From: Sclerodactyla briareus
Taxonomy: Eukaryota > Echinodermata > Holothuroidea > Dendrochirotida > Sclerodactylidae
Assembly: GCA_026419785.1 (NCBI GenBank)
Contig: JAODTK010003699.1
Location: 124,001-188,000 of the forward strand
Direction: 5' to 3'
DNA: 64,000 bases
Position numbers and translations under genes: made by a program. A model generated the notes under the pieces. It was not told the origin of the DNA and made no database searches. It saw only the letters and a program-made list of their open reading frames with translations. Below, piece by piece: positions 1 through 64,000 of the stretch; within the stretch, counting starts at the first letter, position 1; the number at the start of each line of letters is the position of its first letter.

Positions 1-420
1 TCCCCACGTGTTACGAATCTGTCACTACATGGTCATTTCCCCATTCCGTAGTGGCGAATTTAGATTCGTCGATACGTATGCAAAGTCAATTGGCACGACA
101 TTATAACATCAGGGAAACATGCAAAAAAATTCGGCGTAGTGACAAATGTGTGACGAATCTGTTCTACATTGGTATATTTCCAATTCGCGTAGTGACGAAT
201 GCTTTTAAGCATAATATACTCACAAATGTTCGTTTTTCCCGAAAGCGTGCTCAGCACAGGCGAAATAAACTTGTTCTCTTAACGCTTGGACTATCACAGA
301 TGAGAAAAGTACCATTGCTTTACATTCGATACAACCATCTCGGATCCTGAAATCCTTTAAACGCGCGATTTCGCGAAACTGACTTTTTGCACATTCGTCA
401 CTACGCGAAACAGGGGACGA
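1..420. repeat. Repeated CGTAGTGACGAAT motif with inverted copies
   Basis: A short motif close to TTCGCGTAGTGACGAATG recurs at 43-60, 128-147 and 184-201. It returns in exact inverted orientation at 392-409 (18 bp, no mismatch to 184-201); a weaker inverted copy sits near 11-27. The pattern resembles the ends or internal repeats of a mobile element cut by the window edge. I see no supported coding region here, and the short open frames overlap each other on both strands. Confidence 0.5.
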
Positions 421-1435
421 CTTGACATGTCAATGGTTTAAACTGCAATATTGGTTTCAAATAGTGTCTGGCCGTTAAAATAGAGAAACTTCGTATAATG
501 ATTCATAGAACGATGTTGGAAAGTTTAGTTTTGTTTTGGAACATATTTGAAACATAAACATGTTCTCTACCTCTGCACTATCGGCCAGTGAGATTGTCAG
601 GGAATTCCCGGAAATCGATGAACGACTAATACCACTCGGGAGCCACGCGGGCGGGGGGCGGGCAATCGCTACATGAACCGATTCGAGAAAACGCCCTCCC
701 GCCCGCCCGCGTGCATGGAAACGGATCTATTGAAAGTTATGGTTATATATTCAGTCCGAGCTGCTGCGACCTATATTATGGACACTTGATAACATTCATA
801 CTGTATGCGTTGTGTATGTATGTGTATTAGGGCCCTTGGCGGGCTCTCATCTCGGAACTTAACCACTCGGCCGGCCGGCTAACTACCGGGCCAAGGTGAA
901 TTTGAATTCCGGTTTTCCGAGCCTTTATCAACAGCTCACGCGTGGTTGAAATGTTTACGCGAAACGCCTACTTTACGCGTAAAAGAAGCGTCCACGCGTA
1001 ACTAAAACCTTGGATTGTTTGTATTTTAGGCGAGTCACCCTGGCCTTAGTACTACTACGACATTTTGACAACACACCCTATGACAATGCACAGTAAGGCA
1101 TGGAAGCAAACTATGTCATCAGAAGCGTATATTCTCTACTCCAATGGAAATTTTACGCGTAATCTAATCGTCGACGCGAAAAGCCTTCAGACGTAACGCG
1201 CCAGCCCTTTAGGCGGTAGACCCACAGCGGCCAACCATAGCGGGCACGCGCACAAGCGCGAGTACCCGTATTCCATTCACGCGGGCGGGCTGGCGGGCGG
1301 GTGCCGCGTTTTAAACACAATCACGCACCTCTTGCTTCCCACCTTTAGTGGTGTAATCGCTATATAAGAACCTGTAGCCTACTATTATTCTTGTATTATT
1401 CTTTTGTCAATTACATTATTATTATTTTTTATCTT
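421..1435. other. CpG-rich stretch without a recognisable gene
   Basis: This stretch is richer in CpG than its surroundings. A GC hairpin has arms at 644-662 and 695-713 (CACGCGGGCGGG against its complement). Between about 938 and 1,195 there is a run of ACGCGT/ACGCGA motifs, several set in the palindrome TTTACGCGTAA. A second GCGGGCGGGCTGGCGGGCGGG block lies near 1,282. It could be a remnant CpG island or an element with GC-rich ends. I cannot identify a transcript on either side. Confidence 0.35.
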
Positions 1436-1438
1436 ATC

Positions 1439-2449
1439 ATGGGCGTAACCTTGGGACGGGGGGGACATGCTCCCCCCACTTCCAAAAGTTTTGGTGGGGG
1501 ATATCATATCGTTTGCACCCCCCCCCACTTTTCCGACCGTAATAAAAAAAGGCACATGCCCGATTGGTACATCACTATAAAACTGATTCAATCGCGTGGG
1601 AAAGTGTCGTAAGTCCACTAATTTCCCAGGTGCGGACCCCAGATGACGATCTGGACACGACTAGGGGCCGAAGTGGAAGGATTACCCATGTTCCATACCG
1701 GTTTCTCGAATTAAATCGAATAGCCAAAGTGTAATTTTTTTCAAAGTGTTCCCGCGCGCGCAATAATTGGCGTTTTCTTCAGGGCGTTGTAGGCTAAATA
1801 TGCGATTGTAATGCTTCGAATCATTGTATTCACTCGATTAATGTCAGAGCCTTGGGGGAAGGGACCCCCCCCCCGCCAATTTTCTAAATGAAACATTTGG
1901 CGGGAAATTCGTGGGGAAAATTTGGGAAAGAAAAAAGCAAGTGAAAAAAATGCCTGAATTTTTTGCAGACTTTTCGAGAAAATTCCCGGAGGAAAACATG
2001 CCCATCCTCCCTTTGTTCGCGCGCTTTCGCGCGCGCCGGTAGTTTCCAATGAGTGACTCTGATTCGGGTCCAAAGTTATGATCCCAATTTGATGGTCCCG
2101 TACGCCTATGGCTTTCCCTTGATCCCACCAGCGACCGTTCGGTAGACTCATGGATCCCACGCAAACAAAGCCAGCAGGAGTAGAACAAGGTAATAAAAAA
2201 ATACCATGTGTGATATTGGTAAATCATCTTAGAATGCACAATGACAACTTTTTTTGAAAGTCTTTCAATCAAATCAACATGTAGATGGGTGCTATTCAGC
2301 AGGGCAAGTGCCGTTTCGGCGATCTGGAGGAGTATGAAAATCTAATTTTTTGTACGCTTCCCTCAAACCGATGGTGGTGACTGCGGAATAGGATGGTCAT
2401 TTGCATTCGATGTGTCCCCCCACTTTTCAAAACGGTTCGACGCCCCTGA
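1439..2449. mobile_element. Possible non-autonomous hAT-like element
   Basis: The left end reads CATGGGCGTAACC followed by a run of G and then CCCCCCACTT. The right end, read in reverse complement, is CAGGGGCGTCGAACC followed by AAAAGTGGGGGGAC. Ends of the form CAGGGGCG are typical of hAT transposons. The flanks are ATT-rich on both sides, so a target duplication is only weakly visible (TATCTTAT against ATTATTAT). The interior encodes nothing I recognise; the minus-strand frames between 1,741 and 2,272 are low-complexity shadows. Family assignment is tentative. Confidence 0.35.
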
Positions 2450-3270
2450 TTATTATTATTTTTAGTATTATTATATTATTTATAATGTGTTTAATTAGCT
2501 GTCATAGCGTATGATTTTCTGGTGGGTAAGGTCTGCTGTGGTTGTGCTATTGTCTTGCGTAAGGCTAGTATTCCATAGATGCGTATGAGTATGTGAAAAA
2601 TCGCCAATTTACGTGAATGAACGGGGGACAGAGTAGGAATATGTCTATTTAGTTGCCAAAGTTGGAATGGTCCACAGAGGCAAAAACATATAAGAAAGAC
2701 AATAGCCCACACGGAATAGGCGAAATAAGCATAGGTACCAATGCTATACGGATGGCGATTCACCGCGAATGAATTCTATGGAATATTCTCCTTAAAAAAC
2801 CAATCAACGGAAATATGCATGGACTGCTGCATGGTTGGTCTTTTCGCCATAGACTAATAGTGTTCTCGTATGCGAATAAAACGTTCGTTTTGTGAATATG
2901 TGATGTTCAAATCCAGCCGGGACACACAGAAGTATATATGGAATCCAGGCCTAAGCTTTGTCCAGTTTTGTCTCGTTCTTTTGTTCTGCCCTCCGTGGGG
3001 CCGTGTTGCAGGTAGCCTTGGTATCTTTGGGTAGCATGTGTGGACCAGTATTGATTTTTTTCCGTAAGTGCGTTAGTGTGCTTGCTGATTGTGTTGGATT
3101 TTCTATCTTTCGGGTTTATAGTGTAGGCCTATCTTAGTTTTTCCTTCATCATTTGGACATAAATTGGATTCTTGTTTGGAAAGTGCGACGGAGGTCGAAA
3201 TAAAAAAGTTAGTGTAGTTTCTTTTTTTTTAATGAATAATCTTCTTATAAAAAGAAAAATGTTTTTTTTT
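2450..3270. other. No recognisable gene
   Basis: An ATT-rich patch (2,450-2,490) is followed by sequence without a domain I recognise and a poly-T tract near 3,260-3,277. The last few hundred bases may belong to the 5' part of the LINE that follows, but no homology to the other LINE copies is visible before about 3,328. Confidence 0.4.
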
Positions 3271-3327
3271 TTTTTTTCGGGTGGTTGGAGGATGTTGGAG
3301 TGGCTGGCAGGGGGGAATGCAGGGTGT

Positions 3328-5893
3328 GACGTTCGTGTTTCGGGGAAGGAGGGATTCTTTTCGCTAAGGATGGCCTCACCTTATGGTACTGGGGCCTCGA
3401 TGTTAGAGAAGTGTGTTTAGTCGGTGTGGAAGGGTGTTAAACTAGAATCGGGGGCAAGGGCATCAGGTTCCACTACGGACGGGGTTGTAAATAGTAGTCA
3501 TCGCAGTGTTACTAGGCCAGGGGCAAGCTAAAGACTATTTGCGATAGGCAATTAGCAAGCTGATTCTTTATCAGCTAATGTTCAAAGTATCAAGAGAATT
3601 AATTTGATGAGTTCCGAATTTTGGTCCAGGGACGGAAAAGCCTGAAGTAGTTGGAATAACAGAGTCTTTGCTACTAAACGTAATTTTTCAGCCGCCAGTT
3701 AACGTCCATTGTTAGGTTGCTTATAGGAATCGGACAGATACTCTCGTGACATTGGGGGTTGGAGTTTTGTTGTATGTGCAGGCTGATGAATAGCATTGAG
3801 CGATCAGATATTGGTGTTAGTTATGTCAATTCGGTTTTGGTCGTGAAATTCCGTCCAACGCTTTAGGTATTCCCAAGATCCTTTAGTCGGGGTGTTGTAT
3901 ATCGTTCTCCCAAAGCTTGAGAGCAATAACTCGTTTTTACATGCTTTTCAAAGTTCCCAGTAAGCGTACAATTATCATGGGTGATTCCATTTATCCGGAT
4001 ATTTCTTGGTCTAGTGGTAGTAGTGGTACGGCACGGTTCTGCCTTTTACTGTCACCCAAAGATATGTTTCCCTTCGCAGCATGTTTCATTTCCTACTAGG
4101 TAGCATAATATCTTAGATTTAGTTTCGGAGTAGTGACCAGGTTTCCGTGGATAATGAAGTTTTGGTAAGTTTGGGGCAAGTGAGCAAGATTTAACGCTTT
4201 CGAGTGTCTGCTTGTTCTGTCAATACTCCACAGATCGTTGAGCTAGTTCCTGGTTTCTCGAGGGCGATATGGATGCATTTCTGGGTTTGGAGTAATGGAG
4301 ATGGTCTAATTCCTTAGGAAAGTTGAAATGCTGAGGCTCCTGGAAGGGTTCTTTGGCAAAGTTAACGAGGTTAATGGAAAGTTATATTTCTTGGAAAAAG
4401 CGTCGCACTAAGAACAAAAGTCCTTCGTGGATGAAAAGGGAGGTGGTTTCTGGCCGTTAAACGTAAAGAGAATCTTCAGCGACTCGTATGTGCACGGGTT
4501 CTTTGTTTGATTTCGTTTCAAAGTTCAGCAGAGGCAAACGTTTAGTTTCTCAAGGGGCTAAGACTCGATTTCGAGAGGCAGATTGCTCTAATTATAGAGG
4601 ATATATCCTCGTGGTTTTTCTCTGATGTTAGGGGGTAAGCAGAAAGTGAAGGACGCCCTTGGTCACTGTCGGTCCCGATTCAGGTAATACAACAACAATT
4701 AGACAGGAGATGGCTCTTAGACGTCGTCTTATAAACTATTTTTCGTCAGGTATCCCAAGGAGGAAAGGAAAACTTGGAAATTTCAATGACTCTGTGGTAG
4801 GTTGCCTCATAAAACTATCGGAATATAAAGTTTCACCCTGATTTGGATAAAGGAGGAACTGCAGAAGACTCAAAAGTGGTAAGGCTCCCGGTCCCGATGG
4901 AGGTTTACCCCTTTGGTTGAAGTGCGGTGCATTCCCGAGTTTGAAAAGTTGCAGACTGCAAAGACGATACCAAGTTGTCTCGGGAGGTCGGTTCGAACGG
5001 TGATTGAAGTTTGCAATTGTTTAAAGGAGTCTGATATAATCCCAAATGGTCTTGTCGATTGGCAACGTTTTTTCAATGCCGCTAAGTGCAAAGTTATGCA
5101 TTGTTGGTTTCTACAAGCGCAACGTTCTTCTAAAGTTGAATGGGCGAAATATTTCAACAGGTGAATTCAGCAGAAAAGACAAGGATCTAGTGTCATTTTG
5201 ATTCTTCTATGGAAACCTTCTAGCAGCAGTGATGCTGAAGCTGCAGGACAGGTAACGGGATTAGTGGCTTGATTAGACGTCACTTCATTGTTTCCTCGAT
5301 AAAGATATTGTTTTCGGTTGTTTACGCAGCTGGTGAGACCTCACTGGAATTATGTCCCAAGTATGGAATCCATATTTCTCAAAGGACAAGCAGTTATTGA
5401 AAACGGTCCGTCGAAGGCCCTAGATTAATTCAATCTCTAATGATTGTACCTTACAAAGAAAGATAAGGGTCTCGATTTAACGTCGATGGAACTACGACGA
5501 ATTCCTGGTGATTGTGATTCAGGTTTTTAAAACTATTCATGGTTTCGGAGGGCCTTTCCTTCGGCTATTTCTTTGAGTTTTTCCCATAGTTTACCACCAG
5601 TAGGGGTCCTTTTCTCAAGCCTCGTGGCAAACGCTGCAGGTTGAACATTCGAAATATTCTTCTCCCAGAGTGTTATTAAATGAGTGAAGAGCTTTCCACC
5701 CTGAAGATGTTGTTCTGTCAAGATGTGAATCGCATTCAAGCAGTCTGATTTATTTTCACGAATTGTGGGCGAAATTCTCTTCAGCATCTGGGTTGGTTCC
5801 TTCTCTTTTGGATGCTGTGGCTTCGGGGTCTCTCATTATGATTGTGGTCCTCCTGCTGACTCTTAATCACTAAACTAAACCAACTAAACTAAA
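3328..5893 (+). mobile_element. CR1-like LINE, decayed (ORF1 end, endonuclease, RT, 3' tail)
   Basis: This is a non-LTR retrotransposon relic. From 3,328 to 3,420 the frame reads DVRVSGKEGFFS...GTGASML and stops. That resembles the end of the SGNH/GDSL esterase domain known from ORF1 of CR1 elements. An endonuclease segment follows near 3,930-4,030 (TIIMGDSIYPDISWSSGSS; the usual motif is GDFN). RT motif SGKAPGPDG is at about 4,873-4,902, and the palm and C-terminal parts run to about 5,800 with many frameshifts and stops. The 3' end carries ACTAAACTAAAC repeats that run into an ACT/AAT microsatellite. The 5' section is homologous to the minus-strand LINE at 51.4-55.2 kb. The element is not functional. 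The clade call (CR1 rather than L2 or Rex) is inference. Confidence 0.8.
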
Positions 5894-6062
5894 CTATTAT
5901 TATTACTAACTACTACTGACTAGCTACTACTACTAACTACTACTACTAACTACTACTACTACTAATAATAATAATAATAATAATAATAATATAATAATAA
6001 TCATACTATAATAATAAAATAATAATATTATTATTATTAATATTATTATTATTATTACATTC
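5868..6062 (+). repeat. ACTAAAC tail and ACT/AAT microsatellite of the LINE
   Basis: The LINE 3' end repeats ACTAAACTAAAC, then (ACT)n-like and (AAT)n/(ATT)n runs follow to about 6,062. The same ACTAAAC to ATT transition marks the 3' ends at 36.17 kb and, inverted, at 51.42 kb. This makes it a family-specific tail rather than chance. Confidence 0.8.
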
Positions 6063-8985
6063 TTATTATTATTATCAAACAACCGGACGATAGGCCTAGG
6101 CTACTCTAGTGTTTGAACCTAAACGAAAACACCGGTGTTTCGTTTCTTAGAACCAGTGTTCTAATGTCAACGATAGCGCCTGAACCACTATTAAACTTCA
6201 CAATTGACAGGTTTTCGGTTTTGTACCCCTGAGAAGGAAGCGACACATACCAGATGGATCACATCAAGCAGTCTTAACCATAGAGCTCATGTTTTACATG
6301 GGGAACATACTACCAAGAATGACTTGGTCCTGCATGCAGACCTGGTTGGGTTAAGATGTTTAAAAGGGAAAATGTTCAAAACACCGAAATGTTCATAAAT
6401 TCTCTCATTTTTTCCAAGATTTACACTTATCAACACCGCAAAACCAAGGTTTCATGTTACTATTGGTTGACGAATTTGTCCATTTTATGTATTTCATCCA
6501 TGATTTGAATTTCGTTACCTTTCACCAAAACTCGTTAACCTGATCGTAATGAACTTAATAGTGAGAGTGTTGCTGGTTATGACCATTTATATGTTAGCTC
6601 TTGGGACCGGCAAACTACTGCATAGCCACCTCTCTAATATGCTTTTTCAGATTCTGCCTTTACTGATCCGATAGAGATCCAGGGGCGTGGCTATCCATTC
6701 TCGGTCCTTGGGTGGGGAGGAAATCCCTCTCCTACCTCCTCCCCCTACCCGTGATAGAAATTTCCTCCAGGAATTCCGCCGGAGCCGTCGCCGTGCAATT
6801 GATAGTGTTGTTCAGACTTCTCATTCTAGAGAAATGAAAACAGTCACTACCGAGTTGTACTACGGAGTTTCCTACAAAGACTATGTAAGCGGAGCACTAT
6901 CGTCGGTTGCGCGTAGAGCTTCAAAACTTCTCGTTATACAATCTCTCTGGACAGCCTATTAACCTCGCAAGCTTAAAGCTTGAAAAAGCCTATGGATTCT
7001 GATCTCTCGCCTGCACTTCTCAATGAAGACGGTTGCTTTTGCATATTCTTGTACAAACATGCAATCGTTTTGAGGTCATAGGTCAGCCCTGGATAGGTTT
7101 TAGTATTTCCTGTGAGAGGAAAACGACTGGGCCGTTTTGTCGGGGGTATGGGCGATCCAATGTGGTAAAATACAAATTACTTACTGCTCGTTCCTGGCCT
7201 GCCTGAAAAAAAAAAAAAAAAAAAAAAAAAACCTTGGACTGATGACTGAACACTGTGACCAATGACTTATTTTTCCAAACACCAAAACTCATGTTGGGGG
7301 CACACGGGATGGGGTGGGGGAAGCCCCACCCAAGGCGAATTTGTGACGCGATATGGGGAAACTGTGTCGTAGTCACTGTACGAACCTTCTCCTTGCTCAT
7401 ATTAACCCCGCTCCCCCACTTCCTGGTTACCTTTTTCTCTCTTCTCCATCATTTATCCTTCTCTCCTATTTCATATCCTCTCTTTTTCTTCTCCTTCCTC
7501 TCCCCGCCATTCCTCCCATCGGGAAACTATACCGGCATTTCCTCCTGCTTTCTCCACCCCCCCACGGAACAGGTGAAATTGCGGCTCCGCGAACGCTCGT
7601 TGCCACGCATACAATGCCAGGCATATAAATTGCAAACGGTTGATCACCAAGATTTCTTCTCCCAAGTAACAATGAAAACCATAGTTCCACCATGAGTTAT
7701 TCAAGGTCCTCTATGTGCAAATATTTGCCAGACAGTGTCCATTTTGTAATTTTTGCAGAAACATATGGCAATTCGATACATGTTCCATAACTTAATTATG
7801 TGGCTATAGTAATTAGGGCAATATTTTCTTGTTTCTCATTCTCACGATGGTATCGGTTCAGAGATCCGGGTTTTTTTCATGATCTCAAACCAACCAGAGA
7901 TCGGTTGCAACAATGCCTCTATATCATCGCCATCAACAGTTATACCAGTGATGGCACCTGAATTCTCCAACCAGGAGGGTTAACCGCAGCGACTCGTCAA
8001 GTGACAGCAAAATTACCCCCACAAGCGTCTCTATCTTGGTTGCTTTCTGCAGTCTCGTCGAAATCAGTGCCGTTTCCGTTACGGGGATGTACAACGCGAA
8101 TTTTATCTCCGATCACTTTGTCACCATCTTTGTTGAGTGAGACCTTTGTCAGCCGCCCTACTGGTAAATTCTCTCCGTAATACACTAGTTCATTGTGTTT
8201 AGTGTCGGGACTGGAATGATTTCCATCGGAGGAATGGCATAGCGGTATCGGTGGCGCTTGCATGCAATCATTATTCCGGTTCAAATTTCAGGTTCCCTAC
8301 AGACGTTTTTCCCACTAGATGGTTGAATTGCAGTTGCTATGGTGACGGTCCCTTGGATCTCACTTCATGGTTCCGCTGTAATTCATGGAATTGTGCATGG
8401 GTTCCTGGGGTTTTTTTGGGGGATTCACTACGTCTCGTCGGTCGTGTTGAGCAGTCACGTTGTGGCTCCGCATCTCTCTGAGTTTCGAGTACGGGTCGAT
8501 TCACTTTCCGTCCTTTTCGGAGGGCATACGAAGGAAAAACTGTTCTCTGCAGTGTCTAACACTGTTAGCACTATGCATTATTGCTCGACATGATCTCGGT
8601 CCCGACAGCCGTTTGGTATGGTTACACCCTCGCTATCATCTGAGCACTCGATAAGAGACGCTTGTTAATCTCCGTTGCCTTACGACGTTCAATATGACCA
8701 TGTTCCTTGATGTCTCTAACTTGGCTTCCTGAACCTGCAAAATTCAAACATCAATACTCTGAAATGAAATAACGGTACAACGGTAGGGCTGTATTACGGC
8801 TGTACCAGTACGTTATTGCCGCACCGCCACGGAGGGATTCCATGGCAAGACTTCTTTCTGAAGAACAAACGTTCAATACCCATGAGCTGCCTGAGTAAGA
8901 CAGAAGTCAAGAAGGAGAAATCCTCATGAATGACCGTTAAATCACTACCACAACCTTAAAGGCAATAAACAGAACTTGAAGAACA
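6063..8985. other. No convincing gene; poly-A and C/T-rich tracts
   Basis: I see no supported exon. A hAT-like terminus (CAGGGGCGTGGCTATCC) starts at about 6,682, with no clear partner end. A 27-base poly-A run lies at 7,206-7,232. A CT-rich stretch around 7,400-7,560 opens spurious frames on both strands. The open frames at 7,997-8,284 (minus) and 8,251-8,654 (plus) have no motif I recognise. Confidence 0.4.
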
Positions 8986-8989
8986 TGCC

Positions 8990-9400
8990 CACAATTCCCG
9001 AGGTATAGCCACGCTTACCAAACAGCATTTTCTCGGACGCTGGTTCCACTCATCAATCATCTCTTTGAGAGCCACAATTCTTCGATCTCTAACCTGCGAC
9101 GTTTGCCACAAGCTTGATACAATGACCCTAATGTGTACATTATAAAATTCCTACAGAAGTCTTCGAAGGGAAGGCATGGAATCCATGGACAATTTGGAAC
9201 CTATAATTTCCTCTAATTCAGCCTTAGCTCCGAAAGGAATCAAACCCGAGACCTTCAATCTTTCCCTCATACGGCAATCTCGTCACCCCTGATTTAATCT
9301 CGTAGCCCTCCTTTGACCGTTCTCAATTAGCAACTCATCTTTCGGGAAATAAGGATGCCACGCCTGTACGTAATACTCCAGTCAGGTGAGGTCTTTAATC
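8990..9400 (-). mobile_element. CR1-like LINE 3' fragment
   Basis: The minus strand, read from 9,400 downward, gives YYVQAWHPYFPKDELLIEN, then QRRATRL and further on EWNQRP. This is the C-terminal part of a CR1-type reverse transcriptase ORF (the region after the palm that includes the QRRATR motif). The frame is broken several times. An ATT/AGT-rich patch sits just upstream at 9,450-9,535. Only the last ~400 bp of the element is recognisable, so it is either 5' truncated or decayed. Confidence 0.7.
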
Positions 9401-9439
9401 AACTGTTTGACCACCTCACAGCATATCTTTATGAGACAA

Positions 9440-9540
9440 ATGAAATAACTCATATTATTATTATTAATTAGTAGTAGTATTAGTAGTAAAGTGGTAGTAG
9501 TAGTACATATTATTATATCATCTATTACAATATTACAGAA
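9440..9540. repeat. ATT/AGT-rich microsatellite
   Basis: Imperfect (ATT)n and (AGT)n repeats flank the 5' edge of the LINE fragment. Confidence 0.7.
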
Positions 9541-10790
9541 CCTCAAAGGATGCTCATCATCGAAACATCATCTGAAATTGTTCTACGAATACATTCCCGA
9601 AACCTCAGCGCTTGTCAATTATGTACCACTGCTATATCTTATGTCGGGTCCTCGTTGGTTTACTTACTCCCTGGCTGCCGAAAGGGTCTTTCCATCCATT
9701 CGAGTGACTTTAATTAATCGTATCTTCTCTTCCAGAGACTTCCCATTCCTATGGGCGAGTATTATATCATTTATTCGCATCATTCATTTTATTTTTCCAC
9801 ATTAATGAATTTTAACATAGGATAAGGTGGGGTAATATGAACACGGGGCGAACAGGTCGATATTCTAGACAGATGGAATAGATGGCGCTGTACCCGCTCC
9901 ACGACAGGTTGCCACTGATGCCAATATGACAACCAACTGACAGTACGCAGAATTTGCTGATTAATCCTGTAAAAGAGGTGAAAAACAGGAGTGAAAAATT
10001 CGACTTTACGCATGGGTCATTTCTGGCAAACTCGGAGAGTATGCATATCGTAAAATCATGGTTTGTGGATATAATAATATGTATGAATGTCTGCAATGTT
10101 CTCAGTAAAATGACATACACATGCATGGAAGTCCATGGCTTTATTTTGGAAACATCAGGGGGGTAAAACCATTGTGAAGGGTTGGGGGAGGGGGGGGGGG
10201 TGGGGGGGGGTATGGCAAATGTCGTTCGGTATCGCCCCGCATGTCACTCATGTAACATACCTTCCAAAAGACAGTGAATACCTCGCATTGCCGTGGTAGT
10301 TGTATTAGTTTATGTGTCAAGTGTATCTGTATCGCAGTTAATGCAACTACTGTAAAAAGAAAATCGTCCAGTTGTTTGACAAGACCCTGACGTTTTGACC
10401 AACCAAATACGTATGTTGGCCTATGTTGTTCTTTCTTTATCCTTCATATGTTCAGTGGTCACGGTCAGGTATCTGTCATGTGACTATATCTTGTATGTTT
10501 GGTCACTTTTCCATATCTTGTTTGTATGAAGTATCCAGAGGTCACTGTTCGTTATTCGATACCTAATATCGTCTGTGCAATTTAGCTCAGTTGTACACAT
10601 GCTGTTAGTTCATATATTCTATCACATGACGTTGGCTTCTTTTTATCTCGGTTTAACAAAAGGCCTTCAGAATTATACCCCACCTTCTCCTACACAGACA
10701 GATATATGATATACTGCGAATAAATTTCCTCATTGAATACTACAATTTTTAGCACTTATCTACATGTGGAAGAAATGAAATTGGCAGAAG
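9541..10790. other. No recognisable gene
   Basis: This is unique-looking AT-rich sequence with a long poly-G tract near 10,185-10,210. Opposing open frames between 9,789 and 10,166 show no domain or splice context that I can support. Confidence 0.4.
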
Positions 10791-10799
10791 CTGAAACTA

Positions 10800-11275
10800 A
10801 CTGACATCGATGAAAAAAACACCTCTAAATCATCGACATACTGAATAATTTGAATTCCCTAGGCAAAAGTTAAAAGTATACCTCTTGGCCTATCACTGAA
10901 TAGAGAATGAGGGGCAGAATACCCGCACAAAGAATAAACAGATAGGTACTGAGTGGGCAACCTTGTGTTCGGCTCTATTAACAGGGGAAAATCGGGTGAA
11001 AATTGTGCTTTGGGGCAGAGAGCAGCGCTACAGCTATTATAAAAGGGGCCGACCAAAGATTGAAGCCATCACTGAAACCGGAATAAAGATTGGGAATAGG
11101 GTCGCAATCCAACGATCGAACGCATTATCTAAATCGGCTATGATATGGATCGTTTCACACTCTCAGTTAACCCTAGAACGGAACGGATGTCTTGCCTTAC
11201 AAATTTATCCGGAGGAAATCGTATTTGAATATACTCCAAAATATCATTCAAAATAGCTTGAGCCGATCCGCAACC
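10800..11275 (-). mobile_element. L1/Tx1-like LINE reverse transcriptase fragment
   Basis: On the minus strand the translation, in shifting frames, contains ADLDNAFDR (the palm A-box region, usually ADxEKAFD). It also contains FIIAVALLSAP (usually YNNCSSA) and RTQGCPLSTYLFILCAGIL (usually GxRQGCPLSPxLFxLxxE, motif B). The order and spacing match an L1/Tx1-type reverse transcriptase rather than the CR1 copies elsewhere in the window. Stops and frameshifts are frequent. No endonuclease or 3' tail is visible, so this is an internal fragment. Confidence 0.7.
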
Positions 11276-11284
11276 GCCTCTGCT

Positions 11285-14200
11285 GCTTTCTGATTCCTTG
11301 GCGAAGCCATAAGGAATCTATGCAGTCATGTCTGTGTGTGTGTGTGTTCATGTGTGTATGTTTTTTGTGTATGTGACGCTTGTGCCGAATTCGTTTCCAC
11401 GCGGTATCTAAAGAACGCCAGGATGTATCAGTTCATAGTTGGTAGGTTGATTTATTGAATTTTGTTTCCTCCACATCTCCCTCTCCTACTTCCCCCCACC
11501 CCCCCCCATGTCTGTTTGAAAGCCGTTTCCGCGCGATATCTGGTGAACGGAAGCAGATAGACGTTTTAATCTTGTGTGTGGGTTGCATATATGATGAAGA
11601 AGAACAATTTTCGATGGTGTCAGGTCAAGGTCAATCAGGTCAACTGAAAGGTGATATATTCACATATCTCGGCAACGAAACATTATAGAGGGTTGGCGTA
11701 ATGGAGAATTTTGTTCGTCTAGGTAAACTACATCTAGTGACCCACTTGACCTACTTTGACTTATTTGACTCTTTGACCTCATTTGACGTCCATTTGACCT
11801 AATGACCTTGTGGCCTTCGAGGTCATTTTTGTGACGACCAGACCCCGCCTTGTTGCAAACAAACCAATAAGTCAATTGCTCTGACGTACTAAAACACTTC
11901 TATCACACGTTATCTACAATTATGTCCTCTGTGGAAAGGTGAAACAGCCTCAGAAACACTGATGAATTTCAATTCGTTATATATTTCGCATGAAAATTTC
12001 AGGGGGTTGGCATAGTGGATTTTTTTTTTCGTCCGTGCAAACTACACCTGGTGACCTACTTTGACTTCCCTCGACCTTTTGACCTCATTCGAACCTAATG
12101 ACCTTGTGACCTTCTGGATCAGTTCTTCTTCGTGACCATCAGACTCTTTCCTATTGTACAAATCAATGAGTCAATTGTACTGACGTGCTACCACTCGGTA
12201 TCTCCAGCTATGTCATCAGTAAAAGGGTAAAACGACCTCTAAAACACTAATGAATTCCAGATCTTCATATATCTTCACAACGAAACAATTTAGGGAGTTG
12301 GCGTAAAGGAAATTTTGGTTCGTCTGTGCAACTACATCTGGTGACCTATTTCTTTTGACCTTTTGAGCTCATTTGGTCTAATGACCTTGTGACCTTCTGG
12401 GTCAGTTCTTTGTAACGACCAGACTCATCGTGTCGCAACAAACCAATAAGTCAATTACGCTGACGTACTGAAACACTTCTATTACCAACCCGATATCCCA
12501 TTTAATGCCCTCTGATAAAAGGGTGAATACAAGCTTAAAATCACGGGATAAAATTCATGTTCGACATGACCTCTCGGCACTGGAACATCTTCCAGGAATA
12601 GCGTGAAGGGAAGTTTTGTTCGTCTGTTTAGCTAACACTGGACCCAACTTTTCATGTACCAGCTCAGTATATGGTTTGGTATTGGTCATTGACAATCATA
12701 CAACTTTTGTCCAGAACGTTTTGAATCCTGAAGTGAACCAAGCTTTCGAATCATACATAAAATATACAACGGTGTATTGTGATTGCTCATTACCAGCATA
12801 AGCAGGAGGTACCACCAACCGCTCCATTTCGGGAAGTAGATATTATAGTCAAAGGTATATAATATGGGCTTGACAATTAGTTTAGGATAATGTTGCAGGT
12901 GCTTGCGATGTTGACCACTTTAGCCTAGCATCAATGGCATAAATGAGAATAGGATTGCTCCAAGAGTAAATTTGTGTCCCCTGTATGTACCAAAATGTTC
13001 ATTCCGGAGGACTGGAGCTCTTAAGCCAAAAAGAAACATTAGAACATAAATGGTTTCGTAGAATGGCTTCACGTTAGCTGACTATCCCCGAGGGTTTATC
13101 GAGATTGCTCAACAGCGGGACACGCTTCACTCCTGGAGCCTTTCTACCTCCTCTATCTATCGTATGGCGTTTAACGTCTCAAGTGCTAGTAGTTTACCCA
13201 AACAGTCTGATAGTACATTGCAAACTTGAAATCCGTGTCAAAAAGGTAACAAACTCATATATTCTGCTTCACGCAGAGGAGGCTCGTGTGTACGAGGCTT
13301 CAGCAATGACAAAAGGAGGCGTTACATGAATGAAAATTCTAATATTGTGTGTTAATTAGTCAAATAGTGCCAATGAGAGAATAAAAGAGACTCGATAGAG
13401 GAGGGGGTCGGGTGAGAATGTAGTATCATTAATGTATGGAGGTTTGCATTGGACCAGACCTTGTATTACAAGATTCTCAGTTTGGACCGCAGTTGGTATT
13501 ATTTTGTCCTTATATTACTGGAGTAAACAACCTCAAATGGCCTTAAAATTAATATAGGCCTTCTAGGCCAGAATAACTTGTTGAAAATCAGCAATTGTAA
13601 AAAAATTAATCGTTCCCAATCTTCCCTGCTGTTTAGTTATTGTTCAATGAGGCCAAAGTAGGTCCACATATGTAGTTCGCACAGGCGCCAAAAATCCAGT
13701 GTGCAGTCCCCTCGAAAAATGATTCTGATATCAAGAAACCAATGACTTGGTCATCTCATTGTGAGAAACCTCAGGCATTGCAGTTTGGCTAGTGCCAATG
13801 ACCCCTAAAATTGCTGGAAAATTGCGACATGACTGACAATTTGCAAGAGGGTTGCACAATATTTTTAGTCAAGCTCAGAACCTAAATCTCTAAAATCATC
13901 CTCTCTTGACCTAAACCATTGTTTTTGCCAGGATTTACAGATTAGTACGTCACATAAAACAGATTCTTCATACGCCATTCCTCATAAGCCATTCCTCTAG
14001 ACTGTTTCAGTGCCAAGAAGTCAATGTCGAACATGAAATGTGTCAGAGTTTTGAAGCTGTTTCAACCTACTGCAGAGAATATAACTGGAGATGTCTTATC
14101 GTAGAAGTGTTTTAGTACGTCAGTGCAATTGACTTATCGTGTTTGCAACGAAACAGTCTGATCGTCACGAAGAATTGATCCGAAGAGTCATATGGTCATT

Positions 14201-14885
14201 AGTCAAATGAAGTCAAAGAAGTTAAAGTAGGTCACCAGATGTAGATTGCACAGGCGAACGAAATTCTCGTTGTGAGGATATGAAGATTTGAAATTCATCA
14301 GTTTAAGAGGCTGTTTCACCATTTGACATAGGACATTTTTTGAGTTTTTTTTGTGCGTCAATGTAATTGACTCATTGGTTTGATGCACCAACGAGTCTGG
14401 ACATCACAAAGAATTGTTCCTGAAGGTCACAGGATCATTATGTCAGATTAGGTCAGAAGGTCAGAGGAGATTCAAAAGTACTTCATTCAATGTAGCTTGC
14501 ACAGAGACCAAGTTCTCCCATTACGCCGACCCTCCAAAATGTTTCGTTGCCGAGCTATATATAAGATTACTTCTCATTGACCTGTATTGACCTCGACCTG
14601 ATTCATCAAAATAGGTTTTTCCTCTTCATATCTACAACCCCCCCCCCACACAAGATTACAACATCATATCAGCTACCCGTTCCACGTTATCGTGCCAAAA
14701 CGCTTTTTAAAAGGACCCTTCTGACCCTGCACGACCCTGGATTGATCACATAAATAATGGAGGTCCACCCCTGCATTGGAGAAGCTAACTACCCGCTATG
14801 TTTGAAACATTCTTGCACAAACATACACCACAGACACGAACCACGCACAGCGTGATCGGCTAGATTCTAGCTTTGAAGGGACATG
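11285..14885. repeat. Large inverted array of ~300-bp repeats (foldback-like)
   Basis: The left arm holds four head-to-tail units on the + strand. Each contains a phrase near CTACATCTGGTGACC, at about 11,724, 12,037, 12,330 and 12,628 (period about 300). It is followed by GACCTAATGACCTTGTGACC, then AACAAACCAATAAGTCAATT. The right arm carries the same unit inverted, with the complementary phrase near 13,650, 14,232 and 14,495. The arms also match further out (CGCGATATCTGGTGAACGG at 11,532 against complement near 14,680) and include a TG-rich edge at 11,330-11,370. The middle (about 12,650-13,610) looks unique and has no recognisable gene. Inverted arms built from tandem subunits recall foldback/TU elements known from sea urchins; that comparison is inference. 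Confidence 0.75.
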
Positions 14886-15284
14886 AAAACGAAAAATGTT
14901 TGTTTGCAACAAACACAAAAAAAAAATACATACTAGAAGAGTGGTAGATATGAAAAGAAAGATTTTTTTTACTTCGCAGAGCTGTTGGATACCACGGAGT
15001 ATCCACCGTCACTTATATACCCGGCATCAGACAGTGGGCCAGCTCTCTCCTGCCCGGTATCGTGGCGTCAACTGAGCACCAGGCTGTCGGGAGATAGTTT
15101 GTGTAAGGGCAAGAAAACGGACGACACAGGGGACCTCGGTTCCCCCTCACTAGCACTGATTACGCCGGGCCTCTACACCATTTTTCGGCCGACCAGAGGA
15201 CAACGGGCTGGTCGTGCAAATCCGGGGCATGGCAGCATGTAAGTTACGGAGTATAGGTAGATTGACGATACGAAAATGACATGA
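14886..15284. other. Unrecognised sequence between repeat array and SINE
   Basis: An open frame on the + strand (14,985-15,242) is moderately GC-rich and Pro/Ser-rich, but I recognise no domain and no splice context. I would not call it a gene. Confidence 0.3.
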
Positions 15285-15716
15285 GTTAGATTATTATTAT
15301 TATTAATTATAGCAGATGCTGTGTTATCATATTATTATTACTACTACCTCTAATAATAATAATGTATCCCTCCCATCTAGCAGCAATCTACCCGTACATC
15401 GTACCGTCTCATAGCGCTTGGAGGCTTTACCCCTGGTCAATGTAACTTGTTCGGCCTGCCCCATAGTGCAAACACTTCGAGCTATCCACCCTGTCCCCGT
15501 GACATTCCACACTGCTGCCGTAATCAGAGCACTTGTGACACAACTGACCTCTCAAATTCCCAATAACGCCTGGGTAGGAGGAATTCAACTGATATAAAGC
15601 GCCTTGCCCAAGGACCCCCGTAAAGGCCAACCGGCCGGATTTCGAACTCGGACCTTTCGATCACAAGTCCGAAAACTCTACCGACTGCTATCCGATCTAC
15701 CGACTAAGCTAATCCG
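15285..15716 (-). mobile_element. tRNA-derived SINE with ATT tail
   Basis: Read on the minus strand from 15,716, the head contains TAGCTTAGTCGGTAGA (A-box-like; + coordinates 15,696-15,711) and a second A-box-like copy at 15,676-15,690. The B-box GAGTTCGAAATCC is at 15,637-15,649. The body continues with GGGCAAGGCGCTTTAT and CTCCTACCCAGGCG, a core I recognise from widespread marine-invertebrate SINEs. It ends in an (ATT)n-like tail at 15,285-15,362. Length is about 430 bp. The duplicated A-box is unusual and looks like a small tandem duplication. The ATT tail matches that of the CR1-like LINEs here, which suggests shared mobilisation (inference). Confidence 0.75.
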
Positions 15717-15914
15717 ATCTATTGCTGTTTAGGTTATTTACTTTCGTGCGAAAGCCAGAGGGTCAGAAGGAGAATCTAGTATTACTAATAATACTAATAC
15801 ACAATGATAAATAAAAATTGTATTTTTATACTACTAAATCTGAACTAATATTTTTGTTGTTCTATTTTACACCTTCATCATAATTTTCTTCTTTTTTCTG
15901 CGGATGTTAAAGAT

Positions 15915-16123
15915 GGATTGTCGTCTCTAGCGTCCAGCGAACGAGCGACGGCCGAATTTTGCATGAACGTCACGGCAAAATTCGTATTGTGCAGCACCAC
16001 TCGGTAGATCGGATATTGAACGTAATTCCCATATACCGAGTTTGTTGCACATTAGGCTAGTTTGCCGTGACGTCATGCAAATTCGCCGTCGCTTGTTCGC
16101 TTGATGCTAGCAGACGACAATCC
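15915..16123. mobile_element. Snap-back palindrome or miniature inverted-repeat element
   Basis: Two arms of about 80 bp, 15,915-15,995 and 16,044-16,123, are reverse complements at roughly 85% identity, around a spacer of about 48 bp. Shared blocks include GGATTGTCGTCT, AGCGACGG and CACGGCAAA. The transcript or single strand would fold into one long hairpin. It is flanked by TTAAAG on the left and CTTTATA on the right, so a TTAA-type insertion is possible. There is no coding content. Confidence 0.75.
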
Positions 16124-16349
16124 TTTATATTCGTCAGATACTGAATTGTCCACGTTACCAACATAGAACTTTAGGCACAGATAGACATTCACAACGATGA
16201 CGAATATCATTGGTGGATCACTGGGGCTCTTCCCGAAGGGTCAGCAGAAACGATTTTTTCTTGTCCCTTTGGACTGTTGGTATACGTCCACCTCCCTTAA
16301 TGTCCATATTTCATTATTCTAGTCCTTTTCCTGCAGCAGCCCGGGATAG

Positions 16350-16960
16350 TTACCCGGTTACCCCCAGGTTTGCAACTGGTTGCATCACATGTACGAACGG
16401 CGGTGTTCTTATGATTGAAGATGACGTTTGCATTCGTCCTCCCTTCGTCAGTGGTGAAGACCTGTGGATGCGTCGGTACGTAATAGGGCATGGTGGTAGA
16501 GTTTCGTCGGTCGTGTCAGGTCTGACGTCATTTCTCTGTGCGCTATATAATTCCGTGTATCCCTAGATCTCAACAGCTGAGTTGTCTATCGTTCTCCTAT
16601 CGATCTGATGGCAACAACTCACTTCTTTTCTCGATATGCTAACAAAGTTTTCGGGCAAGACCACAACCAGCATGGGTGATTTCATACCCAGATATATTCC
16701 GTGGTACGAGATAGTAGTGGTGACCATGGTTCCGTACATTTCTCAACACAATTTATTTGGTTTATTCTTGAGTAGAATCCCATTCAGTGGACAATATGGG
16801 GGAATATCAGTAAGTTTGTGGCAGTGTCACGTTGCTGTAGCTTTTGGTGTGTTTTGATTCCTTGATATGCCACAAGAGTTTTAAGACCCCCGGCTCGTTT
16901 TCAGAACGCACATTTCGTTGGAATTGCTGGGTACTGATCAAAGTAATTTGGCCTGATTTT
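16350..16960 (+). mobile_element. LINE endonuclease-domain fragment
   Basis: Frames here contain NGGVLMIEDDVCI (compare GGGVLLYVRDDV in CR1-type endonucleases). Further on, at 16,640-16,690, comes KFSGKTTTSMGDFIPRY, matching the QFxxxTTIIMGDFNYPD segment that holds the catalytic Asp. The pieces are in different frames, so the element is decayed. It is followed by a TTAA-type MITE and then by the linker and RT of a LINE. The two halves are probably one element split by the MITE. Confidence 0.55.
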
Positions 16961-16964
16961 TCCA

Positions 16965-17384
16965 TTAGAGGGAATTCCGTCCAAAAAATTTCAAATGTTC
17001 TATGATTGTGCATTTAAAAATCATGCCAGATCTATCTTTGTTTCATGTTCATCAGCATGTTCGGTTCATAAAGAGTTTGACTTTTCAAATTAAAAAATAC
17101 AACTGCTAATTTGCATTGTGCAATTGGCAACATTTGAGACGTCATATCTACCAATTTGAGGAAAATGTTAAGAAATATGTCTTTTCCCTTATGATTGGTA
17201 ATATGACATCACAAAAAAGTTGCCAGTTTGCCCGAAATCAGCAAATTATATGACCTTTGAGGGAGCCATATCTTCCTAACCGCCCATGTATGAACCTGGA
17301 ACACAGTGATATTCAAATGATTTTATTATCTCAACATTGTAACACAAGAAGAGTAATAATTCGGTCGGCTGGAATTCCCTTCAA
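16965..17384 (+). mobile_element. TTAA-type MITE, copy 1
   Basis: This is the first of three dispersed copies of a ~410-420-bp non-coding repeat (the others are at 43,175 and 62,010). Its ends are AGGGAATTCCGTCCAAAAA and, inverted, AAGGGAATTCCAGCC. Internal landmarks shared by all copies are TTTGTTTCATGTTCAT or a near variant, ACATTTGATGACGTCAT-like sequence, TAAGAAATATGTCTTT, and ATATTTGAATGATTTTTATT near the right end. The flanks are TTAG and TCAA, close to TTAA, as in piggyBac or Kolobok-type MITEs. Confidence 0.7.
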
Positions 17385-18880
17385 CGCTGTCTATCTACTG
17401 TTGACCCTCCTGGAGTTTTCTTCTTAAGAAAAGTTTGTGGGGTCATTAAGTAACAATTCTTTGATAAGCGCGTATAAGAACGAAAAGCATTGTTGGGTTT
17501 CAAGGGATTTTCCTGGCGAAACCTGAAACAATTCGGTGGCTCCTGATTGTTTCTTGTGTTTGTCAAGCATTTAGTTTATATGATGCCGACCGCCATCTTC
17601 ATGAAGAAAAATTGGCCTTCAATATTGAAGACAATCCTCGTGCGTCTTTCGTTTATGTTAGGAGTAAGCAGAAAAGGACTGCATTGGTCGATCGATAGAT
17701 TAGCGACAGGGGAAGTTAACGATCCGCGATAGCGAGGATATGTCTATTGTTCTCAACATTACCTCGTTGTTAGTGTGTCCCCTAATGGCATTACCGACGT
17801 GGTTTGTACGCCCGACTTGGCTAAGGAGAAACTGCAGAAACCTAAAAACTGTAAAGCTCCTGGTCCGGATAGAGTCGTTTGTTGATCAATGGTCCGTTTC
17901 GTTAGCTCTCAATTTCAATAGAACTCTAGTAGAAGATATGGTTCCTGAAGGTTGGAAAAAGGCCAATGTTTCGCCATTTTTTTTTTTTTTTTCAAGAAGG
18001 TAATTGTTCGCATTCTTGTATTTACAGGCTAGTGAGTCTTACCAGTGCTAGAGATCAATTAGTGAATTACTCCAACGAGTGTATTTTGATTCGTGGGTCC
18101 CAGCATGACTTCAGAAAAAAAATCGTTGGTGCTTGACTAATCTACTGAAATTCATAGAAGATGGTACTAGTTCCAACGACAGCTGTAAAGCAGCTGTTAT
18201 CATTTTTCTGGACTTTCATGAAGCTTTGACAAGCCTCATGAACGTCTCCTTTTCAATTTGGAGAGTTTGGGTATTGCCGGCAATATCCTGAAGTACTGTA
18301 GATTCCGAATGGTCTTCCGATCGGCAAATGTTTTTCAACACCGATAAATACAAAGTGAATCATGTCGGCTATCATAACGATACCACCGATAAATGCTAAG
18401 TGGTGCATGTCAGCAATTGAAACGGTAACGCGTCTCTTAGTTTAATTGATCAAGAAATCAATGTGGCATATTCTGAAAAAGATATTGGTGTGTATTTCGA
18501 TTCTACATTTAATCTTCCAAGCTAGAAAGTTTCCACGGAAACGGTACTGAATTCCTCGGCTTCAATTTGAACGTGTGTCACGTTTCCTCGACTAAGACAT
18601 TGTTATCAGGCTGTTTTAGCTGTTGGTACGACTTCACCTGGATTATTCCGTGAGAGTGTGGAATCCCGATTTCGCGAAAGATAAGCTGCTAATTGAGAAT
18701 TTCCAGAGGAGGGCTACGAAGTTAGTTCACTGTCGGCGAGATTTGCTGCATGAGTGAAGATGACCTTTCTCTCGACTACTTCTTTTCGATTGAATAGAAT
18801 AATTCGATAGTTTCGCAGCAAGTTCAGCTTGTAAGCGGTGGGTAGACGGAGCTCGCACTTCGCATGTATGTTACCTATGA
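17385..18880 (+). mobile_element. CR1-like LINE reverse transcriptase region, decayed
   Basis: After the MITE the sequence reads as the linker and RT of a CR1-like LINE. A segment resembling ENIKDNPRAFFxYVRSKQK is at 17,590-17,660. NCKAPGPDR is at 17,846-17,873, followed by LVEDMVPEGWKKANVSP. GSQHDFRK lies near 18,095 and the palm motif IIFLDFHEA (usually VIFLDFQKAFD) near 18,200. Thumb-region pieces follow to about 18,880. Stops, frameshifts and a poly-T insertion near 17,978-17,990 break the frame. No intact RT active site is visible; the FADD box is missing, and the element jumps from the N-terminal palm to the CKVMH-like region near 18,340. Confidence 0.75.
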
Positions 18881-19395
18881 TCAGTATAAGTACTATATCG
18901 CTTTATGGGGTCACGATGAAGTCATCAAAGGTCACTAGAGGTCAACTTCACAACTTGAAACAAAAACAAGTTAATAACGTTTAGTCCAGTAAGGATGAAT
19001 CTGCAATAGTGCTTTGTTGATTTTTTTGTTGACCTGTACCCGTATTTGTTGGATACTGTGCAACTTTTAGGATATGTTATATACAGGGAGCCAATTGCTG
19101 TCCATAGTGTCACTTTTCATTTTTCGAAATATGGATTTGTTTTATATATTGGTTGCTCATATTGCGCAAGTACTCCTACCCTTTTTGTTCTTGTGTCTGG
19201 TTACGGGTTATAAGAAATGAATCAAAGCATTACATCAGTCATTCTTGTTCATATAAAAGAAAAATAGAGCAATATCAGATTGCGAGATTCACAACATGTG
19301 CGATTTCCGTTAGATTTATACGCTGTGGTTTCAAGTTTAATCGGCTAATTGTTGTTTTAACATTAGGTATTTCAATCTATTCACCCTCTATCCAG
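18881..19395. other. Sequence upstream of the first lectin exon
   Basis: No exon with a signal peptide could be identified here. The polypyrimidine tract and CAG acceptor of the lectin exon occupy the last 25 bases. The leader exon of the lectin gene must lie further upstream, or has been lost. Confidence 0.4.
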
Positions 19396-19560
19396 TGCCA
19401 GCTGTTTCTGGGTGTCCACAAGGATGGGAATTTCGGCGGAATTTCTGTTACTTTTTGGAAGAAACAGCTATGAACTTCCAGGATGCAGAGGACGCATGTA
19501 AAGCGAAAGGAGCTCATTTGGCCAGTGTTCACTGCAAAGCAGAAGATAACTTCCTGCACG
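19396..19560 (+). CDS. C-type lectin domain, exon 1 of 3 found
   Basis: The exon lies between a pyrimidine-rich acceptor ending TCTATCCAG and the donor GTGCGT. It is 165 bp with both introns in phase 1. It encodes CPQGWEFRRNFCYF, then AEDACKAKGAHLASV and ending DNFLH. This is the N-terminal half of a long-form CTLD: the CPxGW...CY disulfide pair, the first helix with the C1 cysteine (EDAC), and the GAHLAS strand-helix motif. The usual Trp before the helix is replaced (NFQDAEDAC). CTLDs of this class are usually secreted or membrane recognition proteins, often acting in invertebrate immunity. No leader exon was found, so the protein type is unknown. Confidence 0.85.
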
Positions 19561-19573
19561 GTGCGTAATTAAA

Positions 19574-19700
19574 TAATAATAATATTAATAATAATGATGA
19601 TATTATTAATTATTAAATTAATATTAATAATAATAATAATATAATAATAATAATATGAATAATAATATGAATAATAATATGAATAATAATATCAATAAAT
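19574..19700. repeat. (AAT)n / AATATG microsatellite
   Basis: AAT-rich repeats with interspersed AATATGAATAAT units start 14 bp after the donor of the first lectin exon, inside intron 1. Confidence 0.8.
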
Positions 19701-20599
19701 AAAATAGTAATATCGGTTAGAATGAGAACCATATACGTACACTCGACCTCTCTCGAAAACAAGGCGGTATCGGGAGAGGTGGAGGTCACGAAAACAAGCG
19801 ATGACGTGGGGCTTCGTGAATACGTATCCAATGAAACTGAAGAAGATACCTACTAAGAGCGGTGTGCCAAATAGACGAGGCGGTCATGGTCACAAGCGAG
19901 ATGCAATAAAGCCAAAAGTGACAACAAGGGTAGGAAGGTCTGGACGCTCAATCCCAGGGTACCATGAACATGGTGCTTTAAGTGGCATTGTCGCGTTACG
20001 TCGAATACCTTTCTCGGGTACATAGAGAACGTCCCTCACAATCAAGTGGAGCAAATGGAAAAGAAACGGACTCCGGGATGGCATCATCGGGGATTTCACC
20101 GACACCTCTCTAGTGCCCACTGGTGAGATACTGCAAAATCCGGAATCGTTCCGCAAGTCTAAGGATAAACCATTCGGGAAGCGCCATGAAAAGAAAAACT
20201 GAAGGAAAAAGAGAAAATTCTGTTAAAGGGGGTGTAGTCATTGACAGTGACATTTCCTGATGAACGCAGCTCTGCCTGCTGGAGAACAAAACGGAATAGA
20301 AAATGAGCACCAGAACACTTAGAAGAGAGATACACATGGTGTTTCCTGGATCGGACTTTCGGTGTGGAACTAGCATTACGTGCTATATATTGAGACTTGC
20401 GAGATTTTTCCATAATGTTTCAATGGATTTCGTCGCCATTTTGAAGAGGCCCCACTTCCAATTTGACGAATCCACCTCTTCATATACTTCTGTTTTTTTA
20501 TGTAATAAACGTTACACAATGCGAGCATTTACCATCGACCATTAACGGTATTTTCTGTTTATATTCCGATATTTGCGAAGAGCGCCTCCAACTTTTCGA
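19701..20599. other. Intron 1 of the lectin gene, no recognised element
   Basis: This is mixed intronic sequence. Open frames on both strands between 19,801 and 20,545 have no motif I recognise and no splice support. Confidence 0.4.
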
Positions 20600-20880
20600 C
20601 GCTACGAATCCATATGGGCGGAAAAGTTCTGGTAAGGATTTTGTTCACAGATTTTCGTTATATTACCTGACTACAGCTAGATGTCTATTGGTTTCACCAA
20701 TATATTGATTTATGTCACAAGAACCCCTGAGTACCAGAGGAGTGTTATCCTCAAGATCATCACCAGCTCCGGAGGTTTTCGATATAACAAAACACGGTGA
20801 CCTCTTCCTTATCCAGATTAACCTCTTCTGGGCACGCTTTTGTCCATGAGAGCCATTATCAGGGTAAATCTTCTTCAACT
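20600..20880 (-). pseudogene. GIY-YIG-like fragment of a retroelement (minus strand)
   Basis: The minus strand reads DNTPLVLRGSCDINQYIGETNRHLAV. This resembles the start of the GIY-YIG endonuclease domain found at the C terminus of Penelope-like retroelements, where a cysteine-containing loop precedes YIGETxRHL. Only about 30 residues match before the frame fails, and the catalytic Arg/Glu residues further on cannot be placed. It lies inside lectin intron 1. A random match is possible because the conserved part is short. Confidence 0.4.
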
Positions 20881-21192
20881 CCCTATGAATTAAAATTCAA
20901 TTGCTGAAAACCGTAAAAGCAGACTGCAGTCTTGCCTTCCACATCTAGGGAATAGTAGCATTAACAATTTAACATTTGAAATTACATCAGTAATTGTGGG
21001 CTCACGATAAACAGCGGAATTGTGTTGAATTGTGCACAAAATGTATCCTTTTCTTGAGGTAGACACGAAATGTTCACCCCTGGACCGATTTCGAAGGTAA
21101 ATTTAAGAAATTGATCAAGGGCGTTTCCCATTGTAACGCCATCAACGAACTGTACTTGTAACACTGCTACATACTGCACATACTGCTACATA

Positions 21193-22104
21193 TACTACAC
21201 GACACTACTACTACTACTACTACTACTGCTACTACCACTGCTGCTACTGCTATTACTCCTGTTGCTACTGCTGCTGCTACCGCTATTAATGCTGCTACTG
21301 CAGCTGTTGATGTTGCTACTACCGATGCTGCTACTGCTGCTGCTATTGCTGTTACTGTTACACTGTTACTGCTACTTCTGTTGCTGCTATACTGCTGCTA
21401 CTGTCACTACTGCTGTTACTAGTGCTGCTGTTGATGCTGCAACTGCTGTTAATACTGCTGCTGATACTGTTGCTACTGGTGCTGCTGCTACTGTTACTGC
21501 TGCTACTACTGCTGCTGTTGCTACTGCTATTAATGCTGCTACTGCAGCTGTTGCTGCGACTGTTACGGCTGCTGCTATCGTTACTGTTGCTACTACTGAT
21601 ATTACTGCTGCTGCTGCTACTACTGCTGCTGCTATTGCTGCTGCTATTGCGGCTACCGCTATTAATGTTGCTACTGCAGCTGTTGCTGCTAATAGTGGTG
21701 ATGCTACTATTGCTGTTGCTGGTACTGATGTTAATATTGCTACTGCAGTTGTTGTTGCTATTGCTAATGCTGATGTTATTGTTGCCTCTACCAATGTTGC
21801 TGCTACTGCTGCTGCTGCTGTTGCTGCTGCAACTGCTGATATTAATGCTGCTGTTACTACTGCTACTGATGATGTTTCTATGCTGCTGATACTGTTGCTG
21901 TTGCAGCTACTGCTGTTTTGCAATTGCTGCTACTGTTACTTTCTACTGCAACTACTACTATTGCAACAGATGCAGCTGTTGCTGCTACTGCTGTTGCTGC
22001 TGCTACTACTACTGCTGTTACTGGTATTACTCCTGTTGCTACTGCTGCTTCTACTGCTGCTGTTACTGCTACTACTGTTGCTGCAGCTGTTGCTGCTACT
22101 GCTA
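21193..22104 (+). repeat. Trinucleotide (CTG/CTA-type) array, left part
   Basis: About 900 bp is built of TGC, TAC, TGT and TAT triplets in an imperfect repeat. It keeps long frames open on both strands (poly-Leu, Ala/Thr/Val or Ser-rich), which I regard as spurious. The array resumes at 25,901 after the 3.8-kb insertion. Confidence 0.9.
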
Positions 22105-22134
22105 CCCTTACAAAAAAGTTCTATAGAATTCTAT

Positions 22135-23865
22135 TTAAAAAAATCTATAGAAAATCTATACAATTTTCTATAGAGCCCCTCTATAGAAACTCTATAGAAT
22201 TCTAAAGAATTTCTAAAGAATTTCTAAAGAATTTCTAAAGAATTTCTAAGAATTTCTAAAGAATTTCTAAAGAAAATCTATAGGATATTCTATAGAACTC
22301 TATAGAATTCTAAAGAATTTCTAAAGAAAATCTATAGGATATTCTATAGAAACTCTATAGAATTCTAAAGAAAATTTATAAGATATTCTATAGAAACTCT
22401 ATAGAAACTCTATAGAAACTCTATAGAAATTCTAAAGAAAATTTATAAGATATTCTATAGAAACTCTATAAATTCTATAGGATCTGTGAAGAATCTCTAA
22501 AGAAAATCTATAGGATATTCTATAGAAACTCTATAGAATTCTAAAGAATTTCTAAAGAATTTCTAAAGAATTTCTAAAGAAAATCTATAGGATATTCTAT
22601 AGAAACTCTATAGAAACTCTATAGAAACTCTATAGAAACTCTATAGAAACTCTATAGAAATTCTAAAGAAAATTTATAAGATATTCTATAGAAACTCTAT
22701 AGAAACTCTATAGAAACTCTATAGAAACTCTATAGAAATTCTAAAGAAAATTTATAAGATATTCTATAGAAACTCTATAGAAACTCTATAGAAATTCTAA
22801 AGAAAATCTATAGGATATTCTATAGAAACTCTATAGAAATTCTAAAGAAAATCTATAGGATATTCTATAGAAACTCTATAGAATTCTAAAGAATTTCTAA
22901 AGAATTTCTAAAGAATTTCTAAAGAATTTCTAAAGAATTTCTAAAGAATTTCTAAAGAATTTCTAAAGAAAATCTATAGGATATTCTATAGAAACTCTAT
23001 AGAAACTCTATAGAATTCTAAAGAATTTCTAAAGAATTTCTAAAGAATTTCTAAAGAATTTCTAAAGAATTTCTAAAGAAAATCTATAGGATATTCTATA
23101 GAAACTCTATAGAAACTCTATAGAAACTCTATAGAAACTCTATAGAAACTCTATAGAAACTCTATAGAAACTCTATAGAAATTCTAAAGAAAATTTATAA
23201 GATATTCTATAGAAACTCTATAGAAACTCTATAGAAACTCTATAGAAACTCTATAGAAATTCTAAAGAAAATTTATAAGATATTCTATAGAAACTCTATA
23301 GAAATTCTAAAGAAAATCTATAGGATATTCTATAGAAACTCTATAGAAACTCTATAGAAATTCTAAAGAAAATTTATAAGATATTCTATAGAAACTCTAT
23401 AGAATTCTAAAGAATTTCTAAAGAATTTCTAAAGAAAATCTATAGGATATTCTATAGAAACTCTATAGAAACTCTATAGAAACTCTATAGAATTCTAAAG
23501 AATTTCTAAAGAATTTCTAAAGAATTTCTAAAGAATTTCTAAAGAATTTCTAAAGAATTTCTAAAGAATTTCTAAAGAATTTCTAAAGAAAATCTATAGG
23601 ATATTCTATAGAAACTCTATAGAAATTCTAAAGAAAATTTATAAGATATTCTATAGAAACTCTATAGAAACTCTATAGAAACTCTATAGAAATTCTAAAG
23701 AAAATTTATAAGATATTCTATAGAAACTCTATAGAAACTCTATAGAAACTCTATAGAAATTCTAAAGAAAATTTATAAGATATTCTATAGAAACTCTATA
23801 GAAACTCTATAGAAACTCTATAGAATTCTAAAGAATTTCTAAAGAATTTCTAAAGAAAATCATAT
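22135..23865. repeat. CTATAG-rich minisatellite (11/12/23-bp units)
   Basis: The array is made of a few unit types joined in blocks: AAACTCTATAG (11 bp), AATTTCTAAAG (11 bp) and AAAATCTATAGGATATTC-type units (about 23 bp, with a TTTATAAGATATTC variant). Runs of two to nine identical 11-bp units alternate with the 23-bp unit, giving a higher-order pattern. Units are near-palindromic. The array starts directly at the left TIR of the surrounding element. Confidence 0.9.
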
Positions 23866-24034
23866 TCTAATTCTGGTATGAACACAAGCCTATACTACCT
23901 TGATCGGTTATGGCAAATAGTTGAATAGATGATTACCCCCCCCCCCCCCCCCACCCCTCTCCCCCCCGGGATGGTCTCGCGCTGCAGGCTAACTTTGATA
24001 TAAAATATATTTTTAAATTATTGCGCATCCGGAA

Positions 24035-24066
<32 letters not shown>

Positions 24067-25564
24067 CTATGCAGTGCCAATTCACCTGACTCAGGCTAAT
24101 GAATAGGCATAATAAATTCTTAGCTTTCGAAACTTTGGCCTTATTAGCCGTTATCCAATAATTTTCAAGAATAACACAAGGAACCTACCGGTCAGATTAT
24201 TGTGATCCTCATTTTTCCTGCCAAAGGGTTTAATGCATATTAATACGCATTGTTCAACATGTTAATACCAGTAATAGGCCTAACCACACACAAATTGCAC
24301 CGGACTTGGCCTAGCTATATAACACAAACAGCTGTGTGTACTAACTTGCCAATGTGCTACACTGAATATTTGTTAAGCTATAGCCTACACATTCACTCTG
24401 CAAACTTTAGGCTTGAATATGAATAAATAAAATAATACCAAATAGAAATAAATCATAATTTCCGATTGACAAGCTTGAAACTATAAATTCCTGGTCAATT
24501 ATACTAATACCTATCCAATGTTCCTTGAATCATAAAACCAATTTAGCACTGAATGGCTGACATTCAGAACTACAGAGCCTTACTGCCACTCTGGCATTTG
24601 AATTAGGACTGTCAAAAATCACACTGTTCTTGGTCAGTTTTGTGATTTGTTTAAATCTGACTGAATATTATTTAAATTACGGGAGACAGTTAATAAATTC
24701 AAATGATGTAAAGTGAAGGTTAATTAGCTATCCATTTCCTATAGATCCCAAGCATTCATTCATTCATGGTATTTGATCTAATAGAAGCGCTACATTTATA
24801 ACTACTAAAGCACACCAGAATTCTATAGAAACTCTATAGAATCTCTATAGAAATTAATAAAAGCTTTTTTTATCAGTAAAATCAGTTCATTTCCATTCTT
24901 ATTCAGTATATAGGCCCATATAAATGTCAGTCATCCAGAAAGCTAACAGAACAGCCAGAAGACCTACACATCTTTAGGCCTGTCCACATATCTAAATCTC
25001 TCTTTTATTGATATTTAAGAACAGAAGGTCTAATTTCTTAAATGGGCTGAATGGATGGGGGGGGGGGGGGGTTGGGGTCGCATATAGGCTATACAGAAAT
25101 CAAACAAGTACCAGTTGGCAGGTGCGGCGTGCTAAAAAGTGGAAAAGTTGAGGTGACGCATTAGCAGGAGACGTACGCGTCGCCTCCCCTGCCGTCCACA
25201 CATTATGAGGGTGTTAAAGATGTGGGGATATAACTTCTCATTCCTTTATCTGCCCAACTCTCCCTCCCACCATTTGAATGCATGGTCAAAGTCAAAGTTG
25301 GCGCACCCAAGCAGTGCAGCATCTTCTCCTCCCCTCTTTAAGTTGAAGTTTTGAGAGGACGAGGGAGACACATGGGCCCAAATAAGGTACGTTGTTGATA
25401 ACAAGTGATTGTACCCAGCTAATATTCTAAGATATCAATAACAATACAGTCTTGTAACGGTTTACAGTGAGCGGCAACGATTTCGGAAACTAGCCAGACG
25501 ATACCAGGACGCCTTTAAACTAGCAGCCCACGCAACTTTCAGCCTTTTTCACTGCAACTGCAAC

Positions 25565-25614
<50 letters not shown>

Positions 25615-25670
25615 TTATTATTATATTATTATTATTATCATCATCATTATCATTACCGATGGCATTGGAT
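23866..25670. other. Unique interior of the TIR element
   Basis: AT-rich sequence with poly-C (about 23,936-23,952), poly-A (about 24,041-24,066) and poly-G (25,058-25,071) runs, and an (ATT)n tract at 25,565-25,645. I see no coding frame or transposase motif. Confidence 0.5.
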
Positions 25671-25900
25671 TTTCAGATTCTATAGAGGTCTATAGAATTC
25701 TGAAAAAATGAATCTACAGAACTCTATAGAGTGACTAATGCTTACAACGTTTAATAGAAAATGTTTTTTATAGAAATCTATAGAAACTATGAATTCTATA
25801 GAAAATATGGGCTCAATTTATAGAAAGTGATATTCTATGAAGAACTATATAGAACTCTATAGACACTTCTATAGAATTCTATAGAACTTTTTTGTAAGGG

Positions 25901-26240
25901 ACAGCTGCTGCTACAACTGTTGCTACTACTGCGGCTATTGCAGCTGCTACCGCGGCTACTGCCATTAATGCTGCTACTGCAGCTGTTGCTACTACTGGTG
26001 ATGCTACTTCTGCTGCCACTGTTGCTGCTACTGCTATTAATATTGATACTGCAGTTGTCATTGCTAGTGAAGATGTTTCTACGCTGTTGCTACTGCTGCT
26101 GCTACTATTGCTACTGATAGTGTGTTTACGCTGCGCCTACTGTTGCTGCTACTGCTATTAATAGTGATACTGCAGTAATGGTGCTACTGTTATTGCTGCT
26201 GCTACTGTTGCCTCTACCACTGCGACTGCTACTACTACAC
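25901..26240 (+). repeat. Trinucleotide (CTG/CTA-type) array, right part
   Basis: This is the continuation of the array at 21,193-22,104. It has the same triplet mix and starts directly after the right TIR. Confidence 0.85.
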
Positions 26241-26329
26241 ACTCACCATCGATGCGAGATAATCACAGTAGGTACATACAGGCATAAAAGTGTCAATGAT
26301 CGAATTTATTTTATGTTTCTGCCATCCAG

Positions 26330-26421
26330 GCCTGCTGGGTACCCCGCCTGTGCCGGACACTTACATCGGACTGAATGACAGAGACACGGAAAATGACTTC
26401 GTATTCACCGATGGCACCGAG
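26330..26421 (+). CDS. C-type lectin domain, exon 2 of 3 found
   Basis: The acceptor is TTCTGCCATCCAG. The first two bases complete a Gly codon with the last base of exon 1. The exon encodes LLGTPPVPDTYIGLND, then RDTENDFVFTDGTE, the central CTLD segment. YIGLND corresponds to the WIGLND hallmark, with Tyr for Trp, and FTDGTE to FxWSDGS. The first GT downstream is GTAGTT directly after the GAG codon, giving a 92-bp exon ending in phase 0. Exon 3 needs a phase-1 partner, so one base is missing at this junction. Either a base was lost in the genome or the read, or splicing uses another donor. Confidence 0.8.
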
Positions 26422-26529
26422 GTAGTTTCCCCAATATATATATATACGACCACTTTCAAGTGTAACTCTACTGGTCACACGTATCAGATTTGGGATTCGG
26501 TCACGTGCACCCACTAAACAGTAAAATTT

Positions 26530-26840
26530 ATCTAATAAACTGCCTATAGATGGCAAAAAACACTATGTAGGTGAAACTGGGGTGAACTAAGACAGAGACA
26601 CAAGAGACATGACACAATTCCAAGAAACGCAACACTCCGCTAGGCAAGCTTTTTGGGCTCCTTTTTAACTTATTGGGTTACGTAGCCTGCCTAACTGTGA
26701 CAAAACACGACGGGAACAAAGGGATCAATACTGGATAACACAACTAAGGACTTGTCAGCCCACGAAGAACGAAAAGGGTGCCAAGCGGACCTAGTCGCTA
26801 ATTGCACTGACCAGAACGGATGGGTTTTGTTGTAGTAGGA
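26530..26840 (+). pseudogene. GIY-YIG-like retroelement fragment in lectin intron 2
   Basis: In shifting frames the + strand gives KxYVGETGV, then HKRH, and later REQRDQYWITQLRTCQP. The pattern YVGETG...R..H followed by R-E-x-x-W-I-x-x-L-R-T matches the layout of GIY-YIG domains attached to some Penelope-like or related retroelement proteins. At least two frameshifts and a stop separate the parts. It is a relic rather than part of the lectin gene. Confidence 0.45.
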
Positions 26841-27324
26841 CTGTCGTAGTCTGTCAATCTTGGACAGTTTTGTACGTAGGAATAGAGTTTCTCATGATTG
26901 ACGTTGTGGAGTATAATTTATTATCAGAAATGTTCGGTCCCCCTGGGCCTTCGTCAGCAATGGCATGACAGAGCAAGATTTACCCTCGTTAACTAAAATA
27001 ACACCTTGTAAAAGCCATTGCCCCGTAACTCGGGGCTGCCTCGACTCGATTAACCAGTTGACGGACTAGACATAATAGCTCCGTGCCGTACAATCGACGG
27101 TAATAGCTATAATGACCTACGCTCCTAAGTCCCCTATTCAGCCATCGGTGGTGTGCCAACCTGAAAATCCACTTATTCTGGCTCTTTTGCGGTCAGTGGC
27201 CGATTTAGCTATCTTCGACAAGTGTGCAACGGAGATTGGCCACTGCGCGTACCGGCAAGTTGAAAATGTTCCCCGACGGGCGCCTGACAATATTGCACGA
27301 TAGACTGTTTGTGATTATTACAGG

Positions 27325-27332
27325 AATATATA

Positions 27333-27409
<77 letters not shown>

Positions 27410-27510
27410 CTATATATATATATATATCATATATAGTATATAATCTATATATATATATTATATATATATATATATATATATCTATATATAGATATATTTA
27501 TATATATATA
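27325..27510. repeat. (TA)n microsatellite
   Basis: About 185 bp of TA repeats with a few TATAG/TATC interruptions, in lectin intron 2. Confidence 0.95.
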
Positions 27511-27618
27511 GAAAAATTTTTGGAAAAGTGTAAACGATGCGGTGAAAATATTATAACAATTTATAATTCATTAATATAAATATTTTCACCGCATCGACTA
27601 CACTTTTCAAACTTTTTC
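27511..27618. repeat. Inverted repeat (hairpin)
   Basis: Arms 27,511-27,552 and 27,579-27,618 are reverse complements with few mismatches; the core GATGCGGTGAAAATATT is exact. The spacer is 26 bp and AT-rich. It directly follows the TA microsatellite. It could be a miniature element or the end of a larger one. Confidence 0.75.
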
Positions 27619-29222
27619 CTATTGGATTTACCGATGCGACGCAGTACTTTTTAACTAACAAAAAGTTACCTGTAGCGTACTGTTATGTTTTGGAAGACCT
27701 TTCCATAGATTATGAGTTGTCTGCAGTAGGCCTATATCTGCAATTTCAGCAAATTTCATGAAAAGCCATGGTTTCCCCGTGTAAGGGGACATTATTATTC
27801 ATAAATAGCATTTGAACCACAATTCGATTTTCTTAAAACTTTTTCGTTTCTCCCTTCATAAAGTAGGACATCCTATAGCTGAAAACATGAATAATGTCAC
27901 TGTCATGCGCTTTATTTCAACTTTATGAGCACAACATTGAGTCTTCCCAGTGAAAATAAAAACAGGGGACTGAATTCGTAATTGTGCAATATTTTTAATT
28001 TGCAGAAGCTGTCAGGGGTTATTAGGCCTACATATTGTAAGTCACACTAAGCATAGTAGCCCTATCCAAAATGGCATTAAAACAAGTTTAAGGAACATGT
28101 TTTACTCTCATGTAAAATTCCACAACGTAAATTTTATAGGGGACATGAAAATGGCTTCCTGAAACTAGGAAAGACCATATATTCCATTCCAGTGTGAAAT
28201 TATTGATTTAAACTTTCCGATGTATAAAACCATGCACAAGCTCCAAAATGTACAAGTACTGAGTGAATCCATCAACTTATTATTATCCTTTTACATTGTG
28301 TAAGTTGCGAAAGTTTCCCGTGTAAAGGGGGACATGAAAATTTACACGGGGAACCACATTTTGTAAAGGTCCTCTATGGTAAAAATACAGAGTTTCCGAC
28401 TAAACAGTTTATTTATTGTGTAACTTGGTTATATCATTTACACGGTACTCAAGAAACTGATTCATTAAGGTTATAAAACGAGAGAGAAATTCAGGAAATA
28501 AAATGGTACCTGAAAACTACTTCTTTTACAGTTGAGTGTCCCTTTAACTGTTCCTTACTGAACTATAGTGACATATTCTGATGAACTAAATGAACCCAAA
28601 TAGTTTCTGGGTAAAAAAGGGTAAACTTTGTATGTTGAAACTTGCATGCTTGGCGAAAAATGTGTGATGTAACTTCGAAGGGCATTATTTCGAAATGTGT
28701 AAAATAGCGTAACGGCTAGAATTTAATACCTGAACATAGCATAAGCACCACATTTAGCAGGAAGATGAAGAGAGACTGTGGCTACAAAACCATGGGTCGA
28801 AATCTGATCGGTCGATAATTGTTGGCCACGGCAATTCCTTTGGAGAAAAAAAGTGTTTCACTGTGTCTTGGGACGCTAGCGTCGCGGCCTATGCCTGATA
28901 TGGTGTCGGACTTTGTGGTCCATATATCAAATGTTATCTCGCGAAACGATCACGAGATCGCTCTTCCATGCCTACCCGCTGTTTGCTGATTTTGATCGGG
29001 AGAAAAAATCGGTGAGGGTGTTTTCGTGATACAATGATCATTCGCAAAATATTTCAAGATTGGAATTTTCAGGGATGTTGATGAGATCATGCACTCCGGG
29101 GATCGTCATCTTTATTTATTATTAGAACTCGTGTAGCACTATTCATACCGAGCCCCAGGGGAATATTTTCTAGTTAGTATGTTGTTCTATTTTTCCATGC
29201 TATGAGCGTATCTTCTTGGCAG
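27619..29222. other. Rest of lectin intron 2
   Basis: No recognised element apart from a small hairpin near 28,313-28,352 (CCCGTGTAAA against TTTACACGGG). The GTGTAAAGGGGACATG phrase recurs in variants near 27,780, 28,138 and 28,320. The acceptor of exon 3 (TTCTTGGCAG) closes the region. Confidence 0.5.
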
Positions 29223-29372
29223 TGGTATACTCGGGGTTTCCCGTTTCCGGCTCCCAACCGGACAACGGCGGCGTCTTCGGCGGCCCGAAACTGCACTGCG
29301 TTGTTCTTAGGAAGAATGCCTGGATTGATACCTCATGTTCAGATGAAGCACCCTCCATTTGCAAGATGCCAG
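29223..29372 (+). CDS. C-type lectin domain, exon 3 of 3 found
   Basis: The exon is 150 bp, between acceptor CTTCTTGGCAG and the strong donor GTGAGT, phase 1 on both sides. It encodes VYSGFPVSGSQPDNGG, then LHCVVLRKNAWIDTSC and SDEAPSICKMP. This is the C-terminal CTLD half with C2 (LHC), C3 (TSC) and C4 (SIC). The QPD triplet at 29,255-29,263 sits where CTLDs carry EPN or QPD; QPD is associated with galactose-type binding. The usual WND is WID here, replacing one calcium ligand, so sugar binding is uncertain. The phase-1 donor implies a further downstream exon, which I did not find. Confidence 0.85.
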
Positions 29373-30720
29373 GTGAGTTCATTCTACGATCACTATACAC
29401 GAGCCTCGGGGCTCAGTTACGGTACTGGGTTAAGTGTTGTAATTTACATCATTTGTGTCATTGCGACGTATTGCGACGTATTTTTAACAGTGACGAACCT
29501 GCGGTTAATTTGTTCAATAGCTGAACAATGAACCTCTATTAACACAAACTTTAACTGAACTCAATTAAAGGAAAGCCCACAACAAATTTATCCGACTATC
29601 CTAAATGTATTGACTTTGTACCGGAACCAAAAAGTGAAGGTCATCCGAGGTAAAACTGAGTCAAGGCCCCACAGATTTGGATCAACTAGAGGATCAAGCC
29701 GCTCTTACTAGGCACGTGGATACCCGAACTGCCGAATAGGCGAAATAGCGAATCGCCAGGCGAATCCCTAGATAGGCGAATCGCGGAATCGCATGTCGCG
29801 TAGGTATGTATTGGACAAAATCGCGAGAGAAGACCGATGAGCGACAATTTAGCGCGAAAACGAAAACGAAACATGAGCTAGTAAAAGAACATCAAGTAAT
29901 AAGATGTATATGACAGGGGTATACCTTTTTTATGAAGAAGAAACAGAGCGACGCAGAGTCGACGGGCAGTCCACCCAATTAACGACAGCGGCTATAGGTC
30001 TATAGACCTATATAGCTATAAGCCGTATCGAGTATGTCCCTCAGGGAATTTTCAGAAAACCGTGGCTGACATACTCTAAACACAAAAGAGTGAATGTCCT
30101 CTCCCATGAAGTGTGCGGAGTGACCACTCTGCCGTCGAGTGGTCATCATTCCATTTCAGAGCGACATTTCTCTCCATTGTAGAGATTATTCGCCCATTAT
30201 AGAGTGAGGCTTCACTCTATTAGAGTGGAATTCTCACTCTAAATTCGAAGTGTGCTTTCTTGTACCACTCCAAATAGGTGAACACTCACTCTTTTGTTTT
30301 AAGAGAGCATGCGTGAGTGATATATGGGTTATGCTAGACATGACATGACATTTGCCGGAAGCTGTGGATGTATCCCATGCCTGGGTGGGTCAAGAAAGGG
30401 CGAAAAATATACTATATATATTATATTTATATATTATATATAATATATAAAAAATGGGCGAAAACAAATATTTCCCGGGTAGGTCGATTACCCGAATAGG
30501 TCTATCCAACCCGAGAGCGGAAGATTCCCGAGATCTTGGAGAAAATGAGTCCCACCAAAACCGGGTTATAAAAAGACAATCAGTGTCCCATTCGGCGTTC
30601 CATGGTGTGTTCATGAATCGCGGGCTGTCGCTGGCGCATGTGATTCGAATATATCAATAGAATCAATACGAAGTGTATCACTACTGTGTATCATAAACCT
30701 ACCTATACAGGGTTGCTCAC
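29373..30720. other. Downstream of lectin exon 3, no recognised exon
   Basis: Around 29,725-29,800 there is a patch of GCGAATCG-like repeats. Around 30,080-30,310 the motif CACTCT/AGAGTG recurs in both orientations. A TATA-rich stretch lies at 30,405-30,450. None shows coding features that would complete the lectin gene. Confidence 0.4.
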
Positions 30721-30724
30721 TAAT

Positions 30725-31430
30725 TTTTTCCAGTTCCATTTCTTTTTGGGTATAAAATTGGATTTGTAAAAACGTTGGTGGACAGAATATGTAAGATTAC
30801 TAATACTTGGAAGGGTTCTGACGGAGGTTTAAAACGCCTTTACTCTATTCTTAGAAGAAGAAGAAAAAAAACAGTTGCCGTCACATGTGATTGACAGAAC
30901 GATGAATTCGTATCTGGAACAGGAAGTTACATCTGGCAACTCTACCAATGTTTCTCACGGCGCTACTGCAGAGTCGAGATTTTACGAACTTCCATTTATT
31001 GGTAACTTTTCTAGTCACACACAGAGCAATGTTGGACGCTTATTCAATTGTATTGTACAGATATTGATTTGAAGTTGGCTTCCACTTCTTTAGAAGTCCG
31101 TAACATGTTTTCGAACAAATACAAGGTTCCGTTAAGCCTCAAATTCCTTGTAGTCTATAAATTTAATTGTTCAAGTTGTAATGCTTGTTACATCGGGGAA
31201 ACCCACAGATACCTAGCTACATGGATCAATGAACACCCTCAACACATCTATAGACATCCAGACAAATCGCATAATTGCAGTGCGGACCTGGCTCTTTCAG
31301 AATTATTGATCAGGGGATCAGGCCCCCACCAAACTCCAGTTAAAACTCGAGGAAAGTCTTCACATTAACTGAACACGTCCTACTTTGAACAGACAGCTCG
31401 GAGGGGTACTGTTCACATTCTTAAAATAAT
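30725..31430 (+). mobile_element. Penelope-like retroelement, C-terminal RT and GIY-YIG end
   Basis: The first part reads YKIGFVKTLVDRICKITNTW (30,750-30,820), then FYELPFIGNFSSHTQS (about 30,980-31,025). CTDIDLKLASTS and NKYKVPLSLKFLVVYKFNC follow. This series is typical of the region between reverse transcriptase and endonuclease in Penelope-like elements. The GIY-YIG domain starts at 31,189 with YIGETHRYLATWINEH. At least one frameshift (near 31,060) and stops near 30,890 show it is dead. The palm domain is missing, so the copy is 5' truncated, as is usual for these elements. Confidence 0.8.
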
Positions 31431-31499
31431 CCCGCCATAATTATGGTCGCCGTTGTTGTCAGTAACACTCGCCTACGGTCAGCAGTTATTATGTTGTTA

Positions 31500-31565
31500 T
31501 CCAGTCTCCTAATAGAACCTGACGATGAAAGATGTCTTCCGAAACATGTCGTATTCGTATATTAT
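31500..31565 (+). ncRNA. Candidate hammerhead ribozyme motif of the Penelope-like element
   Basis: About 90 bp after the GIY-YIG remnant the sequence has CTGACGA (31,519-31,525), a stem-II-like segment ending TCTTCC, then GAAAC (31,541-31,545) and ATGTC (31,546-31,550). CUGANGA and GAAA are the hammerhead core, and the expected cleavage site would follow C31,550. Helix III would be only two pairs (A-U, C-G), as described for the minimal hammerheads of Penelope-like elements. Helix I could form between AATAGAAC and GTATT with a bulge. Stem II has mismatches, so activity is doubtful. Confidence 0.4.
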
Positions 31566-33370
31566 GTAAATAATGTTAACTGTGCGAATATATATGTTGA
31601 CTTTGAAAAATCTGTGGTGTCTTCCGTCATTTTAATTTCTTGTATGTTTATGATGGAGATATATGCAGAGATAGAGTTCTATTGGATGGTTCTGTTGGGG
31701 CATAAATTATTCCAAAGAATGGAACGATCACTGCGTCATCGTAATTATGACATGTACCACTGCGGTATCGATGTCACACCACCGCAGAGGGATTTTATGA
31801 ATATCGTCTCCATAAAGCCAATCAACGTTCTTATATATGAGCTGCTACACTTCTATGGTATTTTCGGCATCATTATACAGTTTATTCAACAATCGTTCCT
31901 TGTATGAACGTACAAAGTTCGATGTTTAAATTCATATCGCACCTCGCATGCGCTCTTGTTGAATCTGATCTTCAGCCGTAATAGGTTGTCGTAGATGCTG
32001 TCGTTGCTTCAGGTGTGGTCAGTAAATCGCCACGGAATTGGGCCGTTAGATGCCCATAGCTTGACGCCGAATATGTTCCATGTTTTTGTGGCTTTCGTAG
32101 ATAATCCAAGCTTTTCCAACGATTTTACACGACTGTAATGAAGTCGTCAATGAAAATGACGCTCCGGTGGCACCTGAATTTTGAGGTTGACGTAACTACG
32201 GTCGAAACGGCAACAGGCCTATTGCATACCCCTTGATTTCCCTGCTACCTTCCCTCGTCTGCGTACCTTGTCCAAGTTTGTGCTAAGACCCGACGGTGAT
32301 TGGCATCGTGGGAAGTCGGAGATCGTAACTATTCGATGTACTTATTGACGAACTATTCGCTATTATCTTCGTTTCTTTTTCCCCACACCCAATCATTTAG
32401 CCCCAATTGAGAAAGGGTTCCCCCTGTTGGTTGACACTGAGGACGGCGACATTTCGTGCAGTGATCTTCCCGGCGGCAACCCTAAGTGTCGCGGTCACCT
32501 GATCTGTTACGGAGACAATTACGCTGTAATGCTCGTCGGGCTGGTGGGGCAACGCTTGTAACCGTCGTAAGTTGAATACACCTAACCAGCAGGAAGTGTT
32601 GATTCTGTGTAATTAAGTCGTTCGTATCATATTTGCCGCAATGAATTGTGGTATTCGGAATTTTCATTTCTTGAAAGTTATTATTCCCTACGACATGACG
32701 CCGCATTAATACGGGTCTAACCATGTCCTCATCTGCCTATTAGAGGTGTATGTATATGACCCTGGCCTGTTTGACACGATAACTCGAACACATCTTGATT
32801 CATCACGCTCTTATTTCTAAGATATGTTCATCATAATATTCATGATCTCCACGACGTTGGAGTAAGGTCAAAGGGCAACAACTGAAACCTCGCGCCCTGT
32901 GAACATAATAGGTCTAGAATGCTTGGACCAATGAATGTTGAAATTTGGTATGTACTTCTTTATGGGAGATACAAACACACTATTGTTTGTGTAGACTCGG
33001 TCATCATCGTAAAATCCACATCTTGTGGAGAAACTTATATTTTAGCCAATTTTAGCTTGTGAAAAGGCTAACTCGAGCCCACCTGAACCGATAACCCATA
33101 CTTGATATATGGGTCCCTCATGATGACAATGATTCCTACTGTTTAGAGTTAGGCAAAACGTCAAGTGAGGTCAATGAGGTGCGATGCCAATGAAAACGCG
33201 ATACGCCCAAGTACTGGGAAGTACTATGTCCCTGCTGCTTATGGAGTAGACCAAGAGTTCTGCTGAAAACTAATAAATTTTGAAATACTTAATTTGACAA
33301 AATTGTGGTACTCTCGACATCACCTAGTTAGAGCTCACACTGGTACACTTGATATCTCGCCATGTCTAAA
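31566..33370. other. No recognisable gene
   Basis: The open frame on the + strand that runs through the hammerhead candidate to 31,907 is Met/Ile/Val-rich and has no domain I recognise. The rest shows neither splice-supported exons nor clear repeats. Confidence 0.4.
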
Positions 33371-33379
33371 TAGACGTAG

Positions 33380-33420
33380 GTCATTATTATTATTATTATT
33401 TATTATTATTATTATTATTA

Positions 33421-33456
<36 letters not shown>
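33380..33456. repeat. (ATT)n microsatellite
   Basis: About 77 bp of ATT repeats immediately precede the truncated LINE. Confidence 0.9.
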
Positions 33457-33458
<2 letters not shown>

Positions 33459-34639
33459 ACCTTGTGTAAGTGTGTCTCCAATTTTCAAGAAAGGCAATTC
33501 GGTCTCTTCCTTGTAATTACAGGCAGTGTCTTACTAGTGTTGTCTGCAAGGTGTTAGAATCCATCATTCAGGATCATATTGTCGATTTTTTCGATGAGTA
33601 TAGTCTAATTAGGGGTTCTCAGCATGGTTTCAGGAAAATCGTTCGTGTTTGAATAATCTCTTAGAATTTATGGAAGATGTTACTAGTGGCAGATGACAAC
33701 GCAGTGCTGTTGATATCACTTTCCTAGACTTCCAAAAAGCTTTTGATAAGGATCCTCAATGAGTCGTCTCTAAGGCCAAATTGAAAAGTTTGGCATTAAT
33801 GAGCGTTCGTAGTGGCAAAGGTCACCAGTGGTGTTCCCCAAGGATCGTTTCTTGGGCTATTACTTCTTATGGCGTAATTGACGATCTGGAAGATTCGGTG
33901 CATTCCAGAGTTTTGCAGACGATACCAAGTTGTATCGGTAGGTTGCTACAAACGATGATGTTGCAATTGTCCAAAGGGATCTTGATATAATCTCCAAATG
34001 GTCTTTCGATTGGCAAATGTTTTTCAATGCCGCTAAGTGCAAAGTTATGCATGATGATTTCCACAATCGCAACGCTTCTTTCAAGTTAAATGGGCAAAAT
34101 ATATATCAGGTAAATTCAGAAAAGGATCGCGTGTTCATTTTATTCTTCTTGAAACCTTCTAAGCAATGTGCTGAAGCTGCGTGGAAAGGTAAGTGGATTA
34201 TTGGCTTGATTAGACGTCACTTCTGTTTCCTTGATAAAGATATTGTTGGTCCATGTGTTTTAAGCACTGGTGAGACCTCACCTTGAGTATTTCTTCCAAT
34301 TAGGAATCCATATTTCTCGAAAGACCAGCAGTAATTGAAAACGTTCAGCGGTAGCCACTAGATTAATTCAATATCTTAGAGATTTACCTTACGAAGAGAG
34401 ATTAAGGCGTCTCGTGAGCTGAGGATTCGTTGTGATTTGATTCAGGTTTTCAAAATTGTTCATGGTTTCGAGGGCCTTTCCTTCGGCTATTTCTTTGAGT
34501 TTTCCAAAGTTACCACCAATACGGGTCATTGCCCCAGCTTCGTGGTAAAACGCTGTAGATTGAACATTCAGAAAAATTTCTTCTCCCGAGAGTTATTATG
34601 AGTGGAATTGCCTTCCTAAAGATGTTGTTCTGTCTAAGA

Positions 34640-34780
34640 ACATACTCTTGGGAGCACATGTCTGAAAGAGATCTAGCCGTCCACCCTCCGCATCCGATCG
34701 CCAAGCACCTCCACAGGGCAAGCGATTAGGCCCTTGGCCCCTTCCCCACCCACAAACTCGCTGAGTACCAGTGATTCCGA
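34640..34780 (+). repeat. Foreign module in LINE tandem units, copy 1
   Basis: Begins ACTCTTGGGAGCACATGTCT and ends ACCAGTGATTCCG. It is not LINE sequence; it replaces the junction between two LINE copies. Related copies are at 35,330-35,455 and 37,768-37,910. Confidence 0.75.
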
Positions 34781-35329
34781 TCTGAAATGTTTTTCAATGC
34801 CGCTAAGTGCAAAGTTATGCATATTGGTTTCCACAATCGTAACGTTTCTTTCAAGTGACATGGGCAAAATATATATCAGGTTTTGGTGATAAATTCAGAA
34901 AAAAGATCTCGGTGTTCATTATTTATTCTTCTTTGGAAACCGTATACGCAATGTGCTGAAGCTGCGAGGAAAGGTTAAGGGCTTCTTGGCTTGAATCCCT
35001 ATTCTCGAAAGACAGCAGAGGTAATGGAAACGTTCAGCGGAGGGCCAATAGATTAATTCAATATCTGAGAGATTTACCTACGAAGAGGAGATATTAAGGC
35101 GTCTCGTGGAATGAGACGAATTCGTGGTGATTGATTTCAGGTTTTCAAAAATTGTCAGGGTTTCGGGGCCTTTCCTTCCATAGTTCTTTGAGTTTTCCAA
35201 GTTACCACCAATAGGGGCCATTGACCTCAGCTTCGTGGTAACGCTGTAGTTGGAAATCGGGAAATATTTCTCTGCCCAGAGAGTTATTATGAGTGGAATT
35301 GCCTCCTGAAGATGTGTTCTGTATAAAAC

Positions 35330-35455
35330 ATTTACTCTTGAGAGCACATGTCTAAAGGATCTAGCCGTCACCTCCGCTTCCGATCGCCAAGCTCCTCGGG
35401 CCAAGCGATTAGGCCTTGCCCTTCCCCACCACACAAATCGTCTTGATTGGTAACC
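35330..35455 (+). repeat. Foreign module in LINE tandem units, copy 2
   Basis: Same module and the same junctions as copy 1 (ACTCTTGAGAGCACATGTCT at the start, ACCAGTGATGCG at the end), slightly shorter through small deletions. Confidence 0.75.
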
Positions 35456-36209
35456 AGTGATGCGAATTGGCAAATGTTTTTCAATGCGGATGAGTGCAAA
35501 GTTATGCATGATGATTTCCACAATCGCAAACGGTTCTTTCAAGTTAAATGGGCAAAATATATATCAGGTGAATTCAGAAAAAGAGCTCGGTGTTATTTAT
35601 TCTCTTGAAACCCGTCTACAGCAATGGCTAAGCTGCGAGAAAGGTCTGGGTTCTGGGCTTGAATTCCATATTTCTCGAAAAGACACGCAGTGTTATTGTG
35701 GAAAACGTCAGCGGAGGGCAATAAGATTATTCAATAATCTGAGAGCATTTTTACCTACGAAAGAGAAAGATTAAAGGCGTCAGGTGGAAAACTGAGAGAA
35801 TCGTGGTGTGATTTGATTCAGGTTTTCAGTTTTCAAACTTGCTTCATGGTTTCGAGGGCCTTTCCTTCCACTATTTCTTTGAGTTGTCCAAAGTTACCAC
35901 CAATAGGGGCATTGCCTCAGCTTCGTGTAACGTTGTAGAGGGGCATTCGGAAAATTGATGCCCCCGAGAGTATTAGTGAGTGGAATTGCCTTCCTGAACA
36001 GGTTGTGTTTCTGGCTAAAATGGTGAATTGCATCAATAACAGCCTTGATTTATTTTTCAAGAATTGGGGCGAGAGTCTTTGAGCATCTGGGTTGTTCTAC
36101 TCTTTTGGGATGCTGTGGCTTCGGGGTCTCTCATGAGGATTCTGTACCATCCCTGACCTTTTTCACTAAACAAATTAGTAATTAATTATTATTTAATAAT
36201 ATTACTATT

Positions 36210-37420
36210 ACTATTCAACAGCGTGCCAAGGAAGGGCGGTACGGAGCAAATTGCGAGCAGTAATGTCCGAAAGATGAGAAACAATTGCGACCGTTCGTCG
36301 GACCGTCATCGAAACGGAGGGAAATGCAACACCCATGCCGGCCACCTAGTCTTGGCTCGGCTTAAACAAGATCCGATAGAAATATATTCCCGCGTTTTCT
36401 AGCGACTTTTTTACGATTTACGGCCGTAATTGTGTTTCAATATCCTATATGGTGTGAGAAATTTACATTTATTTCAGCTTTAACAATGTTTTGTGTCGGA
36501 AATAAAAGCCCATGTTTGGAAATTTTATGCAATTTTGCGCCGGTTATTATAATCCTATTGTAGTGCGGTTTGTGGAGGTAACTTTTTCGTGCGGTAAGTA
36601 GCGATTAATCGGAGCTAATGTAGGTTGATATACGATCGTTCTCCATATTCATTTCCAACGGGTATGCTAACCAAGGCAGGGTACACAGTATGAGGATAAA
36701 ACCCTTTAGTGTTACGCTCCTATATGAAGGTGGTAGTGCAATCTCACGCAGTCAGAACACATGTATTCGTCTAACCTTCTGCTATCCCTGTCCAGTCTCT
36801 GTACCAAGCAACCATGCGATCATGCAGGAAGTCGCTAACATATATTGAATGGAATTCAAATCCTGATCTGCAAGGTGGATGGCTGACGTTTTAGCAACCC
36901 ATATCGTTTTCATTACAGATGCGATCACTCTGAGGAGAATATATTACAGACAAGCAAAGAAGATACAAACTAGGTAGACAAGTTTAGGGGACGTAGACGG
37001 TAAACATCTACTCTAAAGTAACGGTCATTGCCGGTACTGACCGGTGTGATCTTTGGGATGGTATCGTTACAATAAAACTAGGTGGGGACGAATCTCACGC
37101 TTGCTCCATCTGAGAAAGAGCTGGCGGTATTCAAATCCACTGTTTTCTCTGAAGCAGCTTCATAGATATTGGCAGTTATGTGGAGAACCTTTTTTATCAG
37201 CTCTGAAATCCTAAACCTGACGAGTTCAACGCGTTCTCCATATTTCCCAACACAATTATGTAAATAAACAGGGCATAGTATGATAGATAGGGTAAACAAC
37301 TTCCTACCCAAACAAAAATTAGAGCAGGCAAAAACCCTATAGATTAAGATAAGACCGGGTTATAGTCTTGTATCAAGGCAGCGCCTCGATATCTTCACAC
37401 GACTAGCGAATTAATTCCCC
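36210..37420. other. No recognisable gene
   Basis: Mixed sequence without a domain, splice-supported exon or clear repeat that I can name. Confidence 0.4.
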
Positions 37421-37424
37421 TGGT

Positions 37425-37716
37425 CATTGGTAACATGATGAAGACCATCCCTGCACCACACAGGGATGCACGGTCGCCTCAAGAACCACCCTTACTACCA
37501 CCCCTGGCAAGCATCGCAGCGGCGGCCTACCTTCCGTACCTAGCAGGTACGCACTTTCACACGTGGGTATTGTGAGACATTCGAGGAGACAGGCCTTGTC
37601 TAACAGCCACGCGGAGAGAGCCCTCCGGGCCTTCACTGGGATTCGAACTGACACAATCTCTATTATCATAAGTTCCGGAGCTCACCGACTGGGGAGCTAT
37701 TCGCCCTCTCCCTTAT
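37425..37716 (-). mobile_element. tRNA-derived SINE
   Basis: On the minus strand the head reads TAGCTCCCCAGTCGGTGAGC (A-box; + 37,680-37,699). The B-box AGTTCGAATCCC (+ 37,638-37,649) follows at the spacing of a tRNA-like promoter. The body GAAGGCCCGGAGGGC...GGTACGGAAGGTAGG extends to about 37,425. I did not find a clear 3' tail. It is a different subfamily from the SINE at 15.3-15.7 kb. Confidence 0.7.
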
Positions 37717-37767
37717 TTAAGTTTAGAAATGCGATAAGCTCCAACGGACCGTTAAAACTCATTCACC

Positions 37768-37910
37768 TACTCTTGGGAAGACCCATGTCTGGAAGAGATC
37801 TAGCCGCATCCACCCACCCACGTCCGATCTCCCAGCCTCCCCCGGTCAAGCGATCAGGCTTGCCCCCCCCACCCCCATCCCCCATCCCACAACGCTTCTG
37901 AGGGCGGTAC
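37768..37910 (+). repeat. Third copy of the module found in the LINE tandem units
   Basis: ACTCTTGGGAAGACCCATGT, GGAAGAGATCTAGCCG, AAGCGATCAGGCTTG and a final ACCAGTGAAG align with the modules at 34.6 and 35.3 kb. This copy is not inside a LINE, so it may represent the original location or element. The sequence after it (to 38,160) contains an open frame with a basic stretch but no domain I recognise. Confidence 0.65.
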
Positions 37911-40900
37911 CAGTGAAGCAGCGGCCCAACCATGAGCTAAGGGCGTCCCAGCGGTCGGCCTTAACCCACTGGATCCCGTTAACACAGGACACGGTGCGCA
38001 GGATCGTCCGCCGGAGGAGGGTGCGGTCATATGCCCAAAGAATTGAAAAAAAAATGGCAAATCAGGCAGCAACCCCCCCGGCCGTCTCTAAACAAAACAG
38101 TGAGCCCGTTTCGAGTCAACTAGCATATAGAAAGACTGGAAGCGCAATAAAGGGCTGAAAACATGGTTCTTTCGCCTCAGATATCGTTTGACCGCACACA
38201 CACTACCCAGTGAGCAGTGAATCCAATATGCCAATCCGGGCGTCTGCTAACAACACCCAGGTCTCGCTCCGACAGACAGGAAGAAGCGGGAGTCCACTAA
38301 TGGTTACCCGCCGAGGTTGAGAATGATTCGGTGGACTTCCACGTTCTCGCCCGACACCTGGACAGAACCAGCAGCAAGTTCCAAGATTCCACGTAAAGAC
38401 TGGACTGGCTGGATCTAGTCCTGGTCTGTGAGACAAGAAGGCCCCAACAGATTTAACTTTCAACTAGGTGTTCCAGGCATCAACCTGAAAGTCCCGAACC
38501 CGGCAAGTGATCGAGCATCAATCCGCCTCAAGGGGGCAGAACCCTGGACTCTACGAATTGTGGGCACTATCCGCTAGCCTTCTTCATATCCAGTCCATAC
38601 AAGGTTGAGAAGTCGTATTGAAGGAGCGTGAATTAAAGTCTGAAATTCTTTTAAATATTGAAGCACGGTAGTTGTTACTAAACATTCTACCAAAAAATCG
38701 TTCACACATATTGTTACTTCCAAAGGTATATGCGTTTAAAAACCCCCCGAGAACAGAAGAGGACGGGCGCTCGCTGGCTTGCCTTTTCCCTCAGTTGAAT
38801 GGCAGGAGACTTGAACCAAGTCTAATAGGATGTCACCACCCCCCCTCCTAACCCCCAAGAGGGCTTTTAATGTATTTCTTCGTTTTTCCCACCTACATTC
38901 ACATGACTGTGCACAAAAATGTACCCTTCTTATATTGATATCACTGGGGGAGGGGGTATAATGCCGAAGAAATTTTTAAATAATAAATGGTTCCAAATTT
39001 ATGCCACTTATCTTAGAATTATTTGATCACAAATTATAATGAAAAACCAAAAGCCTCCCGAGTAAAGTGGTGAGGTGATATCACAAGCCGTACTAAACTG
39101 GCAGCGTTCTTGGTCGTTTGATTCACCAAGTAACATATCTCGAAGGATGAATTATTTTGGATGTGAAATTTGGGGAAGATGTTCAGGACATGATGGTAGT
39201 CCATAATGATAATTAAGTCTTATTTCACTTATCATCCCACTTGAATTGTGGGTTGGAGTTGGCCTTTTCCTTTTTCTTTTGTATAAGGTAAGCATATGAC
39301 GTTACTAGTTGTTAATTCAAGTCTCTTTCTTTTAAAGGGCCAGGTCTCGGAAAGTTTTAAACTTATTTGGTTCCTTCACATCTTAATTTGCATATATGAC
39401 ATAATGTAGATTGAGATTTGAAAAGTGTGGTGACTTGATAAAACTTGAACTTCTTAAAAATTCGCTATCACTTTCCAAGGTTCCGCTTTCATTCTCCTTT
39501 AAATTTTCCGGTGACTTTTCGAACATGTTGTTTCAAATTTTGGCTCATGAAGACGATAGGTCAACGGGTCCTGTTTGAACCTATAGAGTACGCGATGGGT
39601 GGTCCTCATGATGAGTGCAGAGGTTCACAAATGAGTCGGGTGGGTCTTTGGGGAATCCTTGTAAAAGATTATTAAAACCTATTGTTAGTCAATTCAATAT
39701 TGGCTAGTTTTTCAAATATTCTCAGGTGGAGGTTAGGCGATTCTGTGAGGTCAGTAACTCAAATGTTAAGTTGTTTTTCATTTCGCTTGCTGTGAAGGTT
39801 TTGAATTTATTGGGGAGCAGGGTAACTTTCTTCTGGGATTTGCTAATAAACTATGTGATTATCTGCAGTGAGTCAGAAGCGTAATCATTATTATTACTAT
39901 TATTATTCTTGTTTCTTTCCGCAAACTGGCTCTATGACTGTTAGGACGAGGCCGAAGCTGAGAAAAAGCTGAAATTTCTGGAGCTCGAATCTGCGGTGGA
40001 ATCCGTATAGAAACAGTTTCTACACTGTTGAAATTACTGGTAAATAACAAACAATGTGTACTTGGTTTATTATTGTCAGTAGGTCACCGTTAATTGTGTA
40101 ATATATCGTAAGTATACCGCCCACCCGATAGGTCTACCCGTTGCATCTACGACAGAACTAACGTCCAGCCATATCGCATGTATTTACAATAGAAAAAATA
40201 TATTAGGGTCGAAATTCCGTTCCACGGAAAAAACTTCAGGTCCTGGATGTAGATTTACCGGATCCCTTCCTAAAAACATTTGTAAGTGACCTGTCGGCAA
40301 TTGCAATTAAGTGAGGCACATTCAGCTAGGGCTATGGAACCATTTCGAGGATTATTAGTACCGCCTGTCTATATCATTTACACCTTTCATGAAAGTACGA
40401 GGTGATGGTGAATAAGATGATGAAGATATGGATAACGAGAACAAACGAAGGAGTTAGCGTTAGTGAGCCTTGCCAAACCTTGTAACAATACAGAACGTAG
40501 GGAACTGCTCTGTTGCAATTATTATCCTAACCAGGATGAGAGGGAATGAGGAATAAGTTCACGCCTCTTTGGCAGGACCCGAATGTGCAGAGAAGATTTA
40601 ATCAACGCGCAGATAGAACGGACAATTATTGTCTACCTCTATCCCGGTCTCACTCATTGATAGTTCGTAACCGTAATCCACAAGCCAAGTTCCTTGCGTA
40701 GCTCGCTCTAGCTATGTGGTCGTGAGAATTGTGGTCGACTTTTTGTCTCTGCCTTTGTCTCCGTTCTTATTATCTTAGTTATCTGCCCCACACTCGATTC
40801 TATTCCCCTTCAACAGTGATGGCTAACGAGAATCGATAGCCAGTGGCGTTCAGGGTCATCTGGTGGTCAATTTCTCAAAATATTTCTCCTTTGGCCAGCA

Positions 40901-42185
40901 TATCGGGGATGGACTCACTTGCTCAGATTGGAGGTCAAAATTATCTGCGGGAATTCACTAAAAATGATAACTTTGAGGATCAATGAACAAACGCTCTCCA
41001 CTCACATAATACTTTAGAAGACCATTGAATTTGAGAACTAGGTCATATAAGTGTCATTTTGCGTATTTTGTTGTTCAACGGTCAAACCGGTATCGCTCCT
41101 ACAAAATAGATCGAATTATCTTACATTTGTCAGCTTCATCATGAATATCGTATATCGTAACAACATTTGCATCCGAATTTCGTGTATTATTACGACCAAA
41201 TACGAATTCTGATACGAACAATTCCTCCCGAGTTCGCCGAGTATCACGTGCCCGGAATCCCAACTCAGATTTGGTGTCATCCATGAATATTGTGAGGTAC
41301 CCCCAGGTTGAGCCCGTCCTACCATTGACTTCGACTACTCAGCATTGATTAGGTGTCAGGTCAGCTCTTAAGTTTTGTTTTCCACTGACTTCAAAATTGT
41401 GGTGTAGAAATTACCTGTTTACACAACTCTGTAACGACACACCCTCCCGGAATTGTGTCAGAATTACCAACGTCTATGTAACTAATCACAAACTGTCATA
41501 TATACACCGTTATGTGTAATTTCTTACACCAACCCGGGATGAGTGTGCTACTTTACCACAGCAATTTTCAAGTGGTTGCCATTCATTAGATCGAATTATC
41601 GACCCCCGTACGTTATGATTTGTTCCTACACCTTAAGTTATTTTCGTGTTAATGCCTCAAACGTCCCTTTTTTCCCTAGGACGCAGAGCCTAATCGAAAA
41701 TAACTTTTTTTCAGTTTTGTATACTAAGTTGAACATTACAATCATTTCAAAGAATCTCCACGTACGTGTAAACGGTGTATAACAGGCAGAGAGACACATG
41801 CCATGGAGCACTTTACTACTAACACTGTACTCCTATTGAGCCAGCAACAATACATATATTCCAGTTCTGAGGTTCACCTTGTGTCTGCATATAGCACCAA
41901 TCTCGAATGAAGATTCGTTGTTTCTTGTGTCAGTTGCCTCGAATTTGTTTTGTTTTATTACCGAGACCGGAGTGGGATAGAAAACTCATTTTCGGCTTTG
42001 TTGCAAAATGCCAACAGAGGTTCTATCGTCACGAAACATCCTTCATGGATTATTGCAAAGTAATGCAGGGAAGAAAGGTGATCAGTCGATCATCCGTGGA
42101 ACTTAATAAACTAGTCCAGGCAGACTAGAGGAAATAAAGGACCTCACTGCGGGTAACTTCCGCATTTCCTTGAGTCTGCCAAGCA
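37911..42185. other. Long stretch without recognisable gene
   Basis: Open frames around 37,913-38,158 (+) and 38,203-38,463 (-) are unrecognised; they may be parts of a decayed element. A short ATT patch is at 39,886-39,908. The sequence CAGTGGCGTTCAGGG near 40,842 resembles a hAT terminus without a partner. Otherwise I see nothing to annotate. Confidence 0.4.
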
Positions 42186-42189
42186 TGTG

Positions 42190-43005
42190 CAGGGGCGTCC
42201 GTTTGACTTTTCCTGATCATGTTGTCACTTGATGTCCCATTTGATGTCATTTAGGACCCAAAGTACCGAGAGTGTGCAGTTGCGTCAACAACATCTAAAT
42301 GACTGTCTTTGATTAAAACATCCGGATGTCTGGAGGGTCGCGCATTACTAAGTTTCAAATAAAATGCACATGTTTACAGATGAACGCAAATGGCTTCACG
42401 CAAGAATTACAGTCTATTACGCTCTGTGATGGGGTGGTACACTGCGTTCAACTAGCATCTATCTACTGGACATGGACTTTTTCAGTAAACATGGGTTCTC
42501 GCCTGTTTAAAGAACTAATACAAAGCGAAAAACTAATCTAATGTATACTATCAGGAAAAGATGTGTTACGCTCAATTAGGTCCCTCATCAACGGCACAAT
42601 CATGTTTTCCGAGCGAACTGATCCGAAGGATTCAATATCCTTCCGCCTGATGAAACTCACAAGCTGTCATTATTACTACGAAAGTCTGCTGCTGAAGAAC
42701 TAGGGTCATGAGAATCGGTTGCTTCCTCCCGAGAATTGTCCTGAGGGGGGATTTGAGGTCGGACCCAAGGAAAGTGCGCCCTCTTGAATGCGTCCCCCCC
42801 CACGCTCCCTATTGGCAAATAATAAATACAATTGATGGGCCCTAGACACAGCTTGCTGCGATATGTTGCATAATACGCTACAAAACCTCTACTGGACTGC
42901 CAAATCAGTTTGCGTATTAACAAATTAATGATCCCTTGGGTCTTGGGGGGTTCTGAGCCCAAGTCCCTCCTCCCCCCCCCCCTCTCCCCGTGGGTACGCC
43001 ACTGG
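42190..43005. mobile_element. Possible hAT-like non-autonomous element
   Basis: The left end CAGGGGCGTCC (42,190) and the right end, read inverted, CAGTGGCGTACCC (to 43,005) are hAT-type termini. No target duplication is visible. The interior is non-coding and contains poly-C near 42,971. Pairing of these two ends is a guess. Confidence 0.3.
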
Positions 43006-43174
43006 CTTCATCAGTATATCCTACATAACAGACTCCACGTGGAATGCTGCAACTGTACGAAACAGCGCATCATGGTCCACTCCCTCGATGCAATTTGGAG
43101 AAATTTATCAGACATTTAACTGGTTTCCCTTATATCATATTCATCTCTCTTCATTATATTAATCGCCATAATAT

Positions 43175-43583
43175 TTAATGGGCAAGTCCAGACAAACATA
43201 TTTAAGTGTCATTATTGTACATTGAAAATCTGCCAACAAACTTTGTTTCATGTTCATAACATGTTTGGTTAACAGTTACGAATTTTCAAAATTATTAATT
43301 TATCACTGCTACTTTGGCATTTTTGCAAATTGGCACATTTGATGACGTCATCTCTACCAACTTCAGAGGAAACGCTAAGAAACATGTCTAACTTTCCCTT
43401 ATAATTGGTTAGATCGAATCAAAAGGCGCCAGGGTCGCAAATCAACAATTTATGAAATTTGAGGAAGCCATATCTTCCCCAACCGACATGCTATAAACCT
43501 GGACGAAGTGATATTTGAATGATTTTTATTCTCTTTAACATATAACACCAAAAAGAGTCTAATTTGGCTAACTTTGCCTTTAA
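43175..43583 (+). mobile_element. TTAA-type MITE, copy 2
   Basis: Flanked by TTAA on both sides (43,175-43,178 and 43,580-43,583). Ends TGGGCAAGTCCAGAC and, inverted, AAGGCAAAGTTAGCC. The interior aligns with copies 1 and 3 throughout (ATGACGTCATCTCTACCAA, TAAGAAACATGTC, ATATTTGAATGATTTTTATT). It is the copy with the best-preserved TTAA target sites. Confidence 0.75.
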
Positions 43584-43620
43584 CTACAACGTAGCATCCT
43601 GAAGAAGGTGAAGTAAACCT

Positions 43621-44052
43621 CCCTACAAACACAAAAACGTTTTAAAAAACATTTCAACATGTTTCGCTGATTGTTCGGAAACATTTTTTGTGAGTGACAC
43701 AAAGTTAGAGGAGAATATTTCCATAACGTTTCACAAAACGTTTTGAAGAAACGTTTCGAAAACATTTCCAAATGTTCTGAACTGTGTTCTAAAAGGGTTT
43801 TGGTGGCTAAAGATTTGCGCCAAAACTGATTTAGTTATGTTCGTGTTTTTCAAAGAATTTTTAAATTATTGTTTTGTGTCCCAGTATTGCTGTAACTCCT
43901 AAATTTTGAAGTAAAATTGAAATGTTTCTAAAATATTTTCCCAAAACATTTTTAAATGGTATGGAAAAGTTTCTGTTATATCATGTTACTCACAAAACAT
44001 TCTCAAACAACATATAAGAATCATGTTTCGAAAACGTTTGGGGTTTGCTGGG
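43621..44052. mobile_element. Second MITE with CCCAGCAAAC-type ends
   Basis: The left end CCCTACAAACACAAAAACG and the right end, inverted, CCCAGCAAACCCCAAACG form terminal inverted repeats of about 22 bp. The interior repeats AAACGTTTT and AACATTT motifs in both orientations and has no coding frame. It begins 38 bp after the TTAA-type MITE. Confidence 0.55.
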
Positions 44053-46020
44053 CTATGTAAGGAACACGCAATTTCGTTGATTTTCAAATGAATGTTCTGA
44101 TTTCAAGAGCCAAGGAATAGGTCTCTTAGCTTCTCAGCGATTAGCTCGTTAAGTGAGATCGGAACCCCCCCCCCCCCCACCAATTGGGCGAAACCACCGC
44201 CATCGGCTCTCCCCGAAAGTCACTAAGGAAGTAGCGCATATCTCAGTGACATTCTGCTTCCATTTTATGGGCGGTCATTTCCTAGCATTCGTGTACATAC
44301 CCCCTCAACACCATCCGTACCCTACCAAAACAGCATGCCCTACACACACCGAAATAATAAATAGGCAAATCTCCTTACTGAATGTGTAATTTAACTATCA
44401 AGTGGGTAATTACACGCAAACATGTATGTTGTTTTGTCCCAAAATCAAAAACACCAAGTAGGCATAACACATTTAAGTACCGGTAAGCAAAACATCTAGT
44501 AGTGTTTGAGTACACAGGTGGGGGGGGTAATTCTACAACAGTGACATATGTGTGTTAACTAGAGTCTCCAGGACACGTCATCGAATTTTGTTTACATGGT
44601 TTGAAGTCGTTTGAGACTCTCGGCAGGCTGGGGGATTACTTGTTTTTCGGAGGGGCCACAGTCTCGAATCTAAAGGAATACCCAAAAAGCGTTCAAACAT
44701 TATTGCACTCAATCATGCAAGGCATTTCTTTGGGTATATACATGTAGTACACACATTTTCAAAATTTAGGCAAGGAAAAAAATCTCATTAGGAAACCAGG
44801 ATACATGATTAAATATTAGAATAGAATGGTAAAAAATTCTGTCAGCCCCCTGGCTTATCCCCACAAAAAATTAAACTGAATACTCAATTTGTCAAATGGT
44901 TTCTTGCTTGCAATCAAAGGATATAAGCACGGAGTGGTGTTGCACAAGCATCCCTAAAGCAGAGTATGTAATCAGTATATACCCGAGATCAAATTCATAG
45001 AATTGATGAATGAATTGGAGGATCCCACACCATGGAGAGTTAGAGTATAAAACGGATAGGATTCACGCAATATTTCTAAACGCTATAAGCGAGCGATACT
45101 GTCCTTGTATACATGTATATTTTCACTAAGCTTGTGGAAGAGGACATTATCAATGGAAATCACAGAACAGGGGTCAAAAGTCACATCAGTATCCATGATA
45201 AGCTATGAAACTATAAGACACATAATACCAACTGCTAATAAAACCAAGACAATAAACAAAGCCAGTTATTTCACTTATGGAAAATGTTTTCAGGTACAAT
45301 GGTCACGAATGGATATCTTCGAAATTCACAGACTGTTTCTGTATGTCACATCAATCATTCACCAAATAAAAAAAATAATTTCTAAACGAAGTTATGACCA
45401 AAGTAGTTTACACTGACCAGAAACCGCTACGTTGATATTCTAGTGAAACACCATATGCAGCTACAACGTTTGCTAATCAACGCATAACAAACGTCATGCC
45501 AAACTAGGGATTTAGAGAATAGACGGCGCATGGTTGTTCGTGGGTTTCTGACACGGATTCTATGCAATCACCTCGAACGCGCGCGCAACAAATCGAAACG
45601 CTCGCATTCATCGCGGCAGGTTTTTTTTTTTTTTTTTTTTTTTTTTCAGTAATACGCACAGTAGCTTTCATCGCTTAGCGCGTTTGAGACAGACATTTCA
45701 CCAGTCTAATGAATGCGGTATAGTTATAAATATTGATAACGTGAAAAAAAACTGTATACTAGTCCCTATGGGAAATATATACAAGATGAAAGATTAATGT
45801 ATATGAAGTATACTTTTCCAATCTAGAATTAAGAAGTTGATTCATAGGGGTATTCCATAATTTCACGGGAACTTACAATAGTTCTCCAATATGCAAGCGA
45901 GCTTTGGCCATTCCAGGACGACCACAGCTGTTTTACCTCCTTGTAGTTACTCCTGGATGCGGGCGCCGTCTATCAATGACAATTCATTGCCATGGTGTGA
46001 TATGGCCGTCGATGCCTCTA
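44053..46020. other. No recognisable gene
   Basis: Contains poly-C (44,166-44,179), a 26-base poly-T (45,621-45,646) next to a CG-rich patch, and otherwise AT-rich sequence. I cannot support any of the short open frames. Confidence 0.4.
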
Positions 46021-46424
46021 ATTAGCATTGATTGTTAGCCGATCTGCCAGTCACCTCTGGGATTGCCTTAGCATTAGCCTGCTTGTTAGCCGAGTCCCTG
46101 CCAGCAACCTCTGGATGAGTGGCAGACCTGACCTGGGTACTGTCTGAATTCCAGTTGAACGGCAGGCTACATAACAGGCAGCGCTTGAGGATGTTAACGA
46201 TGTTCGGCGAGGTACAAGTCCGTACCCGGATTGTGGCAGGATGACACCTGGAGTTAACCGTCTGATGTCGCCTGTTTGACGGAGGCGCTATCGGCAGCCC
46301 AGCTACCTGAGGGGATTCTGGTGGTTTGCGGTCCCCGCGGGTCAAACAGACTATTGACCGACAACCGCAAAACGGAGTATCTTGTAGAATCAAGGTTATT
46401 AGAACAAGAGCGGCCTGTGAGCAC

Positions 46425-46700
46425 GTGTTTTTAATGTCAAATTCTTATATATTGCTTTACCACTGAAGGTTCAAAGGGCTTCACAGATATCAACCACGAT
46501 CATAGGAACCAGGATGCACTCCGAACAATCCCGAAGAGTATATGCGCAGCAGATATAATCAGCAGCGGGTGGGTTCTGAACCCTCACGGTCCCCGTTTGT
46601 ATCACCTGAATAGAGAGGAGAAGGTACACCACAATACTCTGGTTTACAAGTTTACGACGCCTTAGCCAATTAGGGCCCACCACGTCCTCACCATTCATAT
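46425..46700 (-). mobile_element. tRNA-derived SINE (Leu/Ser-like head)
   Basis: On the minus strand the A-box-like TGGCTAAGGCGTC (+ 46,656-46,668) resembles class II tRNAs (Leu/Ser). The B-box-like GGTTCAGAACCC (+ 46,571-46,582) follows. The body ends GAAGCCCTTTGAACCTTC...AAAGCAATATATAAGAATTTGACATTA, a 3' end style seen in invertebrate SINEs. The region upstream (46,020-46,400) has a short tandem duplication of TGTTAGCCGA...CAACCTCTGG and no recognised domain. Confidence 0.6.
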
Positions 46701-47215
46701 TATCACGTAGTAGAGGGCGATAATCAAGGAATGACTACATTGATCTGCGTTGTCACTCTCCTCTGATTTGCTTTGCCCCTCGCGTTGTCCAGGGATATTT
46801 AGTCCAAGGACACCTTCTGGAACTTAAACTGTACAGTAGTGGTACAGCTTACTTCTGCACGGAAACCACTGCAAGACAACAATTCACAAAGCTAGTCAAT
46901 TCCCACGAATGAAACGAATCATTATGCTCTATAAAATTACGAATACGGTTTCTGTAACGATATGTGACCGTTTTGAGTGATCTGGGGCAAATTGGGATAA
47001 GAGTAATAAAAGATTTGAAACAAGTCCCTAATCTGCCCATTAGTTGCCAATTGGAACTCTGAACAACAGTACAATCCAACGGAAACACCAGTCCTGTTGG
47101 GTTTTTTCTACAGTGGTGGAGATTCAGGAAATACGTAGTTCACAACAAGATCATATATTCAGATACAACATACAATAGTTGCCAAATTTGTATGCAACTG
47201 TTGAATTCATATTAC
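46701..47215. other. No recognisable gene
   Basis: Short frames on the minus strand (46,849-47,088) have no recognised motif. Confidence 0.35.
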
Positions 47216-47308
47216 CACAACGGAATTCGATGGACTGAGGACCGTTAGTAGTTGTAAAACAGGAGCATGAATTGGGCGAGGGATCAAGGATAGTAGCATC
47301 CTCGATCC
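47216..47308 (-). CDS. Candidate exon, Cys-containing, unrecognised
   Basis: On the minus strand a strong acceptor (TTGCTCCTTTGCAG) precedes, and a donor GTAATA follows, a 93-bp segment. It encodes IEDATILDPSPNSCSCFTTT, then NGPQSIEFRC. Both introns would be phase 1, as in many extracellular-domain exons. I do not recognise the domain. A region at 51,167-51,388 (minus) has a vaguely similar pattern (SPND...C.TGTGQFQF). No neighbouring exon was found, so this may be chance or a relic. Confidence 0.28.
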
Positions 47309-48510
47309 CTGCAAAGGAGCAACCAACAACCATCCATGGGAGCGTTTTTCCGATATAGATCCTTCCAGAAAAAAAAAATACAACCAATCGTCAAAAGAGA
47401 AGAGACCTGTCGAGCAGGATTAATCTATGACCTTGCTGTACAGACGATTATCTGACAGAAAAGCAAACCAGCGGACTCCCTCTGACAAGGAGTACTTCAT
47501 GCAGGTAAAGAGGTGACCTTTGAACAGAGATGTGTGAGGGCAGGCATCGCGTTCACTTTCCCCAGCGCTTGGATAAATGTGCCTAATTAACCTGTCAATC
47601 CAGGATGATGTAGTTTCCGCAGGCCCTCTTGACGGGGAGCAGGATTTACCGCTCTCGCTTACAATGTTGCTCGGGATCGTGGATATGGTGGGCCTGGGGA
47701 CCGGTCATCACCAGCAAACACTGATACTAGAACAAATTAATCCCCTCCATACTGATACACATTACTATTTGACGGCAAAGTAGCCGTCCCCTCTTCCACT
47801 CCCACTTGGGGACGGCAAATAATCGTAGCAATCACATCGAATCCTCGGGCTCCATAGTGGACTGCTGGCGCTGGCTCAATGGCTCTGCCTTATGGAAGCC
47901 AACGGGATCTGAGAGGAATCCTGCGAACAGAAAGAGCAAGGAGAATGTACTTACTAGAGCAGTTAACTGAACAAATGTGAAATAGTTAGGAGGGAACAAT
48001 TTCAATACTTGAAAGCAAAGCACCTCCCAAGTCCCAACTTATTTGTAAAAAATTGGAGTTAACAGCCACCCGGTATCGATTTGGCGGTCTCTCACTGTGG
48101 TGGAAGGACTAGCCAACAGTCAAACTCTTAAGGGTGATCTTGGGCAGCAATCTGACTGGGTTGAGTTAAAACCTCTGAGTCTAGGACTGGGGGTGGCAGG
48201 TTGTTAGTGACCTTGAAATGTGAATCGGCGTAGTCGCCCCAATTCAGAGCATGGACCAAGCCCTTGAAACAATGAATTTGATGGTTTATGGAAAAAAAAA
48301 ACAAAAAGGTTTGTCTGGCTGACATACATTTTATGACTGGTCACACCGTGTTAGTACGCCGCTTGACCACCTTGAGGTGATAGAAAGTGGGGAGATCTCA
48401 CATTGTACTCTAACTGGGGGGAAGTGCTTGTGTTTTCCTTTGATTTCGTCCTGGAGGGAGGGCGGGGGCACAGACATTTGTGGGGGCACAGATACTTTCT
48501 AAGTTGAGCG
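47309..48510. other. No recognisable gene
   Basis: No domain or repeat identified. Confidence 0.35.
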
Positions 48511-48515
48511 CCACC

Positions 48516-48800
48516 ATGGGTTATCGCGGCTGCGTACCCGTAAATTGTACAAGCCACACGTGGCGGGAATGAGCTTGCCGGGAGCTTTAGACACAAATTC
48601 GAATGGTGGAAATTGGACATTTGTGGATCTCACAATTGCTGCGCCCCAAAACTTCTTCCCACCAGTTCCGAGCAGAAGCGCGCAATTTTCTTTTCGTCAG
48701 ATTTCAACAGCAACATCTGCAAAACATTTGGTCAGGAAAAATTCAGGAATTCAGCCAGTTTTCGCACTACTGTCCCAACGATGACATGTCAGTACGTCCA
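48516..48800 (+). pseudogene. THAP-domain-like exon, disrupted
   Basis: The context GCCACCATGG around 48,516 is a near-ideal animal start site. The frame opens MGYRGCVPVNCTSHTW and stops after two more codons. CxxxxC right after the start is the beginning of a THAP zinc finger (C2CH). In other frames downstream the sequence gives WTFVDLTI, then NFFPPVPS, then FFSSDFNSNICKTF. These match the order Trp helix, loop and CSxHFN-like end of a THAP domain, but the Cys and His of the last pair are lost. THAP domains occur in host DNA-binding proteins and in P-type transposases. With frameshifts and a lost ligand this is best seen as a relic. Confidence 0.45.
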
Positions 48801-48840
48801 TGCCATGGAAGCAAGGATCACTTCCGAGTAGTAGTTTCCT

Positions 48841-50625
48841 GGAGAAAAGAAAACACGCATTGAAAACCAAAGCACTCGAATAGCCTAGGCTACTGCACGT
48901 TTTTCCCAAAACAAAAAAACAATTGGAGCGTGGTTGAGGGGGGAAGACGAAACGGACAAGAGGTCTAAATGGTTAGGAATCCAGAAGAGGTTGAGTGTAG
49001 TTGTCAAGGGCAATGAGATGTTAATTTTTTTTTCAACTCATGGATATTTATATCTGCTATGGGCCAATGAGTAGGCACTTTCCCATAAGCTGCGTAGATG
49101 CCCCTCCGCCATTAGGGTTTGCTCTCGCTAAAAAATTGAGACTCCCCCAGTGGCCAGTCTACTAACTTTTTATGGCCCAAGCCTACCAGTGCTAACTTCC
49201 CGAACATGCCACTGCATGCCAGCCTTGCTCTCCACATCAGAGCTGAGCCATACTCTGTACCACTGAGGTGGTAGGTATCCTAAATACTAGACTCAAAGTT
49301 CCGGAATCCCCCGTAAAAGGTGGCAACCCCGACTGACAGCTAACGGAACACATCCCATCCAATCCTTTAGTAACCGGGCCGACGGTTATGGTTTGAAACG
49401 TCGCATTTAACTATGTTCAAGCAACCCCAAGAAACAGCCGCCTGATGGCGTTGAACGCCTGGAATACCTCACAATATATACAAGGGTCTATAAAATGTTT
49501 AAAACAGTCGGGAAAAGCATTATTGTGGGCGAAAATGAGGCTTTTTCTGTCAATTAAACGTATCGTCCTGACTTCACTAGAAGCAATGACCCGTGGAAGG
49601 ACCGAGGTCTATTGACCAAAACAACAAGTCCGACTTTTTAACAGAGTTCATATTGGGCGAGAACAACAACAATCCTACTTGTTGGAGTTGTCACTCGGTC
49701 TCATTTTTGGCGATCCTATTATTTTCATTGGGCACATGCACAACATTTACGATGGACAACGCATGATTATTTATATCTTAGAAGTGGTACACTCGTAACA
49801 CAATTCCCACAATTGAAGCAGGCAAACATGAAGTTGAAAAGCAGTTACGGGGGACCTGGGCAGGCAATTTCTTTGCGGTCAATTCGGTAATCCTCACATG
49901 TCAAAAAACAATATGGGGAATGAGTAAGTGTCCTAAACCCCTTTCTTAACTACATAACTGGTCTTTTGGGAATATTAATGAGATGCAAGCTGGTCAGAAA
50001 CTAAAGTTGAACAGAGAAATTTGCCCGTTTAGCGCTAGCCTAAAAAAACAACCTACAGGCCTAGGCCTCAGTAGCTACATGAGTTCTGCGTAACTCTCAA
50101 GAAAAGATTGATAAAAGTAATCAAATATTACCAATTCGTTAGCGAATGAATTTGCTAACTTTCTTATTATGAAGCTATAGTTGCATAGTGTAAAAATATG
50201 TGTTACCCCTTTGTTATTTTGCATAACTAAAATCTACTCCGTGTGGTAGTCCTAGTTCACGTAATGACCTCTGTTAACGCTCCGATTAGCGAGCCCTATT
50301 CTTTGTATAATCGGTAAGTTATCGCCCCATAATACTGACAATTTCGTTCAAAGTGTTTTTGGAACTTTACATTTAACTGTGATTTTCAGGGCAGGCCTGA
50401 TAGCGATTTATGATTTGGATTTTTGCTATGTTACGCCATAATCTATCCCGTATGGATGTGTAGTTTCCGTGTGTAAACCCTCATATACCAGTTCTGGCGA
50501 AATATTGTTGTTGAGGCTTGTCTCTCCTTCTCTTCCATACTTTAAGTTTAAGACCTATCCTATGACCTACTTTGCAAGGCTTATTCCAAGCCATGCTAGA
50601 AAAACCCATTGTAGCCTGCCTTGGG
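48841..50625. other. No recognisable gene
   Basis: Mixed sequence with no domain, clear repeat or splice-supported exon that I can name. Confidence 0.4.
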
Positions 50626-50739
50626 CTTTTATCAAATTTTGGTGGCATCAATTACAAGTTTGTATCTGTAGGGAATAGGATAGCAGTCCCAACGCGCCAT
50701 GTAGAACCCATCGGACAGGAAACAGGTGTGTGCACGGGC

Positions 50740-50945
50740 AGACTCATCCAATTCCAGCTGCTTGAGAATGCTCCAATACCCGATCTTGACGTTAACTATC
50801 TGTGACGGGCGGATACTTTCCTGCGGCATTTTATTCCAGTCAACAATACGTTTGGCCAAAGGTGTATTTGTAAAAGTCCTTGTTTGCGGCTAGCTTGTCT
50901 GGTTAGGCGTTTGCAGTGAGTGTGGCCTGTAAGGCCGTGCCTTTT
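50740..50945 (-). mobile_element. LINE 3'-ORF fragment
   Basis: The minus strand reads RLTRQASRKQ, then AKRIVDWNKMPQESIRPSQ. This corresponds to the last part of CR1-like ORF2 proteins, where FxxRVxxxWNxLP is conserved. The frame changes once. It abuts a GACTCG-rich MITE block at 50,961. Confidence 0.5.
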
Positions 50946-50960
50946 GAAAAATACTCTATT

Positions 50961-51107
50961 CCAGTGTGGATCGAGTCCACACTCCGATTCCGAGTCCAAG
51001 ACCGAGTCTCCCCATCCGAGGCCGAGTCCAAGACCGATCCTCAACTTCCGAGTCCGAGTCGTCCCGAGTTCTTGTGTCCCGATTCCCGAGTCCGAGTCGC
51101 ACGAGTC
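50961..51107. mobile_element. GACTCG-rich MITE block (copy C)
   Basis: Starts CAGTGTGGATCGAGTCC and continues with degenerate CCGAGTCC/CCGAGTCG hexamers to GCACGAGTCCC. The start resembles the CAGTG-type ends of copies A and B at 56-57 kb. The right end is incomplete. Confidence 0.5.
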
Positions 51108-51414
51108 CCTATTAACAACTTGGCATTTTAGGCAGAATATCTGGTATCCGGTTCAAAGAAGCAAAGTTATTTGCAGTTAGTTGTTGCGTCATCCCCACAA
51201 CAGGGTATATGTAATGTTGGCATATTCATCCCTACAAATTGGAATTGACCCGTACCTGTTTTACAGTTTGAGTCATCATTGGGGGAGTTTGCATACAATA
51301 GCCATGTAGTGGTGCAAATTGCATAGGTTACAGCGTGCCCAAAACTAACAAAATAAATGCCCTGAAACAACTCATTATATAACTCCATGGACCTCTTTTC
51401 TCGCCACCTCCCAC

Positions 51415-54400
51415 AGTTTAGTTTAGTTTAGTTATTGAATAAGGGTCAGGAAGGACAAAATCCGCATAAACGACCCGCATCCACACACCCCAGGAAAGAA
51501 GAATGAACCAAAACTCGACTAACTAATACGCCCTTATCCGAAAAATAAATCAAGACTGTTCTTGAAAGCATTCACACTCTCAGACAAACAAATTTTCACG
51601 GAAGACAATTCCACTCATTGATCACTCTCCTGCGAGAAAAAGATTTACGAATGTCCATTCTACAGCGCTTGCCACGAAACTTGAGACAGTGGCCTCTATT
51701 TTGCCGTCACATTGGAAATTCAAAGAAGAGTGGAAGGCCAGGCCATCGAGTCCATGGACATTTTGAAAACCTGAATAAGTCACCCCGAATCGCCCAGCTC
51801 CATGGTAGTTAGACCGAGACGGCCTTACTCTTTCCATTCGTAAGATAAATTTTTCAGACAGGTGACTCATTCTAGATTTCCTCCCCGCTGAAACGTTCTC
51901 AATTACCTGCTTGTCTTATTGGCAAGTCGGGGATTCCCACACTTGTACAGATTACTCTAGTGCGGTCTCAACCAGTTGCTCAAACAGCCTACAACAATAT
52001 CAATTACTCAAGGAAACTGAAGTTACGTCTATAAGCCAGAAATCCAATAACCTCTTCAACAGCTTCGGCACACTGCTTGAAGTTTCAAAGCAGAATCAAA
52101 ACAACCCCAGATCTTTTTCCTGAAATCACCTCCTGAATTTTCCGGCCATTCCCAACTTGTGAAGGAAGCGTTGCCATTGTGAAAACAATCATGCATAACT
52201 TTGCACTTGTCGACATGAAAACATTTGCCAGTCGAAGACCATTTGGAAATTATATCCAGATCCTTTGAACATTGCAGCATCATCACATTCGAACGCCTCC
52301 CTATACAACTTAGTATGTCCTGGCGAATTGCTTAACCCCTTGGATCAACAGAACCTTCAAGACCGTCAATATAAAGCCAGAAACAGAGCGGCCCAAGGAA
52401 CCGCTCCCTGTGGAACACCACTAGACCTTTTGGCCCAAGAAGACGACCGCCCCATTAATGACAACTCGTGTTCCCTACTGTATGAAGCCACTCACGAATC
52501 CACGGAGGACGATTCCCCTCATACCAAAGCTCTCCACCTTGAGCAAGAGACGCCCATGAGAAACTTTGTCAAATCTTTCTGAAAGTCCAGGAAATTATAT
52601 CAACAGAATTGCCGTTGTCCACAGAACATGTACCATCTTCCACAGTTCTTCCACAATTCCAAGAGCTATAGGTCAAACACGAACGATCTTATTCCTTCCT
52701 AAAACCCATGCTGAGAAACTCTAATCAGACTATGCTCAATTTAAATAATCAAAGTATAGGATCCCGAATGTATTGATTCCTATACCTTGCAGACAACCTA
52801 GTAAGACTGACTGGCCTGTGATTACAAGAAAGACCGATTACCTTTTTTGAAATAGGACAAACATTTGCTCTCCTCCAATCTCCGTAACACTACCTCTTGT
52901 AGAGTCTTATTGAAATAATAGCTATGGAACAGACAACTCTCGGCAAAGGTTTAGTAAGAAACAGATAAACTCGCGCAGACCAGAGCTTTATCCCTTTTGA
53001 GGCTCTGTGCAATTTTCTCCTTTTCTAAACAGACGAACACACCATATTACCAATATCGGCGGATAAACCCCGACATCTAGGTCACCAAAATTATCCAAGT
53101 TCTCAAGAGTAAAACCGACGAAAGTATTATTAAGAACCCTAGCCCTCTCCTGGCTATCGCGATTGTACACCCGAGTTTGGGGAATCTATCAAAGTACAAT
53201 GCGTTCCTTGACTTTCTGCTTCCCCCTCACAACAGAGAAAAATGCACGAGTATTCTCCTTGATATAGAGGCAATCTGCCTCTCGAAATCGAGTTAAGCAC
53301 CAGAAACTAAACGCTGGCCAAGTTTTTGCTGACTTTGAAATGCTCTAGATCAGACACTGACCCAGAAGAACGATAAGTCGCCATCGTGGTCGCTTACGTT
53401 TGATGACCAGAAAAACTTTTCCTTTTCATCAAGAAGGCTCTTGGGTCTTACTCTGGACGTTTCCTCCAGGAACGTGAACTTTTCATAACCTCGTTAACTT
53501 GTCAATGAAACCTTCCAAGAGTCAACAACAGCATTCGGACTTTCTAACAATTTTATGATGGCCAACCTACTTTGCTAAAAAACTGGAAATTCCATCCCAC
53601 ATCGCCTTCGCGAAACAAGGAACACGCTCTACACTCTGTTGGGATATTGACAGAACAAGACCCATTGAAAGCTAATATATCGTGATCACTTGCACCGGTC
53701 TTCCCCAAGCTCTCTACATTATCTACGAGTCTGGGATCACTGCTCAAAACTAAATCCAAATTATTATGCTTTCTGGTATGTACATGCTGAGAAAGGAAAC
53801 AATCCTGCTTGACATTGAAAAACGCCAGATCCATAACTGCCACTAGTACCATTTGACCAAGAAATATCTCGCTATTGAAATCACCCATAATAAATTGTAC
53901 TCTTCCAGAAACTGCGAAAGCATGTCGGAAAGAAAAGAGTTTGTGTGTCTTCAGAGCTAATTGGAGAACGGTACACACGCCAACTAATAAAGCACTGGGA
54001 ATACCAGATGGAAGTTAGACGGAATTTCACAACCATACCCGAGTTGACACAACTTACACCAAACAACCAATCTCGGCTTCTCAAAACTATTCAGTCAGAC
54101 CTCACCTACATACACAAAACTCCACCACCAATGCCAGGAAGAGTAATCTATCCTTTCTTGCCTATAAACCACCAAACTGTTTCAACAACCACGACTCTTA
54201 ATACCATACTCAGGCTTGCGTCCTGGACTAAACTCGCACTCACAAACTTGGTTTCCTGATACTTTGAACATAGCAAAGAAAAGAGAAAGCTGGCTAACAT
54301 ATCTCATCGGCTACTGTTGACCTCGCCAGAGCTCCCACTCTGCGATGCTTACTATTTACAACTCTGCCAGTAAGCCTCGGACACCTGAAACCTCGCCCCC

Positions 54401-55170
54401 AAATTTATTTTAACATCCCTTCCACGCAGAAATTGACCACTTGCCTAACAGTGGAAGCCCAGGCACCATTAAGGTGAAGACATCCGTAGCGAAAAGATCC
54501 CTCCTTCCCCAGAAACACGAACATCCACAACTGAACGCCCTCCCCATCACACTCTAAATTTAACTCACCTATTGAGACCCGCTATCGTCCCACCAGACGC
54601 GACCGTCAAACCTGTAGAATGCCACAATCGCGACACTTTCGACCTAGTGGCCTTCAGCCTGCAAACATTTTCACGAATCGGATCTTAGGATGTCCCGACT
54701 GTCACCCCCCGCCCCCGGGAGATTAAAGTAGTGGCCTATCTCGACAACCACCACCCTCCTCATCCCCCACAATCCTGTTCACCCTCGCATTAATATCCTC
54801 CACCCTAGCCCCCTGAAGACAAACGGCGGCTTAAAAACGCGCGTTCGCTTTCAGCTTATCCACGCGACTAATCCCTGTCCCATACCGACAATGAAGCCCC
54901 CACAGCAAACACTTCCCTTTTACCTTAATCCTCCCCCAAGTCCACTTCCTCCATCCACATCCACCGCGACTGGAACCACGGGCTCTGACTGTCGCCCCCC
55001 TCTGTACTCTCCCCGCCCCCACCCATCCCAACTGACCCCCCTGCAAGCCGCCTCCTCAAACTGCCAGCACACTAACACGATTCCTAGTGTCAAGGCCAGG
55101 ATCACCACTACTTCCGTTGTAACGGCAGCAGCACCCCTCCTAACCTCTTCCCACTGACACTCACGGCCCC
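51415..55170 (-). mobile_element. CR1-like LINE, nearly full length, decayed
   Basis: Reading from high to low coordinates: an ORF1 end homologous to the LINE at 3.3 kb, with DVRVSGEGGIFS near 54,523. Next is the endonuclease in one 142-codon frame at 53,553-53,978, with MGDFN at 53,874-53,888, LDLVLSSDPRLVDNVES, and GASDHD (SDHD at 53,679-53,690). RT fragments follow, including VDKCKVMHDCFHNGNASF (about 52,215), then thumb and C-terminal parts to 51,600. The 3' tail ACTAAACTAAAC appears inverted at 51,415-51,433. Catalytic GDFN and SDH of the endonuclease are intact locally, but the RT part is broken by frameshifts and stops. The 5' limit (about 55,170, near a poly-T run) is uncertain. The G-poor, C-rich + strand at 54.5-55.1 kb is the complement of its 5' part. 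Confidence 0.8.
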
Positions 55171-55904
55171 AAGCCTTTTTTTGTTTGTTTTTTTTTTTTT
55201 TTTCGCTTCAAGCCTCGGCTAGTCTTTTGACCCTTCGTCCACTATAAATATACCCATCCCGCCTTAGTTCCTCAAAGCTCACCCCCTTAAACTCAGCACT
55301 CCGCCCCGACTTCAGATACTCAATCCACATATCACAACCAAACCCTTACATGCCTAGCAGCCTATCCTTCCCTCCCATACAGCAAATAAATAGAAGACAA
55401 AAAGTACAGAAAATGAAAAAAATAATAGGGGCCTACCAGTGAAAAATACTGATGCAGACGAAAAAAAAAGAGTGAAGGAAAACACCACGAACACTAGTTT
55501 AACCACGTTTTATTCTCCACGGGTCGCAACATACAAATAAAATACAAGTTTTGCAAACTCCAGGACAATAACAGCTTTCCAGAAAGCCGTTATCACTTTG
55601 AAGTATTTGTTTCATTGCATTTCAGGAACATCACATATCCTCTTTATAAACAGACGTCCATAGTGTAGTACCTCATAAGGGTTCCACCATTGCTAACAGC
55701 CATTCCGACAAGCGCATTCAGTCATAAAATGTCACTATTGGCTATAACTTCAATTTTATACGAGTGAATTTCATGAGACATTGAACAACCAAGACCGTAT
55801 ATCACTTTATGATTGTCATGTTGATGTCAAAATGGTCTGCAACTTTAACACTGAGTTTCGGGATTTCCCTGTGGATTTTTTTCTGAGCTATTCTTTGAAC
55901 GCTG
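55171..55904. other. No recognisable gene
   Basis: A T-rich run (55,185-55,204) and AT-rich sequence follow the LINE 5' end. Nothing coding is recognised. Confidence 0.4.
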
Positions 55905-56096
55905 GACTCGGACCGAGTCCCCGATTCCAACAAGCCGAGTTCCGAGTCCGAAGTCATCAATGACGATCCGAGTCTAGAACCGAGACCGACTCGAGTCCTC
56001 CAACCTGATCATTCTTACAGCCGAGGTTCCGAGTCCGAGTCATCAAGACGATTCCGAGTCTGATACCGAGACCGGCCTCGAGTCCCTCCACCACTG
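55905..56096. mobile_element. GACTCG-rich MITE (copy B)
   Basis: The right end, read inverted, is CAGTGGTGGAGGGACTCGAG. The body is made of CCGAGTC/GACTCGG hexamers. The left end (GCTGGACTCGGACCGAG near 55,908) is a less complete version of the same terminus. It sits at the 3' edge of the Jockey-like LINE remnant. Confidence 0.6.
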
Positions 56097-57730
56097 AAAT
56101 CAATTCTCTGGCAGTTCTCCATCTTTAAAGAGTCCAGCCAGGTCACAAGGCATTGCACCAACACTGCCTGATCTTTCGTAATCATTGGTGACAAAGCACG
56201 CCGCTCGGCATTGAACCATTTCTAATATACTAACAATGTCATTATGATAGGGGTCACAAACAGAAGAGGCATACTCAAATGTGGACGAATTAATGCCATA
56301 TGGGCGTTGTTTAATTTATTTAGTACAAGGAAACAGATTTCTTTTAATGAAACCAACTGTTGTTAGCAGTTGCTGTGATTTGATTGATGTGGTTACGCCT
56401 GGTAAGGTTGTTAGGGTATCCGGTGGAGGACTGAGTCGGTCTCGGTCTCGAGAACATTACCGAGACCGATTTTGAAGGAGGTCAGACTCCGACTCGGGAA
56501 TCAATGACTCAGACTCGGCTGCAGCCTGCTGGGACTCGGTCCGAGTCCAGGTTCAAGACCACTCAAAAAAATCCTTGGCAAAATCCTGAAAATTATGAGG
56601 AAGAATAATGCAAAATCGAAATGCAAAATTTACTAATACAATTTGGAAATTAGCCAATAGACTAAGATGGCCTGCGGAACAGCTATAGCAAATGTGTAAC
56701 CATGCCACGCGCAGGAGAACATACAGCACTTGGCGCACGTCGCAAAGATGGTGGAAAGGAAATTGTGATTTTCTTGAAATGCAATGACAAAACACTTTAT
56801 GCCTAAATGCTGTCTGGAAAATTATATGGTCTCCAAGAGTAGGTAGGCAGGCGGAGAGTGTACGGAGTGTGCTATAGATTATTTAGGTCATTTATTTCGT
56901 TAGTTCTGGCATTGTTACATTTGCAATTACCTGGCCATGCTATGAACTCCTTGTATGAGCATCCAACTCTTGGATAGGAAGTTTGGAAATTTCAATCTGA
57001 AATTCTCATTGGGCTGATTGTGCAGTTCATTATTAGTATCCAGGCCAGCCCTGAAGCATTAACTGCAATAACTTGCCATTGAAGCCAATACTAAGCCTAT
57101 TCATTTTTGTTAAAGGCCAAGGGTTAATAGGGACGGCGAGGACTAGATCAAAAGAATTGGACTTGACCGGATGTTAGAGGACCCTCGGTCTTGGACTCGG
57201 CTGCTGAGGACTTGGACTCGGACTCGGATTATCTGGACTCAACTCCAACACTGTTAGTTATATCAACACCCAGATAAGAATGACATTTAGTTTCACCCAG
57301 CAGATTACCTCCGAGTTTATAGTTAAATCGTTTTGCGGCTACGGAATGGTTAAGTCTCATCACAAAACCTTTTTTGGGTTGAAGTGTAACTGCCACTCCT
57401 GTTGCCACTTAGTCCAATGTCTCAAGGTCAGTTGGGGTTGGACAATGATCAGACTTAGATTGGTTGTGATTTACGATACAATAGGGGCGCACACAATACC
57501 TCCGCAAAAAGGCGAACTTCAGATTGTAAATTCTAAGGGAGGTCCGTTGATAAGGTAAGGAACAGCAAGGGTACTGAAAAAGTGACCCTGGGGAATGCCA
57601 GATTTAACTTCTAAGTGGAGAATCGCCCCAACAACGACGCCTCTGTTACGACACGCGAGGAACTTGCTATCCATCTATCCATTTACACGAACACCAGAGT
57701 GATCAAGTTTGAGCATTAAGCGATTATGCG
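56097..57730 (-). mobile_element. Jockey-superfamily-like LINE RT, split by a MITE
   Basis: On the minus strand, 57,730 to 57,262 reads as RT palm pieces: GIPQG/GHSF, then LETLD...ATGVAVTLQPKK, FVMRLNHSVAAKRFNYKLGG and CHSYLGVDITN. The protein resumes at 56,419 and continues to STFEYASSVCDPYHNDIVS, then ILEMVQCRAACFVTNDYERSG. These match the order PxKCxVMRxxH, SYLGVxI, RPxLEYASSVWDPY, EMVQRRAARFV of LINEs unlike the CR1-type copies here. Several frameshifts are present. The element is interrupted exactly between YLGVDITN and the next strand by MITE copy A. Confidence 0.75.
56420..57253. mobile_element. GACTCG-rich MITE (copy A) inside the LINE
   Basis: The right end, read inverted, is CAGTGTTGGAGTTGAGTCC; the left end is CGGTGGAGGACTGAGTCGG. 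Subterminal GACTCGG-type hexamers are at 56,425-56,555 and 57,180-57,240. The middle is unique and non-coding. The flanks are TTAGGGTAT (left) and TTAGTTAT (right), consistent with a slightly altered 8-bp target duplication as in hAT elements. Removing it restores continuity of the LINE reading. Confidence 0.7.
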
Positions 57731-59620
57731 GCCCATGTCCCCCGGTCCCCCGCCCCCCCCCCCCCCTCCCGTGATAGTGCCCTGCTACACGTTCTGTAAC
57801 AGTAGGCAGGCTTAACTTTTAGAAAAAAATGCATGTATTGTATGCTAAGGATGGTGGTAAATAAAAGAAAAGCAAAATGACCAGTTAGTTAATTTTCATG
57901 TAATTCCAAATAGAATCACTCCAGGAAAGCAATTAGAAGCAGTCTAAATCAGAATTCCAAATTATATCAAGCTGCAAAAAAAAAACTGATATTTTACTCC
58001 TCAGCCGTCACCTCTAAAAAAATGTGCGAAGTTTGCATAGTAGTGTAGTTTGCAGTTAACATTGAGTCCTCTCACCTAATATCAAACAAACGGTGGCTCA
58101 TAATGACCACATGTATCCAAAACAGTAAAAATACGTACATTTGCGAACCGTATATTACAAGCACAGTTTCAGTCTCGATTTGAGTCTCGACGAAAACGAG
58201 TAGAAAATAACCTGAGTTGACACTTCACCCCACCCCGACGAAAACGTGTATTGCATTGAAGCATCATTCTGTCTATTTTTTTTATTTTTTCGGCCCCAAA
58301 CCCAGGGGGGGGGGGCAAGCAGCCCTCCTGCCCACCCCCCCTGGGCCGCCGCCCTGCGAATGATAATGAAGAACAACCAGAGTAAGTTTCAGACCATTTT
58401 TTTGGTCGTAAAGAAAAACATATGTCTGCACGAGGCACAATCAATAATGAAAATTGCCCGCACCGCGTAGGAAAGTGATGGGACTAGGAAAAAATGGAAA
58501 TGGTGAAGCATAGCTTATCGGAACCAGACATCACCAGTGAAGTCCCCACATGAGATCTTCATGATTAGGTCAGTATGCATGCCTGTTCAACGCGGTCTGC
58601 TGCTGTACCCATGTCGGATTATGTCCAGTGTCAGCGAACATATAGCACGTTCGGGCTCAAATATGGGGAGGGGGGGGGGTGAAATGCATTGCGCTTCCCC
58701 ACCAGAATATTGGGGAGGGGCGCACGTCCCCCACCTAGATCCTCCATGATGGCCGACCCCTTTACTCGTGAGGCAGTGGTCGACCTTGGAGATATCGGAT
58801 CGCCGATATCAGATCCGCGCGCTCCGCAGTCGATTTGGAACACTTTCGACACCAGGTGATGCCGGGATGTAGGGCACCACGATCACAGGGTACATCAATG
58901 TGCCCGCCGATCAGTAACGCTAATGTAACACAATGAAACCGTTTTATACTAGAGAGGAACTGCCTAGAAGGGATGTAACAGAACAGTAGTTTAAGGTATT
59001 TCCTGTGTTGCATTTGAAAGAAAACCCGCCCGTTTGAATTCGAAAATACCCATCTCCGAAAATGGTCTCGACCCGAGGCATCTGAGTAGGTTCTTTGCAC
59101 GCACGACGATATTGACGCTGCCCATCTGGTAGCAATGCAACTTGCACAAAAGTGGCATGGCATACAACACAGTTAAACAGTACGTGCATTTCAAAATTTT
59201 CGGAACGCGCAACAGAGGTAAAATTGGCAGGACTTTTTCAGCCCGATGATTATTGAAATAACGTTACATGAAAGCTCCAAACTCCAATATGATACGTGGA
59301 AAACACATTAGAATTTATTCAGTTGGGAGAAACTGGTCAATAGTCCGCGGACAGCGCTTGAAGGAAGGAAATCTGGAAAGATTGTAATTTTCCGAAGACG
59401 CGCCTCTTTTGGGTTCTCCGACAAGACAGACCCAAAAGTTGGAATTCAATCGGAGTATATTTTCAATGGGAATATGTCCGGAAATGAAACTGCTGGATCG
59501 AGTTATGGTTATAAGGATTATACCCGAAACAAGGTTGGTGGTTCGTTTGGCGTGTTCTTGTAATTATAAGAAAAAATGTATGTAAAAAGTGTACGCGCAA
59601 CAGAGGTTGCGCGGAACTGG
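57731..59620. other. No recognisable gene
   Basis: Contains poly-C (57,750-57,767), poly-G (58,304-58,314 and 58,670-58,679), and a small perfect palindrome near 58,791-58,812 (GATATCGG/CCGATATC). Minus-strand frames at 58,762-59,212 include CxxC-like spacings but no domain I recognise. Confidence 0.4.
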
Positions 59621-59621
59621 T

Positions 59622-59679
59622 GTAGCTACTGTAGGCGAGGTGCCTAGGCTAGGCCTAGCCTAGGCCTACAGTAGGCTAC
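59622..59679. repeat. TAGGCCTA palindrome with extended hairpin
   Basis: 59,642-59,665 is a perfect 24-bp palindrome centred on GGCTAGG|CCTAGCC. Further out, GTAGCTACTGTAGGC (59,622-59,636) pairs with GCCTACAGTAGGCTAC (59,664-59,679) with one unpaired base. A smaller hairpin (GCGCAAC/GTTGCGC) lies at 59,595-59,612. Confidence 0.85.
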
Positions 59680-62009
59680 ATGTATGATGTAGGCCCCGAT
59701 TTGAAACGCAGGCTGTAGTACAGATACTAGAGCCCGCGAGCGCAGGCTAGTTAGCTGGTCCACTCGCGAAGGAGTATGTCTCCGCTCCCCAACATATCAC
59801 CGAAATACACACAGTCGCGGTCATCAACCTAGGTTAGACTAACGTTAGGCGTATGCCACAGTATGCCGCCAAGCGCATAGAAATTTAACATTTCAAATTT
59901 ACAAATACCAATTATCAGAGTTCGCCCCCGACCAAGCAAAATAAAATAGGCTCAGCACTATCCAGCACAATCTCGTGGAGACCATTTTTTCAATATCAAT
60001 TTCAGCTTGCAAAATACAGCATTTTACTTGATTAAGAAAGGGTATTATTTTCAGATCGTAGCACTACGAGTATTGATTTAGTACATTGAAGGTTGAGCCT
60101 AGTTACTGGCCTATAGTGGGGCAATCTTAAGTTCGATCACTTAGGGGAGGCTAGCCGAGGTTGATATAAAAACACCAAAAACCAAGGTTAACAAAGGTAA
60201 ATGAAAACTTAATAATATATAGATTGCTCATCATCTTCCTCAGAGACATTGTCTCAATCGATAGAATCAAAGTAAAAGATTCCGCTTTGCGAGCCAAACT
60301 GATTCTCAAATAGAAGAAGACTGCATAGAGCAACATACAATAGCCTAAGTTAGTTGTCCAATCGAACAAACAGTTTTTCCCATTTGCATTTTTAAACAGC
60401 TTGTCCCATGATGATTGTTATGGAAACACCTTGCGGACTTTGATGTACATCAACCACACAAAAAAACACCAAAAAACCGGTTAATATGTTATTGGATTCG
60501 TGTGATTTTAGTGTCAAAATTAGAATAGTTTGGTGGTTTTCAAAGAAAAACTGATCAAGCCCTGCAACATGATAGAATTCAAGAAACAAAAACAAAAAGC
60601 TGAATAATAATCACAGTTTGTGTACACGCATCGGTGTTGAAAGGGAGTGTTTTTACGAATACTTGGATGCAGGTTATTGTTGACATTCAAACAACAGCAC
60701 GTTTCCTATCATTTAAACGCTCCTAGCACTCCGATTAACCACACCGATTGGCCCAGCCTCCTACTAGGGTTAAGCCTAGCCCTAGTCATCCTATTGGCTA
60801 CCACAGCCCCACAGGTACCAGCGGCCAATGTGAAAGTCATGTCAGTAGGGACAAGCAAGCGTCCCCCGCGACCAATCATTGATGACTGTCCCGTCGAAAG
60901 GTGATGCAAAGCACGTCACCCCACCCCTTGATTACGACCGCCCTTAGGCATTGACACCCTGAACTTACTGTACACGTACTGTGTTAGGTGCCCCTAATAA
61001 GGCATGAGAGGTTTGAGTGTGACTAGGGTTTTGAAGGAACTTTGTTTCAATTTGTAAGTTATGAAAGTAAAAAATTACTAGGTTATGTAGACTTAAATTT
61101 ATTTAAAATGCCGGGTTCATGATCCTAATCCATGTCAACCAAAATTTTATTTGTTTAGCCATACAATTTATTGTAATATGTTGTAGTAGAAGATGAAGTT
61201 GTGAGTGATTGCATAGGTAGGGCTTGTACTTGCATACTGTTGTTACTGGCCATAATGTTGTTACATTATATAATGTCTGACAGGCCATTGTGGAAAAACA
61301 GGATGTAGGATTGTGTTCAAACCGATATTTTTTACCCGGGTCGTGGAATGTCAGTCAAAGGAAGTGGCCAAGTTAAGCCTACAGTACCAGCCTACTGCTT
61401 CGAATAAATCTTTGGTGTGGTCACCAAAAGGCTGAACAAACTTTCAATTGTGGCGCAACAGTAAAAAAAAATGTAGGTTGTCTTCTAATACTTCAAAAGT
61501 ACATGTAGAAAATCTCAACAAATCTGATTTGTTTTTCATAACAGACTCCAATGAGTTATTTTGGCTGACAATGTAACGTCAGGAGTTAAAACATTTACTT
61601 TCTATGTTAGAAAATCCCCAATTTTATTGTTGTTTTTAAACACCTCGCCATTGTAATACAGAAAAATTGATTTAAGTTTTTTTCTAACTTAACATGACAA
61701 CATTTGGTATTCACGAATGGGAACCTTATCATTGGGTGAGAGGAGCATTCCCTTTAGGGTAAGGCATTCTCTCACCACCAACATATCAGCAGAAATTCCA
61801 CTGCCAAGCTTACAGCGACATATTTCTCTGTATTAAGCAAACTGAATGGCCCTCCAGACAAAAAGGACATAGCGTGAAGAGAAAAGGCTGCAGCCACAAT
61901 GGAAAGTTGGGGGAGGAGGGCCAAACTTGGTGGGGATAATTATGAGCAGTTAAATGGTTTCAAGGTATAGCCTAATTATCATAAATAATTGTCACTTAAA
62001 CATTAATTT
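59680..62009. other. Mostly unique sequence; promoter-like patch at 60.7-60.9 kb
   Basis: Between 60,740 and 60,930 there are four CCAAT/ATTGG motifs (near 60,748, 60,790, 60,823 and 60,872) and a GATGCAAAGCACGTCAC stretch. No TATA box and no downstream exon are evident, so a promoter is only a possibility. The remaining sequence shows nothing I can name. Confidence 0.3.
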
Positions 62010-62428
62010 TTAAAGGACAAGCCAGCCAAAAAAAATTAAAATGTCATATGATGTGTATTGAAAATTAGGCCAAGCAAACTTGGTTTAATGTTCATAGCAT
62101 GGTTTCAGTATAGAGTTTTAAAGATACTAAATAATCACCTCTAAGTTGGCAATTTTGCAAATTGGCCACATTGGTGATGGTTTTTTTTTTTTATCATATC
62201 TTACAAAATTGAAGTAAATTTTAAGAAATCTGTCTTTTCTTATTTGGTAGATTAGACATAACAAAAAAGGTGCCAGTTGCCAAACAATCAGCCAATTGTA
62301 TGAAATTTGAGAAGCTATTTCCCAACCGAACATGCTATGAACCTGAACAAATGATATTCGAAGGATTTTTATTCTCTTTAACATTATAACACCAAGAGAG
62401 TATTAATTGGGCTGAGTTTCCCCTTCAA
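62010..62428 (+). mobile_element. TTAA-type MITE, copy 3
   Basis: Flanks TTAA (62,010) and TCAA (62,425). Ends AAGGACAAGCCAGCCAAAA and, inverted, AAGGGGAAACTCAGCCC. The interior aligns with copies 1 and 2, for example GCAAATTGGCCACATT, ATGATATTCGAAGG and TTTTTATTCTCTTTAACA. Confidence 0.75.
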
Positions 62429-64000
62429 CTCCATACGACATTAGTAGCATGGGGTGGAAACCTCGCCACACTTATGTTTTCACCAACTTAATAGAACAGA
62501 TGCTCATCAAAAGGGGAGTCATGAAATGCATGGCTCCATTTCATTGGCACTTTCCTCCAACCCAGCAATGACAGGTAGCTTTTGTTGAAGACATAGTGGA
62601 TATGTCCTGCCGAAAGTAACGTACACTGCTGTCATATATTTAATCACCCATATAACTCGCCATTGAGCAACCCGCAATGAAGGCCTTAAATTCTGGTTCC
62701 GAAAACTGTGGGTCAGTGCGGGAACCTTTGTGTTAACTGAATTCTACCAAGGGGACCAAAGATGATGTAACCTCACAGGGGATTGGTGCTGAGAGGGAAG
62801 CTGTGTAATGGGTTTTTTACCTCTGACACCGGCACAATCCAACATATCACTGGTGTAATTAGAATAACAGTGCTGGGACAGTAGGCACTATATCCAGGAT
62901 TTATGTTACCGGAATCAGTTGAGAATGTTTAGCCTATCTTTTAGCGTGCATGGCAGGGGCATGGAGGGAAGGGCCAAGGGTTATTTGTTTTCGAGAGTGC
63001 GATTGCAGTGTATTACCCATGTGCATCCAGAGTTTTCGGAACAGAAGTAAGACCCACTAAGACCCCGCCAGGTACAAAGGTAAGCACCCCCTAAGACCCA
63101 ACCAGGTACCAAAGTAAGACCCCTAAGACCCAACCAGGTACAGAAGATACTTTTGCGGAAGAGTGTGTGACATGTGTTTAGAACTGGAAAATATTACATT
63201 TGTTGCTACTTGTATATTCACTAGTTAGCCTAGAAGCCTCGTAGTGCTCAAGGGCCAGTGTTTTTACACAGAGTTAGTCAAACATGTGAGTCCAATGTGT
63301 TTCATGTAAAGTCTAGAGTGACAGAGGGTCTTCCTGTCAAAATGTTAAAATTGGGTTGCTCAATATGAGCCAGTAGCCAGCCAGCATAGCCAGCCTTCGA
63401 GTCAGAGGGAAAAGAACAATTTGTTCCAGGTTTTGTATTTTTCAGCTTACCTCTGTTTACGCGGGAAAGTGAGGAGGGAGGGGGGGGGGGGGTGGTGGGG
63501 GTTCTGACCTGATAGGCAGTCAGAAAAATCTGTTCTTCTCGTACCTCACCATTCCCCCTACCCTCAATTCCATTTGGGGCCCCGGCTACATTTTTTGCAC
63601 GATTATTCGATATATTCCCAACTTTTCAGAGTATGTCTTTTTTTTTTTTTTCATATTTCTTCTCGTTTTTGCACCTCCCCTCCTTCGTTTCCCGTTTTTC
63701 ACCTGTCGATTTCAAGATTTGCCCTCTCGACTCAGTAGGGTTGCAGGGGCTACTGGGCTACACAACTGGCCATATATGGGAAAATGATTATTAAGGTTTA
63801 CCAAGCAACCATGTATGACTTCAAGAGTTGTATATAAGTGACCCATGCTCATTTTCTTACTTGTCTTTCCTGATAACTTCTGACCCACATAGGCAGATGA
63901 GAGGCAAACACAGTGCTAAGCCAACGAGGGGCAATGTTAACCTTTTCTTTATAGTCCCACTTGAGTAGGTAACTGGGAAGGTGTCCAGGCCTGACTATGT
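62429..64000. other. No recognisable gene
   Basis: A short tandem repeat lies at 63,047-63,145. A poly-G tract is at 63,480-63,491 and a poly-T tract at 63,639-63,651. No exons are recognised to the window end. Confidence 0.4.
63047..63145 (+). repeat. Three-copy tandem repeat (~37-39 bp)
   Basis: The unit is close to AAGACCC-CTAAGACCCAACCAGGTAC, repeated three times with small differences. Confidence 0.75.

Follow-up and report, generated by a model that had tools for sequence, protein, structure and literature searches.

A locus of Sclerodactyla briareus, at which a minisatellite abuts the terminus of a transposon-like element that is itself embedded in a triplet repeat, raises the question whether the minisatellite grew on the spot out of the terminal sequence, as had originally been predicted from the DNA letters, or whether it came with the element. 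The element is 3.8 kb in length, occupies positions 22105-25900 of the window (the whole 64,000-nucleotide stretch that was analysed) and is delimited by perfect 30-bp terminal inverted repeats (TIRs), whose identity and spacing agree with the prediction. The left TIR (22105-22134, plus strand) consists of a CCCTTACAAAAAAG tip plus palindromic unit sequence, and in an inverted-repeat comparison it matches the right TIR (25871-25900, minus strand) at 30 of 30 positions. The perfect inverted repeat cannot be extended beyond 30 bp, and there is one occurrence per arm within the window. The long, repeat-bearing TIRs of foldback elements (Tetris, Galileo) are absent, since the perfect inverted repeat ends at 30 bp.

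A left subterminal segment (22135-22200, plus strand), defined by searching the genome with the query 22105-22400, most of whose scored matches start at bases 1-4, leads from the TIR to the array. The array is an expanded minisatellite of ~11-bp units with higher-order repeats (22140-23858, plus strand; Tandem Repeats Finder and unit parsing). Tandem Repeats Finder reports it with a period of 11 and 155 copies or, alternatively, as 22191-23858 with a period of 67. Thus the predicted period of about 11 bp is confirmed, but the array does not merely adjoin the TIR: it sits inside the element and begins directly after the left TIR. Its units are the perfect palindrome TTCTATAGAA and TTCTAAAGAA variants. 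In the window, CTATAGAANNCTATAG with at most one mismatch is matched 27 times on both strands, palindromic sites being counted twice, compared with 0.03 expected from shuffles, in which the largest value was 1. The same units recur sparsely inside the element and near the right TIR, as had been noted before, in small clusters at 24822-24853, 25769-25809 and 25841-25889 (Tandem Repeats Finder). The first of these lies on the plus strand within the family-common interior (23859-25660, plus strand), and most other copies have mid-interior unit matches, too. The right subterminal units extend over 25680-25889 (plus strand; unit matches, Tandem Repeats Finder and CTATAG counts), and the last 260 bp contain eight CTATAG motifs in the window copy and 4-10 in the 27 other copies introduced below. 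The interior, which was characterized by genome search, stop-free pieces and Pfam, has no recognised coding capacity. In four copies, for each of which the six longest stop-free pieces were considered, these pieces are short or mostly of low complexity, and five interior pieces from three copies have no Pfam family match up to an E value of 0.1. Accordingly, stop-free pieces and Pfam searches revealed no transposase inside the non-autonomous copies examined.

Searching the source genome (319 Mb, 3171 contigs) with the 30-bp terminus, as had been proposed in the original prediction, yielded 30 matches with up to three mismatches, two of which are the window's own, and none for the reversed-pattern control. 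The outer 22 bp of the TIR have 46 matches in the genome, compared with 12 in the control, and 36 of the 46 begin with CCC, a tally that is biased because the pattern itself starts with CCC. Moreover, the interior (query 24080-25560) matches 40 scored candidates including the window (40 of 98 candidates were scored), and the full-length interiors among them are 75-87% identical to that of the window. With 22105-22400 as the query, 33 of 40 scored candidates, the window among them (from a total of 90), have their first aligned query base at 1-4 and the remaining seven at 7-18, and the outer boundary is therefore fixed. For closer comparison we used a sample of 38 stretches, the window plus 37 others. 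Both ends were recognised in 28 of them, and thus there are 27 other copies with the same TIR pair, whose absence would have refuted the original prediction by its own criterion. The stretches left out of this set (L014, L016, L019, L023, L028, L029, L032, L033, L037 and L043) are those in which the second end was unrecognised or unassigned, or in which the contig ended. The copies are 1.7 to 3.8 kb long, and in 22 of them the flanks, judged by eye, differ from each other. An additional family copy, on contig C1833 (L049, L058), has a reduced array and its right end near 2.4 kb. These results bear on the alternative that the locus is a satellite block without fixed boundaries, whose TIR-like ends are incidental. 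The occurrence of units at both ends and inside the element would suit such a block, but the narrow range of starting bases, the conserved interiors and the target-site duplications (TSDs) described below contradict it; the fixed ends already refute this alternative, and we give it next to no credence. With fixed boundaries, many copies and no recognised coding capacity, the element is a non-autonomous TIR transposon, as predicted.

The copies allowed us to compare array lengths and positions, a comparison that had also been proposed. If the units are defined more loosely, the left array extends over 249-545 bp in 26 of the 27 other copies, compared with 1754 bp in the window copy. The remaining copy, L036, formally has an extent of 10, because the first gap in it is larger than the limit, but its units are found at 72-385. 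In all 27 other copies the interior is collinear and has the array at the same end. These copies had been oriented by array position, and an independent check with the window interior showed that all of them are collinear. The units of the left array have one orientation (TCTAAAGA 277 vs TCTTTAGA 2, summed over the 28 copies). A left array plus a right unit cluster, and therefore subterminal repeats at both ends, are present in all 28 copies compared; the long array is restricted to one end, and the other end has just a few units. The original prediction had the array grow from the terminal sequence by slippage or unequal exchange. That it would have been newly generated in this way at this locus is highly improbable, even though the TIR contains the same kind of unit sequence and the array here is about four times as long as that of the other copies. 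The types of unit that were amplified in the window measure 11-12 bp and are also found in arrays of other copies; this length is unlike that of the TIR-like 10-bp unit CTATAGAATT, which accounts for only nine parsed units in the window array. Together with the arrays at the same end of the other copies, this contradicts seeding at this locus. Thus, since the position of the array relative to the interior is the same in 27 other copies, the array came with the element and has grown within it, so that local growth stands and local seeding from the TIR does not. The inherited array of the window copy is about four times longer than the arrays of the other copies. The array may have arisen from the TIR in an ancestor of the family.

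The window is not the only place where such an array has grown. The array of a copy on contig C66 (L028, C66:29800-37700), the left tip of which is degraded, is also expanded, and it contains 110 units of CTAAAGAATTT and 43 units of CTATAGAAACT in two blocks. The array in the window mixes short runs with higher-order blocks, and its longest exact internal repeat is 188 bp. Since their patterns differ, the two expansions look independent of each other.

The element is inserted into an imperfect triplet array (GCT/ACT/GTT; Tandem Repeats Finder and phase), which covers 21205-22103 (plus strand) and continues to the right of the element at 25901-26236 (plus strand). The triplets touch both element ends, as expected from the split array that had been described. 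Beside the left end GCT is in phase 0 (10 of 10 in 22040-22104 and 21 of 23 in 21900-22104) and beside the right end in phase 2 (17 of 17 in 25901-26060), and removing 3797 bases from the window restores the triplet phase, an outcome with a one-in-three chance. As evidence for insertion this is modest, because the phase of the triplets also shifts on its own farther to the left: over 21700-22104 there are 19 triplets in phase 1, 24 in phase 0 and 2 in phase 2. A readable empty site is provided by another copy (L041, C2201:85882-88492), which is inserted into a short tandem repeat with a period, judged by eye, of about 16 bp; once the element and TC are taken out, the repeat motif is continuous again.

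We then tested TSD lengths of 1 to 9 bp in 27 copies, using stretch boundaries set by fuzzy matching of the TIR tip (L031 was excluded, its right flank being too short). Exact 2-bp flank matches are found in 10 of 27 copies, compared with 2.0 in shuffled pairs. If a one-base slip in the terminal C-run is allowed the numbers are 21 of 27 and 7.0, and neither observed value was reached in 4000 shuffles. The duplicated dinucleotides vary in sequence, and in 6 of 27 copies a 2-bp match is absent even with slip. The family makes a 2-bp target duplication, which an earlier comparison of 22 copies had not separated from one of 3 bp. In the window copy the probable 2-bp TSD is AC, with its left copy at 22104-22105 (flank test and family-level 2-bp TSD) and its right copy at 25901-25902 (flank test and phase), neither assigned to a strand. 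The C of the left AC overlaps the CCC tip, and a 1-bp duplication fits the window copy alone equally well. In one copy (L036, C2809:48066-51100) the flanks share the 7-bp sequence TACCTTT, which a 2-bp duplication does not explain (exact 7-bp matches: 1 of 27 vs 0.04, P 0.04).

The TSD analysis also bears on what kind of transposon this is. A non-autonomous element of the Rehavkus type, a Mutator-related group with a minisatellite beside one TIR and with a MULE-like transposase that carries a PHD finger, would account for the general layout, since in the description available in PMC6446971 the minisatellite precedes the 3' TIR and the TIRs measure 26-400 bp, a range that includes the TIR length seen here. 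However, the TSD of Rehavkus is 9 bp long, and a perfect 9-bp flank match occurs in 0 of 27 copies with or without slip; the mean 9-bp flank identity is not above random either. The copies being old, decayed 9-bp repeats are conceivable, but with a 2-bp duplication in the family a Rehavkus-type element is very unlikely. It is also unlikely, if to a lesser degree, that the element belongs to a different superfamily of DNA transposons that duplicate 2 or 3 bp, such as a PIF/Harbinger-like one, and that the transposase on contig C1358 discussed below is a coincidental neighbour. In favour of this, 3-bp matches with slip are seen in 8 of 27 copies vs 2.1 (P 0.0005), although they overlap the stronger 2-bp signal, and the Pfam matches on C1358 are weak. 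Exact 3-bp matches, in contrast, are limited to 2 of 27 copies vs 0.7 at random (P 0.16), and the CCC tip of the TIR fits the animal TRC elements described in PMC1636069.

The reading that we prefer, with a probability of about 0.72, is that the window element is a cut-and-paste DNA transposon, non-autonomous and of the animal CACTA-related (TRC-like) kind, in which an inherited array has been lengthened. Animal TRC elements, as they are described in PMC1636069, have TIRs that begin with CCC and are 10-54 bp long (27 bp in the Tribolium element), as well as a tandem-repeat region, and 7 of 14 copies of SmTRC1 show 2-bp direct repeats. The family described here shares with them the CCC-starting TIR, which at 30 bp falls within this range, the 2-bp duplication in some of the copies, repeats inside or close to the ends, and truncated derivatives. 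It differs from the elements of that account in the TIR sequence past the tip and in having an array of near-palindromic 11-bp units at one end; moreover, the examined copies are without a recognised transposase, and the association with a Transposase_21 gene is tentative. Plant CACTA (En/Spm) elements, according to the description in PMC8978399, likewise carry several hundred bases of subterminal repeats beside short TIRs, but the tip of their TIRs has a CACTA core, whereas the tip is CCCTTAC here, and their TSD is 3 bp long.

A candidate for the transposase partner is found on contig C1358 (L059, L060; C1358:24500-37199). There, the right end of the family is recognisable over ~135-200 bp with 70-76% identity and is joined to a different interior, in which pieces of open reading frames precede the family right end. 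These pieces match Transposase_21 (PF02992) with an E value of 0.016 and, collinear with it, DUF4218 (PF13960) with an E value of 0.013, both below the curated cut-offs. DUF4218 is associated with CACTA elements. A piece of 286 amino acids has one full match in the genome and two weak ones at 41-45%, a piece of 130 amino acids has one full match and a weak one at 31%, and the 1.5 kb that follow the pieces match only themselves. Since no second close copy of the pieces exists in the genome, which has about three such loci in its 319 Mb, chance adjacency of the family end and the transposase is unlikely, by a rough estimate below 1%. It is plausible, if unproven, that the pieces are a near-single-copy relic of a CACTA-like transposase and a partner of the family. 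A convincing left terminus was not found in the 13.5 kb read, so that the family right end and the pieces need not belong to a single element; two loose matches to the terminus with four edits each are located at 29899 and 31580, with no unit array beside either. A direct search of the genome with PF02992 gave 0 matches, and the control searches did not give any either.

L046, L049, L055, L057, L058 and C1358 were drawn from 12 further termini, which are a selection of the unassigned ones and were examined once the CACTA-related hypothesis had been formed. Family-like termini are present on C37 (L046, C37:13773-14600), where the match to the family covers 117 bp only, and on C3032 (L057, C3032:136989-137810), where it covers 48 bp only; a different interior follows in both. 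These two may possibly be further partners or other derivatives. The terminus on C2065 (L055) has no match to the family.

The preferred CACTA-related reading can be put as a sequence of events. The element would have inserted into a pre-existing triplet array and duplicated a 2-bp target. It would already have carried, in its subterminal region, near-palindromic units of ~11 bp: an ancestral array of about 250-550 bp on the left and a few units on the right. By analogy with what is thought for CACTA elements, the units may be sites in the subterminal region to which a protein associated with the transposase binds, and the transposase could have come in trans from elements that resemble the C1358 relic. 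The inherited arrays in the window copy and on C66 would have been lengthened separately, before or after insertion, by slippage of short units, as the runs of one 11-bp unit suggest, and probably also by duplication of longer blocks, to which the exact internal repeats of up to 188 bp point. A more far-reaching version of this is that the one-sided array is an expandable docking platform whose near-palindromic units bind the transposase machinery and whose length tunes mobility, so that the family would spread hypervariable minisatellite seeds through the genome, two of which (window and C66) have since expanded independently. We regard this version as rather doubtful.

The original prediction took the perfect TIRs as a sign of recent insertion. 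The TIR pair of the window copy is indeed the best preserved among the 28 copies (30 of 30 positions; the next best has 28 of 30), but the nearest full-length interior among the 40 scored of 98 candidates is only 87% identical to that of the window. The window copy may thus belong to the younger members of an old family, and its insertion is recent in a relative sense only.

Repeats inside transposons that grow into satellites have been published before. In the foldback element Tetris of Drosophila virilis, end-proximal tandem repeats of a non-autonomous element grow to kb-size arrays, as here, but according to the description in PMC4079207 its TIRs are long and contain ~220-bp repeats, whereas the TIR here is 30 bp and the array one-sided. 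In Chenopodium, tandem arrays also arise within or beside CACTA elements, but the satellite described in PMC7320549 was traced to the transposase gene and not to subterminal repeats. A minisatellite beside a TIR is likewise on record for Rehavkus (PMC6446971). The literature, searched by description and not by sequence, yielded no report of the present family. We rank it as a new representative of a type of element already known, not as a new type. Its value lies in minisatellite growth inside a transposon that has many unexpanded sister copies: a single genome offers for comparison the starting state, the types of unit and two expansions of different pattern. Moreover, it is likely an animal CACTA-related family whose subterminal repeats reach array scale. 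We also considered the mirage minisatellites of amphioxus, which are defined in PMC3087553 by a tandem duplication spanning an exon-intron boundary, and rejected them, as the repeats here are inside a bounded element with dispersed copies.

Several features of the surrounding window were recorded as well. A stretch at 19341-19565 resembles C-type lectins (Pfam Lectin_C, E value 0.00032, 21.8 bits vs a cut-off of 22.6) and matches 158 distinct sequences of solved structures up to an E value of 0.1, the best at 1.3e-16. A short stretch at 26332-26421 is lectin-like by eye and has no Pfam family match. The triplet array and the element lie between these two stretches, and since lectin-like sequence flanks them on either side, we infer that the insertion is intronic. 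A piece at 53553-53975 on the minus strand gives Pfam matches, weak and below the cut-off, to the endonuclease family found in non-LTR retrotransposons. Finally, Tandem Repeats Finder detects two short minisatellites with 32-34-bp units, at 63041-63146 and 50983-51060.
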